Below are positions 1 to 64,000 of a stretch of 64,000 bases of DNA, piece after piece. The position numbers and the translations under genes were made by a program. Below the pieces are notes generated by a model. It had not been told where the DNA came from. It ran no database searches and saw only the letters and a program-made list of their open reading frames with translations. The stretch is from Candidatus Nanopelagicales bacterium. GTDB lineage: Bacteria; Actinomycetota; Actinomycetes; S36-B12; CAIYMF01. Where the stretch lies: the NCBI GenBank assembly GCA_017848795.1, contig JAFIHG010000030.1, forward strand, positions 1 through 64,000, in the 5' to 3' direction. Positions within the stretch are counted from its first letter, which is position 1, and every line of letters begins with the position of its first letter.

Positions 1-587
1 CCCCACCGGGACGGGCCGGTGCTGGTCCACAACCACACCGGCACCCCGACCAGCGCCATCCCCCCGGGCCGGATGCTGGTGTGGATGTCCGGCCCGAGCA
101 ACGTCATCGAGTCCACCGCCCGCTCGGCCAACTCCTCAGGGCTCACCGGGGTACCCGGTGGTGGGTCGGCGAACCACGCCCACAGGTAGTCCCACTCGCT
201 CGGCGAGCCCGGGTTGGCACAACGCGCCTCGTACGCCTGGTAGCCCGGCCCCGGCGCCTGTCCCATGCCCGGCCCGGCGTCCGGGCCCGGCTGTGGAGAC
301 ATCAACAGGTAGTAGCACTGGTTGGCCGCGCTCCACCACCCGTAGTCACTGCGGTAGCAGGGGATCTCCACCCCCGAATCCACGAGCCGGCACACCACCG
401 CTCCCCCACCCCCGCCCCCGCCACCCCCGCTGCCAGCGCCCCCGCCGGGGCCTCCTGGAACTTCGACTCCGACATCGCAGTTGAAGGACCCGGGAGGACA
501 CTGGACCGGCGGCTCGGCACCCGCTGCCGTAGCGAGCGTGAGCGACGTGACCGCGAGGATCGACATGAGGCATACCAGTTTCAGCAC
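1..587 (-). CDS. secreted glycine-rich protein, C-terminus beyond window
   Basis: About 195 residues are visible and the 3' end lies outside the window. The start is GTG 587, preceded by a purine-rich AGAGGGGG at 593-600. Residues 1-24 form a signal peptide (a Lys, then a hydrophobic run ending AGA before Glu25). A glycine-rich stretch follows at about residues 45-62, then a cysteine- and tyrosine-containing region with the motif [14 protein letters not shown]. No enzyme motif is seen. The start overlaps the stop of the upstream lipoprotein gene by 7 bp (GTGCTGA), so the two are probably translationally coupled and exported together. Function is unknown; the gene itself is well supported by signal peptide, RBS and coupling. 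Confidence 0.75.
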
Positions 588-1159
588 TCGTGCCCCCTCT
601 GTACTTGCCAGTCTTGAATCACCCATCGGCCACGCTGCAACTGCGCAATGGAGTGCACCCATAGCCGGGGTGGTTGATTGGGAGCAATAAGCGATTTCCC
701 GGACTCGGTGGAGACAGGCACTGCGTCCGAGCCATCGACGCAGTCGCGAATGGATGCAGTCTTCTGCGTCTCGAATCTGGGCGGCTCGACATGAGAGGCC
801 GTGGCACCGCGTATTCGCATGTGCCGCGCCCGGTAGTAGAGAACGAGGTTGTACAGGTCGTTCCGGGCAGGGGGGATGCTGACTTCGAACAAGCGGCGGT
901 CCGGTGGCTTGCGCGGATCGTTGAGGCTCTTGTTCCGCGCGTCCATGAAGATCGCGTAGACGCGCAACACCTCCGCCGCAGCGGCAGCCGACGGATCAGG
1001 CGACGGGCTCTGCGAAGGCGGCGGGCTCTCCACGGGAACCGCCGATCGGCTCCGGCCGGCCGGCGATGGGGACTCCGCGACCGCCCCGCTGCTGCAACCG
1101 GCCAGCGGGACAACGCTCAGCACCGCGACGGCGAGCACCGAGGCGCCCCTCACCTGCAT
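581..1159 (-). CDS. predicted lipoprotein of unknown function
   Basis: 192 aa. ATG 1159 was chosen because GGAGGTGG lies just upstream; a longer frame starting at 1243 lacks a signal peptide at its N-terminus. Residues 1-22 are a lipoprotein signal with lipobox LAGC and Cys22 as the lipidation site. A Ser/Pro/Ala-rich linker follows to about residue 60. The C-terminal domain (about 65-192) has an aromatic and charged pattern ([26 protein letters not shown]) and could be an NTF2-like fold, which is only a guess. The downstream secreted-protein gene starts inside its stop codon. Function unknown. Confidence 0.78.
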
Positions 1160-1285
1160 GGGCCACCTCCCCACCGCGGCGCTCCACCACCGGTCGCGAG
1201 TCCGCGTCCCGCTTGTTGTACCGCGCCAGGAGCGCCGGTGCACCGCCGTCCCGAAAATCTGTGGATCGGGGACACGGGAACACGG

Positions 1286-3064
1286 TCAGAAGGGTGGTTC
1301 GTCCTCGATCATCTGCGGTTCGCACGGTCGGGGTGGTCCTGGGTCAGGGCCGGGTGGCGCGCCCGGGTTGGGCAGGTAGGCCCGCGGACGGGTCGTGACG
1401 TGCTGACCCCATTGCGTGCACCAGCGCATCGACCCGTCGGCGTGCCCGTCGTCGATACCGACGAACCCGGCGGTCTTGAGCTTGTGGTGCAGCTCGCACA
1501 GGGCGCCTTCGTTGGCGGTGTTGCTCGGCCCCGACGGGTACGGCAGCCTGTGGTCGACCTCGCGGGCTGGTCGCTCGCAATAGGGCGCGGTGCAGCGTCT
1601 GTCTCTGGCGCGGATGAACCGGATGAGTGGCTCGGGTAGGTACGTGCGCCGGCCGTAGTCGAGCAGATGACCGGTGACCGGGTCCGTAATGATGCGCCGC
1701 CACACGTCGATGGCCTTGGCCAGTTCTCGGCCCACCTGGGCGGGGATCGGCTCTCCGTCCAGCAGGCACGGGTTGTCCGCCTCGCGGCGCAGGGTCGCCA
1801 GGTCGATGACCAGGTGGCCTTCCAAGACGCGACGCCGCGTGTGCCCGCAGGTGCAGGAACCCGCGCCGCCACTACCGGTCTTCTCGCGGTCAGCGTTCTC
1901 CGACGCGCCGGTACCGCTCGCGTCGCCGGGCTGACCCGTGCCGCTGATCTGGTCCGTGTCGCTCGTCTCGTTCGGTTCGTTGGACTCGGCGTCGCCGCCG
2001 CTGCGCAGCGGTGCCACACCGAGAATCGCGGTGGCGAGCACGTCGGCGCGGCAGGCACCGAGGCGGGCCTCCGGGTCGGTGTGCGCGGCGCGGGCCCCGC
2101 CCCGCTCGAGCTGGAGTTGCCGGGCTCGGCGGGTCAGCTCGGCGTGCACCGCCGCAACCGTCGAACTGTCGTCCCGGGCGACGAGCTCGCCCAAGGGCTC
2201 CCCGGCCCGCCGCCGGGTGCTCACGTCCCGGGTCTCCAGGGCCTTGCGGCGCCGCTCTGCCTGTCCCTCCGCGTCGACCGCGCACACCGCAGTACGCACA
2301 CTGCGCCGGAACTGAGCGACCGTCTGCTCCCCGGCCCGGGGCAGCACTCGCTGCTCCACCGCCCGCTGCTTGTCCTGCGCGCTACGGGACGGCACGACTT
2401 CACCGGTCTTCGGGTGGTAACAGACCTGCGGGTCGTCCTCGATCACCGCCGTCTCGGACACCAGTACTCCCAGATGCGCACGGGAGATATCCCCGTGCGC
2501 GAGCCGCTCGCGGGTCGCGGCGAACACGCCAGCGGCGGCACGGGCGTCCTCGATCAGGCCCTCGGCGGCATAGGAGCCGACCTTGCAGACGACGGAGATC
2601 TCCTCGGCCAGGTGCTTGTCGGCCAGGTACTCATCCGCGCAGCTCACCTCCGGCGGGCACAGCGCCGCCACGATCGACAGCTCGCGGGCGGCCAGCCAGG
2701 CGCTCATCCGCCGGATCAGCGCCAGCTGCGAGAGCCGCTGATAAGGCCCGGGCGGCACCGTGTCCGGGTCGGCTTCGATGGCGGGCAGCAAGGCACGCGG
2801 ATCCAGCTCGGCCGGCGTGGTGCACAGCTGCTCGAGCCAGGTGGCTTGCGCGAGGTGGTAACGGTCCTGGTCGGCCAGGTCCGCCGCCACCTCCTCGGCG
2901 TCCCGGTCGCCTGGCCCGGCGAGCTCGGCCCGCTCGGCATCACTCAATGCGGCCAGCTCGGCGTTGAACAAGGCCAGATCCGCGGCCGCCAGCTCCGCGG
3001 CGTACGCCCGGTCGGCAGCACTCACCTCGTAGCAGGCGGTGCGACGCTTCCGGCTTCGGGACAT
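1286..3064 (-). CDS. DUF222 / HNH endonuclease-like protein (13E12 type)
   Basis: 592 aa from ATG 3064; an in-frame GTG at 3079 is the alternative. The N-terminal two thirds match the alpha-helical DUF222 pattern common in actinobacteria. An acidic low-complexity insert lies at about residues 345-400. The C-terminal part (about 488-534) carries the HNH signature: RRCTAPYC, then EVDHRLPYPSG, an Asn, and CELHHK. The family is multicopy, tied to mobile or repeat DNA in mycobacteria (13E12 repeats), and has no proven substrate. ATG 3064 is preceded by TACTAT six bases upstream, suggesting a leaderless mRNA. The gene sits where fmt/def usually follow priA, so it may be an insertion. Confidence 0.85.
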   Translation of the reverse strand: MSRSRKRRTACYEVSAADRAYAAELAAADLALFNAELAALSDAERAELAGPGDRDAEEVAADLADQDRYHLAQATWLEQLCTTPAELDPRALLPAIEADPDTVPPGPYQRLSQLALIRRMSAWLAARELSIVAALCPPEVSCADEYLADKHLAEEISVVCKVGSYAAEGLIEDARAAAGVFAATRERLAHGDISRAHLGVLVSETAVIEDDPQVCYHPKTGEVVPSRSAQDKQRAVEQRVLPRAGEQTVAQFRRSVRTAVCAVDAEGQAERRRKALETRDVSTRRRAGEPLGELVARDDSSTVAAVHAELTRRARQLQLERGGARAAHTDPEARLGACRADVLATAILGVAPLRSGGDAESNEPNETSDTDQISGTGQPGDASGTGASENADREKTGSGGAGSCTCGHTRRRVLEGHLVIDLATLRREADNPCLLDGEPIPAQVGRELAKAIDVWRRIITDPVTGHLLDYGRRTYLPEPLIRFIRARDRRCTAPYCERPAREVDHRLPYPSGPSNTANEGALCELHHKLKTAGFVGIDDGHADGSMRWCTQWGQHVTTRPRAYLPNPGAPPGPDPGPPRPCEPQMIEDEPPF

Positions 3065-3203
3065 GCCTCTATAGTACACGCATCCTACGACGCATGTAAG
3101 CCTATTACGCTAGTATTTCCAACTACTTTCTGCTATCTGCCGTCACCGAATGCCGTCCTGTTCGAGTCCGCACGGTCGACTGCAGGCGAGCGGAGACGAC
3201 ACG
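3065..3203 (-). promoter_or_regulatory. AT-rich gap with candidate leaderless promoter
   Basis: This 139-bp gap between priA and the DUF222 gene is about 48% GC over 3061-3160, far below the window. On the minus strand, -10 TACTAT (3076-3071) lies exactly six bases before ATG 3064. CTTACA (3100-3095) is a possible -35 at 18 bp spacing. No ORF or clear hairpin was seen. The promoter is inferred from pattern only. Confidence 0.45.
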
Positions 3204-5261
3204 CTACTGGAGGGGTACGGGGTCGACGCGTGCCGTGACCGGGCCGCCCTCCTTGCGGGCACTGCGGATCGCCGTGGCGGCGTGCAGTTCGGCGGCCAGG
3301 TCGGCGCCCGCGGCCGGCGGCACGGTGATGAGCGCCCTGGCCTGCTCACTGGCATCCGTACGTCGCGACCCCGTCCACGGAACCGGCCCGAACACGCGGG
3401 CGTTCGCGGGAAGGCGGCAGTGCGCGAGGAACGCCGCGACGTCCTCCGCGGCACCGACGAGTTCCGCCGCGCGCGCGGCCGGAGGGAGGCCGGCGCTCAC
3501 CCGGTCGTCGAGCTCGCGGTCGGCGAAACCGACCGGGTCCCAACGTACGAGCGCCTGGACCGCACCGAGATCGGCTTCGGCGACGAGCACGACGGTGCCC
3601 CCTTCTCCGGCCGGGCGGACGAGCGCAGCGGCGCTGAACCAGCGCCGCGCCGCCTCCTCGGCAGCGCGAAGGTCCTCGCGTTCCAGCAATACTCGGCCGT
3701 CGAGGAAGAGTGCCGCGGCGTACCCACCGACGGCGACCGGCTCCGCTCCCGGCGTCGCTACGACGAGCGCGGGTCGGGCGGGAACCGAGTCGAGCACTCC
3801 CCGCCCGCCGGGCTCGCGCCCGCTGGTGACGACCGGGACTCCGCGGAAGGCGCGTCCGAGCTCCTCGGCGGTGCGGCGGGAGCCGGTGGCTGCTGCGCGC
3901 AGGCCGTGCCCGGCGCAGTGCTCGCAGGTCCAGCCGGCTGCGATCCGTCCGCACCACCGGCAGGACGGCGGCCCGTCGCCGGAGCCGAGCGACAGCGGAC
4001 CGGTGCAGGCCAGGCAGCGCGCCCGGCGGCGGCAGCGGCTGCAGGACAACGCAGGCAGGTAGCCGCGCCGGGGCACTTGCACCAGGACCGGGCCGTGCTC
4101 GAGGGCGGCCCGCGCCACCTCGAATGCGGTGTGGGGTAGCCGGGCGCTGCGGGCCGCCGGGTCGCGGGCCAGCTCGGCGTCGCTCGACGCGTCTCCCCCG
4201 GCCGGACGTACGCGCGGCGCGGCCCGCCGGACGACCGGCCGGCGCGCGACGAGCGAGGTGAGCCACCCGGTGCGGACCGAGCGCGCGACGTCGACCGAGC
4301 GGGCGTACGACCCGACGAGCAGGGCGCACCCGGTCTGCTGCGAGCGCAGCGAGAGCACCTCCCGGGCGTGCCAGTACGGCGCGCGGGGGTCGACCAGGCT
4401 GTCGTCCCCGTCGTCCCAGAGCACCAGCAACCCCAGGTCCGGAACGGGTGCGAAGGCGGCGGCGCGGGTGCCGACCACGATGCGCACCCGGCCGTGGCGC
4501 GCCCGCAGGAAGGCGCGGTAGCGCGCCGCCGGAGCGAGGTCGGCGGTGAGCACGACGTGCCGGCCGCGCCCGACGGCGGCGCGCAGCGCGGCGTCGAGGC
4601 GGCGCACATCCCGCGCGTCCGGTACGACGAGGACGACCCCGCGTCCGCTTCCTGCCGTCGCTGCCGCCAGGTGGGCGAGCGCCACCGCCCAGTCCTCGCC
4701 GGGCAACGCGCTCCAAGCCGTGCGGCGGCCGGGGTCGCCGAGCGCGGCAGGGTCCGCGCCGTACGCCTCCCACGGTCCGGCGTCGGGCGGCATCGTCACC
4801 GCGGCCGCCGCACCGCTCTCGGCGAGCACGGCGGTCTCGGTCCTCGCGTGCCGTGGCGGCACCGCGGCACGCAGCACGTCCACCAGGGTTCCCGCGTAGC
4901 GCGCGGCGACGGCCCGGGCGAGCGCGAGCACATCCGGGGCGAGCGCGGGATCGGGTGAGACGACGCGGCTCACGCGCGCGAGCGGACGGCTGGTCTGCGA
5001 CCGACCGACCCGGTCGACCACCCAGCCGTCGGCCTGCTGGCCGGCGAAACGCACGCGCACCCGGACACCCGGGCGGGCGGTATCACCCATGGATGCCGGC
5101 ACCGCATAGTCGAAGGTCCGGTCCAGGTGGGCCAGCGGGACGTCGACGACGACCTGTGCCACGGGGTCCACCTCGGCGAGCGGCTCCGGCTCCCGGGTAC
5201 GGGCGCTGCGGACCCGCTCGCGCACCAGCGCGAGCTGCTCGGGGTCCGGGTGCGGGGCCAT
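3204..5261 (-). CDS. priA: primosomal protein N' (PriA), helicase-degenerate
   Basis: 685 aa from ATG 5261; an in-frame GTG at 5291 is possible. The N-terminal DNA-binding region (VDVPLAHLDRTFDYAVP, then VRVRFAGQQADGWV) is typical of PriA 3' binding domains. Zinc cysteines are present (CSRCRRRARCLAC; CRWCGRIAAGWTCEHC). The helicase core is degenerate: no GKT Walker A is found where expected (the region reads TAGSGRGVVLVV) and the DEEH box is replaced by WDDGDD. Actinobacterial PriA proteins are known for losing these motifs, so it likely acts as a structural replication-restart factor rather than an ATP-driven helicase. It is far from metK, its usual neighbour. Confidence 0.9.
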   Translation of the reverse strand: MAPHPDPEQLALVRERVRSARTREPEPLAEVDPVAQVVVDVPLAHLDRTFDYAVPASMGDTARPGVRVRVRFAGQQADGWVVDRVGRSQTSRPLARVSRVVSPDPALAPDVLALARAVAARYAGTLVDVLRAAVPPRHARTETAVLAESGAAAAVTMPPDAGPWEAYGADPAALGDPGRRTAWSALPGEDWAVALAHLAAATAGSGRGVVLVVPDARDVRRLDAALRAAVGRGRHVVLTADLAPAARYRAFLRARHGRVRIVVGTRAAAFAPVPDLGLLVLWDDGDDSLVDPRAPYWHAREVLSLRSQQTGCALLVGSYARSVDVARSVRTGWLTSLVARRPVVRRAAPRVRPAGGDASSDAELARDPAARSARLPHTAFEVARAALEHGPVLVQVPRRGYLPALSCSRCRRRARCLACTGPLSLGSGDGPPSCRWCGRIAAGWTCEHCAGHGLRAAATGSRRTAEELGRAFRGVPVVTSGREPGGRGVLDSVPARPALVVATPGAEPVAVGGYAAALFLDGRVLLEREDLRAAEEAARRWFSAAALVRPAGEGGTVVLVAEADLGAVQALVRWDPVGFADRELDDRVSAGLPPAARAAELVGAAEDVAAFLAHCRLPANARVFGPVPWTGSRRTDASEQARALITVPPAAGADLAAELHAATAIRSARKEGGPVTARVDPVPLQ

Positions 5262-5362
5262 CGCCGGAGTTCTACCCGACGGGTCCGTCACCGCGCAGCG
5301 GCCCCGCCTCCGCCTCGGCCGATCCGGGTGCGGGCGCGTTGCTCGCAACGGACAATCGAGCC

Positions 5363-7840
5363 GTGATCGCGTCCGCGCCCGCCGCTCCCTGCACCGCCCG
5401 GGGCGGCCCGCGCCGGGTCCTCACCGTGTCGGCGGACATGGGCGGCGGCCACAACGCCACGGCGTCCGCGCTGGAGGCGGAGGTCCGCGAGCTGTGGGCC
5501 GGCTCGGAGGTCCGCCGGGTCGACACCCTCGACGTGCTGGGACCGGGCATCGGCCCGCTGTTCCGCGCCATCTACGTCTCCAACGTCGAGAGCACGCCCT
5601 GGCTCTACGAGTTCTTCTACGCCTCGCTGTGGCGTCACCGCTGGTTCGCGAACGCCTCCAAACGCTTCACCGGGAGCTGGGCCGGGCGCCGGCTGGCCCG
5701 GCAGATCGACCGGTTCGACCCCGACCTGGTGCTCTCCACGTATCCGCTGGGGAGTGCGGGGCTGGCCTGGTTGCGCCGGCACCGCGGGCTGCGGGTGCCG
5801 ACCGCGGCGTACATCTCCGACTTCGCCCCGCACCCGTTCTGGGTCCACGCGGACCTGGACGCGAACTTCGTCATGCACGAGGTCGCGGTGCCGACCGCCC
5901 GGGCGGCCGACCCGCGCGCGCTGGTACGGGTCAGCGCACCCCCGGTGGTACGCGACTTCGCTCCCGGCGACCGCGCGGACGCGCGCCGCGAGCTGGGACT
6001 GGAGCAGGACACGTTCGTGGTGCTCGTGTCCTGCGGGGCGTACGCCTTCGGGGACGTCCGCCGCACCGTCGACGCGCTGCTGGACGCGTCCCCCACGGTG
6101 CACGTGGTCGCCGCGTGCGGCCGCGACGAGGCGACCCGCGCGACGCTCGCCGCGCTCGGCCACCCACCGACCCGGCTCACCGCACTCGGCTGGACCGACC
6201 GGATGGCGAGCTATGTGCAGGCGGCCGACCTCGTCGTCTCCAACGCCGGGGGCGCGAGCGCCCTCGAGAGCATCACGGCCGGCCGGGCGGTGCTGATGGC
6301 GCGGCCGATCGCCGCGCACGGCACCGCCAACGCCGACCTGATGGTCGTCGCCGGCCTGGCGCAGTACTGCGCCACCGAGGTCGAGCTCGCCGCGTACGTA
6401 CGCGCCGCCGTCGCCGACCGCTCGGAGCTGCAACGCCTCGAGGGACGGGCCCGGACGCACGTCACGACCCACGACCTGCGCACCGGGCTGTCCCGCCTCG
6501 CGACGCCGCGGGGCCGGCGCGCACCCCGTCCGCGCCGCGCCTGGCCGATGCGGCCGGCGGACGCGTTCTTCTCCCATGTCGAGACCCCGGAGCTGCTGCA
6601 GGAGACCGGCACCGTCCTCGACCTGGACGACGTCTCGCCCGGGCAGCCGCTGACGCTCGACGCGCTGCGGGCCGAGATGGCCGCGCGCCAGGCGGGACTG
6701 CCGCCGATGCGCCGGCGGTTGGTCCGCGGGCGGCGGCCGGGCTGGTTCGTCGAGGACGAGGTCGACGTGGCGCGAAGCATCGACGAGGTCCTCCTCGACG
6801 GGCGCGAGCCCGGGCAGACGATCGACAGCGTGGTGGACGGCGTCTGGTCGCGCCCGCTGCCGGAGGGCGGGCCGGCGTGGGCCATGACCCTGATCCGGGA
6901 CCGCGCCGCCGGCCGGACCGCGCTGGCGATCAAGCTCCACCACTGCGCGGGCGACGGCATCAGTGCCCTGGGGCTGCTGGACCGCCTGCTCACCCCGGTC
7001 GACGGCGACGCGCTCGCCGAACGCGGCCGGGCGGTCTCGCGGCAGGCGGGCGCCCCCACCGCCGCCCGGCTGGCGCGGGACGCGGCCCGCCAGGCGGGCG
7101 CCGTCGGCGCGGGCGTGTGGAGCCTTGCCACCCGCGGTCGTCCGGCCCGCGCCGCGCTCAACCGGCCGGTCTCCGGCGCCGCCCGGGTGCTGGTGCGCGT
7201 CCCGCTGCTGGGCGACGAGTTCCGCGGGGTCGCGCGGGCGCGCGGCGTCCACGCGTACGAGCTCACGCTCGCCCTCGTCGCCGACGCGTTCGGGCGCCTG
7301 CTGCCCGCAGCCGGGCTCGCCGCCGCCGACGAACCGCTGCGGGCGATGTTCCCGATCGCGATGCGCCCGCCGGTGCTCGACCGGGTCTTCGGGAACTGGA
7401 CGGGTTCGGTCGCCCTGGACCTGCCGATCGCCGCCATGGCCGCATCCGACCGGCTGCATGCGGTGCGCCACGAGTTGCGCCGGCGGGTCGCGCGTGGGGA
7501 GCCGCAGGGCGGCAGTGCGGTGATGCAGGCGGCGGGCTACCTGCCTACCGCGCTGCACGGCCGGCTCGCCCGCCTGGTCTACAACCGCTGCTTCTTCAAC
7601 ACGATCGTGTCCTACATGTCCGGTGCCCGAGGCCCGCGCTGGTGCGCCGGCGCTCCGGTGCGCGCGTACTACCCGGTCGTCCCGCTCGCCGACCGCGTGC
7701 CGCTCACCGCGGGGCTGGTCCTCGGGAGCGGCACCGCCGGCATCGGGGTGTTGATGGACCCGGTGCTGGGGCTGGAGCGTGACCACGTCGCCGCGGCGGT
7801 CCAGGAGGCCTATGCGACATTGCGGTCCGGGAGCGGCTGA
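5363..7840 (+). CDS. glycosyltransferase (MGDG synthase/GT28-like) fused to WS/DGAT acyltransferase
   Basis: 825 aa from GTG 5363. Residues 1-385 look like an MGDG-synthase/MurG-type glycosyltransferase: SADMGGGHN at 23-31, TAAYISDFAPHPFWVH in the N-lobe, and a sugar-nucleotide loop SNAGGASALES near 293-303. After a basic linker, residues 395-825 look like a wax ester synthase/diacylglycerol acyltransferase with an intact catalytic HHxxxDG (HHCAGDG, 526-532) and a C-terminal YPVVPLADRVPLTAGL region. One continuous frame spans both with no stop. The likely role is a membrane-associated enzyme that glycosylates and acylates a lipid; substrates are unknown. It is divergent from priA and runs into a DMT transporter gene and an SDR gene. 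GACAAT six bases before GTG may be a leaderless -10. Confidence 0.85.
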   Translation: MIASAPAAPCTARGGPRRVLTVSADMGGGHNATASALEAEVRELWAGSEVRRVDTLDVLGPGIGPLFRAIYVSNVESTPWLYEFFYASLWRHRWFANASKRFTGSWAGRRLARQIDRFDPDLVLSTYPLGSAGLAWLRRHRGLRVPTAAYISDFAPHPFWVHADLDANFVMHEVAVPTARAADPRALVRVSAPPVVRDFAPGDRADARRELGLEQDTFVVLVSCGAYAFGDVRRTVDALLDASPTVHVVAACGRDEATRATLAALGHPPTRLTALGWTDRMASYVQAADLVVSNAGGASALESITAGRAVLMARPIAAHGTANADLMVVAGLAQYCATEVELAAYVRAAVADRSELQRLEGRARTHVTTHDLRTGLSRLATPRGRRAPRPRRAWPMRPADAFFSHVETPELLQETGTVLDLDDVSPGQPLTLDALRAEMAARQAGLPPMRRRLVRGRRPGWFVEDEVDVARSIDEVLLDGREPGQTIDSVVDGVWSRPLPEGGPAWAMTLIRDRAAGRTALAIKLHHCAGDGISALGLLDRLLTPVDGDALAERGRAVSRQAGAPTAARLARDAARQAGAVGAGVWSLATRGRPARAALNRPVSGAARVLVRVPLLGDEFRGVARARGVHAYELTLALVADAFGRLLPAAGLAAADEPLRAMFPIAMRPPVLDRVFGNWTGSVALDLPIAAMAASDRLHAVRHELRRRVARGEPQGGSAVMQAAGYLPTALHGRLARLVYNRCFFNTIVSYMSGARGPRWCAGAPVRAYYPVVPLADRVPLTAGLVLGSGTAGIGVLMDPVLGLERDHVAAAVQEAYATLRSGSG

Positions 7841-7841
7841 C

Positions 7842-8738
7842 GTGGCGGCGGTGACGCTGGTGGCGGCCGTACCGCTCGCGCTGGGCGCGGCGGGCTCGTT
7901 CGGCGCCGCCGGCTTCATGCAGCACCGCGCCGCCCGGCACGTCCCGCGCACCGGGCCGTTGCAACCCAAGCTGCTGCGCGAGCTCGTGGCGGTGCCGCTG
8001 TTCCGCTGGGGCATCGTGTGCAGCGCCGTCGCGTTCGTGCTGCAGGTGATCGCGCTCTGGCTGGCACCGCTCGCGGTCGTGCAGCCGCTGCTCGTGACCG
8101 GTGTGCTCTTCTACCTCGGGTTCGCGTCGTGGGTGCTGGGACACCGCCCGGACCGGCTCATCACGACCGGTGCGGCCATCGCGGTCGCCGGCATCGCCGT
8201 GTTCGTCGTGTTCGCCGGCCCGGCGGCCGGGACCAACCGGTTCTCCGGGACCGCGGCGCTGCCGCTCGGCATCGGGCTGGTCGCCGTCGTCGTCGCGGCG
8301 CTCGCGATCGCGGTGCGCGTCCCCGGGGAGTACCGGGCGTTGCCCTTCGCCGCGGCCACGGCCGTCTGCTACGGGGTCACCGCCGGGCTGCTGCGCGGGC
8401 TGCTGACCTCGCCGGACCTCACGATGGTGTGGCGGGACTGGCAGCTGTACGCCGTCCTCGTCGTGGCTCCCGCCGGATTCCTGCTGAACCAGAACGCGTT
8501 CCAGCGCGGCGCGGTGGGGTCGGTCGCGGTCGCAGTGATCACCGTGGGCGACCCGGTCGTGTCCATCGGCGTGGGGGCCGCCTGGCTGGGCGAGTCGCTC
8601 GCGGGCGGGGCACTGCACCGGACGCTGCAGGTGCTCGCGCTCGTCGCGATGGCGGTCGGCATCGCGCTGCTCGCCCGGCGCGCCCAGCAGGTCGCGGACC
8701 AGGTGAGCAGGATCGACGAGCCGGCGGGCGCCGCGTGA
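7842..8738 (+). CDS. multi-pass DMT-family (NIPA-like) membrane transporter
   Basis: 298 aa from GTG 7842, which follows the preceding stop by one base and has GGGAG eight bases upstream. ATG 7812, inside the previous gene with AGGAGG only three bases away, is the alternative. The protein is almost entirely hydrophobic, with about nine or ten membrane helices. It shows the family pattern in which an early helix is followed by FMQHRAAR, then LAPLAVVQPLLVTGVLFY. DMT proteins export or import small metabolites or ions; this one's cargo cannot be told. Its tight coupling to the lipid-modifying fusion and an SDR suggests it moves a lipid precursor or product, which is inference. Confidence 0.8.
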   Translation: MAAVTLVAAVPLALGAAGSFGAAGFMQHRAARHVPRTGPLQPKLLRELVAVPLFRWGIVCSAVAFVLQVIALWLAPLAVVQPLLVTGVLFYLGFASWVLGHRPDRLITTGAAIAVAGIAVFVVFAGPAAGTNRFSGTAALPLGIGLVAVVVAALAIAVRVPGEYRALPFAAATAVCYGVTAGLLRGLLTSPDLTMVWRDWQLYAVLVVAPAGFLLNQNAFQRGAVGSVAVAVITVGDPVVSIGVGAAWLGESLAGGALHRTLQVLALVAMAVGIALLARRAQQVADQVSRIDEPAGAA

Positions 8739-9484
8739 GGCTCCGCGGCGCCCGCGCGCTGGTGACGGGCGGGTCCTCGGGCATCGGCGCCGCGACCGCG
8801 ACCGCACTGGCCGCCCGGGGTGCCCGGGTCGTGCTCGTCGCCCGGGACGCCGATGCGCTGCGCGCCCGGGCGCGGGAGCTCGGCGGTGAGGCCAGGGCGG
8901 CGGACCTCGCCGAGCCGGCGCAGGTGCACCGGCTCGCCGCCGACCTGCTCGCCACCGGCGTTCCCGACGTCCTCGTACTCTGCGCCGGGATCGGCTTGCG
9001 GGCAGCGGCCGAGGACACGACCGACGAGCAGGTCGCCGGTCTGCTGCAGGTGAACTTCCGCGCACCGGTGCAGCTGGTCAGCGAGCTGCTGCCGGCGATG
9101 CGCGCCCGGCGCCACGGCCATCTGGTGTTCGTCGGCTCGATCGCCGGCGTGCTAGGGGTTGCGCAGGAGGCGGCGTACGCCGCGTCGAAGGCCGCGCTGG
9201 ACGCATACGCGGCGAGCCTGCGCGTCGAGCTCGCCCGGGTCGGCGTGCGCGTCACGACGCTCGTCCCCGGCGCTGTCGACACCGCGTTCTTCTCCCGGCG
9301 CGGCCCGGCGTACGCGCGGCGCTTCCCCCGGCCGGTCGCGCCCGGGCTGGTCGCGCAGCGGCTGGTCGACGGCATCGAGCACGAGCGTGCCGAGGTCGTG
9401 GTGCCGCGCTGGCTGCGCGTCGCCGTCGCCACTCGCGCGCTCGCGCCCGAGCTCTACGCACGGCTCGGGTCGCGCTTCGGTTGA
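8735..9484 (+). CDS. short-chain dehydrogenase/reductase (SDR)
   Basis: 249 aa from GTG 8735, overlapping the transporter stop by 4 bp (GTGA). The Rossmann nucleotide-binding motif TGGSSGIG is near residue 11, CAG replaces the usual NAG, and the catalytic Ser plus YxxxK is present (GSIAGV, then YAASKAAL). The C-terminal part (LVPGAVDTAFFSRRGPAY) is typical of classical SDRs acting on fatty, keto or sterol-like substrates. It ends 18 bp before the convergent end of hpnH. Its position as third gene of the lipid cassette suggests reduction of an acyl or keto lipid intermediate, but the substrate is not shown. Confidence 0.88.
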   Translation: MRLRGARALVTGGSSGIGAATATALAARGARVVLVARDADALRARARELGGEARAADLAEPAQVHRLAADLLATGVPDVLVLCAGIGLRAAAEDTTDEQVAGLLQVNFRAPVQLVSELLPAMRARRHGHLVFVGSIAGVLGVAQEAAYAASKAALDAYAASLRVELARVGVRVTTLVPGAVDTAFFSRRGPAYARRFPRPVAPGLVAQRLVDGIEHERAEVVVPRWLRVAVATRALAPELYARLGSRFG

Positions 9485-9502
9485 GCGGGGCCGGCCGGGA
9501 CG

Positions 9503-10510
9503 TCAGGACGTGAAGGCCCGCAACGACTCCCGCAGCGAGCTCGTCGTGGCGAGGACCGCGGTGGGTTCGTAACCGCAGTGCGCCATGCAGTTCGCGCACC
9601 GTGGGTCCTTGCCCCGGCCGAAGCTGTCCCAGTCGGTCGTGTCGAGCAGCTCCTGGTAGGTCTTCGCGTAGCCGTCGGCGAGCAGGTAGCACGGTCGCTG
9701 CCAGCCCAGCAGGGAGTAGCTCGGGATGCCCCACGGCGTGCACGCGAGGTCGCGCTTGCCCTCGAGGAAGTCGAGGAACACCTCGGAGTGGTTCAGCCGC
9801 CACCGTTTGCGGTTGCCGTCGGCGAACGCCTTGTGGAACAGCTCCCGGGTCTCGCTGACGCCCAGGAAGTGCTCCTGGTCGGGTGCCTTCTCGTACGCGT
9901 ACGCTGGGGAGACCATCATCTGGTCGACCTGCAGCTCGTCGTTCAGGTAGTTCAGCACGTCGATCACGCTCTGCGGGCTGTCGGTGTTGAACACGGTGGT
10001 GTTGGTGGTGACCCGGAAACCCTTGTCCTTGAGCCAGCGGATCGCCTCGACCGCCTCGTCGAACACGCCCTCCTTGCGCACCGAGGCATCGTGCCGCTCG
10101 CGCATCCCGTCCAGGTGGATGGTGAAGCCGAAGTAGTGCGAGGGCCGGAAGTCGAAGCGGTCCCAGCGCTGGCGCAGCAGCAGCGCGTTGGTGCAGAGGA
10201 AGACGTACTTCTTGCGTGCCACCAGCTCGTTGACCATCTTGTCGATCTGCGGGTGCATCAACGGCTCCCCGCCGGCGATCGACACCATCGGGGCGCCGCA
10301 CTCCTCGATGGCGGCCACCGCCTGCTCCACCGGCATCCGGCGGCGCAGCTCGTCGGCGGGCTGCTGGATCTTGCCGCACCCGGCGCACGCCAGGTTGCAG
10401 GCGAACAGCGGTTCCAGCTCCACGAGCAGCGGGAACTTGTCCCGCCGCCGGATCTTCTGGACTGCAAGGTATCTCGCGATTCGCAGGCTCTGTCGTATCG
10501 GCATGCTCAC
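9503..10510 (-). CDS. hpnH: adenosyl-hopene transferase HpnH (radical SAM)
   Basis: 335 aa, close to the family length. GTG 10510 overlaps the upstream stop (GTGA) and AAGGAGG lies ten bases upstream; ATG 10504 is an alternative. The radical-SAM cluster motif CNLACAGC gives Cys38, Cys42 and Cys45, followed by SIAGGEPLMHP. Further cysteines lie near the C-terminus (CTPWGIPSYSLLGWQRPC, CANCMAHCG). HpnH joins a 5'-deoxyadenosyl radical to diploptene, making adenosylhopane, the first side-chain step of bacteriohopanepolyols. It is the last gene of the hopanoid operon, directly after the hpnG-ispH fusion whose N-terminal half should act on its product. Confidence 0.95.
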   Translation of the reverse strand: MSMPIRQSLRIARYLAVQKIRRRDKFPLLVELEPLFACNLACAGCGKIQQPADELRRRMPVEQAVAAIEECGAPMVSIAGGEPLMHPQIDKMVNELVARKKYVFLCTNALLLRQRWDRFDFRPSHYFGFTIHLDGMRERHDASVRKEGVFDEAVEAIRWLKDKGFRVTTNTTVFNTDSPQSVIDVLNYLNDELQVDQMMVSPAYAYEKAPDQEHFLGVSETRELFHKAFADGNRKRWRLNHSEVFLDFLEGKRDLACTPWGIPSYSLLGWQRPCYLLADGYAKTYQELLDTTDWDSFGRGKDPRCANCMAHCGYEPTAVLATTSSLRESLRAFTS

Positions 10511-12021
10511 GACACGCGCACCTCCTTCGGGACGGTGAAGTGGACGTCTTCGGTCGTGACGGTCCGGTCGGTCACCCGGACCGGACCAAGTCCCCCGAGC
10601 GCGGACACCAGCTCGTCGACCAGCGCGGGCGGCGCGGACGCACCGGCGGTGACCCCGACGGTGCGCACCCCGGCCAGCCAGTCGAGGTGGATGTCGGTCG
10701 CGTCGTTGATGAGCCGCGCTGGTCGTCCGAGCCGTTCGGCGAGCTCGACAAGGCGGTTGGAGTTGGAGGAGTTCTCCGACCCGAGCACGAGGACGAGCTC
10801 GGAGTCGACGGCGACCGCCTGCAGCGCGCGCTGGCGGTTCGTCGTCGCGTAGCAGATGCCATCCGAGCTCGGGGCGCGCAGCTTGGGGAACCGCTCACGC
10901 AGCACGTCGACCACGCGTGCCACGTCGTCGGCCGAGAGCGTGGTCTGCGTCTGGTACGAGACCCGGTCCGGGTCCGGCACCTCGACCCGCTCGGCGTCCG
11001 CGACGTCCTGCACCAGCAGCGTGCGGCCGGCCCGCTCGTTCATGGTGCCGACCGTCTCCTCGTGCCCCTCGTGCCCGATGAACAGCACCGTGTCGCCACC
11101 GTCGGCGTAGCGACGCACGTCGGCGTGCACCTTGGACACCAGCGGGCACGTCGCGTCGATCACGGTCAGTCCGCGGGCGGCTGCCTCGGCGCGCACCGCC
11201 GGAGCGACGCCGTGCGCGGAGAAGACGACGCAGCCGCCCGCGGGCACCTCCTCGAGCTCCTCGACGAAGACGGCCCCGCGCCGGCGCAGGTCCTCCACCA
11301 CGTGCACGTTGTGGACGATCTGCTTGCGTACGTAGATGGGTGCCCCGCGCTGGGCGAGCGCGAGCTCCACGACGTCGATGGCGCGCACGACGCCCGCGCA
11401 GAACGAGCGGGGGCCGGCGAGCAGGACCTCGCGCTCCCCGGCCGCGCGGCCCCAGGCGCTCAGGGCGGGCCCGGTCCGGGCCAGGGTGCGCAGCGCGGTC
11501 CGCAGCCGGCCGAGGGTGGCGGGCCGCAGCAGCGGCGACGACGCGGTGTCGGCGACGACCCGCACGGCGCACACGTACGGGGTGGGCGCGCCGGTGAGCA
11601 GCCAGGCCGTCTCCATGTCCACGCAGAGCGCCCCGCCCGCCGCGTGGGCGGCGCGGCCGTGGCCGGACACCACGTGGCCGGAGCTGGTGACGGCCCCGAG
11701 ATGGACGGTCAACCCGGCGCGGCGCAGCTCGCCCGCGAGCAGCGGGGCGCTGGGGCAGCCGACGCTGCCCTGCGGCCCGCGTACCTCCGTCGCGACGACG
11801 ACGTCGCCCGCGCGCAGGTCGGCACGCAGCGCCCCGGCGATCCCGGCGACGGCCACCGCGTCGGCGCCGTGCACCGGCGGACGACCGGCGGCGCGGCGCG
11901 CGGCGGCGGGTCCGACACCCGTGCGCAGCACCGTCCCGGGGGGCATGCCGGACGTGAACGCCCGCGCCTCCCAGCGGGAGGGGACGCAGGTGACGAAGCG
12001 GGTGCTCACGTGGGGTCCCAT
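10507..12021 (-). CDS. ispH: fused HpnG-like nucleosidase/phosphorylase and IspH
   Basis: 504 aa in one frame. ATG 12021 has AAGGA six bases upstream and overlaps shc by 16 bp; GTG 12009 is an alternative. Residues 1-195 match the hopanoid-associated phosphorylase (HpnG/PNP_UDP fold): AVAGIAGALR, then GGALCVDMETAWL. Residues 197-504 are a complete 4-hydroxy-3-methylbut-2-enyl diphosphate reductase. The three cluster cysteines are present (Cys208 in GPRSFCAG, Cys292 in DATCPLVSK, Cys390 in DGICYATTNRQ), as is SENSSNSNRL. HpnG removes adenine from adenosylhopane to give ribosylhopane; IspH makes IPP and DMAPP. The two activities stand at opposite ends of the pathway, so the fusion probably reflects co-expression more than channelling. 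Confidence 0.92.
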   Translation of the reverse strand: MGPHVSTRFVTCVPSRWEARAFTSGMPPGTVLRTGVGPAAARRAAGRPPVHGADAVAVAGIAGALRADLRAGDVVVATEVRGPQGSVGCPSAPLLAGELRRAGLTVHLGAVTSSGHVVSGHGRAAHAAGGALCVDMETAWLLTGAPTPYVCAVRVVADTASSPLLRPATLGRLRTALRTLARTGPALSAWGRAAGEREVLLAGPRSFCAGVVRAIDVVELALAQRGAPIYVRKQIVHNVHVVEDLRRRGAVFVEELEEVPAGGCVVFSAHGVAPAVRAEAAARGLTVIDATCPLVSKVHADVRRYADGGDTVLFIGHEGHEETVGTMNERAGRTLLVQDVADAERVEVPDPDRVSYQTQTTLSADDVARVVDVLRERFPKLRAPSSDGICYATTNRQRALQAVAVDSELVLVLGSENSSNSNRLVELAERLGRPARLINDATDIHLDWLAGVRTVGVTAGASAPPALVDELVSALGGLGPVRVTDRTVTTEDVHFTVPKEVRVS

Positions 12022-13937
12022 GGCCGGTCCTTCAGGCAGCGCGCGAGCGCGCTCACGGGAAACACCTGTCGGTACAGGTGGTAGTTGATGTAGAAGTCGC
12101 CGGGGAAGCCGGTTCCGGTGAACTGCGGCTCGTCCCACGTGCCGTCCGGACGCTGCTGGCGCACGAGCCACCGCACCCCACGCTGCGCCGGTGCCGCACC
12201 GGCCGCACCGGCGGCGTGCAGTGCGAGCAGCGCCCAGGCGGTCTGCGAGGCCGTCGAGGCTCCCCGCCCCACCCAGGTCGGGTCCTGGTAGGAGCGCAGG
12301 TCCTCGCCCCACCCGCCGTCGGCGTTCTGGTGCGCCACCAGCCACCGCACCGCGCGCTGCACCGGTGCCGCGTCGCGCGCGAGCCCGGCGGCGACGAGCG
12401 CGGGGACGACGGCGCCCGTGCCGTACACGTGGTTGGCGCCCCAGCGGCCGAACCAGGAACCGTCCGGCTCCTGCGCGGCGAGCAACCACCGCACGCCGCG
12501 CTGCGCGGGCGTGCTCTGCGCTTCCCCGACCTTGGCGAGCATCTCCACGACGTGGGCGGTGACGTCGGCGCTCGGGGGGTCGATCACGGCACCGAAGTCG
12601 CAGAACGGCAGTTGGTAGGCGAGCTCCCGCGTGTTGTCCGCGTCGAACGCCGCCCACCCGCCGTCGCGGCACTGCATGCCGACGACCCAGTCGACACCAC
12701 GGCGGACCGCGCCCGACCCTGCGCGGCCGGCGGCACGCAGCGCGAGGACGACCTCGGCGGTGTCGTCGATGTCGGGGTAGCCGTCGTTGTCGAACTCGAA
12801 CGCCCAGCCGCCGGGCGCCAGCCCGGGTCGGCGTACCGCCCAGTCGCCACGTACCGCGATCTCCTCGCCCAGCAGCCATTCCGCGCCGGCGCGCATCGCC
12901 GGATGGGACGGGCCGAGTCCGGCGTCCCCGAGGGCGACGAGCGCGAGCGCGGTGTCCCACACCGGGGACTGGCAGGCCTCGATGCGCCGTACCGGGCCGT
13001 CATCGCCCTGCTCCCGGACCGTGAACCGGTCCCAGCCCGCGAGCCCGCGCGCCATGACCGGGTGGTCGAGCGGAAAGCCCATGGCGTGCAAGGCCATCAA
13101 CGAGTACACCCAGGGCGGTTGGATGCCGCCCCAGGAGCCGTCCGCCTCCTGGCGCTCCACGATCCAGTCGCAGCACCGCTGCAACGCTCTGGCACGCAAC
13201 GCCTTCGGTGCGCGGCGCTCGTAGCGGTGCAACAGCGAGTCGAGCGCGATGAAGGCCCGCGCCCAACCGGTGGACGTGGTGTCGTGTGGCAGTTCGCGCC
13301 CCGGTGCCCACAGCTCCGGCACCGCGATCCCGAGATCCCGCTGCGGGCGCAGCGCCGACAGCACCGTCAGCGGGACGATGGTCTGCCGCGCCCAGCAGGC
13401 GAAGTCGTACACGTTCAGCGGCACCCACGGCGGCAGGTGGATGAGCTCGGGCGGCAGCGCCGGCAGGTCGTCCCAGGAGCAGATCCCGAACAGGGCGAGC
13501 CAGATCCGGGTGAACACGCGCGTCCGGCCGAGGCCGCCGTGCTCGCGTACGACGTCGCGGGCGCGGCGCAGGTGCGCGTCGCTCGGCAGGTCCCCCGCCA
13601 GGCGGAGCACGACGTACGCCTCGGCGGTCGTCGACGGGTCGGGCGGTCCCCCACGGAAGTTGGCCCACGAGCCGTCGGCGCGCTGCTGGCTGCGGATCCA
13701 CCGTGCCGAGGACTGCAGCTGCTCGTCGGTGAGCACGCCGAGGAACCGGCGCATCATCACGTCCTCGGCGTCCATCGTCACGTTCGTCTCGAGCTCGCCC
13801 TGCCACCACCCGGCGGCGTCCTGGGAGGCGAGCAGGGTGGCGACGGCGCGGTCCAGCGCCTGCTGCGCGGCGCCGGTCGCGGGGCCCTCCGGTGCCTGCA
13901 GCGTGACGGTCCTGGGTGCACGGTCGGTGAGCGTCAT
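12006..13937 (-). CDS. shc: squalene-hopene cyclase
   Basis: 643 aa, the usual length. ATG 13937 is in an ATGA overlap with the upstream prenyl synthase and GGGAGGG precedes it. The catalytic DxDDTAE motif starts at Asp389 (DIDDTAE). Several QW repeats are visible (for example QDAAGWWQGE, QQRADGSWANF, QEPDGSWFGRWG, QNADGGWGED). The enzyme is a monotopic membrane protein that protonates and cyclises squalene to hopene/hopanol. It is the centre of the operon: upstream genes make squalene, downstream ones add the ribosyl side chain. Confidence 0.97.
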   Translation of the reverse strand: MTLTDRAPRTVTLQAPEGPATGAAQQALDRAVATLLASQDAAGWWQGELETNVTMDAEDVMMRRFLGVLTDEQLQSSARWIRSQQRADGSWANFRGGPPDPSTTAEAYVVLRLAGDLPSDAHLRRARDVVREHGGLGRTRVFTRIWLALFGICSWDDLPALPPELIHLPPWVPLNVYDFACWARQTIVPLTVLSALRPQRDLGIAVPELWAPGRELPHDTTSTGWARAFIALDSLLHRYERRAPKALRARALQRCCDWIVERQEADGSWGGIQPPWVYSLMALHAMGFPLDHPVMARGLAGWDRFTVREQGDDGPVRRIEACQSPVWDTALALVALGDAGLGPSHPAMRAGAEWLLGEEIAVRGDWAVRRPGLAPGGWAFEFDNDGYPDIDDTAEVVLALRAAGRAGSGAVRRGVDWVVGMQCRDGGWAAFDADNTRELAYQLPFCDFGAVIDPPSADVTAHVVEMLAKVGEAQSTPAQRGVRWLLAAQEPDGSWFGRWGANHVYGTGAVVPALVAAGLARDAAPVQRAVRWLVAHQNADGGWGEDLRSYQDPTWVGRGASTASQTAWALLALHAAGAAGAAPAQRGVRWLVRQQRPDGTWDEPQFTGTGFPGDFYINYHLYRQVFPVSALARCLKDRPWDPT

Positions 13938-14956
13938 CGGTCCCTCCCTCGCAGCGCGTCCGCGAGCGTCGTGAGCGCCGCGGCGACGTCCGCAGGGAGG
14001 GCGAGCTCCACCAGCGCGGCCCGGGCCGCGGCCAGCTCGTCGTCGACGCACTGCTCGGTCCAGCGGCGCCCGCCGGCCTGCTGCACGAGGTCGGCGGCGC
14101 GCACCAGCTCCGCCTCGTCGAGCGGCTCGCTGCGGGCGTACAGCTCCTGCAACTGCCGGCCGGCCGCGGTGCCGGACTCCAGCGCCACGACGACCGGCAC
14201 CGAGCGCTTGCGCGAGCGCAGGTCCGAGCGCACCGGCTTGCCGGTGGCCGCGGGCGAGCCCCACAGCCCGAGCAGGTCGTCGGTGAGCTGGAAGGCGAGG
14301 CCGAGGTGGGCGCCGTAGTCGGCCAGCCCGAGGGCGACGCGTGCCGGGCCGTCGGCCAGCACCGCGCCCAGGGAGGCCGCGCATTCCAGCAGTGCGCCGG
14401 TCTTGTCGGCGGCCATCTGCAGGCACTCCGGCACGCTCACGCGTTCGGCGCTCTCGAAGGCGACGTCCTGGGTCTGCCCGGCGATCAGCCGCCGGGTCGC
14501 GCCGGTGAGGGCGCGCACCGCCCAGCCCGCCGTCGGCGAGCCGCTCTCGGCGAGCAGTTCCACCGCCAGGGTCAGCAGCGCGTCACCCGCGAGCACCGCG
14601 GCCGGTACGCCGAAGACCGCCCACGCGGTGGGCCGGTGGCGCCGCTCGCGGTCCCCGTCCATCACGTCGTCGTGGAGCAGCGAGAAGTTGTGCACCAGCT
14701 CGCATGCCGCGGCGGCCGGTACGGCGACCGACAGCGGCGCGCCGACCGCCTGCGCCGAGTGCAGCGCGAGGGTCGCCCGCAACCCCTTGCCGCCGCCCCC
14801 CGTCACGGGCGCGCCCGCGGCGTCCCAGAACCCGAGGTGGTAGCCGCAGACGTGCCGGGTACCCGCATCGAGCCGGTCCAGCGCGGCCCGCATCGCCTCC
14901 GCCACCAGCGGTCGGCCCTCCTCGACCGAGCGCCGCGGGATCGTCGTGGTCGTCAT
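13934..14956 (-). CDS. polyprenyl (farnesyl-type) diphosphate synthase
   Basis: 340 aa. ATG 14956 overlaps the hpnE stop (ATGA). The first aspartate-rich motif is LLHDDVMDGD and the second QLTDDLLGLWG. GGGGKGLRA carries the basic residues that contact IPP. Chain length cannot be set from sequence with certainty, but lying between hpnE and shc in a squalene/hopene operon it most likely makes farnesyl diphosphate, the HpnD substrate. It acts in the cytosol with Mg2+. Overlaps at both ends indicate a single mRNA with coupled translation. Confidence 0.92.
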   Translation of the reverse strand: MTTTTIPRRSVEEGRPLVAEAMRAALDRLDAGTRHVCGYHLGFWDAAGAPVTGGGGKGLRATLALHSAQAVGAPLSVAVPAAAACELVHNFSLLHDDVMDGDRERRHRPTAWAVFGVPAAVLAGDALLTLAVELLAESGSPTAGWAVRALTGATRRLIAGQTQDVAFESAERVSVPECLQMAADKTGALLECAASLGAVLADGPARVALGLADYGAHLGLAFQLTDDLLGLWGSPAATGKPVRSDLRSRKRSVPVVVALESGTAAGRQLQELYARSEPLDEAELVRAADLVQQAGGRRWTEQCVDDELAAARAALVELALPADVAAALTTLADALRGRDR

Positions 14957-16332
14957 GCCGCCACCTGCTCACGTCGTGTGGTGGGCCGGGCCGGGGCGCC
15001 CAGCAGTGCGTCGGCTGCGGCCTCCCCGCTGCGTACCGCGCCCTCGAGGGTGTCCGGCCAGCCGGTGGCGGTCCAGGCGCCCGCGAGCACCAGCCCGGGC
15101 AGCCGCGTCGTCGCCGGTGGGCGCAGCCGCGCCGTGCCCGCCCGCTGGCAGAACGTGGCGCGCGGTTCTCGGGTCACGAACGCGTCGACGACGCGCGCAC
15201 TGCGGATCGCCGGGAGCAGCCGGGACACCGCCGCGAGCTGTACGCGCAGCACCTCGCGCGCGGGCCGCCGCGCGTCCTCGCTCGCGGCGGACACGGAGGT
15301 GACCAGGTACTGCCCGCGCCCATCGCCCGCGTGGATCCCGCTGCTGCGGTCGAAGACCCATTGGGCGGCGGAGTCCGGCGCGGCGAGGAACGGGACGGCG
15401 AGGACCCTGCGGTCGAGCAGCAGGTGGGTGTTGAGGATCGCAGACGCGCCGAGCGCCTCCCAGCGGTCCGCGTCCGGGGCAGCGGCGGGGGGTACGAGCC
15501 GCGCCGCCTGCTCGTGCGGGACGGCGAGCACGACCTGGTCGGCGGCGAGCGAGAACGGGGCCCCGGCAGCGCGCTCCCGTCCGGTGACGGTGAAGCCACC
15601 GCCCTCGTGCACGATGTGGGCCGCCCGCGCCCCGGTGCGCAGCGTGATGCCGAGCCGGGTGAACGCCGCACGTGCCGGCGCGTCGTGCAACGCTGCGAGC
15701 GGCGCCCGCGGCACCCCGATGTCGCCGGCGGCGACGTCGTCGAGCAGCCCGGTGCGGAACACCCGGGCGGCCAGCGCGAGCGAGGCGTGGTCCGCGGCGA
15801 GGTTGAGCGCGGGCACGGTCACCAGGTCCCACAGCAGTCGGCGCGTACGGTCGGTCTGGCCGTGGCGCGCGAGCCAGGAGCCGAAGGTCTCCTGGTCAGC
15901 GGTCGGGTCGAGGGGGTCGACGGTGCGCAGCGCAGCGGCGGCGCGCACGGCGAGCAGCCGTTCGCGGACGGTGAGCGCGCGGTACCCCGCGAGGGCGGGC
16001 AGCAGGTGGGCGGGCGCCGGGCCGCTGCGCCCGCGGCGCAGCCGGGTGCTGCGGCCGTCGCCGTACGCGACCGGCACGTCGAGCCGGTCCTGCAACGGCA
16101 CCAGGTGCGCGACGCCGAGGGTCGCGAGCAGCGCGCGGTAGCGGCGGTAGCAGCGCAGGATGACGTGCTGGCCGTTGTCCGCCGTGAGCGCTCCGCGTTC
16201 GAAGGAGCAGGCGCGCCCGCCCAGCCGCGGCCGCGACTCGAGGACGGTGACCGTGCAGCCGCGCGCCGCCAGCCGCAGCGCGGCCGACAGCCCCGCGACG
16301 CCCGCCCCGACCACGACCACCCGGGTGCTCAT
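14953..16332 (-). CDS. hpnE: hydroxysqualene dehydroxylase HpnE (FAD)
   Basis: 459 aa. The dinucleotide-binding motif VVVVGAGVAGLSAALRLA is at the N-terminus, followed by ESRPRLGGRACSF, typical of phytoene-desaturase-like amine oxidases. The C-terminal part (LPGLVLAGAWTATGWPDTLEG) matches the second FAD contact of the family. HpnE reduces hydroxysqualene to squalene, completing the HpnC-HpnD-HpnE route that replaces a single squalene synthase. ATG 16332 overlaps the hpnD stop by 4 bp. Confidence 0.95.
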   Translation of the reverse strand: MSTRVVVVGAGVAGLSAALRLAARGCTVTVLESRPRLGGRACSFERGALTADNGQHVILRCYRRYRALLATLGVAHLVPLQDRLDVPVAYGDGRSTRLRRGRSGPAPAHLLPALAGYRALTVRERLLAVRAAAALRTVDPLDPTADQETFGSWLARHGQTDRTRRLLWDLVTVPALNLAADHASLALAARVFRTGLLDDVAAGDIGVPRAPLAALHDAPARAAFTRLGITLRTGARAAHIVHEGGGFTVTGRERAAGAPFSLAADQVVLAVPHEQAARLVPPAAAPDADRWEALGASAILNTHLLLDRRVLAVPFLAAPDSAAQWVFDRSSGIHAGDGRGQYLVTSVSAASEDARRPAREVLRVQLAAVSRLLPAIRSARVVDAFVTREPRATFCQRAGTARLRPPATTRLPGLVLAGAWTATGWPDTLEGAVRSGEAAADALLGAPARPTTRREQVAA

Positions 16333-17234
16333 GTCCGCCTCCGCAGCAGCGCACCGGCCGCGACCCGCGCCTTGGCCGCACCCGGCAGCGACAGCCGCCG
16401 GTCGCGGACCAGGTCCGGGTCGGCCGCGATGCGGGAGAGCAGGGCGCGGTAGATGCCGGCCATCGCCGCGGTGCAGGCGGCGCTGCGGCGATCGAGCAGG
16501 GCCAGCAGGGCGAGCCCCTCGTCGTAGCGGCGCTGGGCCCGCGCCGCCTCGTACCGGACCAGCGCGGCGAACGCCGCGGGCGGATCGCTGATCGCGCCGT
16601 CCGGGCCCAGCGCGAGGTGGCAGCCGAAGCGCTGCAGGTCCTGCGCAGGCAGGTAGACGCGCCCGCCCGCCCGGTCCTCGCGCAGATCGCGCAGGATGTT
16701 GGTGAGCTGCAGCGCGACGCCGAGGGTGTCGGCGAGCGGGAAGGCACGATCCAGGTCGGCCGGATGGTAGATCCCCGCCGAGAGCCGCCCGATCGAGCCG
16801 GCGACCTGCCGGCAGTACCCGACGAGCAGGTCGAACGTCTCGTAGCGCCGCCCGTCGACGTCGGCCTGGCAGCCGTCGAGCAGGTCGTCGAAGGCATCGA
16901 GCGGCACCGGGAAGCGGGCAGCGGCGTCCCGCAGCGCGACGAGGACGGGATCCGCGTCGCTCCGCCCTTCTCGCAGATCGTGGACCTGGTCGCGGACTGC
17001 GGTGAGGGCCGCCGTGCGCTCCGCGGTCGATCCGTCGCCATCACCGATGTCGTCGATGCGGCGCGCCAGCGCGTACACCGCCGACAGCGCGCGGCGCTGG
17101 GCGGGCGGGAGCAGCCGGATGCCGTACGAGAAGTTGCGGGCCTCGCGCCTGGTGATCGCCTCGCACACCGCGTAGCCGTGGGCGACCGGGTCGGCGCCGG
17201 CGGCCCGGGGCGTGGTGCGTGCCAGCACGCTCAT
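16329..17234 (-). CDS. hpnD: presqualene diphosphate synthase HpnD
   Basis: 301 aa from ATG 17234, chosen because it forms an ATGA overlap with the hpnC stop; GTG 17243 is three codons upstream. A trans-isoprenyl diphosphate synthase fold is shown by NFSYGIRLLP, the first Asp-rich motif RRIDDIGDGD, and the second motif NILRDLREDRAGGRVYLP. HpnD condenses two farnesyl diphosphates head-to-head into presqualene diphosphate. Both Asp motifs look intact, in contrast to HpnC next door. Confidence 0.95.
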   Translation of the reverse strand: MSVLARTTPRAAGADPVAHGYAVCEAITRREARNFSYGIRLLPPAQRRALSAVYALARRIDDIGDGDGSTAERTAALTAVRDQVHDLREGRSDADPVLVALRDAAARFPVPLDAFDDLLDGCQADVDGRRYETFDLLVGYCRQVAGSIGRLSAGIYHPADLDRAFPLADTLGVALQLTNILRDLREDRAGGRVYLPAQDLQRFGCHLALGPDGAISDPPAAFAALVRYEAARAQRRYDEGLALLALLDRRSAACTAAMAGIYRALLSRIAADPDLVRDRRLSLPGAAKARVAAGALLRRRT

Positions 17235-18103
17235 CCCGGCCACCGGAGCATGCCCTGGACGAACATCGCGGCGATCGCCCGCCTGGTGGGCTTGCGCGGG
17301 GACGGGAACGGCGCGTAGCCCTGGGCGCGGAGCGCCGCGGCGGCGGCGCGACCGCCGGCGACGTAACCGGCGACCGCGAGCCGCGCCCAGCCGTGCAGCG
17401 TGGAGACGAGCGGCGCGCCGGCATCGAGCCAGGCGCGCGCCCGGTCGGTCTCGAACGCGAGGAGCGCCCGCAGCTGCGCCGTACCCGGCCCGGCCAGGTC
17501 CGCGTCGCGCACGCCGAAACGGCGCAGGTCGTCCTGCGGCAGGTACACGCGGCCCGCGCGGTGGTCCTCGGCGACGTCCTGCCAGTGCTCGAGCAGCTGC
17601 AGCGCGGTGCAGATCCGGTTCGACAAGGCGACCCGGTCGGCGTCGGCGCGGCCGACCAGGTGCAGCACGATCTCCCCGACCGGGTCCGCGGACAGCCGGC
17701 AGTACGCGAGCAGGTCCTCGAAGGTGTCGTAGCGGCGGACGGCGAGGTCCTGCCGGTTCGCCGCGACCAGCCGGGCGAGGGGCTCGAGGGGGACGTGCCT
17801 GCGGTGCAGGGTCGGTGCCAGCTGCACGAGTGCGGCGAGCTCGGGCTGCTCGCCGTGCGCGAGGCGCTGCAGGTCGCGGTCGACCGCGTCGAGCTGTTCT
17901 GTGCCGGTGTCCCGGTCCTCCCCGAGGCCGTCGACGAACCGCGCGAACCCGTACAGCGCCAAGAGGTCGTGCCGCAACGCCCCGGGCAGGAACGGCGGGG
18001 CCACGACGAAGTTCTCGCCGTGCACCGCGTCCGGCAGAGCGGGCCGTGGCCGCCCACCCGCGCGCAGCAGGGTGAAGCCGCCTGGCAGGGCAGGAACGCT
18101 CAC
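17231..18103 (-). CDS. hpnC: hydroxysqualene synthase HpnC
   Basis: 290 aa. GTG 18103 overlaps the dxs stop (GTGA). Family features are HGENFVVAPPFLPGAL, RRYDTFEDLLAYCRLSADP, and the second Asp-rich motif WQDVAEDHRAGRVYLPQ. HpnC converts presqualene diphosphate to hydroxysqualene. The first Asp-rich motif, where squalene/phytoene synthases read DDxxD, is here FVDGLGED with only one of the paired aspartates kept. The rest is well conserved and the gene is in full operon context, so it is probably active, but this deviation should be compared with other HpnC proteins. Confidence 0.92.
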   Translation of the reverse strand: MSVPALPGGFTLLRAGGRPRPALPDAVHGENFVVAPPFLPGALRHDLLALYGFARFVDGLGEDRDTGTEQLDAVDRDLQRLAHGEQPELAALVQLAPTLHRRHVPLEPLARLVAANRQDLAVRRYDTFEDLLAYCRLSADPVGEIVLHLVGRADADRVALSNRICTALQLLEHWQDVAEDHRAGRVYLPQDDLRRFGVRDADLAGPGTAQLRALLAFETDRARAWLDAGAPLVSTLHGWARLAVAGYVAGGRAAAAALRAQGYAPFPSPRKPTRRAIAAMFVQGMLRWPG

Positions 18104-19992
18104 GACCGCCGCCGGCTCTGCGCGAGAGCGAGGCCGGACGCCGCGGCTGCCGGCTCCCGGGGCAGCACGACGAGCTCCGGGCCGTGCCCGAGCGGCGCGG
18201 CCGCCTGCGCGATCGTCGCCGCCAGCCCGGTGGCGTCGAGCCCGAAGCGGGTCAGCAGGGCAGCCCGCTCCGCGTGCGGCACGTACTCGGTCGGGAGCCC
18301 GAGGTTGCGCACCGGCACGTCCACCCCGCGGTCGGCGAGCAGCTGAGCGAGCCGTGAGCCGACCCCGCCGGCGCGGACGCCGTCCTCCACCGTCACGACC
18401 AGCCGGTGCCCGGCCGCCACGGCCGCCAGCGCCGGGTTGACCGGCAGCACCCAGCGCGGGTCGACGACGGTGCAGGGCACGCCGTCGGCGGCGAGCAGTT
18501 CAGCGGCCTGCAGAGCGGTCGCCGCCATGACACCGACCGCGACGACGAGCACCCGCGCGTCGGCGTCGGCGCGCAGCAGGTCCAGCCCGCACCAGCGCTC
18601 CACGGCGGGGACCGGTTCGCCCACGGCGGCCTTGGGGAACCGCAGCGCGGTCGGGCCGGTGCGGTGCGACACCGCCTCCGCGAGCTCCTCGACCAGAGAC
18701 TGCGCGTCGCGGGGCGCCGCCACGCGGATCCCCGGCACGTTGCCGAGCAGTGCCAGGTCCCACATGCCGTGGTGGCTCGGTCCGTCCGGGCCGGTGATGC
18801 CGGCCCGGTCGAGCACGAACGTGACCGGGAGCCGGTGGAGCCCGACGTCGAGCAGGATCTGGTCGAACGCCCGCCCGGCGAAGGTCGCGTACACCGCCAC
18901 GACCGGGTGCGCGCCGCCCATCGCGAGCCCGGCGGCGCTCGCCACCGCGTGCTGCTCGGCGATGCCCGTGTCCACGCAGCGCAGCGGGTGGCGCGTCTGG
19001 ACCGGACCCAGGCCGGTGGGGCCGACCATCGCGGCGCTGAGGGCGACGAGGTCGGGGCGCCGGTCCGCCAGGTCGGTCAGCGCGGCGGAGAACGCGTCCG
19101 TCCAGGTCGCTGCCGGCGGCGTCGCCGGCCGGCCGGTGCTGGGTTCGACCTTGCCGACGGCGTGCAGCCGGTCCGCCTCGTCGGTCTCCGCGGGCAGGAA
19201 TCCCAGCCCCTTGCGGGTGCGGCAGTGCACGACGGTGGTGCCGTCGCGGCCCGCCGCGTCGGCGAACGCCGCCTCCAGGGCTGCGAGGTCGTGCCCGTCG
19301 ACCGGCCCGATGTAGTCCAGCCCCAGGCTGGTGAGGACGCCGGCCGGATCCGGTGCGGCCGCCGCAGCACCGCCTCCCAGCCGGGCGAGCAGCGCGGCGT
19401 ACCCGGCGCGGTCGGCGACCCGGTCCAGGTGGTGCGGCAGTCCCCCGACGCTGGGGGCGTACGAGCGGCCGTTGTCGTTCAGCACGACGACGACCCGGCG
19501 GTTCGCGGTACCGAGGTTGTTCAGCGCCTCGTAGGCGAGGCCGCCGGTCAGGGATCCGTCACCGACGACCGCGACAACCGGCCGGCGCTCCCCGGCGAGC
19601 TCGAACGCGTGGCTGAGCCCCGCGGCGTACGAGAGCGCGGTGGAGGCGTGGGAGTTCTCGATGAAGTCGTGTGCCGACTCGGCGCGCGACGGGTAGCCGG
19701 ACAGGCCGCCCGCCTGGCGCAGCGTGGCGAAGTCGGCGGCGCGGCCGGTCAGCAGCTTGTGCACATAGGACTGGTGCCCGGTGTCGAACAGGATCGGGGT
19801 GTGTGGTGAGTCGAATACTCGATGCAGGGCAATGGTTATCTCGACTGCTCCCAGGTTCGATCCGAGATGTCCGCCGCCGCGGCACACATTCGTCACGAGG
19901 AACTCACGGATCTCCGCAGCGAGCGACGCGAGCTCGGTGGCGTTCAGACCGCGCAGCTGTACGGGAGCGGTGAGGGAGGAAAGCACACCCAT
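18100..19992 (-). CDS. dxs: 1-deoxy-D-xylulose-5-phosphate synthase
   Basis: 630 aa, the normal length. ATG 19992 has GGAGG just upstream. Thiamine diphosphate motif GDGSLTGGLAYEALNN is followed by NDNGRSYAPSVGGL; ENSHASTALSYAAGL and the transketolase pyrimidine domain (DTGIAEQHAV) are present. It condenses pyruvate and glyceraldehyde 3-phosphate, the flux-setting first step of the MEP pathway. As first gene of the hopanoid operon it should boost C5 supply specifically for hopanoids; a housekeeping copy may exist elsewhere but is not visible here. Confidence 0.96.
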   Translation of the reverse strand: MGVLSSLTAPVQLRGLNATELASLAAEIREFLVTNVCRGGGHLGSNLGAVEITIALHRVFDSPHTPILFDTGHQSYVHKLLTGRAADFATLRQAGGLSGYPSRAESAHDFIENSHASTALSYAAGLSHAFELAGERRPVVAVVGDGSLTGGLAYEALNNLGTANRRVVVVLNDNGRSYAPSVGGLPHHLDRVADRAGYAALLARLGGGAAAAAPDPAGVLTSLGLDYIGPVDGHDLAALEAAFADAAGRDGTTVVHCRTRKGLGFLPAETDEADRLHAVGKVEPSTGRPATPPAATWTDAFSAALTDLADRRPDLVALSAAMVGPTGLGPVQTRHPLRCVDTGIAEQHAVASAAGLAMGGAHPVVAVYATFAGRAFDQILLDVGLHRLPVTFVLDRAGITGPDGPSHHGMWDLALLGNVPGIRVAAPRDAQSLVEELAEAVSHRTGPTALRFPKAAVGEPVPAVERWCGLDLLRADADARVLVVAVGVMAATALQAAELLAADGVPCTVVDPRWVLPVNPALAAVAAGHRLVVTVEDGVRAGGVGSRLAQLLADRGVDVPVRNLGLPTEYVPHAERAALLTRFGLDATGLAATIAQAAAPLGHGPELVVLPREPAAAASGLALAQSRRRS

Positions 19993-20098
19993 GACGCCTC
20001 CGGGACTACTCAGGTCGCGCCCCAGCTGCTGCTGCTCCAGATACCTCGGACCGCGACCTACTCCGACGATAGGACCGCTGCGCCGATCGCGCAGGCCC
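19993..20098. promoter_or_regulatory. hopanoid operon upstream region
   Basis: This 106-bp gap separates the MarR gene stop from dxs on the same strand. A GGAGG ribosome site lies just before dxs ATG. On the minus strand, TATCGT (20071-20066) is a possible -10 about 70 bp before the start, without a convincing -35. No terminator hairpin was found, so readthrough from the MarR gene is possible. No palindromic operator was recognised inside the gap. Confidence 0.3.
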
Positions 20099-20557
20099 TC
20101 AGCCGGGACCGGGTGCGCTGACCTGCTCGCTGCCGCTCAGGAACTCCTCGGAGAGGGCGGTGAGGAAGTCCTCGGACACCCGCAGCTTGCCGGCGATCGC
20201 CTCGAGCTCGGCGAGCTGGGCGCTGGTGAGCCGGTCGAGGACACCGTGCCCCTTCGGGGTGAGCGAGATGCGTACGACCCGCTGGTCGACGGCGTCCGGG
20301 TGCCGGACGACCAGGCCCATAGCCGCGCTGCGGTTGACCAGGCCGACCGCGCTGTGCAGCCGGATCATCAGGTGCCCGGCGAGGTCGCTCATGCGGGGCG
20401 GCTCGGGCCCGGGATGGCCGCGCACGCACAGCAGCAGCTGCTCCTGCTGGTTGGTCAGCCCCTCGTGGTGCGCGAGCGCCTCGCTCGTGCGCAGGAACTG
20501 GCGCAGCGCGCGGCGGAAGGTGAAAAGGATCCGGTACTGCTCGTCGCTCGGAGGCAT
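20099..20557 (-). CDS. MarR-family transcriptional regulator
   Basis: 152 aa from ATG 20557, with GAGGG eight bases upstream; the open frame extends further but that part is low-complexity. The winged-helix pattern is clear: LTNQQEQLLLCVRGHPG (helix 2/3), MSDLAGHLMIRLHSAVGLVNR (recognition helix), then the wing RHPDAVDQRVVRISLTPKGHGVL. The conserved DxRxxxxxLT wing is present as DQRVVRISLT. MarR proteins are dimeric repressors that respond to small lipophilic ligands. Directly upstream of dxs on the same strand and divergent from a VC0807-like membrane gene, it is a good candidate regulator of either or both. Confidence 0.9.
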   Translation of the reverse strand: MPPSDEQYRILFTFRRALRQFLRTSEALAHHEGLTNQQEQLLLCVRGHPGPEPPRMSDLAGHLMIRLHSAVGLVNRSAAMGLVVRHPDAVDQRVVRISLTPKGHGVLDRLTSAQLAELEAIAGKLRVSEDFLTALSEEFLSGSEQVSAPGPG

Positions 20558-20570
20558 CTGCCGCACCCTC

Positions 20571-20586
20571 AGCCGGCGCGCCGGCT
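20571..20586. promoter_or_regulatory. 16-bp perfect palindrome, candidate MarR operator
   Basis: AGCCGGCGCGCCGGCT lies 14 bp upstream of the MarR start, in the 134-bp divergent gap to the VC0807-like gene. A dimer-sized palindrome so close to a MarR start is typical of autoregulatory operators. At this GC content short GC palindromes also arise by chance, so confidence is modest. Confidence 0.35.
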
Positions 20587-20691
20587 GGGTGGCGCCGTCA
20601 GGCGCGCTCGCACCGTAGCCGTCAAGGAGTTGATGTTGCCCAGCATGTTTGCGGCTTCCTGTCTTGCGGCGGCCGGTCGGTCCTCCGGAGA

Positions 20692-21399
20692 ATGTCCCGT
20701 ACGCTGATTGTGCCTCTCCCCCTCCCGGAGCACACGTTGTCGCTGGCCCATCCCGCACCCGAGCGCCACACGCTTGTCCACCTCCCGGCGCCGCGCCGGC
20801 TGCTGCGGGACATCTCGGTCCATCTCGGCGAGGCCGTCGTCGTCCCCCTCGCGCTGTTCTACGTGTTCCTCGTCACGGTCGGCATGACCGGCGCGCTCGT
20901 CGCCGCGCTGGGGTGGGCGTACGCCGCGATCGTGGTGCGGCTGCTGCGCAGGGAGCGGCCGTCGGCGTTGCTGGTCGTCGGCACCCTGCTGGCGACGGCG
21001 CGGGTCGGGGTGACCGCGCTCTCCGGCTCCGCGGTGGTCTACTTCGTGCAGCCGGCGCTCACCACTGTGCTGTTCGGGGTCGCCCTGCTGCTCACCGTGA
21101 CGCTGGACCGCCCGCTCATCCAGCGGCTGGCGAACGAGTTCTGCCCGCTGCCCGAGGGGGTCGTGCGTACGCCGACGCTGCGGCGCTTCTTCCAGCGGCT
21201 CTCGCTGCTGTGGGCGGCCGTGCTGCTGTGCAACTCCGCGATCACGCTGGCGCTGCTGCTCACCGTGCCGGTCACCGACTCGGTGCCGATCTCGGCGGGC
21301 GCCTCGGTGCCGCTCTTCGTGCTCGCGCTGGTGCTGTCGCTGCAGTGGTTCCGGCGCAGCCTGCACCGCTGCGGGGTGCGGCTGGCGTGGGGCCGCTGA
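20692..21399 (+). CDS. VC0807-like (septation protein A-like) membrane protein
   Basis: 235 aa with about five or six hydrophobic helices (for example AVVVPLALFYVFLVTVGMTG, FVQPALTTVLFGVALLLTV, LSLLWAAVLLCNSAITLA). The paired basic/aromatic motif RRFFQRLSLLW and the TLDRPLIQRL segment resemble VC0807/intracellular septation A-like proteins, whose role is unknown. ATG 20692 has GGAGA immediately upstream, unusually close. It is divergent from the MarR gene, which may control it, and ends 1 bp from the convergent metK stop. Confidence 0.75.
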   Translation: MSRTLIVPLPLPEHTLSLAHPAPERHTLVHLPAPRRLLRDISVHLGEAVVVPLALFYVFLVTVGMTGALVAALGWAYAAIVVRLLRRERPSALLVVGTLLATARVGVTALSGSAVVYFVQPALTTVLFGVALLLTVTLDRPLIQRLANEFCPLPEGVVRTPTLRRFFQRLSLLWAAVLLCNSAITLALLLTVPVTDSVPISAGASVPLFVLALVLSLQWFRRSLHRCGVRLAWGR

Positions 21400-21400
21400 G

Positions 21401-22594
21401 CTAGCGCCCGGCGGCGGCGCGCAGCGCGTCGGCGCGGTCCGTGCGTTCCCAGGTGAAGTCCGGCAGCTCGCGGCCGAAATGGCCGTACGCCGCCGTCTGC
21501 ACGTAGATCGGCCGCAGCAGGTCCAGGTCGCGGATGATCGCCGCCGGGCGCAGGTCGAACACCTCGCCGATGGCGCGCTGGATCTCCAGGTCGGGCAGCA
21601 CCCCGGTGCCGAACGTCTCGACGAACAGCCCGACCGGGTGCGCCTTGCCGATCGCGTACGCCACCTGCACCTCGCACCGCGTGGCGAGCCCGGCGGCGAC
21701 GGTGTTCTTGGCGACCCACCGCATCGCGTAGGCGGCGGAGCGGTCGACCTTGCTGGGGTCCTTGCCGGAGAAGGCACCGCCGCCGTGGCGGGCGAACCCG
21801 CCGTACGTGTCGACGATGATCTTGCGTCCGGTCAGGCCTGCATCGCCCATGGGGCCGCCGATCTCGAACCGCCCGGTCGGGTTGACCAGCAGCCGGTAGC
21901 CGTCGGTGTCGAGGTCGAGCTCGGCCAGCACCGGCGCGACGACCGCGTCGGCGATGTCCGGCGTGAGCAGGGTCGCCAGGTCGATGTCGGCGGCGTGCTG
22001 GGTGGAGACGACGACCGTGTCGAGCCGGACCGCGGTGTCGTCGTCGTACTCGATGGTCACCTGCGTCTTGCCGTCCGGGCGCAGGTAGGGCACCTCGCCG
22101 TCCTTGCGCACCTGCGCCAGGCGCCGCGAGAGCCGGTGCGCCAGTGCGATCGGCAGCGGCATCAGCTCGGGGGTGTCGGTGTTCGCGTAGCCGAACATCA
22201 TCCCCTGGTCGCCGGCGCCCTGGCGGTCCAGCTCGTCGCTGGCCGCGCCGGTGCGGTCCTCGTACGCGTCGTCGACGCCCTGGGCGATGTCCGGGCTCTG
22301 CGCGCCGATCGACACCGCGATGCCGCACGACGCCCCGTCGAACCCCTTCTTCGACGAGTCGTAGCCGATCTCGAGCACCCGTTCGCGCACGATGGCCGGG
22401 ATGTCGATCCAGCCGCTCGTCGTGACCTCGCCGGCGACGTGCACCTGCCCGGTGGTGATCATGGTCTCGACCGCGACCCGGCTCTTCGGGTCCTGCTTGA
22501 GCATCGCGTCGAGGATCGAGTCGCTGACCTGGTCAGCGATCTTGTCCGGGTGTCCTTCGGTGACCGACTCGGAGGTGAAAAGGCGACGTGACAC
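21401..22594 (-). CDS. metK: S-adenosylmethionine synthetase
   Basis: 397 aa. GTG start 22594 gives the typical N-terminus [17 protein letters not shown]. Signature motifs [12 protein letters not shown] and [19 protein letters not shown] (P-loop) are intact. It makes S-adenosylmethionine from methionine and ATP, the cofactor used in this window by HpnH and YjjW. It follows coaBC as in most actinobacteria, but the usual next gene, priA, is 16 kb away, separated by the hopanoid and lipid genes. Confidence 0.97.
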
Positions 22595-22656
22595 GCGGAC
22601 TCCAGCTGTGGCGGGCTACTCGGGCCGCCGCGGTCTGCACCGGCCGACCCCGCATG

Positions 22657-23928
22657 CTACCCAAGGGCGCTGAGGTCGCCCGCGGCCCACGCCGCGAGCA
22701 CCCGGTCCCAGAGCGCGTCGGCGAGCTCTCGCTTGTCGCCACGCGGCAGCACGGTCTCGCTGCCGTCGCGCCCGAGCAGCACGGCCTCGTTCTCGTCGCT
22801 GCCGAACACCTTGCCGGCGCTCACGTCGTTCACGACGAGCAGGTCGACGTCCTTGGCGGCGAGCTTGCGCCGGCCGTGGACGAGCACGTCCCCCGCCCCG
22901 TCGCCCGTCTCGGCGGCGAACCCGACCACGAGCTGGCCGTCCGCGCGGTCGCGGACCAGCTCGGCGAGCACGTCGGCGGTGCGCTCGAGCTCGAGCGGCG
23001 GCGTCGGGCCGTTCTTCTTGATCTTCGCGGCGGCGACGTCGCGCGGCCGGAAGTCGGCCACCGCGGCGGCCATCACGACGGCGTCCGCGCCCTTGACCTG
23101 CTCGTGCATCGCCACGCGCAGCTCCTCGGCGGTACGTACGACGACGACGGCCGCCCCGGCGGGGGGCGCGACGAGCAGGTTCGCCGCGACGAGGGTGACC
23201 TCGGCGCCGCGCGCGATCGCGGTCTCGGCGAGCGCGACGCCCTGCTTGCCGCTGCTGCGGTTGCCGAGGAAACGCACCGGGTCCAGCGGTTCCTGGGTGC
23301 CGCCGGCGCTGATCACCACGCGGCGACCGACCAGGTCCGGCGCCCGGTTACCGCGCGCCAGCAGCGCGCGGGCCGCACCGAGCAGCGCGGCCGGCTCGGG
23401 CAGCCGTCCCTTGCCGGAGTCCGCGCCGGTGAGCCGGCCCACGTCCGGCTCGAGCACGAGCACGCCGCGCGCGCGCAGGGTCGCGACGTTGGCGACGGTC
23501 GCGGGGTGCTCCCACATCTCGGTGTGCATGGCGGGCGCCATGAGCACCGGGCAGCGGGCCGTCAGCAGCACGTTGGTGAGCAGGTCGTCGGCCAGCCCGT
23601 GCGCGGCCCGCGCGAGCAGGTCGGCCGTCGCGGGTGCGACGAGCACCAGCTCGGCCTGCTGGCCCAGCCGCACGTGGGCGACCTGCTCGACGTCCTGCCA
23701 CACCTCGGTACGCACCGGGTGCCCGGAGAGCGCCTCCCAGGTGGCGGACCCGACGAAGCGCAGCGCGGCAGCCGTCGGGACGACCTGCACGTCGTGGCCG
23801 GCCTCGCGCAGGCCGCGCAGCACCTCGCAGGCCTTGTACGCGGCGATGCCACCGCCCACCCCGAGGACCACGCGCGCCGGGTGCGTACGGTGCGTATGGT
23901 GCGCAAGTCCCGGGTCCGGCACGGCCAC
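22657..23928 (-). CDS. coaBC: phosphopantothenoylcysteine decarboxylase/synthetase CoaBC
   Basis: 423 aa from GTG 23928, eight bases after the rpoZ stop; GTG 23922 is an alternative. The N-terminal CoaC flavoprotein domain shows VVLGVGGGIAAYKACEVLR and APAMHTEMWEHPAT. The C-terminal CoaB domain shows SAGGTQEPLDPVRFLGNRSS and the AAKIKK loop. The enzyme adds cysteine to 4'-phosphopantothenate and decarboxylates it in coenzyme A synthesis. It is part of the conserved mihF-gmk-rpoZ-coaBC-metK run. Confidence 0.95.
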   Translation of the reverse strand: MAVPDPGLAHHTHRTHPARVVLGVGGGIAAYKACEVLRGLREAGHDVQVVPTAAALRFVGSATWEALSGHPVRTEVWQDVEQVAHVRLGQQAELVLVAPATADLLARAAHGLADDLLTNVLLTARCPVLMAPAMHTEMWEHPATVANVATLRARGVLVLEPDVGRLTGADSGKGRLPEPAALLGAARALLARGNRAPDLVGRRVVISAGGTQEPLDPVRFLGNRSSGKQGVALAETAIARGAEVTLVAANLLVAPPAGAAVVVVRTAEELRVAMHEQVKGADAVVMAAAVADFRPRDVAAAKIKKNGPTPPLELERTADVLAELVRDRADGQLVVGFAAETGDGAGDVLVHGRRKLAAKDVDLLVVNDVSAGKVFGSDENEAVLLGRDGSETVLPRGDKRELADALWDRVLAAWAAGDLSALG

Positions 23929-23936
23929 GGCGGGTG

Positions 23937-24248
23937 CTAGAAGGCCGGCGTCTCCGCCGGCGGTGCCGGCGGTGCCGGGTCGATGTCGCTGTCGGTCTCC
24001 TCGTAGCGCAGCAGGCCGGCGTCGATCTCGCGCAGCGCGATCGACAGCGGCTTCTCCTGCAAGTGCGTCTCGACGAGCGGGCCGACGTACTCGAGCAGCC
24101 CCTCGGAGAGCTGGGAGTAGTAGGCGTTGATCTGGCGGGCCCGCTTGGCGGCGTAGATCACCAGCGAGTACTTGGAGTCGGCCGCCTCGAGCAGGTCGTC
24201 GATCGGCGGGTCGGTGATGCCTTCGGGGGCGGGTGCGGTGCCGGGCAC
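23937..24248 (-). CDS. rpoZ: RNA polymerase omega subunit
   Basis: 103 aa. GTG 24248 has AGAGGA upstream. The core omega pattern [20 protein letters not shown], then [16 protein letters not shown], is conserved; the C-terminal tail is a Pro/Ala-rich actinobacterial extension. Omega helps assemble and stabilise the beta' subunit. It lies between gmk and coaBC, as is usual in this phylum. Confidence 0.95.
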
Positions 24249-24311
24249 GGCGGTGTTCCTCTCGCGGGGTACGGGTGCCTGCCGGCGGCGGCGGACGTAC
24301 GAACCGGCTGG

Positions 24312-24875
24312 TCAGGGGCCGGACAGGCCCATCAAGGCTACCAGCGCCGCGGCCGCCTCCTCGACCGACGCGTTCACGACCGTCGCGTCGAACTCGCTCT
24401 CGGCGGCCAGCTCGATGCGCGCGGTCTGCAGCCGGCGCGCGATCACGTCGGCAGGTTCGGTCCCCCTTCCCACGAGCCGACGCACCAGCTCCTCCCACGA
24501 GGGCGGCGCGAGGAACACCAGCTGCGCATCGGGTTGCGACGCTCGTACCTGCCGGGCGCCCTGCAGCTCGATCTCCAGTACGACCGGGGTTCCGGCGGCG
24601 AGGTGCTCGGCGACGGCGGCGCGGGGGGTCCCGTAGAAGTTGCCCGAGAACTTGGCCCATTCGAGCAGCTCGCCCTCCTCGACGAGCCGGGCGAACTCGG
24701 CGTGGTCGACGAAGAAGTACTCGACGCCGTGGGTCTCCCCCGGCCGTGGCCGCCGGGTCGTCGCCGAGACCGACAGCCAGACGTCCGGGCGCAGCTCGCG
24801 CAGCCGCTGCACCACCGTCGACTTGCCGACCCCCGACGGCCCCGACAGGACGGTGAGCCGGGCGGCGCCGGACAC
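24312..24875 (-). CDS. gmk: guanylate kinase
   Basis: 187 aa. The P-loop GPSGVGKST is at residues 12-20, followed by the GMP-binding pattern [20 protein letters not shown]. The lid region [18 protein letters not shown] is present. It phosphorylates GMP to GDP with ATP. The gene lies 14 bp downstream of mihF and is probably co-transcribed with it and with rpoZ. Confidence 0.97.
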
Positions 24876-24889
24876 GTCGGCGACCGCGC

Positions 24890-25204
24890 TCAGGAGGAGA
24901 ACTCGGCCGCCAGCGCGGCGATCTGATGGGTGCCCAGGCCGCGCACGCGCCGGTTGGGCGCGATCTGCAGCCGTTCCATGATCTCCCGGGCGCGGACCTT
25001 GCCCACGCCGGGCATCGACTCGAGCAGCGCGGAGACCTTCAGCTTGCCGACGGCGTCGTCCTGCTGGCCCTGCGCGATCACCTCGGTGATGGACGCGCCG
25101 GAGTGCTTGAGCCGGTTCTTCACCTCGGCCCGTACGCGCCTGGCCTCGGCCGCCTTGGCGAGTGCGGCAGCGCGTTGCTCCGGGGTCAGCGGCGGCAGTG
25201 CCAC
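24890..25204 (-). CDS. mihF: actinobacterial integration host factor mIHF
   Basis: 104 aa, matching the short mIHF form. GTG 25204 is preceded by a purine-rich stretch. The DNA-binding helix-two-turn-helix region is visible as [20 protein letters not shown], after [15 protein letters not shown]. mIHF is a nucleoid protein of actinobacteria, unrelated in sequence to E. coli IHF. In related genomes it follows pyrF directly; here a plus-strand glycyl-radical gene pair separates them. Confidence 0.95.
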
Positions 25205-25255
25205 GGAGGTGTCCCTTCGACGTGCGGAAAAGCGGGTGATCGCGGTGTCGTGCCG

Positions 25256-25261
25256 ACCCTA
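25256..25261 (-). promoter_or_regulatory. candidate -10 of mihF-gmk-rpoZ operon
   Basis: TAGGGT on the minus strand lies about 52 bases before the mihF start, predicting a leader of roughly 45 nt. The same hexamer precedes hisF and hisA. No good -35 was found. The rest of the 135-bp mihF/yjjI gap shows no ORF. Confidence 0.35.
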
Positions 25262-25339
25262 ACCAAGCGCGCCGGAGGGCCGGGCGGGCGGGACCAAAGC
25301 CACTGTCGTCGGCGCTGTGCGGCGTGCCAGGGTCGCGCC

Positions 25340-26890
25340 ATGGAGCATGCGGACTTCCGCAGCCGTGCCCGGCTGCTCGTGGACAGTGGTGCGCTGACCT
25401 ACCGGCAGCGGGTGAAGGCGCTCGCGGACCTCGCCGAGGAGGCGCTGGACCCGCCCAAGGTGTCCGCGGCGTGCGCCGCCGCGCTCGAGTCGGGGCTGAT
25501 CGACGACCTGGTCGAGGGGCACGCGCCGTACCGGCCGCGCTACCTGCTGCCCGACTACGGCAAGGCCCTCGCGCAGGGGTCGGACTTCCTGCAGCTCGGC
25601 CCGCCGACCGACCTGCACGAGGCGATCGCGTTCCTGCTCTCGATGTACTCCCAGGTCCCGTCGATCACCGGCTACCCGGTCTACCTCGGTGACGTCGACG
25701 TGCTGCTCGAACCGTTCGCCGCGGAGCACGACGACGCCGAGCTGCGCCGGTTGCTGCGCCTGCTGTGGGTCACGATCGACCGGATGCTGCCCGACGCGTT
25801 CACCCATGCCAACCTCGGCCCCACCGACAGCCGCGTCGGGCGCGCGCTCCTCGGGCTGGAGCAGGAACTGGTCCAGACCGTCCCGAACCTCACGCTGCGG
25901 GTCGACGCGGACGTGACCCCCGACGCGCTGCTGCTCGACGCGGTCCGCACCGTCTTCGCCTGCGGCAAGCCGCACTTCGTCAACCACGCGATGATGACCC
26001 GGGACCTGGGCGCGGACTACGGCGTCGTGTCCTGCTACAACTCGCTGCTGGTCGGCGGCGGCGCACACACCCTGGTGCGCCTGAACCTGGCGGAGTCGGC
26101 GCGCCGGCACGGCGGTGACGTCGACACCTTCCTCGCCACGACGCTGCCCGCGCACGTGGCGCTCACCGCCGAGCTGATGGCGGCGCGGATCCGCTCCCTT
26201 GTCGAGCAGGCCCGGTTCTTCGAGCACTCCTGGCTGGTGGACGAGGGGCTGGCCTCGCTGGACCGGATGTCGGCCATGTTCGGGGTGTTCGGCCTGGCCG
26301 AGTGCGTCGACGGGCTCACCGGCGCGGTCACCCAACAGGACCGGTACGGCCACAGCGCCGCGGCGAACGCGCTGGCGCTGCGGATCGTCGAACGGCTCGC
26401 GGAGCTGGTCGCCGCCACCCCGCTGCCGTACTGCGAGGGCAACGGCGGATACGCCTTCCTGCACTCGCAGGCCGGCATGGACTACGACAGCGGCGTGACC
26501 GCGGGCGCCCGGATCCCGATCGGGACCGAACCGCCGCTGCACCAGCACCTGTTCGCGGTGGCGCCCAACCACACGCACTTCCCCTCGGGCATCAGCGACA
26601 TCCTGCACTTCGACGAGACCGCCGTATGCAACCCGCAGGCCGTCGTCGACGTCGTGCGCGGCGCGCTCGCGATCGGCATGCGCGACGTGACGTTCAACCT
26701 GGACAGCAACGACTTCGTCCGCATCACCGGCTACCTGGTGCGCAAGTCCGACCTGGTCAGCCTCGAGCGGTGCGGCGTCGCGCGGCACGGCAGCGATGTG
26801 CTCGCCGCCGGCTCGGTCGCGCGGTCCCACGTGACCCAGCGCCGGGTCAAGCGCGTGGTGAGCGCCGAGCGTTCCGCGGCGCGCCCGTGA
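25340..26890 (+). CDS. yjjI: YjjI-family glycyl radical enzyme
   Basis: 516 aa from ATG 25340 (AGGG seven bases upstream), which is also the length I recall for E. coli YjjI. A candidate active-site cysteine is Cys232 in [13 protein letters not shown]. The C-terminal glycyl-radical loop is [11 protein letters not shown] with Gly464, which departs from the usual [CSA]-G-Y by having Thr before Gly. Glycyl radical enzymes do anaerobic radical chemistry and are destroyed by oxygen; the YjjI reaction is unknown. The activase gene follows with a 4-bp overlap. The pair sits on the plus strand inside an otherwise minus-strand housekeeping block (pyrF/mihF), which suggests insertion. Confidence 0.88.
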
Positions 26891-27630
26891 CCGTGCTCCA
26901 CGCGCCGAGCCTCACCGGTCTCGTCGCCGACGTCGTGCCCTTCTCGTGGGTCGACGGGCCGGGGAACCGCTACACGGTCTTCCTGCAGGGTTGCAACCTG
27001 AACTGTCTGGCCTGCCACAACCCGCACACGATCCCCCGGCTCACCCGCCGGGCGCGCACGGTGACGGTGCGCGAGCTTGTCGACGACGTGGCCCGGCTCG
27101 CGCCCTTCCTGGCCGGGGTCACGACCTCCGGTGGGGAGGCGACCCAGCAGCCCGAGTTCGTCGCGGCGTTCTTCGCCGCGCTCGGCGAGCAACCGGCGAC
27201 CGCGGCGCTGACACGCTTCATCGACAGCAACGGCATGACCGACGACGCCACCTGGGACCTGCTGCTGCCCGTCACCGACGGGGTGATGCTCGACGTGAAA
27301 GCAGTTGACCCCGAACGCCATCGGCGCCTGACGGGCAGCACCAACGAGCGTGTCCTCGCGAGCCTGGACCGGCTCCACGCGGCCGGGCGGCTCGCGCAGC
27401 TGCGCCTGCTCGTCGTACCCGGCTTCAACGACAGCCCCGACGAGCTGCGCCGCACCGGCGCCTACCTCACCGCGCACGCGCCCGGCGTGCCCGTACAGCT
27501 GACCGGGTTCCGACCCCACGGGGTGCGGTCCACGGCCCGGCGCATCCCGGAGCCGACCGGCGCGCAACGTCAGGCGTACGCCGCCCTCGTCGCGGAGTCG
27601 GTCCCTGCCGAGCTGCTCACCGTCGTCTGA
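26887..27630 (+). CDS. yjjW: YjjW-family glycyl radical enzyme activase (radical SAM)
   Basis: 247 aa from GTG 26887, overlapping yjjI by 4 bp (GTGA). The radical-SAM motif CNLNCLAC follows FLQGCN-type context, then TTSGGEATQQPEF. It abstracts hydrogen from the partner's glycine using SAM and a [4Fe-4S] cluster. Many glycyl-radical activases carry an inserted ferredoxin-like double cluster after the radical-SAM cysteines; here the chain passes straight from HNPHTIPRLTRR to TVRELVDD, so no such domain is seen. The protein is correspondingly short. The identity rests on the motif and its pairing with YjjI. Confidence 0.88.
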   Translation: MTVLHAPSLTGLVADVVPFSWVDGPGNRYTVFLQGCNLNCLACHNPHTIPRLTRRARTVTVRELVDDVARLAPFLAGVTTSGGEATQQPEFVAAFFAALGEQPATAALTRFIDSNGMTDDATWDLLLPVTDGVMLDVKAVDPERHRRLTGSTNERVLASLDRLHAAGRLAQLRLLVVPGFNDSPDELRRTGAYLTAHAPGVPVQLTGFRPHGVRSTARRIPEPTGAQRQAYAALVAESVPAELLTVV

Positions 27631-27653
27631 GCACCGCGTGTCGTCCCAGGCGC

Positions 27654-28352
27654 TCAGTGGCGCGGTTGCAGCGCATCCAGTTCGGCGGCCAGCGAGCGGG
27701 CGGCCGCTGCGACGTCGCTCGCGCCGGTGACCGGGCGGCCGACGACGAGCAGGTCGGCGCCGTCGGCGAGCGCCTGGGCAGGGGTGGCGACGCGCGCCTG
27801 GTCGCCGGTGGCGGCGCCCGCGGGCCGTACGCCGGGGGTGATCAGCACGATGTCGGGTCCCACTTCGGCGCGTACCGCGGCGACCTCGTGCGGGGAGCAC
27901 ACCACGGCGGTGGCGCCGGCGTCGACGGCCAGCGCTGCGAGGCGGCGCGCCGCGTCGAGCGCCGGGCCACGCAGCCCCACCGCGTCGAGGTCGTCCCCGG
28001 AGAGCGAGGTCAGCACCGTCACCGCGGTCACCTGGGTGCTCGGCAGTTCGTGTACCGCAGCGCGGACCATATCGGCGCCGCCGCTGGCATGGACGGTGAG
28101 GAAGGCCGGCTCGAGGTGGGCGACCGAGCGCGCCGCGCCCGCGACGGTGTTGGGGATGTCGTGCAGCTTCAGGTCCAGGAACACCGGGCGGTGCGAGACG
28201 TCCCGCGCGGTACGCACGGCGCCGAGCCCGTCGCGCAGGAAGCTCTGCAGCCCGACCTTGACGGTCGAGACGTACGGACCGACGGCGCGCGCCCAGCGTT
28301 CCAGGGTCGCCAGGTCTGGGGCGTCGAGCGCGACCGCCACCGGTGCGGTCAC
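27654..28352 (-). CDS. pyrF: orotidine 5'-phosphate decarboxylase
   Basis: 232 aa from GTG 28352, overlapping the pyrD stop by 4 bp. The catalytic Asp-Lys network is [13 protein letters not shown], and the phosphate loop is [19 protein letters not shown]. It decarboxylates OMP to UMP, the last step of the pathway. Last gene of the pyr operon; downstream lies the convergent yjjW. Confidence 0.96.
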
Positions 28353-29395
28353 GGCGCGGGATCTTCGGCGGGAGGCGGCGGGGCCGGTTCGCCCGGCTCC
28401 GGATCGGGCTGTCGCCCGTGGCGGTGGGCGTGACCGACGGCCTCGCGCAGCGAGCCGAAGCCGCGGTCGGCGAGCGCCCGGGCCAGCTCGCGGGAGACCC
28501 GGGCGACCGCGCTCGGGTCGTTGAACGTCGCGGTGCCCACGCTGACGGCGCTCGCGCCGGCGAGCACGAACTCGAGCGCGTCGAGGCCGTGCCGGATCCC
28601 GCCCATGCCCAGGATCGGGACGTCCGGCAGCGCGGCGTGGACCTGGTAGACGCAGCGGACCGCGACCGGGCGGATCGCCGGGCCGGAGAGGCCTCCCGTG
28701 ACGCCGGCGAGGACCGGGCGCATCGTGTCGGTGTCGACGACCAGCCCGAGCAGCGTGTTGATGAGCGCCAGCCCGTCGGCGCCGGCGTCGACGGCGCTGC
28801 GCGCGACAGCGACGATGTCGGTGACGTCGGCCGACAGCTTGGCCAGCACCGGCACGCCCGGCGCGGAGCTGCGGCGTACCGCGCCGACGACGGCGGCTGT
28901 CGCATCCGGGTCGCAGGCGAACACCTCCCCGCGCGACTCCACGTTGGGACAGCTGATGTTCACCTCGATCGCGGTGATGCCCTCGACGTGGCGCAGCCGC
29001 TGCGCGAGCTTGGTGTACTCGTCGACCGAGCTGCCGGCGATCGACACGACGGCACGGATGCCGCGCTCGGTCAGCCAGGGCAGGTCCTCGGCGAGGAACG
29101 CATCGATCCCCGGGCCCTGCAGCCCGATCGAGTTCAGCATGCCGCTCGGCGTCTCGGCCATCCGCGGCGTAGGACGCCCGGCGCGGGGGGCGAGCATCAC
29201 GCTCTTGGTGACGACCGCGCCGATCGCCGTGAGGTCGAGGAACGGCTCGAGCTCGCGGCCGAACGCCGCGCAGCCCGAGGCGGTGAGCACCGGGTCGGGC
29301 AGCACCCGGCCGCCGACCGACGCGGACAGGTCGACGTCGGGCCGGTCGGCCGCGGCCGAGCGCTGCGGGTGGTGGGTGATGACCGCGCGTGTCAT
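28349..29395 (-). CDS. pyrD: dihydroorotate dehydrogenase, catalytic subunit (class 1B-like)
   Basis: 348 aa. ATG 29395 overlaps the pyrK stop (ATGA). The class 1 base cysteine is in [15 protein letters not shown] contacts SGCAAFG, LINTLLG and GMGGI are visible. A charged Pro-rich tail closes the chain. Coupling to pyrK points to the soluble 1B type that passes electrons to NAD+ through PyrK, unlike the membrane class 2 enzyme of mycobacteria. Confidence 0.95.
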
Positions 29396-30278
29396 GCCGA
29401 TCCATCCCCGGTCGCGGGGGCGCCGTAGCAGTCGGCCGGGACCGTCCCCAGGTCGTCCCAGCGCACCCGATCACCCCGGAACACCGGGCCGTCGGTGCAG
29501 GACCGGAGCATCCGCGTCACCCCGTCGTCGCCGACGACCGGGACGACGCAGGTCATGCAGACGCCGATGCCGCAGGCCATCGCCTCCTCGACCGCGCACT
29601 GCGAGTGCGCGCCGTGGGCCTGGGCGACCTTGGCGACGGCGGCGAGCATCGGCATCGGGCCGCAGGCGTAGACGACGTCGGCGTCCGTGCGGTCGAGCAC
29701 GCCGGGCAGCACGTCGGTGACCCGGCCACGTTCCCCCACCGACCCGTCCTCGGTCGCGAGCGTCAGCGTCGCCGCGATCCGTTTGGCGTCCAGCACCCCG
29801 AACAGCTTCTCCTCCGTGGAAGCGCCGAGCACCACGTCCACCCGGCACCCGCGCTCGCGCAGCTGGTCGGCGAGCATGAACATCGGCGCCGACCCGTACC
29901 CGCCCGCGACCAGCACGCAGGAGACCGGGTGGCGCGGCAACGAGAACGGCTTGCCGAGCGGGCCGACGATGTCGAGCGCATCGTGGCGGTGCCGCTCGGC
30001 CAGCCAGCGGGTCCCCTTGCCCTGCACGGCGAACACGATGTCGACGGTGCCGCCGTACACCCCGCGCGAGGCGACGTCGTAGATCGAGAAGGTCCGGCGC
30101 AGCAGCAGCGCACCGTCGTCGCCGCCGCAGGCGACGGCGAGGAAGTGGCCCGGGCGCGTGAGCTCGGGGATCCCGGCGCCGGTCAGCGACATCACGTGGT
30201 ACGCGCCCGCCCGCCGCAGCGAGATGACCTCGCTGCGGGTCTGGATCACCCGCGCCGCGGCGCGGGTGGCGGCCGTCG

Positions 30279-30282
<4 letters not shown>
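29392..30282 (-). CDS. pyrK: dihydroorotate dehydrogenase electron-transfer subunit
   Basis: 296 aa. FAD-binding RRTFSIYDV, pyridine-nucleotide motif [11 protein letters not shown], and a [2Fe-2S] ligand set CGIGVCMTC with a distal Cys in MLRSCTDGP. It carries electrons from PyrD's FMN to NAD+. It overlaps the carB stop by 4 bp upstream and pyrD downstream. Confidence 0.95.
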
Positions 30283-33606
<3,324 letters not shown>

Positions 33607-33620
<14 letters not shown>

Positions 33621-34746
33621 GCGCGTCCCCCGTCCGGGCCGCGGCCATCAGCTCGCAGAACCTGTCGAACAGGTGGGCGGAGTCGTGCGGGCCGGCCGCC
33701 GCCTCCGGGTGGTACTGGACGCTGAACGCCGGGACGTCCAGGCACCGCAACCCCTCGACCACCCCGTCGTTGAGGCAGACGTGGCTGACCTCCACCCGCC
33801 CATACGGTGTCCGCACGACGGCGTCGGTCGGGGCGTCCACCGCGAAGCCGTGGTTCTGCGCGGTGATCTCGACCCGACCGGTGGCCCGGTCCAGCACCGG
33901 CACGTTGCTGCCGTGGTGGCCGTACCGCAGCTTGTAGGTGCCGAACCCGAGTGCGCGCCCGAGCACCTGGTTGCCGAAGCAGATCCCGAACAGCGGTCGG
34001 CCGGCCTCGAGCACCGCCCGCGCGAGCGCCACGGCGTGGTCGGCGGTGGCCGGGTCCCCCGGGCCGTTGGACAGGAACACCCCGTCGAAGCCCGGATCCA
34101 GCAGGGTCGCGGCGTCCACGACGGCGGGCAGCACCGTCACCTCGACGCCGCGCGCCGCCATGCTCCGCGGCGAGCCCGCCTTGATCCCGAGGTCGAGCGC
34201 GGCGACGCGGAAGCGGGGCTCTCCCGCCGCCGGGACGACGTACGGCGCGGGGGTGCTGACCGCGCCGACGTGGTCCGAGCCGGCCATCTGCGGGCTCGCC
34301 GTGACGCGGTCGACGAGCTCGCCGAGCGGACGCTCCGCGGCGGTGCCGCTGAAGATGCCGGCCCGCATCGCGCCGCGCTCGCGCAGGTGGCGGGTCAGCG
34401 CCCGGGTGTCGACCTCGGCGATGCCGACGACCTCCCGCGCGTCGAGCTCCTGCGCCAGCGTCCGCTCGGCGCGCCAGCTGCTCGCCACCCGCGACGGGTC
34501 GCGCACCACGTAGCCGGCGACCCAGACCCGCCGCGACTCCGCGTCGCGGTCCGTGGTCCCGTAGTTGCCGATGTGCGGCGCGGTCTGGACCACGATCTGG
34601 CCGTGGTGGCTCGGGTCGGTGAGCGTCTCCTGGTAGCCGGTCATCGCGGTGCTGAAGACCGCTTCGCCGTACGCCTCGCCGCGCCGGCCGAGCGCGGTGC
34701 CGCGGAACACCCGGCCGTCCTCCAGGACGAGCAGCGCGGCATCCAT
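33607..34746 (-). CDS. carA: carbamoyl-phosphate synthase small subunit
   Basis: 379 aa. ATG 34746. The N-terminal CPSase domain shows [10 protein letters not shown] and the glutaminase shows [17 protein letters not shown] with the nucleophile Cys, plus the C-terminal [17 protein letters not shown] with the catalytic His/Glu. It hydrolyses glutamine to feed CarB. A 70-bp gap, with no ORF seen, separates it from pyrC. Confidence 0.97.
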
Positions 34747-34816
34747 CAGCCGGCTCCGTCCGTCGCAGGGGTGAGGTCTCGGTCGCCAACCCTAGGTCGC
34801 CCGCGCACCGCGGTCC

Positions 34817-36120
34817 TCATCGGGCGTCCGCGACGAGCCTGCCGCCCAGCACGGTCGGCACGCCGCGCAGGAAGGTCGCGACGACCGCGGTCGGCAGCGT
34901 GCGCCCGGCGTACGGGGTGTTGCGGCTGCGGCTGGCGCTGCGCGACGGATCGACGACGGTGCTGGCGTGCGGGTCGACCAGCGTGAGGTTCGCCGGCTCC
35001 CCCTCGGCGATCGGTCTGCCGTGGCCGGCGAGCCGGCCGATCCCCGCCGGGCGTACCGACATCCGGTCGGCGACACCCGCCCAGTCGAGCAGCCCGGTCG
35101 CGACCATCGCCTCGGCCACCACGGGCAGCGCGGTCTCGAGGCCGAGCATCCCCATGGCCGCGGCCTCCCACTCGCAGTCCTTGTCCTCCGCGGCGTGCGG
35201 CGCGTGGTCGGTGGCGACGGCGTCGATCGTGCCGTCGGCCAGGCCCTCGCGCAGCGCCTCGACGTCGGACTTGGCCCGCAGCGGCGGGTTCACCTTGAAC
35301 ACCGGGTCGTAGCCGGCGACGACGTCCTCGGTCAGCAGCAGGTGGTGCGGGGTGACCTCGGCGGTGACGTCGACGCCGCGCGCCTTGGCCGCCCGCACGA
35401 TCTCGACCGACCCGGCGGTCGAGACGTGGCAGACGTGCAGCCGCGAGCCGACGTGCTCGGCGAGCAGCACGTCACGAGCGACGATCGCCTCCTCGGCGAC
35501 CGCCGGCCAGCCGCGCAGCCCGAGCACCCCGGACAGCGCGCCCTCGTTCATCTGCGCGCCGGCGGTCAGCCGCGGCTCCTGGGCGTGCTGGGCGATGACC
35601 CCGTCGAACGCCTTGACGTACTCCAGCGCGCGGCGCATCAGCACCGCGTCGTCCACGCAGCGCCCGTCGTCGCTGAACATGCGCACCCGCGCGGCCGAAC
35701 CGGCCATCGCCCCGAGCTCGGCGAGCCGGGTCCCCGCCAGCCCGACGGTCACCGCGCCGACCGGGTGGACGTCGACGTAGCCGGCCTCCCGGCCCAGGTG
35801 CCACACCTGCTCGACGACCCCCGCGGTGTCGGCGACCGGCTCGGTGTTGGCCATCGCGTGCACCGCGGTGAAGCCGCCGAGGGCGGCTGCCCTAGAACCG
35901 CTCTCCACGGTCTCGGCGTCCTCCCGGCCCGGCTCGCGCAGGTGGGTGTGCAGGTCGACGAGCCCCGGCAGCACCACCAGGCCGGCCGCGTCGACGTGCA
36001 CCGCGTCCGCGGGTGCGCTCAGCGCGGCGCCGACCTGCGCGATCACACCGCCCGCGAGCAGCAGGTCCACCGGGTCGCCGGCGCCCAGCAGCCGCCCGCC
36101 GCGCAGCAGGTAGGTGCCCG

Positions 36121-36124
<4 letters not shown>
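34817..36124 (-). CDS. pyrC: dihydroorotase
   Basis: 435 aa from ATG 36124, in an ATGA overlap with the pyrB stop. Zinc ligands [23 protein letters not shown], and [13 protein letters not shown] are visible, and the carboxylated-Lys/metal region is supported by [12 protein letters not shown]. It closes carbamoyl aspartate to dihydroorotate. Class I amidohydrolase length. Confidence 0.97.
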
Positions 36125-38421
<2,297 letters not shown>

Positions 38422-38425
38422 CCCG

Positions 38426-38576
38426 ATTGTTCCCAAAGGGGCGATCTAAGCAGTCGGACTGCACTTCCTGACCCGGAGTCGTGATCTTGGCCGTCGTACC
38501 GGCGTATGCCGAAGATCGCCGTCTCGGGTCGGATCGTGCAGCCCAACTGCGCTGATCGCCCCTTTGGGGGAATTGT
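38426..38576. repeat. 141-bp MITE-like inverted repeat with ATTGT flanks
   Basis: The gap between convergent bldD and pyk holds a long imperfect inverted repeat, 38431-38571. The outer 15 bases CCCAAAGGGGCGATC (38432-38446) match the right end (38554-38568) exactly in reverse complement. The arms continue with about 75% identity for roughly 65 bases to a short centre. ATTGT occurs directly on both sides (38426-38430 and 38572-38576), as a 5-bp target duplication would. There is no room for a transposase. It could also act as a bidirectional terminator between the two genes. Confidence 0.6.
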
Positions 38577-38581
38577 GTGCG

Positions 38582-40009
38582 TCAGATGCCGCTGGGGACG
38601 TTGGTGCCCATCCGGTGCACGCGCATCCCGTTCGTCGTGCCCGGTACGCCCGGCGGCACGCCGGCGATGATGACGATCAGCTCGCCGACCTTGCACCGGT
38701 CGATCTCGAAGAGCTGCTCGTCGACCTGACGCACCATCTCGTCGGTGCTGCTCGCGTACGGCGCGAGGAACGTCTCGACCCCCCATGACAGCGCGAGCTG
38801 GCTGCGTACCCGCGGGTTCGGCGTGAAGGCGAGCAGCGGCAGCTCGGCGCGGTGCCGGGCCACGAGCCGGGCGGAGCGGCCGGTCTCGGTGAAGGCGACA
38901 ACCGCGGACGCGCCCACGTCGCGCCCGACGTCGACCGCCGCCTTGGTGATCGCCCGCGACGTCGAGTCGTTGCGGTCCACCAGCGCCGCCAGGGTGTCGA
39001 GGGCCTCGCTCTCGACCTGGCTGATGATCCGGCTCATCGTCGCCGCGACGTGCGGCGGGTTGACCCCGACGCTGGTCTCGCCGGAGAGCATCAGCGCGTC
39101 CGCGCCGTCGAGGACGGCGTTCGCGACGTCGGACACCTCGGCGCGAGTCGGGCGGCTGTTGGACTCCATCGAGTCGAGCATCTGGGTCGCGACGATCACC
39201 GGCTTGGCGGCCTTGCGGGCCAGCCCGATCGCGCGCTTCTGCACCAGCGGCACGTCCTCGAGCGGCAGCTCCACCCCGAGGTCGCCGCGAGCGACCATGA
39301 TCCCGTCGAACGCCTCGATGATCTCCTCGAGGTTGTCCACCGCCTGTGGCTTCTCGATCTTGGCCAGGACCGGGAGGATGACCTCCTCCTCGGCCATGAT
39401 GCGCTGCACGTCCTGCAGGTCGGCAGCGCTGCGAACGAACGAGAGCGCGATCAGGTCCGCACCCAGCCGCAGCGCCCACCGCAGGTCGGCGACGTCCTTG
39501 TCGGTCATGGCCGGCACGCTCACCGCGACGCCGGGCAGGTTCAGCCCCTTGTGGTCGCTGACGACGCCGCCCTCCTGGACGGTCGTGACCACGCGTGGCC
39601 CGTCGACCTCCTCCACCCGCAGCGCCACCCGACCGTCGTCGATGAGCACCAGGTCCCCGGCGCTCACGTCCGCGGCGAGCCCGTCGTAGGTCGTGGAGCT
39701 CTGCTGCGCGTCACCCGCGACGGGCTCGGTGGTGATCGTGAAACGCTGCCCGGTCGCCAGGTGCACCGGGCCGGCGGCGAACGTCCCGAGGCGGATCTTC
39801 GGGCCTTGCAGGTCGATGAGCACCCCGACGCCGTGGCCCGTCGCGTCGGACGCCTCCCGAACCTGCCGGTAGACCTGCTCGTGGTCGGCGTACGAGCCGT
39901 GCGAGAGGTTCATGCGGGCGACGTCCATGCCGGCGTCGACCAGCGAGCGGATCACCTCGGGGCTGCTGCTTGCCGGGCCCAACGTGCAGACGATCTTGGC
40001 GCGGCGCAT
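38582..40009 (-). CDS. pyk: pyruvate kinase
   Basis: 475 aa from ATG 40009, giving the usual MRRAKIVCTLGPAS N-terminus; the open frame extends to 40087. Motifs MNLSHGSYADH, IDLQGPKIRLG, the metal site IMVARGDLGVELPLED and VIVATQMLDSMESNS are intact. It makes pyruvate and ATP from PEP and ADP. It is the last gene after gltB-gltD, a common actinobacterial order. Confidence 0.97.
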   Translation of the reverse strand: MRRAKIVCTLGPASSSPEVIRSLVDAGMDVARMNLSHGSYADHEQVYRQVREASDATGHGVGVLIDLQGPKIRLGTFAAGPVHLATGQRFTITTEPVAGDAQQSSTTYDGLAADVSAGDLVLIDDGRVALRVEEVDGPRVVTTVQEGGVVSDHKGLNLPGVAVSVPAMTDKDVADLRWALRLGADLIALSFVRSAADLQDVQRIMAEEEVILPVLAKIEKPQAVDNLEEIIEAFDGIMVARGDLGVELPLEDVPLVQKRAIGLARKAAKPVIVATQMLDSMESNSRPTRAEVSDVANAVLDGADALMLSGETSVGVNPPHVAATMSRIISQVESEALDTLAALVDRNDSTSRAITKAAVDVGRDVGASAVVAFTETGRSARLVARHRAELPLLAFTPNPRVRSQLALSWGVETFLAPYASSTDEMVRQVDEQLFEIDRCKVGELIVIIAGVPPGVPGTTNGMRVHRMGTNVPSGI

Positions 40010-40100
40010 ATCCGCCACCCTATCCACCGTCGATGACCCGTCGTCCTTCGCCGCGCCCGGTCGCTCGGGATCGGGCAGCGCCGACACGGGACATCAGGGC

Positions 40101-41547
40101 TCAGACGGTCAGCGGGCGCGCCGTCGGTGTTATCGGGGCCGGGAGGGTCGAGGTCCCGGTCAGCCAGCGGTCCACTGCCGCGGCGACAGATCGACCCTCG
40201 GCGATCGCCCAGACGATCAGGGACTGGCCGCGTCCGGCGTCGCCGGCCACGAACACCCCATCGACGTCGCTGCAGTAGTCGTCGTCACGGCGCAGGTTGC
40301 CGCGAGCATCGAACGCGACGCCGAGCTGGTCGAGCAGCGGCCCGGGCTCGGGGCCGGTGAACCCGAGGGCGAGGAACGCGAAGTCGCAGCGCACGGTCCG
40401 CTTCGTGCCCGGCACCGGCTCGAAACGCCCATCGCGCAGCTCGACCTCGGTGAGCTCGAGCTCGGCGACGCGACCGTCGGCACCGGGCACGAAGCGGGTC
40501 GTGGAAGCGGCGTACGTCCGCGCACCGCCCTCCTCGTGGGCGCTGCTCACCCTGTAGGTCATCGGGTACGTGGGCCATGGCTGATCCGCGGGTCGGGTGG
40601 TCGGCGGCTGCGGGAGGATCTCCAGCTGGGTGACTGATGCCGCGCCCTGCCGGTGCGCGGTGCCGAGGCAGTCCGCGCCGGTGTCGCCACCGCCGATGAC
40701 GACGACATGCGCGCCGCGTACGTCGATCGCAGCTCGTGCCAGGTCGCCCTGTTGGACCCGGTTGGCTCCGGGCAGGTACTCCATCGCCTGGTGCACCCCG
40801 GCCAGCTCGCGACCCGGTACCGGCAACTCCCGCCATCGCGTCGCCCCGATCGCCAGCACGACGGCGTCGTAGCGACGGCGCAGGTCGGTACCGGTCAGGT
40901 CGGTACCGACGTCGACGCCGGCGCGGAAACGCACTCCTTCGGCCTCGAGCTGCGCGAGCCGGCGGTCCAGCTGCTGCTTCTCGAGTTTGAACTCGGGGAT
41001 GCCGTAGCGCAGCAGCCCGCCGATCCGGTCGGCCCGCTCGAAGACCGCCACGGTATGCCCGGCGCGCGCGAGCTGCTGCGCCGCGGCCAGCCCCGCGGGT
41101 CCCGAGCCGACGACGGCGACGGTGTGCCCGGTCTGACGCGGCGCGGGCTGGGGGCGCACCCAGCCCTCCGTCCACGCCCGGTCGAGGAGGTCAGCCTCGA
41201 CCGTCTTGATGGTGACCGGCTCCTGGCTGATGCCCAGCACGCAGGCGGTCTCGCACGGCGCCGGGCACAGCCGCCCGGTGAACTCCGGGAAGTTGTTCGT
41301 CGCGTGCAGTCGGTCGGCGGCGGCCTGCCAGTCACCGCGCCACACGAGGTCGTTCCACTCCGGGACCAGGTTGCCGAGCGGGCAGCCCTGGTGGCAGAAC
41401 GGGATCCCGCAGTCCATGCAACGTCCGGCCTGCGCCTCGAGCCGCGCGTGCGGGAACGGTTCGTACACCTCGCGCCAGTCCTGGATCCGCACGTCGACCG
41501 GTCGGCGCGCCGGGGTCTCGCGAGCGGTGGTGAGAAAACCCTTCGGG

Positions 41548-41555
<8 letters not shown>
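40101..41555 (-). CDS. gltD: glutamate synthase small subunit
   Basis: 484 aa from GTG 41555, which has GGAGG six bases upstream and overlaps the gltB stop by 8 bp. N-terminal [4Fe-4S] ligands [16 protein letters not shown] and [15 protein letters not shown] motif [16 protein letters not shown], and NADPH motif [11 protein letters not shown] are visible. It passes electrons from NADPH to GltB for making glutamate from 2-oxoglutarate and glutamine. Confidence 0.97.
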
Positions 41556-46083
<4,528 letters not shown>

Positions 46084-46152
46084 CGGCGGCTCCTGTCGAA
46101 CTCGGTGACCAGACGTGGGCGGGAACGGCTCCGGGTCCGGTCCCACCGGCGG

Positions 46153-47031
46153 TCATGGTCGGTCTGGGTCGGGTACCGCCTCCTCGACAGGCGTGTTGCG
46201 GGGGTCGACGACAGGTTCCCGGCCCGGCCGCATCCGGTGGGAGAGCACAAGATAGACCAACGCGCCGAGCCCGACGATCGCGGCCGTGAACACGTTCAGG
46301 CGGATGCCGAAGAAGTGGTGCGCCTCGTCGATCCGCAGGCTCTCCACGATCGCCCGCACGATCGTGTAGAGGAGCACGTACAGGGCGAAGACCCGCCCGT
46401 GCCCCATCCGCAAGCGGCGGTCGGCCCAGACGCAGACGATCGCGATGATCACCAGCCCGATCGACTCGTACAGGAACGTCGGCTGGAAGGTCGCGTACTG
46501 CTCGTACCCGACCGGGCGGTGCGCGGGGTCGATCTCGAGCGCCCACGGCACCGTCGTCGGGGCGCCGAACAGCTCCTGGTTGAACCAGTTGCCCCAGCGT
46601 CCGAGCGCCTGCGCGATCGCGATGCCGGGTGCGACCGCGTCCGCCAGCGGCGGCAGTGGGATCCCGAGGCGGCGGCAGGCGATCCAGGCACCGACCGCGC
46701 CGAGCGCGATCGCCCCCCAGATCCCGAGGCCGCCGTCCCAGATCCGCAGCGCGGCCAGGAAGCCCTTGCCGTCCGCGCCGAAGTAGATCTGCCAGTCGGT
46801 CGCCACGTGGTAGAGCCGGCCCCCGATGATGCCCAGCGGGACGGCGATGAAGGCGATGTCGACGATCGTCCCCGGTGAGCCACCCCGCGCCCGGTAGCGC
46901 CGGTCCCCCCACCAGATCGCGACGATGATCCCCGCGACGATGCACAGCGCGTACGCCCGTACCGGGACCGGCCCGAGGTACCAGACACCTTCCGGCGGGC
47001 TCGGGATGAACCCCAGCAGGTCCGTGGTCAC
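46153..47031 (-). CDS. lgt: prolipoprotein diacylglyceryl transferase
   Basis: 292 aa with about seven membrane helices and the Lgt signature ALGRWGNWFNQELFG. GTG 47031 start. It attaches diacylglycerol from phosphatidylglycerol to the lipobox Cys of prelipoproteins. Two lipoproteins are predicted in this window: the one at 581-1159 and the SCO1-like protein just upstream in this same gene run. Confidence 0.96.
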   Translation of the reverse strand: MTTDLLGFIPSPPEGVWYLGPVPVRAYALCIVAGIIVAIWWGDRRYRARGGSPGTIVDIAFIAVPLGIIGGRLYHVATDWQIYFGADGKGFLAALRIWDGGLGIWGAIALGAVGAWIACRRLGIPLPPLADAVAPGIAIAQALGRWGNWFNQELFGAPTTVPWALEIDPAHRPVGYEQYATFQPTFLYESIGLVIIAIVCVWADRRLRMGHGRVFALYVLLYTIVRAIVESLRIDEAHHFFGIRLNVFTAAIVGLGALVYLVLSHRMRPGREPVVDPRNTPVEEAVPDPDRP

Positions 47032-47045
47032 CGGCTACTTCGCTC

Positions 47046-47849
47046 TCAGGAACCGGCGGCGAAGTCCTGGATGGCCTGCTCGAGCTTGCTCTGGTCGGCG
47101 AGCGTCGCGGTGGGCACCTCCTGCTTGCGGTCGCCCATCACGAGGAACCCGGCCGGTGTGCCCGGCACGGCGTCGTCCTGGAACTGCTGGTAGGAGTTCG
47201 CGACCCAGCCGGCGTAGGTGTTGTCCGCCACGCACTTCTCGAACGTGGTGTACGCGTCACCGGTGATGCCGGAGTCCTTGCCGAACTGGAGCAGCTGCGC
47301 GTCGGTGTAGCCGGTGCCCTCCTGCGCGGGCTGGTTCGCGAACACGGTGGTGTGGTACTCGTGCGCCTTGCCGGCGTCGATCGCGCAACCCCAGGCTGCC
47401 GCGGCGCGCGCGGACGCGTCGTTGTTCAGGTTCTGGTCGAGGAAGGTCGTCGGGCGCCAGAGCAGCCGGATCTTGCCCTCCTCGGCGAGCTTGGTGATGC
47501 CGCTGCCGTTGGCGTCCTCGAGCTGCTTGCAGGCCGGGCACTGGAAGTCCTCCCACAGCTGCAGCTGGGGCACCGCGTCGGTGCCGGTGCCGAACGGCAC
47601 GCCGTACGTGGGTCCCGACACGCCGGCCGGCAGCGCCGCGTCCGGGTTCGGACCGACCGCGGAGGAGGACCCGCCGTCGCGCTTGGCGAACCACACGCCA
47701 CCGAAGATCAGCCCGATCAGCACGACGACGATCACCGCGCCGAGCGCCCGGTTGCGGTTGTCGCGCCGCCGCGCCTCCGCCTCGGCCTTGGCGCGTGCCT
47801 GGGCGGCGCGCTCCCGGGTCGTCTTCTGCGATTGCTTGTTGCCGCTCAT
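47046..47849 (-). CDS. membrane-anchored DsbA-like thiol-disulfide protein
   Basis: 267 aa. A basic, charged N-terminus (SQKTTRERAAQARAKAEAE) precedes one membrane helix at about residues 36-55, so the thioredoxin fold faces outside. The active site is EDFQCPACKQL (CPAC) and the cis-proline loop is VPGTPAGFLV. It probably oxidises or isomerises disulfides in exported proteins. ATG 47849 overlaps the MauE/DoxX stop by 1 bp; lgt follows 14 bp later. It resembles actinobacterial DsbA-domain proteins near SCO1/MauE. Confidence 0.9.
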   Translation of the reverse strand: MSGNKQSQKTTRERAAQARAKAEAEARRRDNRNRALGAVIVVVLIGLIFGGVWFAKRDGGSSSAVGPNPDAALPAGVSGPTYGVPFGTGTDAVPQLQLWEDFQCPACKQLEDANGSGITKLAEEGKIRLLWRPTTFLDQNLNNDASARAAAAWGCAIDAGKAHEYHTTVFANQPAQEGTGYTDAQLLQFGKDSGITGDAYTTFEKCVADNTYAGWVANSYQQFQDDAVPGTPAGFLVMGDRKQEVPTATLADQSKLEQAIQDFAAGS

Positions 47850-48412
47850 CAGGCGGTCGTCCCTTCGGTGGTGACGGAGGTGGCGCCGTCGTCGGAGTCC
47901 GGATCGTCGTCAGGGCCGTCGTCGTACACCTCGCCCGGCCGGCCCGGACCGTCGAGGGAGAACTTGGTGCGCGGCCACCTCACCAGCCAGAGGGCCATCG
48001 CCGTGAACAGCACGTCGCGCAGGATCTCGCTGGTGTAGCGCCAGGTCTTGCCCTCCTCGGAGATGTCACCGCCACCGCCGAAGCACCCGCAGTCGATGGA
48101 GTAGCCGCGGATCCACACGCTGGAGATGCCGACGATGAACCCGACCATCAGCAGCGCGGTGGCCAGGGCCGCCCAGCGGGTGAACAGTCCCACGAGCAGC
48201 AGGATCGCGAGCACGACCTCGACGCCGGGCAGCGCCCAGCCGAGGAAGTCGACCCAGGACGGGGGGAACACCCGGTAGGCGATGATCGCGTCCCGGGCGC
48301 CGTTCGGCTCGACGAGCTTGACCGCTCCGGCCCAGCCGAGGACGCCCGCCAGCGCGATGCGCAGGACAAGCCCGATCCACGCTCGTACGCTGCTACGCAC
48401 CACGCTGCTCAC
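47849..48412 (-). CDS. MauE/DoxX-like membrane redox protein
   Basis: 187 aa from GTG 48412. About four membrane helices, with the conserved DCGCFGGGG at the outer face of the last loop and an acidic C-terminal tail. MauE/DoxX proteins are thought to support disulfide or electron-carrier maturation. The downstream 1-bp overlap with the DsbA-like gene suggests the two form a thiol-redox pair, MauE in the role of the oxidase. No functional test is implied by sequence alone. Confidence 0.88.
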   Translation of the reverse strand: MSSVVRSSVRAWIGLVLRIALAGVLGWAGAVKLVEPNGARDAIIAYRVFPPSWVDFLGWALPGVEVVLAILLLVGLFTRWAALATALLMVGFIVGISSVWIRGYSIDCGCFGGGGDISEEGKTWRYTSEILRDVLFTAMALWLVRWPRTKFSLDGPGRPGEVYDDGPDDDPDSDDGATSVTTEGTTA

Positions 48413-48426
48413 CCGGGGATTCTCTC

Positions 48427-49098
48427 TTACCGACCCTGCGCCAGCGTCGCAAGGTCGGCCCGGATGTCGCCGACCGGTGTGCCCGGCAGCCAGATGACCG
48501 GTGCGGTGCCGTCCGGGCCGAAGCCGATCAGCTGGGCGCCGTGCCCGACCTCGTACCCGCCGCCCTTGTCGCTCTCCTTGCCGGTCAGCGCGATGCCGAG
48601 GCTCTCGGCGGCCTCCTCCACGTCCTCGAGGTCGTCGTTGCGCAGCCCGACGTACGGGTTGGGCAGTGTCTTGTCGAAGCCGTCGAGGAAGGTGCGCAGC
48701 GTCTGGGCATCGTCGCGCTTCGGGTCGACGGTGGCAACAACGACCGCGGTCTGCTCCTGCACCTGCGGGTCGGAGGCGCGGATCGCCTGGGTCAGGTCGG
48801 CGAGCTGGGTCGGGCAGACGTCCGGGCAGTGGGTGTAGGCGAAGAACACCACCGTGACCGGCTTCGGCAGCCCGCCCGCGGGCCAGGAGACCTTCGCCCC
48901 CGACGTGTCGGTCCAGGTCGCCTTCGGCAGCCGGTACGGCTGGTCGATCGGGGTGCCGCGGAACGGCGAAGCCTTCGCGCCGATCGAGTGCACGGTCGCG
49001 TAACCCGGGTCCTCCGCGGGTGCCGCGCACGCGGCGGCGCCGAGCCCGCCGGCCGCGAGCAGGACCAGCCCGAGCAGCGCGCGCAGGGATCGCCTCAC
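48427..49098 (-). CDS. SCO1/SenC-like copper lipoprotein
   Basis: 223 aa from GTG 49098. A lipoprotein signal ends GLGAAAC, so the mature protein is membrane-tethered outside. The copper ligands are CPDVC in YTHCPDVCPTQL plus His in EVGHGAQLIGFG. SCO1 delivers copper or reduces the CuA site of cytochrome c oxidase. It leads the run SCO1, MauE, DsbA, Lgt; the ribosome site is weak. Confidence 0.92.
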   Translation of the reverse strand: MRRSLRALLGLVLLAAGGLGAAACAAPAEDPGYATVHSIGAKASPFRGTPIDQPYRLPKATWTDTSGAKVSWPAGGLPKPVTVVFFAYTHCPDVCPTQLADLTQAIRASDPQVQEQTAVVVATVDPKRDDAQTLRTFLDGFDKTLPNPYVGLRNDDLEDVEEAAESLGIALTGKESDKGGGYEVGHGAQLIGFGPDGTAPVIWLPGTPVGDIRADLATLAQGR

Positions 49099-49229
49099 GC
49101 CCGGGCAAACGTCGGCAGGCCGCGGACGGTTCCCGTTGTCACCCACGTCACTGTCCACGTGGTCGACTACGGCGCTCGGACCGGGGCATAACCCGCCACC
49201 AGGACAGTGACGCCGGGAAGGTGCAGGGG

Positions 49230-50027
49230 TCACGACCGGCGTACGCCCGCGGCCAGCTCCGCGGCGAGCTCCCGTACGGCGGCGACGCCCGCAGCCGGAT
49301 CGGGCGCGCCCAGCAACCGGCGTACGAACGCCGAGCCCACGATCACCCCGTCGGCGTAACCGGCGACGGCTGCGGCCTGGGCGGCGTCGGAGACGCCGAG
49401 ACCGACAGCGACCGGCAGGTCGGTGACGGCCCGGGTGCGGGCAACCAGGTCCGGGGCGCCGGCCGACACCTGCGCGCGTACGCCCGTCACGCCCATCACC
49501 GAGGCCGCGTAGACGAAGCCGGTCGTGGCCGCGGTGACGGTGGCGAGCCGCGTGGGGGTGGAGCTGAGGGCGACGAGGAAGACCCGGTCGACGCCGTGCG
49601 CGTCGGTCGCGGCGATCCACTCCCCCGCCTCCTCCGGGGTCAGGTCCGGGGTGATCACCCCGGAGCCGCCGCGGGCGGCGAGGTCGCGGGCGAACGCGTC
49701 GGGGCCGTACTGCTCGATCGGGTTCCAGTAGCTCATGACGAGCGTCGGCGCGCCGGTCGCCGCGACCGCCTCGACGGTGCGCAACACGTCGGGCATCGTC
49801 ACGCCCGCGGCGAGGGCCGCCCCGGCGGCTTCCTGGATCGCCGTACCGTCCATGACCGGGTCGGAGTACGGCACGCCGACCTCGACGACGTCGACTCCCG
49901 CCGCGACCATCGCGGTGAACGCCGCGATCGCGCCGTCGACGCTCGGGTAGCCCGCCGGCAGGTACGCGACGAGCACCGCCCGGTCCTCGGCCCGCGCCCG
50001 CGCGAACACTTCCCGCAGCCCGCTCAC
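49230..50027 (-). CDS. trpA: tryptophan synthase alpha subunit
   Basis: 265 aa. GTG 50027 has GGGAG upstream. Catalytic residues lie in VVEVGVPYSDPVMDG (Glu and Asp) and the loop TGVRAQVSAGAPDLV; the phosphate site is VGLGVSDAAQAAAV. It cleaves indole-3-glycerol phosphate to indole. Unusually, 282 bp of repeats part it from trpB, where overlap or near-contact is the rule. Confidence 0.96.
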   Translation of the reverse strand: MSGLREVFARARAEDRAVLVAYLPAGYPSVDGAIAAFTAMVAAGVDVVEVGVPYSDPVMDGTAIQEAAGAALAAGVTMPDVLRTVEAVAATGAPTLVMSYWNPIEQYGPDAFARDLAARGGSGVITPDLTPEEAGEWIAATDAHGVDRVFLVALSSTPTRLATVTAATTGFVYAASVMGVTGVRAQVSAGAPDLVARTRAVTDLPVAVGLGVSDAAQAAAVAGYADGVIVGSAFVRRLLGAPDPAAGVAAVRELAAELAAGVRRS

Positions 50028-50047
50028 TCCGCTCCCCCGCCTTCCAA

Positions 50048-50113
50048 GATCGCCCCAAAGGGGCGATCAGCGGAGCTGAACTCGACGAAACGACCCGAAC
50101 TGGTGATCTCGGC
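50048..50113 (+). repeat. half copy of the MITE-like element with hairpin
   Basis: The perfect hairpin GATCGCCCC-AAA-GGGGCGATC occupies 50048-50068. The stretch from 50053 to 50113 then aligns along its length with the right arm of the 38431-38571 element read on its minus strand: both share CCCCAAAGGGGCGATCAGCG, a later CGACCCGA and GATCT-CGGC. It lies 20 bp upstream of trpA and could work as a hairpin within the trp mRNA. Confidence 0.55.
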
Positions 50114-50143
50114 ACTGCACGCGACCGACTCGCTCACCCCACG

Positions 50144-50301
50144 GTTGATCATGACATCCCGCGTTCTCGGGTCGGTTGATCATGATGTCGTGCGCCCCAA
50201 CAGCCGTTTCGGACCCACGACGTCATGATCAACGGGGAGTAGACCCACGATGTCATGATCAACGGGGAAGAGACCCACGATGTCATGATCAACGGGGAGG
50301 G
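50144..50301. repeat. three 30-bp tandem repeats plus two inverted copies
   Basis: Direct 30-bp units lie at 50212-50241, 50242-50271 and 50272-50301, each beginning GACCCACGA and containing GTCATGATCAACGGGGA. The core also appears inverted as GTTGATCATGACATC (50144-50158) and GTTGATCATGATGTC (50175-50189). Inverted and direct copies can pair in several registers. The whole gap between trpB and trpA (50028-50309) consists of this plus the half MITE; no gene was found. Confidence 0.75.
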
Positions 50302-50309
50302 GTGCGGGG

Positions 50310-51590
50310 TCATGCGGTGTCCGGACTCTCGAGGTCGGGGCTGTCGGGGTCGGGGCTGTCGGTGGCGGGACTGTCGGTGGCGGGACTGTCGGTGGCGAGG
50401 CCGAACCACTGCGCCGCGGTCGCCACGTCCTTGTCGCCGCGGCCCGACAGGCTCACCAGCACCAGCCCGTCCGGGCCGAGCTCACGGCCCAGGCGCAGCG
50501 CACCGGCGAGCGCGTGGGCGCTCTCGATCGCCGGGATGATCCCCTCGGTACGGCACAGCAGCTCGAAGGCCGCCATCGCCTCCGCGTCGTCGACCGGCTC
50601 GTAGCTGGCCCGGCCGGTGTCGTGCAGCAGCGCATGCTCGGGCCCGACCCCCGGGTAGTCCAGCCCGGCGCTGACCGAGTGGCTGGGCCGGGTCTGGCCG
50701 TACTCGTCCTGCAGCACGTAGGTACGGGCTCCGTGCAGTACGCCCGGGCGCCCGCCGGAGAACCGCGCGGCGTGCTTGCCCGACGCGATGCCGAGCCCGC
50801 CCGCCTCGTACCCGTGCAGGCGTACCGACGCGTCGGCGAGGAACCCGGAGAACAGCCCGATCGCGTTACTGCCGCCGCCGACACAGGCCGCGACGGCGTC
50901 GGGCAACCGGCCGGCGAGCTCGAGGACCTGGGCGCGCGCCTCGCGACCGACGACCTCCTGGAAGTGGCGCACCAGCTCGGGGAACGGCGCCGGCCCGGTC
51001 ACCGTGCCCAGGACATAGTGGGTGCTGTCCACCGAGGCCACCCAGTCGCGCATCGCCTCGTTGATCGCGTCCTTGAGGGTCTGCGAGCCGTGCTCGACCG
51101 CGACGACCTCGGCGCCGAGCAGGCGCATCCGGGCGACGTTCAGCGCCTGCCGGCGGGTGTCCTCGCGACCCATGTACACCGTGCAGGACAGCCCGAACAG
51201 CGCGGCGGCGGTGGCCGTCGCGACACCGTGCTGGCCGGCCCCGGTCTCGGCGATCACGCGCGTCTTGCCCATGCGGCGGGTGAGCAGCGCCTGGCCCAGC
51301 ACATTGTTGATCTTGTGGGAGCCGGTGTGGTTGAGGTCCTCGCGCTTGAGCAGCACACGCGCCCCGCCGGCGTGCTCGGCGAAACGCCGTACCTCCGTCA
51401 GCGGGCTGGGTCGCCCGGTGTAGTGCGCGTGCAGGTCGGCGAGCTCGGCGGCGAACCCCGGGTCGGCCAGCGCCGCCCGGTACGCCGCGTCGAGCTGGTC
51501 GAGGGCAGCGGTCAGCGCCTCGGGGACGAACCGCCCGCCGTACCGGCCCCAGTGGCCGGAGGCATCGACCCCGGCGTGCTCCACCCCCAC
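50310..51590 (-). CDS. trpB: tryptophan synthase beta subunit with repeat tail
   Basis: 426 aa from GTG 51590, two bases after the trpC stop. PLP lysine in HTGSHKINN, ammonia/indole tunnel [12 protein letters not shown], and cofactor loop [10 protein letters not shown] are conserved. The normal fold ends near AAQWFGLA; about 28 extra residues follow as a five-residue repeat ([10 protein letters not shown], then DPDSP and DLESP). The tail is absent from typical TrpB and comes from a 15-bp DNA repeat, so it is probably a recent slippage product with little effect. Confidence 0.95.
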
Positions 51591-51592
51591 GC

Positions 51593-52402
51593 TCAGCCCC
51601 GCTGGTGGGCCGCTGACGGGTGCGCCCCGGCGGCGACCAGGTCGTGCACCGCGATGCGGGGGTCTTGCCCGCGCACCAGGCTCTCGCCCACCAGCACCGC
51701 ATCGGCGCCGTCGTGGGCGTACGCGAGCAGGTCGTGCGGTCCGCGCACGCCGGACTCCGCGATCCGGACCACGTCGTCGGGGATGAGCGGTGCGAGCTGG
51801 CCGAACACGCCGCGGTCGACAGTGAGGGTCTTGAGGTTGCGCGCGTTCACGCCGATCACCCGGGCGCCGGCGTCGACGGCGCGCGCCACCTCGTCGGCCT
51901 CGTGCACCTCGACGATCGCGGTCATGCCCAGGCTGGCGGTCCGCTCGACGAGGCTGACGAGGGCGTTCTGCTCGAGCGCGGCGACGATCAGCAGCGCGAC
52001 GTCGGCACCGCACGCGCGCGCCTCCCAGAGCTGGTAGCTGCTGACGATGAAGTCCTTGCGCAGCACCGGGATGTCGACCGCGGCGCGTACGGCGGCCAGG
52101 TCGGCGAGCGACCCGCCGAAGCGCCGCTGCTCGGTCAGCACGCTGATGCAGTGGGCGCCGCCGGCCTGGTAGTCGGCGGCCAGCGCGGCCGGGTCGTCGA
52201 TCGGAGCGAGACTGCCCGCGCTCGGGCTGGCGCGCTTCACCTCGGCGATCACCGCGATCCCGGGTTGGCGCAGCACCGTCTCGAACGCCAGCGCCGGGTC
52301 GCGGCGCGCGGCACGCGCCTTGAGCTCGTCCAGCGGGACCCTCGCCTGGCGCTCCGCGAGATCGGCGCGTACGCCTTCGAGGATGTCGTCCAGGACCGTC
52401 AC
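51593..52402 (-). CDS. trpC: indole-3-glycerol phosphate synthase
   Basis: 269 aa. Catalytic motif [12 protein letters not shown], plus [16 protein letters not shown] and [13 protein letters not shown] 52402 sits six bases after TAGGCT, so the trpCBA mRNA is predicted leaderless, which leaves no room for an attenuator. No trpF is nearby; its substrate should come from the dual HisA/TrpF isomerase encoded at 59.1 kb. Confidence 0.96.
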
Positions 52403-52408
52403 GCGGCG

Positions 52409-52414
52409 AGCCTA
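52409..52414 (-). promoter_or_regulatory. leaderless -10 of trpC
   Basis: TAGGCT on the minus strand, then CGCCGC (six bases), then the GTG start of trpC. This spacing puts the transcription start at the start codon. Confidence 0.55.
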
Positions 52415-52461
52415 GCCCCGCGCGGAAGGCGCACCGTCGCAGGGCGTTCGCGGGCGGACGG

Positions 52462-52953
52462 TCAGCCGATACCGGAACGCAGGAACGGCACGCCGGGCAG
52501 GTTGCGCACGACGGTGAAGACGGCCAGCAGCACCAGCAGCGCGTAGGGTCCCCACTTCGCGAGCCGGCGCCCGGCGAGCACCCGCCGTCCGGTACGGATG
52601 CGCACGACCCAGAGCGCCCAGGTGAGCACCGCGAGCGGGAGCAGCACCACGACGGCGAGCAGGTTCTGGTCCAGCGCGGTGCGCAGCTGCCCGTGGCAGA
52701 GCGCGTGCACCGCCCGCAGGCCTCCGCATCCCGGGCAATCCAGGCCGGTCAGCGCCTTGGACGGGCAGAGCGGGTAGTGCCCGCCCTCGTTCGGGTCGAC
52801 CAGTGCGACGTACGCGGTCGCGGCGAGCGCGCCGCCCGCAACGAGCGCCGGGCCGAGGTACGGCCACGCGGCGAGCCGGCGGGTCAGCGAGCGCGCAGCG
52901 GGCGGGGAAGCGGCGCCCACATCGGTGTCCGCCTCGACCTGCCGGGTCGTCAT
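52462..52953 (-). CDS. DUF2752 membrane protein
   Basis: 163 aa from ATG 52953. Two or three membrane helices surround the DUF2752 hallmark [19 protein letters not shown], which has the CxxCG-type pattern. The function is unknown. It lies between the trp-associated small membrane genes and trpC in an arrangement seen in many actinobacteria; a direct role in tryptophan synthesis is not shown. Confidence 0.88.
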
Positions 52954-52976
52954 GCGCGCCCCGCTCCCTGCTCGGC

Positions 52977-53201
52977 CTACTTGACGTGCTCGGCCTGCTT
53001 GGCGCCGTAGCCCATCATGCCCATCGCCTTGCCGACGATGGCGCCGACGACGACCAGGCCGACGAAGCCGATCCAGAACAGCGGCCAGTTGCCGATGAGG
53101 ACCGCCACCGCGCCGATGACGACCCCGATCATCATGATGATCACCGCCGTCCAGGCCGCCGGTGACTGACCGTGGCTGTCGTGTGCCTGCTCGTCGCTCA
53201 T
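52977..53201 (-). CDS. small HGxxPAAW-motif membrane protein
   Basis: 74 aa from ATG 53201. It begins with a polar stretch ending SHGQSPAAW, the motif that names the family, followed by two membrane helices and a short C-terminal tail GYGAKQAEHVK. It overlaps the upstream gene stop by 4 bp (ATGA). Found in trp clusters of actinobacteria; role unknown. Confidence 0.88.
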   Translation of the reverse strand: MSDEQAHDSHGQSPAAWTAVIIMMIGVVIGAVAVLIGNWPLFWIGFVGLVVVGAIVGKAMGMMGYGAKQAEHVK

Positions 53202-53857
53202 GTTTCGCTCCCGCGTTCTGGCCGACCGTCGTGCGCCATTGTGCCCGACGGCTGCGGCGGGCCGTCGCCGCTCCCGGGCAGACCCGCCGCACCGGGCGCG
53301 TCCGGGGCGTCGGTCGGGTCCAGACCGGCGTCCAGCAGCTCCCACGCGCTACGTTCGCGGGCCGGCCCGCGGGTCCGTTCGTAGCGTCCCGCCATCCGCG
53401 GCCAGGACCCGCTGCGCCACGCCACGACCAGGCCGGCGAGCGCGGCGAGCACCCCGGCACCCGCGGCGAGCAGCCACCACGCCGACTCCGTGTAGCCGGC
53501 GTCCGGGCCGAGGGAGAGCCGGCCCGTGTCGAGCAGCGGCGGTGCCGCCTGCACCGCGGCCCACGCGACCGCCAGCCCGGCGAGCAGCGCCACGGCCCCC
53601 ACGACGCGCCGCAGCCACCCCCCGGTCGCCCAGACCGCGAGCGGTGCGACGAGCAGCAGCAGCGGCAGGTACCCCGCGCCGGGCGCGAGGTCGCGACCGG
53701 ACAGCGCACGCACCGTCGCCGGGAGCCCGGGGACCGCCTCGGTGACGGTGACCCACGACTGGCCGTACGCGACGAACCCGACAAGACCCGCCGCGGCGAG
53801 CAGCAGCAGCGTGGCGCGCTGCCCCGCCGACACGGTGCGCCCGCTCACACCGATCAC
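53198..53857 (-). CDS. Trp biosynthesis-associated membrane protein
   Basis: 219 aa from GTG 53857, in a GTGA overlap with trpE. Four membrane helices (starting LLLLAAAGLVGFVAYGQSW) and an Ala/Gly/Pro-rich cytoplasmic tail from about residue 160. It fits the small family found between trpE and trpC in actinobacteria, which has no known activity. Confidence 0.88.
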   Translation of the reverse strand: MIGVSGRTVSAGQRATLLLLAAAGLVGFVAYGQSWVTVTEAVPGLPATVRALSGRDLAPGAGYLPLLLLVAPLAVWATGGWLRRVVGAVALLAGLAVAWAAVQAAPPLLDTGRLSLGPDAGYTESAWWLLAAGAGVLAALAGLVVAWRSGSWPRMAGRYERTRGPARERSAWELLDAGLDPTDAPDAPGAAGLPGSGDGPPQPSGTMAHDGRPERGSET

Positions 53858-55428
53858 GGCTCCACGACGCGCAGCGTCGCCGCCACCGCGGCCGCGCGCA
53901 GCACCGCGGCCGCCTTGTGGCCGCACTCCTCGTGCTCGGTCTGCGGCACCGAGTCGGCGACCAGCCCGGCCCCGGCCTGTACGTGGATGACCCTGCCGGC
54001 GAGCAGTCCGGTGCGGATGGCGATCGCGGTGTCCAGGTCCCCGGCGAAGTCGAGGTAGCCGACGACCCCGCCGTACAGCCCGCGGCGCACCGGTTCCAGC
54101 TCGTCGATGAGTTCCATCGCGCGCGGCTTCGGCGCCCCGGACAGCGTGCCCGCGGGGAAGGTCGCGGTGAGCACGTCGTACGCGCTGCGGTCCGCGGCGA
54201 GCTCGCCGACCACGGTCGACACGATGTGCATGATGTGCGAGTAGCGCTCGACGGCCATGAACTGCACGACCTCGACCGACCCGGGCCGGCACACCCGCCC
54301 GAGGTCGTTGCGCCCCAGGTCCACGAGCATCACGTGCTCGGCGCGCTCCTTGTCGTCGCCGAGCAGCTCCTCGCCGAGCGCGGCGTCCTGCTCCGGGGTG
54401 GCGCCGCGGGGACGGGAGCCGGCGATCGGGTGCATCATCGCCCGCCCGGCCTCGACCTTGACCAGCGCCTCGGGTGAGGACCCGACGACGGCGAACGCCT
54501 CCCGCTCGCCCAGCTCACCGGCCGCGTCCAGCGGGGGGAAGCGGAACAGGTACATGTACGGGCTCGGGTTGCTCACCCGCAGCACCCGGTAGACGTCGAG
54601 CGCGTCTGCCGGGCAGGGCGCGCTGAACCGCTGGGAGAGCACGACCTGGAACGCGTCACCTGCGCGGATGTGGTCGCGTACGGCCTCGACGGCGGCGCAG
54701 TAGTCGTCCGGTGCGGTGCGGCTGGTGACCGGCGCGGTGGCGTCGGCGTCGTAGCTGGACACGGTCGAGGGCGTCGGCGCGGCGAGCGCCCGCTGCATCG
54801 CGTCGAGGCGGGCGACCGCGTCGACCCACGCCTCGTCGACGCGCTCGTCGGTGGCGTCGTAGTTCACCGCGTTGGCGATCAGCAGCACCGACCCGTCGTG
54901 GTGGTCGAGCACGGCCAGGTCGGTGGCCAGCAGCAGCGCGAGCTCGGGGACGCCCAGCTCGTCGGGGTTCTGGTCGGGCAGCCGCTCCAGGCGGCGCACC
55001 ACGTCGTAGCCGAGGTAGCCGACCAGGCCACCGGTCAGCGGCGGCAGCCCCGGCAGGCGTGGGGTGTGCAGGGCGGCGAGGGTGTCGCGCAGCGCGTGCA
55101 GCGGGTCACCGCCGAGCGGCAGCCCCACCGGCGGGTTGCCGAGCCAGTGCGCGCGCCCCTCGTGCTCGGTCAGCAGCGCGGCGGCGCGTACCCCGACGAA
55201 GGAGTAGCGCGACCAGGCCCGGCCGTGCTCGGCCGACTCGAGCAGGAAGGTCCCGGCGCGCTGCCCGGCGAGCTTGCGGTACAGCCCGACCGGCGTCTCG
55301 CCGTCGGCGAGCAGCCGGCGCACGACCGGGATCACCCGCCGGTCGGTGGCGAGCGCGCGGAAGGTCGCGAGGTCCGGGCTCGCCGCGGTGCCGAACCCGA
55401 CGTCGTACGGGGCGGCGGTCGTCGTCAC
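53854..55428 (-). CDS. trpE: anthranilate synthase component I
   Basis: 524 aa from GTG 55428, overlapping hisI by 4 bp; GGGAGGG lies upstream. Chorismate-binding signatures [24 protein letters not shown], and [10 protein letters not shown] are intact, as is the C-terminal [19 protein letters not shown]. The N-terminal region carries the LLES-type motif (FLLESAEHG) of tryptophan feedback sites. trpG and trpD are not in the window. Confidence 0.97.
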
Positions 55429-55799
55429 CGCTGTCCCTCCCGGGCGTGCGCGACGAGGCCGTCGTCGAAGCAGCTGCGCGTGCCGGTGTGGCAGGCCGGA
55501 CCCTGCTGGTCCACCCGCAGCAGCAGCGTGTCGGAGTCGCAGTCCACGCGCACCTCCCGTACCTGCTGCACGTGCCCGGAGGTCTCGCCCTTCGTCCAGT
55601 ACGCCTGGCGGCTGCGGCTCCAGTACGTCGCGCGGCCGGTGGCGAGCGTACGGCGCAGCGCCTCGTCGTCCATCCAGGCGACCATCAGCACCTCGCCGGA
55701 GTCCCACTGCTGGGCGACGACCGGCAGCAGGCCACGGTCGTCACGGCGCAGCCGGACCAGCAGGTCCTCGACGGGCAGGTCGCTCACGAGCTCGGGCAC
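55425..55799 (-). CDS. hisI: phosphoribosyl-AMP cyclohydrolase
   Basis: 124 aa. GTG 55799 follows CAGGAT by seven bases, so it may be leaderless. Metal and catalytic residues [13 protein letters not shown], and the cysteine pair in [10 protein letters not shown], are intact, as is [18 protein letters not shown]. It opens the ring of phosphoribosyl-AMP in histidine synthesis. No HisE fusion is present; hisE and hisG are not in this window. Confidence 0.95.
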
Positions 55800-55839
55800 G
55801 GCGTCAATCCTGCCTGATGCCTCGGGCGATGATGGACGC

Positions 55840-56025
55840 GTGACCGGAGGAGCGGGACGGGACGACTGGGACGACGACGACCACTACCCGATGCATCCCG
55901 CGCATCCGCGCTGGGACGAGCGCTCGGCGACGGTGACGCGGCTGCGCCTGGTCGTCGTCGTGCTCTTCGCCGTCGTCACCGCCGCTGCCGGGCTGGTGAT
56001 GCTCTGGCAGTACGCGACCCGCTGA
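55840..56025 (+). CDS. small single-pass membrane protein
   Basis: 61 aa from GTG 55840. An acidic N-terminus ([11 protein letters not shown]), then a single membrane helix ([19 protein letters not shown]) and a short WQYATR tail. It is divergent from hisI and convergent with the next gene, 16 bp away. No ribosome site is obvious. Coding is plausible because composition and hydrophobic pattern are protein-like, but no family is recognised. Confidence 0.5.
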
Positions 56026-56041
56026 CGAGCGGCCGAGCGGT

Positions 56042-56746
56042 TCAGCGCCGCTGCAGCCAGCGCCGCGCCGACGGCACGAGCAGCAGCACCAGCACCGCCA
56101 CCGGCACCACCAGGTTCAGCACCGTGCTGAGCGCGCCGCCGGTGTCACCGCCGGCCTGCAGCAGGCTCAGCAGCCCCATCAGCACCGCGATCGCCTGGAT
56201 CACCATCAGCATCCACGCGGCCCAGCGACGACCGGTCACCGTGCCGATCCCGGCCACCAGCTGCACCACGCCGACGACGAGCACGACGGCGAGGATGAGC
56301 CGGGCCAGACCCGTGACTCCGGCGGTGACCTTGACGCCCTCCACCGACTCGAGCTCCGAGGCGAGCATGTTGATCGCGAGCAACCCGAGCAGCGACCCCA
56401 GGGCGGTCAGCGCGCCCTGCACGATGCCGACGATGCCGGCGGCGAGCACCGTCCCGGGCCGCTGGTCGCTCGCCGCCCGGTACGCGCCGGGAGGCAAGGG
56501 CATGGCGTGCGCGACCGGATCGACGCCGCTGAGCCCGTGACCGCCGTACGACTGCGGGTGGTACCCGGGAGCCGCGGCCGGGCCGGCGGGCGCCGCCGCG
56601 ACGTCGATCGGCGTGCCGAACTGGTTGACCGGCCGGCCCTCCGGGTCGGTGAACGCCGTCGCGCGCCGCGCCGTCGGCGCGGGCGGGGGCGGGGGCGGCG
56701 GTTCGGGTCGCCCGGTCGCGAAGAAGTCGTAGTCCTGCTGGCTCAC
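56042..56746 (-). CDS. multi-pass membrane protein with proline-rich N-terminus
   Basis: 234 aa. GTG 56746 is preceded by CTGGAG. Residues 1-95 are Pro/Ala/Gly-rich (EPPPPPPPAPTARRATAF) and include NQFGTPIDV, a common actinobacterial N-terminal pattern. Four hydrophobic helices follow, from about residue 100. Such proteins of unknown role often sit near cell-division or secretion genes; nothing in the neighbourhood decides a function. Confidence 0.75.
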   Translation of the reverse strand: MSQQDYDFFATGRPEPPPPPPPAPTARRATAFTDPEGRPVNQFGTPIDVAAAPAGPAAAPGYHPQSYGGHGLSGVDPVAHAMPLPPGAYRAASDQRPGTVLAAGIVGIVQGALTALGSLLGLLAINMLASELESVEGVKVTAGVTGLARLILAVVLVVGVVQLVAGIGTVTGRRWAAWMLMVIQAIAVLMGLLSLLQAGGDTGGALSTVLNLVVPVAVLVLLLVPSARRWLQRR

Positions 56747-56849
56747 GGTCGCTCCAGTCCTGCGGCCGTCCCCTGGCGGCCATCCGTTGCGATGATCGGC
56801 ATGACGCGCGCTCGACTTGACGACCGCGACGCCGGCGCTGCCGCGCGCC

Positions 56850-56855
56850 TAGCAT
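56850..56855 (+). promoter_or_regulatory. leaderless -10 of TIGR03085-like gene
   Basis: TAGCAT, then six bases CACCGC, then GTG 56862. Same spacing as trpC, hisF and hisD. Confidence 0.5.
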
Positions 56856-56861
56856 CACCGC

Positions 56862-57503
56862 GTGACCACTGCGCCGAACGCGACCGCCCGCGCCGAGCGC
56901 GCCGCGCTCGCCGACCTGCTGGCCGAGGTCGGGCCGGACGCGCCGACCTGCTGCGCAGGCTGGCGCACCCGGGACCTCGCCGCACATCTGGTGGTGCGCG
57001 AGCGGCGCCCGGACGCCGCGGCGGGACTGCTGCTCGGTCCGCTCGCCGGGTGGACGGGCCGGGTGCAGGACGACGCGGCGCGCCGGCCCTGGCCCGAACT
57101 TGTCGCACTGGTGCGGGGCGGACCTCCCTGGTACTCGCCGCAGGCGCTGGGCGCGCTCGACGCCGCCACGAACACCATCGAGTTCTTCGTGCACCACGAG
57201 GACGTCCGGCGCGCCCGGGCGGGCTGGACGCCGCGGACCTTGGACGCGGCGGCGAGCGCGCAGCTGTGGACCTGGCTGGTGCGCGGCGCCGGTCTGCTCG
57301 CGCGCCGCTCACCGGTCGGCATCGTCGCCGTACCGAGCGACGGCCCACGCGGCACCCACCGGCTGCGGGCGGGCGAGCCGTCGGTGACGCTGACCGGCCC
57401 GGTCGGCGAGTGCGTGCTCGCGGTGTACGGGCGGCCCACCGCGGGGCTCACGCTGGAGGGCGCCGACGCGGACGTCGCGGCGTTCCGGGCGTTCTCCCGC
57501 TGA
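56862..57503 (+). CDS. TIGR03085-type (DinB/MDMPI) metal-binding protein
   Basis: 213 aa. Family pattern CAGWRTRDLAAHLVVRERRP near residue 31, then FFVHHEDVRRARAGW, giving the His ligands expected of mycothiol-dependent maleylpyruvate isomerase-like/DinB folds. The family's reaction is unknown. It converges on hisF with 4 bp between stops. GTG start follows TAGCAT by six bases. Confidence 0.88.
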   Translation: MTTAPNATARAERAALADLLAEVGPDAPTCCAGWRTRDLAAHLVVRERRPDAAAGLLLGPLAGWTGRVQDDAARRPWPELVALVRGGPPWYSPQALGALDAATNTIEFFVHHEDVRRARAGWTPRTLDAAASAQLWTWLVRGAGLLARRSPVGIVAVPSDGPRGTHRLRAGEPSVTLTGPVGECVLAVYGRPTAGLTLEGADADVAAFRAFSR

Positions 57504-57507
57504 GCCG

Positions 57508-58275
57508 TCAGCGCACCGGGTGCCCGGCGGCGCGCAACGCCGCCTTGATGTCGCTGATCCGCATATCGCCGAAGTGCAGCACGCTCGCGGCGAGCACGGC
57601 GTCGGCGCCCGCCGCGACGGCCGGGGCGAAGTCGGCGACGCTGCCGGCGCCGCCGCTGGCGATGACCGGGACCCCGACGGCGGCCCGCACGCGGCGGACG
57701 AGCTCGAGGTCGTAGCCGTCCTTGGTGCCGTCGGCGTCCATCGAGTTCACCAGCAGCTCCCCCGCGCCGAGGTCGGCGCCGCGTGCCGCCCAGTCGACAG
57801 CGTCGATCCCGGTGCCGCGCCGACCGCCGTGCGTCGTGACCTCGAAGCCGCTGGCGGTCACTCCCGGCGGGCAGCGCCGCACGTCGAGCGAGAGCACCAC
57901 GCACTGCGCGCCGAACCGCGCGGCCGCCTCCGAGAGCAGCTCGGGGCGCACCACCGCCCCGGTGCTGACCCCGACCTTGTCCGCGCCCGCTCGTAGCAGC
58001 CGGTCGAAGTCCGCGACGCTGCGGACCCCGCCGCCGACGGTGAGCGGCACGAACACCTGCTCGGCGGTGCGCCGCACGACGTCGTACGTCGTCGCGCGGT
58101 CCTCGCTGCTCGCGGTGATGTCGAGGAACACCAGCTCGTCGGCGCCCTGGCGCTCGTACTCGGCGGCGAGCTCGACCGGGTCGCCCGCATCGCGCAGGTC
58201 GGCGAACCGCACGCCCTTGACCACCCGGCCCGCGTCCACGTCCAGGCAGGGGATCACGCGCACCGCCAAGGTCAC
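57508..58275 (-). CDS. hisF: imidazole glycerol phosphate synthase cyclase subunit
   Basis: 255 aa from GTG 58275; TTG 58281 upstream is less likely. Catalytic Asp in [15 protein letters not shown] and the second Asp in VVLSLDVRR are present, with the phosphate site [12 protein letters not shown]. It turns PRFAR and ammonia from HisH into IGP and AICAR. It is separated from hisH-hisA by ridA and a divergent gene. TAGGGT lies six bases before the start. Confidence 0.96.
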
Positions 58276-58281
58276 GCGCAA

Positions 58282-58291
58282 ACCCTAGGCA
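58282..58291. promoter_or_regulatory. shared, back-to-back -10 of hisF and F420 gene
   Basis: Only 24 bp separate the two divergent start codons. The sequence ACCCTAGGCA carries TAGGGT on the minus strand (58287-58282, six bases before hisF GTG) and TAGGCA on the plus strand (58286-58291, eight bases before GTG 58300), sharing the CTAG core. This suits a single symmetric site driving both directions. Confidence 0.5.
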
Positions 58292-58299
58292 TCGTTAGC

Positions 58300-58713
58300 G
58301 TGAGTCGGGTGGGCAGGGCGCTCGGGATCCTCGCGGCGGCCCGCCACGTACGGCTCACCACCTACCGCCGCAACGGGTCCGCGGTCGGCACGCCGGTCTG
58401 GATCAGCCGGGAGGGTCCGCGTCTCTACGTCTGGACCCGGGCGGACTCCGGCAAGGTGACGCGGCTGCGGCGTGACCGGCGGGTGCAGGTCGCGCCGAGC
58501 GACGTGCGCGGCCGGCCACTCGGCCCGGCGCACGACGGGACGGCGCGGCTGCTCGATCCCGCCGCGACACGGCACGTGGAGCGGCTGCACCGCCGCAAGT
58601 ACGGGCTGCGCTTCGCGGCCTTCCGGCTCGGCAGCAGGGTCGCGCGCCGGTGGATCGGCGACACCGTCGGGATCGAGATCACGCTGCGCGACCCGGACGG
58701 TCAGGGACGGTAG
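58300..58713 (+). CDS. PPOX-class F420-dependent oxidoreductase
   Basis: 137 aa from GTG 58300. Split-barrel flavin/deazaflavin fold pattern: RLTTYRRNGSAVGTPVWI, TRADSGKVTRLRRDRRVQVAP, and LLDPAATRHVERL. These residues match the F420-binding PPOX subfamily of actinobacteria. Substrate unknown. Its 3' end overlaps the convergent ridA-like gene by 13 bp. Confidence 0.9.
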   Translation: MSRVGRALGILAAARHVRLTTYRRNGSAVGTPVWISREGPRLYVWTRADSGKVTRLRRDRRVQVAPSDVRGRPLGPAHDGTARLLDPAATRHVERLHRRKYGLRFAAFRLGSRVARRWIGDTVGIEITLRDPDGQGR

Positions 58714-59090
58714 GCGTCGACCTCGACCTCGACGAGCATCCGCGGGTCCAGCAGCGCCCCGATCACGAGCATCGTCGCCGCCGGTCGCACCTCGCCGAAG
58801 ACCTCCCGGTGCGCCGCGCCGACGGTCTCGGTGTCGACGGCGTGCTTGACGTACATCCGGGTGCGCACCACGTCCGCCGGACCCAGCCCGGCCTGCGCGA
58901 GCGCGTCGAGCGCGACACCGAAGGCGGTACGGGTCTGCTCGTACGCGTCCCCGATGTGCTGCACCTCGCCGTCGACAGTCGCGGTGCAGCCGGAGACCAG
59001 CACGAACGGTCCGGCGACGACGGCGCGGGAGTAGCCGAAGGCGTCCTCCCACGGACCGCCGCTGGAGATCCGGCGGACCGGTGCGCTCAC
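58701..59090 (-). CDS. RidA-family protein
   Basis: 129 aa from GTG 59090, in a GTGA overlap with the hisA stop. YjgF/RidA pattern [26 protein letters not shown], and [17 protein letters not shown] with the conserved Arg. RidA proteins hydrolyse reactive enamine/imine intermediates released by PLP enzymes. Coupling to hisA is common in actinobacteria and suggests a link to histidine or serine-derived intermediates. Confidence 0.9.
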
Positions 59091-59830
59091 AGGAAGTCCC
59101 GGCGCTTGGCCACTGCCGCGAGCGCCTCCGGGAGCGTGAACGCGCCGGCGTACAGCGCCTTCCCCACGATCGCGCCCTCGACGCCGAGCGGTACGAGCTC
59201 GGCGATGGCGTGCAGGTCGTCCAGCGTCGCGACCCCGCCCGAGGCGACGACCGGCTTGGTGGCGGCGGCGCAGACGTCGCGCAGCAGACCGAGGTTGGGG
59301 CCCTGCAGCGTGCCGTCCTTCGTCACGTCGGTGACCACGTAGCGGGCGCATCCCTCGGACTCCAGGCGGGCCAGCACGTCCCACAGCTCCCCGCCGTCCC
59401 GCGTCCAGCCGCGGGCGGCCAGCCGGGTGCCGCGCACGTCGAGCCCGACCGCGATCCGGTCGCCGTGCTCGGCGATCGCGGCGGCGCACCAGTCGGGATC
59501 CTCGAGGGCGGCGGTGCCGAGGTTGACGCGGGTGCATCCGGTCGCGAGCGCGGCGCGCAGCGACTCGTCGTCGCGGATGCCGCCGGACAGCTCGACCTGC
59601 ACGTCCAGGCGCCCGACGACCGCGGCGAGCAGCTCCCGGTTGCTGCCGCGGCCGAACGCCGCGTCGAGGTCCACCAGGTGGATCCACTGGGCGCCCTGCT
59701 CCTGCCAGGCGAGCGCGGCCCCCATCGGGTCGCCGTACGAGGTCTCGCTGCCGGCCTCGCCCTGCACCAGCCGTACCGCCTTCCCGTCGGCGACGTCGAC
59801 GGCCGGCAGCAGCTCCAGTACCCGTGTCAC
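59087..59830 (-). CDS. hisA: bifunctional HisA/TrpF phosphoribosyl isomerase
   Basis: 247 aa. GTG 59830 has TAGGGT seven bases upstream; the hisH stop TAG is the first half of that -10. Catalytic Asp in [19 protein letters not shown] and Asp in [12 protein letters not shown] are conserved; [17 protein letters not shown] closes the barrel. Actinobacterial HisA (PriA isomerase) also performs the TrpF step, and no trpF was found here, so it likely serves both pathways. Confidence 0.95.
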
Positions 59831-59837
59831 GCGCCCG

Positions 59838-59843
59838 ACCCTA
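59838..59843 (-). promoter_or_regulatory. possible internal -10 before hisA
   Basis: TAGGGT seven bases before hisA GTG; its TAG is also the hisH stop. May drive a second, near-leaderless transcript inside the his operon. Confidence 0.35.
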
Positions 59844-60473
59844 GCCAGCGAGGGTGGCGACCCAGTTGGCGAGCAGCCGGGCGCCGGCGTCGCCGGACTT
59901 CTCCGGGTGGAACTGGGTGGCGGTGAGCGGGCCGTTCTCGACCGCGGCGACGAACCGCTCGCCGTGCTCGCTCCAGCTCACCAGCGGGGCACGCAGCCGT
60001 TCGCTGGGGGGCAGCACCCACCGGCGTACGGCGTAGGAGTGCACGAAGTAGAACCGCTCGGACTCCACTCCCGCGAACAACGTCGACCCGGCCGGCACCT
60101 CGACGGTGTTCCACCCCATGTGCGGCAGGACCGGGGCCGCCAGCCGTTCGACGACTCCGGGCCACTCGCCGCACCCGGCCGTCTCGACGCCGTGCTCGAC
60201 CCCCCGCTCGAACAGCACCTGCATGCCGACGCAGATCCCGAGCACGGGCCGCCCGCCGGCCAGCCGCCGCCCGATCACCTCGGCGCCGCCCACCGCGCGC
60301 AGTCCGGCCATGCAGGCGGCGTACGCCCCGACGCCCGGGACGACCAGCCCGTCGGCCGCGAGGGCCGCGGCGCGATCCGCGCTCACCTCGACGTCCGCAC
60401 CGGCCCGTTCCAGCGCGCGCTGCGCCGAGCGCAGGTTGCCCGACCCGTGGTCGAGCACGACGACCCGGCTCAT
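59841..60473 (-). CDS. hisH: imidazole glycerol phosphate synthase glutaminase subunit
   Basis: 210 aa. ATG 60473 overlaps the stop of the 48-aa upstream ORF (ATGA). Nucleophile Cys in [16 protein letters not shown]; catalytic His and Glu in [11 protein letters not shown]. It gives ammonia to HisF. N-terminus [18 protein letters not shown] is standard. Confidence 0.96.
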
Positions 60474-60616
60474 CGCGCCCAGGCGAGCGCCGTACCGAGG
60501 CAGACGAGGGCGAACACCGCGAGCACGACCGCGATCGGCTTGTTCCCATTGCGCCAGAACGAGTACACGCCGCCGATGAAGAACCCGCCGAGCGCGACCA
60601 TCAGGATCGAGCCCAT
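60470..60616 (-). CDS. 48-aa membrane protein between hisB and hisH
   Basis: ATG 60616 to TGA 60470. The chain has two hydrophobic helices ([18 protein letters not shown] and [19 protein letters not shown]) split by a short polar turn RNGNKP. It begins one base after the hisB stop and ends in an ATGA overlap with hisH, so it is translationally locked into the operon. It fits a small membrane protein seen in the same place in other actinobacteria, with no known role. Confidence 0.75.
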
Positions 60617-60617
60617 G

Positions 60618-61208
60618 TCAGAGCGCGCCCTTGGTGCTCGGCACGCCCACGACCCGCGGGTCGAGCGCCACGGCGTCGCGCAGCGCGCGGGCGACCGCCT
60701 TGAACTGCGCCTCCACGACGTGGTGGGCGTTGCGGCCCTCGAGCACGCGGACGTGCAGCGTGATCCGGGCCTCCGCGACGATCGACTCGAAGATGTGCCG
60801 GGTCAGGGTCGTGTCGTACGTGCCGATGAGCTCGACGAGGTCGGGCTCGTGGTGGACCAGGTAGGGCCGGCCCGACAGGTCGACGGCGACCTGCACGAGC
60901 GCCTCGTCCAGCGGCACCAGCGCATCGCCGTAGCGGCGGATGCCGGTCTTGTCGCCGAGCGCCTCGCGGATCGCCTTGCCGAGCGCGAGCGAGGTGTCCT
61001 CGACCGTGTGGTGGGCATCGACCTCGAGGTCGCCCACGGTCCGCACCGTCAGGTCCAGCCCGGCGTGCTTGCCGAGCGCGGTGAGCATGTGGTCGTAGAA
61101 CGGCACGCCGGTCTGCACGCTCGCCTCGCCGGTCCCGTCGAGGTCCACCTCGACCAGGACGTCGCTCTCCTTGGTGGTCCGCTGCACGCGGGCCGTACGA
61201 CTGCTCAC
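60618..61208 (-). CDS. hisB: imidazoleglycerol-phosphate dehydratase
   Basis: 196 aa from GTG 61208, with GGAGGAG upstream and a GTGA overlap with hisC. Manganese-binding motifs [14 protein letters not shown] and [13 protein letters not shown] are intact. It has no phosphatase domain, as expected outside proteobacteria. Confidence 0.96.
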
Positions 61209-62290
61209 CTGCACTCCTCCAGCGCGGCCCGGAAGGCCGCGTTCTCCTCGGGGGTCCCGACGCTGACCCGCAGCCAGCCGTCCGGGCCGGTCTCCCGGAT
61301 CAGCACACCCTGCCCCAGCAGCCGCTGCCAGACGGCATGACGGTCCGGGAAGCGGCCGAACAGCACGAAGTTCGCGTCCGAGTCGGCCACGTCGAACCCC
61401 TTCTCCCGCAGCCACTGCACCAAGGCGTCGCGCTCCGCGCGCAACGTCGCGACCTGCGCGGCGAGAGCACCGGTGTGGCGCAGCGCGGCCCGGGCGACCG
61501 CCTGGGTGACGGCCGAGAGGTGGTAGGGCAGGCGCACCAGCTGCACCGCCGAGACGACGGCCGGGCCGGCGGCGAGGTAGCCGACGCGCGCTCCGGCCAG
61601 CCCGAACGCCTTGCTCATGGTACGCGTCACGACCAGCCGCGGGTGCTCGGCGAGCAGCGCGAGCGCGGACGGCGTGCCGGGCCGGCGGAACTCCGCGTAC
61701 GCCTCGTCCACGACGACCATCCCCGGCGCCGTCGCGAGCACCGCGCGCACGGTCGCCAGCGGCAGTGCGGTCCCGGTCGGGTTGTTGGGCGAGGCGAGCA
61801 GCACCACGTCCGGCTGGTGGGCGAGGACGGACTCGGCGGCGCGCGCCGGGTCGAGGGAGAAGTCGCCGGCACGCGGCTCGGTGACGTAGCGGGTGAAGGT
61901 GTCCCGGCAGTACTCCGGGTACATCGAGTACGTCGGGGTGAACGCGAGCGCCGTGCGTCCGGGGCCGCCGAACGCCTGCAGCAGCTGGAGCATCACCTCG
62001 TTGGACCCGTTGGCGGCCCAGAGCTGCTGCGGCTGCAGGTCCACGCCGGCCTCGCCGGCCAGGTACGCCGCCAGATCCGCGCGCAGCTCCTCCGCGTCGC
62101 GGTCGGGGTACCGGTTCAGGCCGCGGGCCGCCGCCCCGGCCGCGGCGGCCACGTCGGCGACGAGCGCCTCGCTCGGAGGGTACGGGTTCTCGTTGACGTT
62201 CAACCGGATCGGCACGTCGAGCTGTGGCGCGCCGTACGGGTGCTGGCCCCGCAGGTCGTCTCGGACCGGGAGCTCGGCGAGGTCGCTCAT
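61205..62290 (-). CDS. hisC: histidinol-phosphate aminotransferase
   Basis: 361 aa. ATG 62290 overlaps the hisD stop. PLP-aldimine Lys in [26 protein letters not shown] and VDEAYAEFR are the cofactor contacts; N-terminus [16 protein letters not shown]. It transfers an amino group from glutamate to imidazole acetol phosphate. Confidence 0.96.
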
Positions 62291-63591
62291 GACAGGGGCG
62301 GCCGCTCGAACCGGGCCTGGACCGCCTCGCCGTGGGCGGGCAGGTCCTCCGCGTGCGAGAGCGCGACGACGTGGCCGGACACCTCGCGCAGTGCCGCCTC
62401 GTCATAGTCGATGACCTGCACCCCGCGCAGGAACGTCTGCACCGAAAGACCCGAGGAGTGCCAGGCGGATCCGCCGGTGGGCAGCACGTGGTTGGAGCCG
62501 GCGCAGTAGTCCCCCAGGCTCACCGGCGACCACGCACCGAGGAAGACCGCACCGGCGTTGCGGACACCGGCCGCGACCCGGGCCGCGTCGGCGGTCTGGA
62601 TCTCCAGGTGCTCGGGGCCGTACGCGTTGACGACCGCGAGACCGGCCTGCAGGTCGTCGACCAGCACGAGCGCGCTCTGCGGGCCGGCGAGCGCCTCGGC
62701 GATCCGCGCGCCGTACTTCGTGGCCGGGACGCGTACCGCGAGCTCGGCTGCGACGGCGTCCGCCAGCTCCGGGTCGTCGGTGACGAGGACGGCGGCGGCG
62801 AGCACGTCGTGCTCGGCCTGGCTGATCAGGTCGGTCGCGACGTGGACGGGGTCGGCGCTCGCGTCGGCGAGCACCATCACCTCGGTGGGCCCGGCCTCCG
62901 CGTCGATGCCGATGCGGCCCTCGCAGAGCCGCTTGGCGGCCGTGACGTACACGTTGCCCGGGCCGGTCACCATGGCGACCGGGGTGCACTCCCCCGCGCC
63001 GTGGGCGAACATCGCGACCGCCTGGGCGCCGCCCGCGGCGTAGACCTCCTCGACGCCGAGAAGCGCGCAGGCGGCCAGGATCGTCGGGTGCGGGTAGCCG
63101 CCGTGCTCGCGCTGCGGCGGGCTGGCGACGGCGAGCGAGCCCACTCCGGCAACCTGCGCGGGGACCACGTTCATGACGACGCTGCTCGGGTACACGGCGC
63201 GCCCGCCGGGGACGTACAGCCCCACCCGCTCCACCGGGACCCAGCGCTGGGTGACGGTCCCGCCGCCGACGACGCGCGTGGTCGACGGTTCGCGCCGCTG
63301 GTCCTCGTGGACCCGCCGCGCGCGCCGGATCGCCTCTCCCAGCCCCGCACGGACCTGCGCGTCGAGCCCGCCCAGCGCCGCCCGCAGCACGTCGGCCGGG
63401 ACCCGCAGCGACGGGGGGCGTACGCCGTCGAGCCGCTCCCCCCAGTCCAGGACCGCAGCCTCCCCGCGCTCACGCACGTCGGCGACGATCGGGCGTACGG
63501 TGTCGAGCGCCGCCGTGACATCGACGTCCGCGCGCGGCAGCACGTCCCGCGGGTCGGCGTCCGACCCGCGCAGGTCCAGGCGCGCGATCAC
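62287..63591 (-). CDS. hisD: histidinol dehydrogenase
   Basis: 434 aa. GTG 63591 lies six bases after TAGGAT, so the his operon head is predicted leaderless. Motifs [31 protein letters not shown], and [13 protein letters not shown] with the zinc and catalytic histidines are conserved. It oxidises histidinol to histidine in two NAD+ steps. First gene of hisDCB-orf-HA-ridA. Confidence 0.96.
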
Positions 63592-63597
63592 CGGGCA

Positions 63598-63603
63598 ATC
63601 CTA
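63598..63603 (-). promoter_or_regulatory. leaderless -10 of his operon
   Basis: TAGGAT, then six bases TGCCCG, then hisD GTG. No leader peptide or attenuator fits. Confidence 0.55.
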
Positions 63604-63635
63604 CGGACCGGTGGATCGGCGGCGGTCCGCCGCGT

Positions 63636-63776
63636 TCACCAGGTGTCCGCCGGATCCTCCGGCCAGGGCGTCACGGGCTCGCCGCACACCGGGCACTGCA
63701 GCTCCTGCACCGTCGTCGCCCGCTCCTCGCGGCCGCGGAACCCGCAGCTGTCACAGGCGAAGCGGACACCGGCCAC
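63636..63776 (-). CDS. small zinc-ribbon protein
   Basis: 46 aa from GTG 63776, seven bases after TAGGTT (63789-63784), so probably leaderless. Two CxxC knuckles (CDSCG and CPVCG) are separated by about 23 residues, with a Trp-Pro acidic tail TPWPEDPADTW. It should bind one zinc. No partner is evident; it is divergent from the LON-domain gene and upstream of hisD on the same strand. Confidence 0.7.
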   Translation of the reverse strand: MAGVRFACDSCGFRGREERATTVQELQCPVCGEPVTPWPEDPADTW

Positions 63777-63822
63777 GGGGGCGAACCTAGGCGCGTACGG
63801 AGCGACCTGCCAAGGTGTGCCG

Positions 63823-64000
63823 ATGGACGAGCGCCGCCCGGGCAGCCGCGAGGTGATCGCGCTGTTCCCGCTCGGCACCGTGCTGCTGCCCGGTGCCGGG
63901 TTGCCGCTGCACGTCTTCGAGCCGCGCTACCGCCAGCTGCTGCACGACCTCGAGGAGCGGGACGAGAACGCGCGTTGCTTCGGCGTCGTCGCGATCCGTT
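63823..64000 (+). CDS. LON substrate-binding domain protein, 5' part only
   Basis: 59 codons are visible from ATG 63823, with AAGGTG five bases upstream; the rest lies outside. The pattern IALFPLGTVLLPGAGLPLHV, then FEPRYRQLLHDL is the N-terminal LON (PUA-like) domain, as in stand-alone LON-domain proteins near his genes. Protease domains cannot be judged. Confidence 0.8.
   Translation, partial: MDERRPGSREVIALFPLGTVLLPGAGLPLHVFEPRYRQLLHDLEERDENARCFGVVAIR

Follow-up and report, generated by a model that had tools for sequence, protein, structure and literature searches.

A glycosyltransferase-acyltransferase fusion protein linked to hopanoid biosynthesis genes in actinobacteria

Hopanoids are bacterial sterol-like membrane lipids and long-lived biomarkers. 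Polycyclic triterpenoid-type membrane lipids are glycosylated and then acylated in the formation of acylated steryl glycosides and of the cholesteryl 6'-acyl-glucoside of Helicobacter. Among hopanoids, the HpnI-HpnK-HpnJ route, which yields BHT-GlcNAc, BHT-glucosamine and BHT cyclitol ether (BHT, bacteriohopanetetrol), glycosylates the C35 polyol after the action of HpnH and HpnG (PMC12583986). According to the same paper, the conversion of ribosylhopane to BHT has no established enzyme (PMC12583986). Acylated and glycosylated hopanoids do occur, as illustrated by acylglucosaminyl-BHT in Alicyclobacillus (PMC8537080).

Here, we describe a hopanoid locus in 64,000 nucleotides of an actinobacterial contig (Candidatus Nanopelagicales bacterium, GCA_017848795.1, JAFIHG010000030.1, positions 1 to 64,000; hereafter the window), in which a glycosyltransferase and an acyltransferase are joined in a single protein. 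The initial annotation of this DNA had recognized the pairing and it was correct in that respect; it had missed the hopanoid cluster, the source of the likely acceptor, which begins 19 bases past the three-gene run that contains the fusion. It also knew of no described enzyme with this pairing, and neither a paper on such an enzyme nor a characterized enzyme of the same architecture was found in the literature searched, which covers few subscription journals. Searches on the fusion, on acylated BHT in actinomycetes and on a Frankia ester likewise returned nothing on the fusion enzyme.

The fusion protein and its locus

The features of the locus are listed below with window coordinates and strand.

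5363-7840 (+): fusion protein, 825 aa, GTG start to TGA, one open frame
5363-6514 (+): glycosyltransferase half, residues 1-384; Pfam PF06925 and PF04101; fold match to MGD1
6515-6538 (+): Arg/Pro-rich linker, residues ~385-392, as seen in the AlphaFold model; variable length in the alignment
6539-7837 (+): acyltransferase half, residues 393-825; Pfam PF03007 and PF06974; WS/DGAT fold
7842-8738 (+): DMT-family membrane transporter, 298 aa; NF038012
8735-9484 (+): classical short-chain dehydrogenase (SDR), 249 aa; TGGSSGIG and YAASK motifs
9503-10504 (-): HpnH, adenosylhopane synthase (radical SAM); TIGR03470, 509.7 bits, cut-off 225
10507-12021 (-): HpnG-like nucleosidase fused to IspH; PF01048 and PF02401; TIGR03468, TIGR00216
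12006-13937 (-): squalene-hopene cyclase (SHC); TIGR01507, 747 bits, cut-off 431
13934-14956 (-): polyprenyl (FPP-type) synthase; PF00348
14953-16332 (-): HpnE, hydroxysqualene dehydroxylase; TIGR03467, 394 bits, cut-off 283
16329-17243 (-): HpnD-type presqualene diphosphate synthase; TIGR03465, 273.9 bits, just below the cut-off of 278.6
17231-18103 (-): HpnC; TIGR03464, 270.7 bits, cut-off 250
18100-19992 (-): Dxs, 1-deoxyxylulose-5-phosphate synthase, isoprenoid supply; PF13292
20692-21399 (+): VC0807-family membrane protein, function unknown; NF041646, 95 bits, cut-off 65

The first three genes (fusion, DMT and SDR, plus strand) converge on a complete hopanoid cluster on the minus strand, which begins 19 bases beyond the SDR. 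The VC0807-family protein accompanies the module in Amycolatopsis and Microlunatus as well. An in-frame HpnG-IspH fusion is also seen at many other hopanoid loci of actinobacteria; HpnG is found without IspH at that position in Streptomyces-type, Kutzneria and Sciscionella loci.

The 825-residue frame lies within a stop-to-stop frame of 1096 codons. As the initial annotation had proposed from a GT28/MGDG-type and a WS/DGAT half, the domain search placed all four expected Pfam families above their cut-offs: PF06925 (MGDG_synth; residues 30-173, 52.9 bits, cut-off 25), PF04101 (Glyco_tran_28_C; 219-356, 34.2 bits, cut-off 22), PF03007 (WS_DGAT_cat; 396-636, 68 bits, cut-off 23.6) and PF06974 (WS_DGAT_C; 677-820, 46 bits, cut-off 20.7). 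The motifs quoted then are also present (MGGGH at residues 26-30, NAGG at 294-297 and HHCAGDG at 526-532). An AlphaFold model, computed from an alignment of 25 fusions (the window protein and 24 homologues), contained two confident domains (mean pLDDT 87.9, pTM 0.84), and between the halves pLDDT fell below 50 at residues 384-388 only.

The glycosyltransferase half has the features of the GT28 MGDG-synthase/UgtP superfamily, namely PF06925, PF04101, a GT-B fold, the GxGH motif and the NAGG..E loop. In structure comparisons, it matched Arabidopsis MGD1 (4wyi) with a Z score of 30.0 over 316 residues at 22% identity, and MurG (3s2u) with a Z score of 25.9. Residues G27, G29 and H30 of GxGH and N294, G296, G297 and E302 of the NAGG..E loop were invariant in the 25 fusions, and A295 was nearly so. 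The half missed the equivalog model for diglucosyl-diacylglycerol synthase, NF010135, with 107.5 bits against a cut-off of 500. Relatives with 34-36% identity to this half were detected in another actinobacterial family (L088, 574-2505, and L089, 652-2535, both on the minus strand). Their C-terminal part is membrane-anchored, differs from that of the fusion and appears deacetylase-like by eye; that of L088 had no Pfam match, and hopanoid genes were not detected near either relative.

The acyltransferase half was matched by the WS/DGATs of Marinobacter (6chj_A; Z 35.5) and Acinetobacter (7nxg; Z 35.2). In the HHxxxDG motif, H527, D531 and G532 were invariant in the 25 fusions and the first His was present in 24. 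PLW and ND are motifs conserved in characterized WS/DGATs (PMC4520822, after Villa et al. 2014). The window protein has PAW and YE in their place, and each motif was kept in only one of the 25 fusions; among 15 stand-alone WS/DGATs of the window's order, PLW occurred in 14 and ND in all 15. This loss fits a changed acceptor. The window protein (168 bits) and the other fusions (131-174 bits) also missed the TIGR02946 subfamily cut-off of 310 bits. By fold and catalytic motif the half resembles the WS/DGATs, but it is not classed as a strict member of that family. In addition to the fusion, the genome encodes a canonical WS/DGAT (L002) whose PLW and ND are intact. Three Amycolatopsis fusions (L053, at 9590-10095, L046 and L056) contained long repeat-like insertions of APNATLGASG units in the acyltransferase half, which follow the region of the catalytic His and precede the C-terminal domain.

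Distribution and association with hopanoid genes

When one genome per species was scanned, 36 loci with relatives were detected. Both halves lay within one open frame in 29 of these, all actinobacterial; together with the window they make up the 30 fusion loci considered below. The 24 aligned homologues were 39-56% identical to the window protein over its length, and the glycosyltransferase half was better conserved (53-67%) than the acyltransferase half (28-51%). The frame across 6480-6560, for which a read-level check had been suggested, was checked by base composition and by homology: third-position GC was 0.94-0.97 in each 300-base block from 5363 to ~7760, on both sides of the junction, and the same frame recurred in the 29 independent records. 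In a tree, the fused acyltransferases formed one clade (support 100/98). The fusion was not found in the plasmid records searched. Nor is it a general architecture of the window's order, as 99 relatives yielded matches to the acyltransferase half only.

A hopanoid gene was present in the examined flank of 26 of the 30 fusion loci. The order in which fusion, DMT and SDR converge on HpnH, HpnG(-IspH) and SHC was kept at many of them across unrelated genera, including Arthrobacter, Intrasporangium, Microlunatus, Prauserella, Micromonospora and Kutzneria; Amycolatopsis has a rearranged version. The four exceptions were L036, whose contig stops after the SDR, L047, with HpnH ~22 kb away, and L039 and L066, in which the fusion is away from the hopanoid cluster and HpnH is elsewhere in the genome.

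Co-occurrence was also seen at the level of whole genomes. HpnH was above cut-off in 20 of the 21 fusion-bearing genomes tested, and in the remaining one (L038) an HpnH start was found at the end of a 5-kb contig. Of 296 genomes sampled evenly across the phylum, 25 had HpnH and only the window genome had the fusion. The corresponding Fisher test gave p ~2e-19, a value that overstates the independent evidence because the loci are related and were reached by one query. Within the window's order, HpnH was above cut-off in one of 60 genomes and the glycosyltransferase half was found in one of 99, in both cases the window genome, suggesting either that the hopanoid locus and the fusion were acquired jointly through horizontal transfer or that this is the one lineage in which they survived.

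The two small genes of the run showed different associations. The DMT gene directly adjoined the fusion in 27 of 30 loci and the gene for a glycosyltransferase alone in all 7 loci with such a gene. In genomes whose fusion has moved away from the hopanoid genes (L039 and L066) or that have a second cluster (L100), the SDR stayed beside or near HpnH, as seen at L094, L095 and L100; the SDR was beside HpnH in L111 and L113 as well. Since the SDR tracks HpnH and the DMT gene tracks the glycosyltransferase, the SDR probably acts in side-chain synthesis and the DMT transporter probably serves the glycosylated product.

Rearrangements in Amycolatopsis separate the components further. Seven Amycolatopsis genomes, all with HpnH, had a stand-alone glycosyltransferase (56-60% identical) and a DMT gene outside any hopanoid cluster; tree support for its placement relative to the fused form, as a split-off or an earlier state, was 48/28. 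In four Amycolatopsis, a PAP2 domain (PF14378) was fused to a WS/DGAT-type acyltransferase (L103, 8954-10987; L105, 9123-11153; L107, 6856-8889; L101, 2527-4581). This gene adjoined the SDR, the DMT gene, the VC0807-family protein and the hopanoid cluster, and the stand-alone glycosyltransferase with its own DMT gene was elsewhere in the same genomes. An acyltransferase of the WS/DGAT fold therefore keeps with hopanoid genes despite a different partner domain. A common origin of the two kinds of fusion was not supported: the PAP2-fused acyltransferases were outside the GT-fused clade in the tree, which shows the PAP2-acyltransferase as an independent fusion.

Proposed function and alternative explanations

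The fusion, its predicted folds, its conserved catalytic residues and its linkage to and co-occurrence with hopanoid genes were shown here. On this basis, we favor, with moderate confidence, a role of the fusion as a bifunctional hopanoid tailoring enzyme, in which a C35 polyol is glycosylated and then acylated to give an acylated hopanoid glycoside; which acceptor and which sugar are used, in what order the halves act and what the transporter and the SDR do is what we infer. By known steps, HpnC, HpnD, HpnE and SHC produce hopene, HpnH yields adenosylhopane and HpnG ribosylhopane, which the SDR would reduce to BHT. With a nucleotide-sugar as donor, the N-terminal inverting GT-B half would then glycosylate a hydroxyl of the C35 hopanoid polyol, most likely BHT. 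The C-terminal half would use acyl-CoA and the His of HHxxxDG to esterify this glycoside, the newly added sugar being the most likely site. The resulting acylated hopanoid glycoside may be flipped or exported by the DMT transporter. The wider proposal, that an undescribed class of bifunctional enzymes makes such glycosides in actinobacteria and that the adjacent SDR and DMT proteins are the missing reductase and transporter, is put forward tentatively.

The absence of the known hopanoid glycosyltransferase bears on this proposal. HpnI was considered as the resident enzyme and rejected: no locus of the window genome matched TIGR03472 at E <= 1e-15, and HpnI was absent from 22 of the genomes under study, the same search scoring 523 bits in a Burkholderia chromid used as control. 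The fusion itself had no match to TIGR03472 up to E 1. Because HpnI is missing and the fusion is the sole PF06925 protein of the genome, no other resident protein is as good a candidate for glycosylating hopanoids.

The chief competing acceptor is diacylglycerol. The glycosyltransferase half could make glycosyl-diacylglycerol and the acyltransferase add a third acyl group to its sugar, the link to hopanoid genes then reflecting joint regulation of membrane-ordering lipids. All characterized relatives of the glycosyltransferase half act on diacylglycerol (MGD1 and UgtP) or, in the case of MurG, on lipid I, and not on hopanoids; the nearest of them, by NF010135 score and by matches to 9wde and 4wyi, are diacylglycerol glycosyltransferases, and diacylglycerol is a WS/DGAT substrate. 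The separation of the fusion from the hopanoid cluster in L039 and L066, and of the stand-alone glycosyltransferase and DMT genes from hopanoid clusters in Amycolatopsis, also count against a hopanoid acceptor, as does the PAP2-acyltransferase, which can be read as converting phosphatidate to diacylglycerol and triacylglycerol and so suits glycerolipid chemistry even beside hopanoid genes. The literature searched likewise yielded no acylated glycoside of a hopanoid from the fusion-bearing genera. However, both halves fall well short of the curated thresholds (107 bits against 500 for NF010135 and 168 against 310 for TIGR02946), the canonical PLW and ND motifs are lost, and a glycerolipid role leaves unexplained why the fusion adjoins HpnH and occurs only in hopanoid producers (all 21 genomes tested, compared with 8% of the phylum). 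We consider a glycerolipid enzyme less likely than a hopanoid enzyme, and the most probable of the alternatives.

Both halves might instead be directed at hopanoids but act on separate molecules, the glycosyltransferase making a glycoside and the acyltransferase esterifying BHT or another hydroxyl, with the fusion merely co-localizing them. The short, variable linker, the absence of any sign of a channel and the separate maintenance of stand-alone glycosyltransferase and PAP2-acyltransferase in the same Amycolatopsis genomes are consistent with this. On the other hand, the fusion persists as a single clade over many genera, favoring coupled steps, and esterified BHT is not reported from fusion-bearing genera in the literature searched; such an arrangement seems improbable.

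The initial annotation had suggested that one lipid is glycosylated and then acylated, which fits the evidence, and had offered a neutral storage lipid as an alternative product, an option now weakened. An enzyme making triacylglycerol or wax ester, with a regulatory or vestigial glycosyltransferase half, would agree with the WS/DGAT fold and intact HHxxxDG motif. The fused acyltransferases have lost both PLW and ND, which the separate canonical WS/DGAT of the genome keeps, and the higher conservation of the glycosyltransferase half and its invariant catalytic residues argue that it is not vestigial, making this explanation very unlikely. Finally, the probability that two genes were joined by a frameshift or assembly error is negligible, as 29 fused homologues share the open frame and third-position GC is steady over the junction.

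Comparison with known systems

Completion of the polar head of hopanoids is poorly assigned outside Proteobacteria, and the locus provides a candidate protein or domain for each of the glycosylation, acylation, reduction and transport steps. Among these, the SDR (8735-9484) is a candidate for the reductase that converts ribosylhopane to bacteriohopanetetrol, and the DMT transporter may be the flippase or exporter of the product. The carriers of the fusion include culturable strains, among them Arthrobacter terrae, Prauserella muralis and Amycolatopsis jejuensis, making each step open to deletion and lipidomics. In addition, the locus could serve as a genomic marker that predicts a lipid class otherwise easily overlooked in soils and sediments.

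The component families are known, but the literature searched describes neither their combination in one protein nor its link to hopanoid genes. With MGD1 and UgtP (YpfP) of family GT28, the N-terminal half shares the GT-B fold along its entire length, GxGH and the NAGG..E loop, but identity is ~20-22%, an acyltransferase is attached, hopanoid genes are linked and the NF010135 score is far under cut-off. The C-terminal half shares its whole fold, HHxxxDG and both Pfam domains with WS/DGATs (AtfA/WSD; 6chj, 7nxg); it differs in the loss of PLW and ND, the score below the TIGR02946 cut-off, the attached glycosyltransferase and its separate clade. Loci L108 and L109, which we take from their gene content to be of Streptomyces type, have HpnC, HpnD, HpnE, FPP synthase, SHC, HpnG, HpnH and Dxs as in the window, with an HpnO-type class-III aminotransferase instead of the SDR; no fusion, DMT or SDR gene was present in the 20-kb stretch read. 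The HpnI-HpnK-HpnJ route likewise glycosylates the C35 polyol but is without an acyltransferase, and its HpnI neither matches the fusion nor occurs here. The proposed product resembles acylated steryl glycosides, including the Helicobacter lipid, in that glycosylation is followed by acylation, but these are made by separate enzymes of other families and from a sterol, not a hopanoid. If the proposal is true, the acylated hopanoid glycoside would correspond in bacteria to the acylated steryl glycosides.
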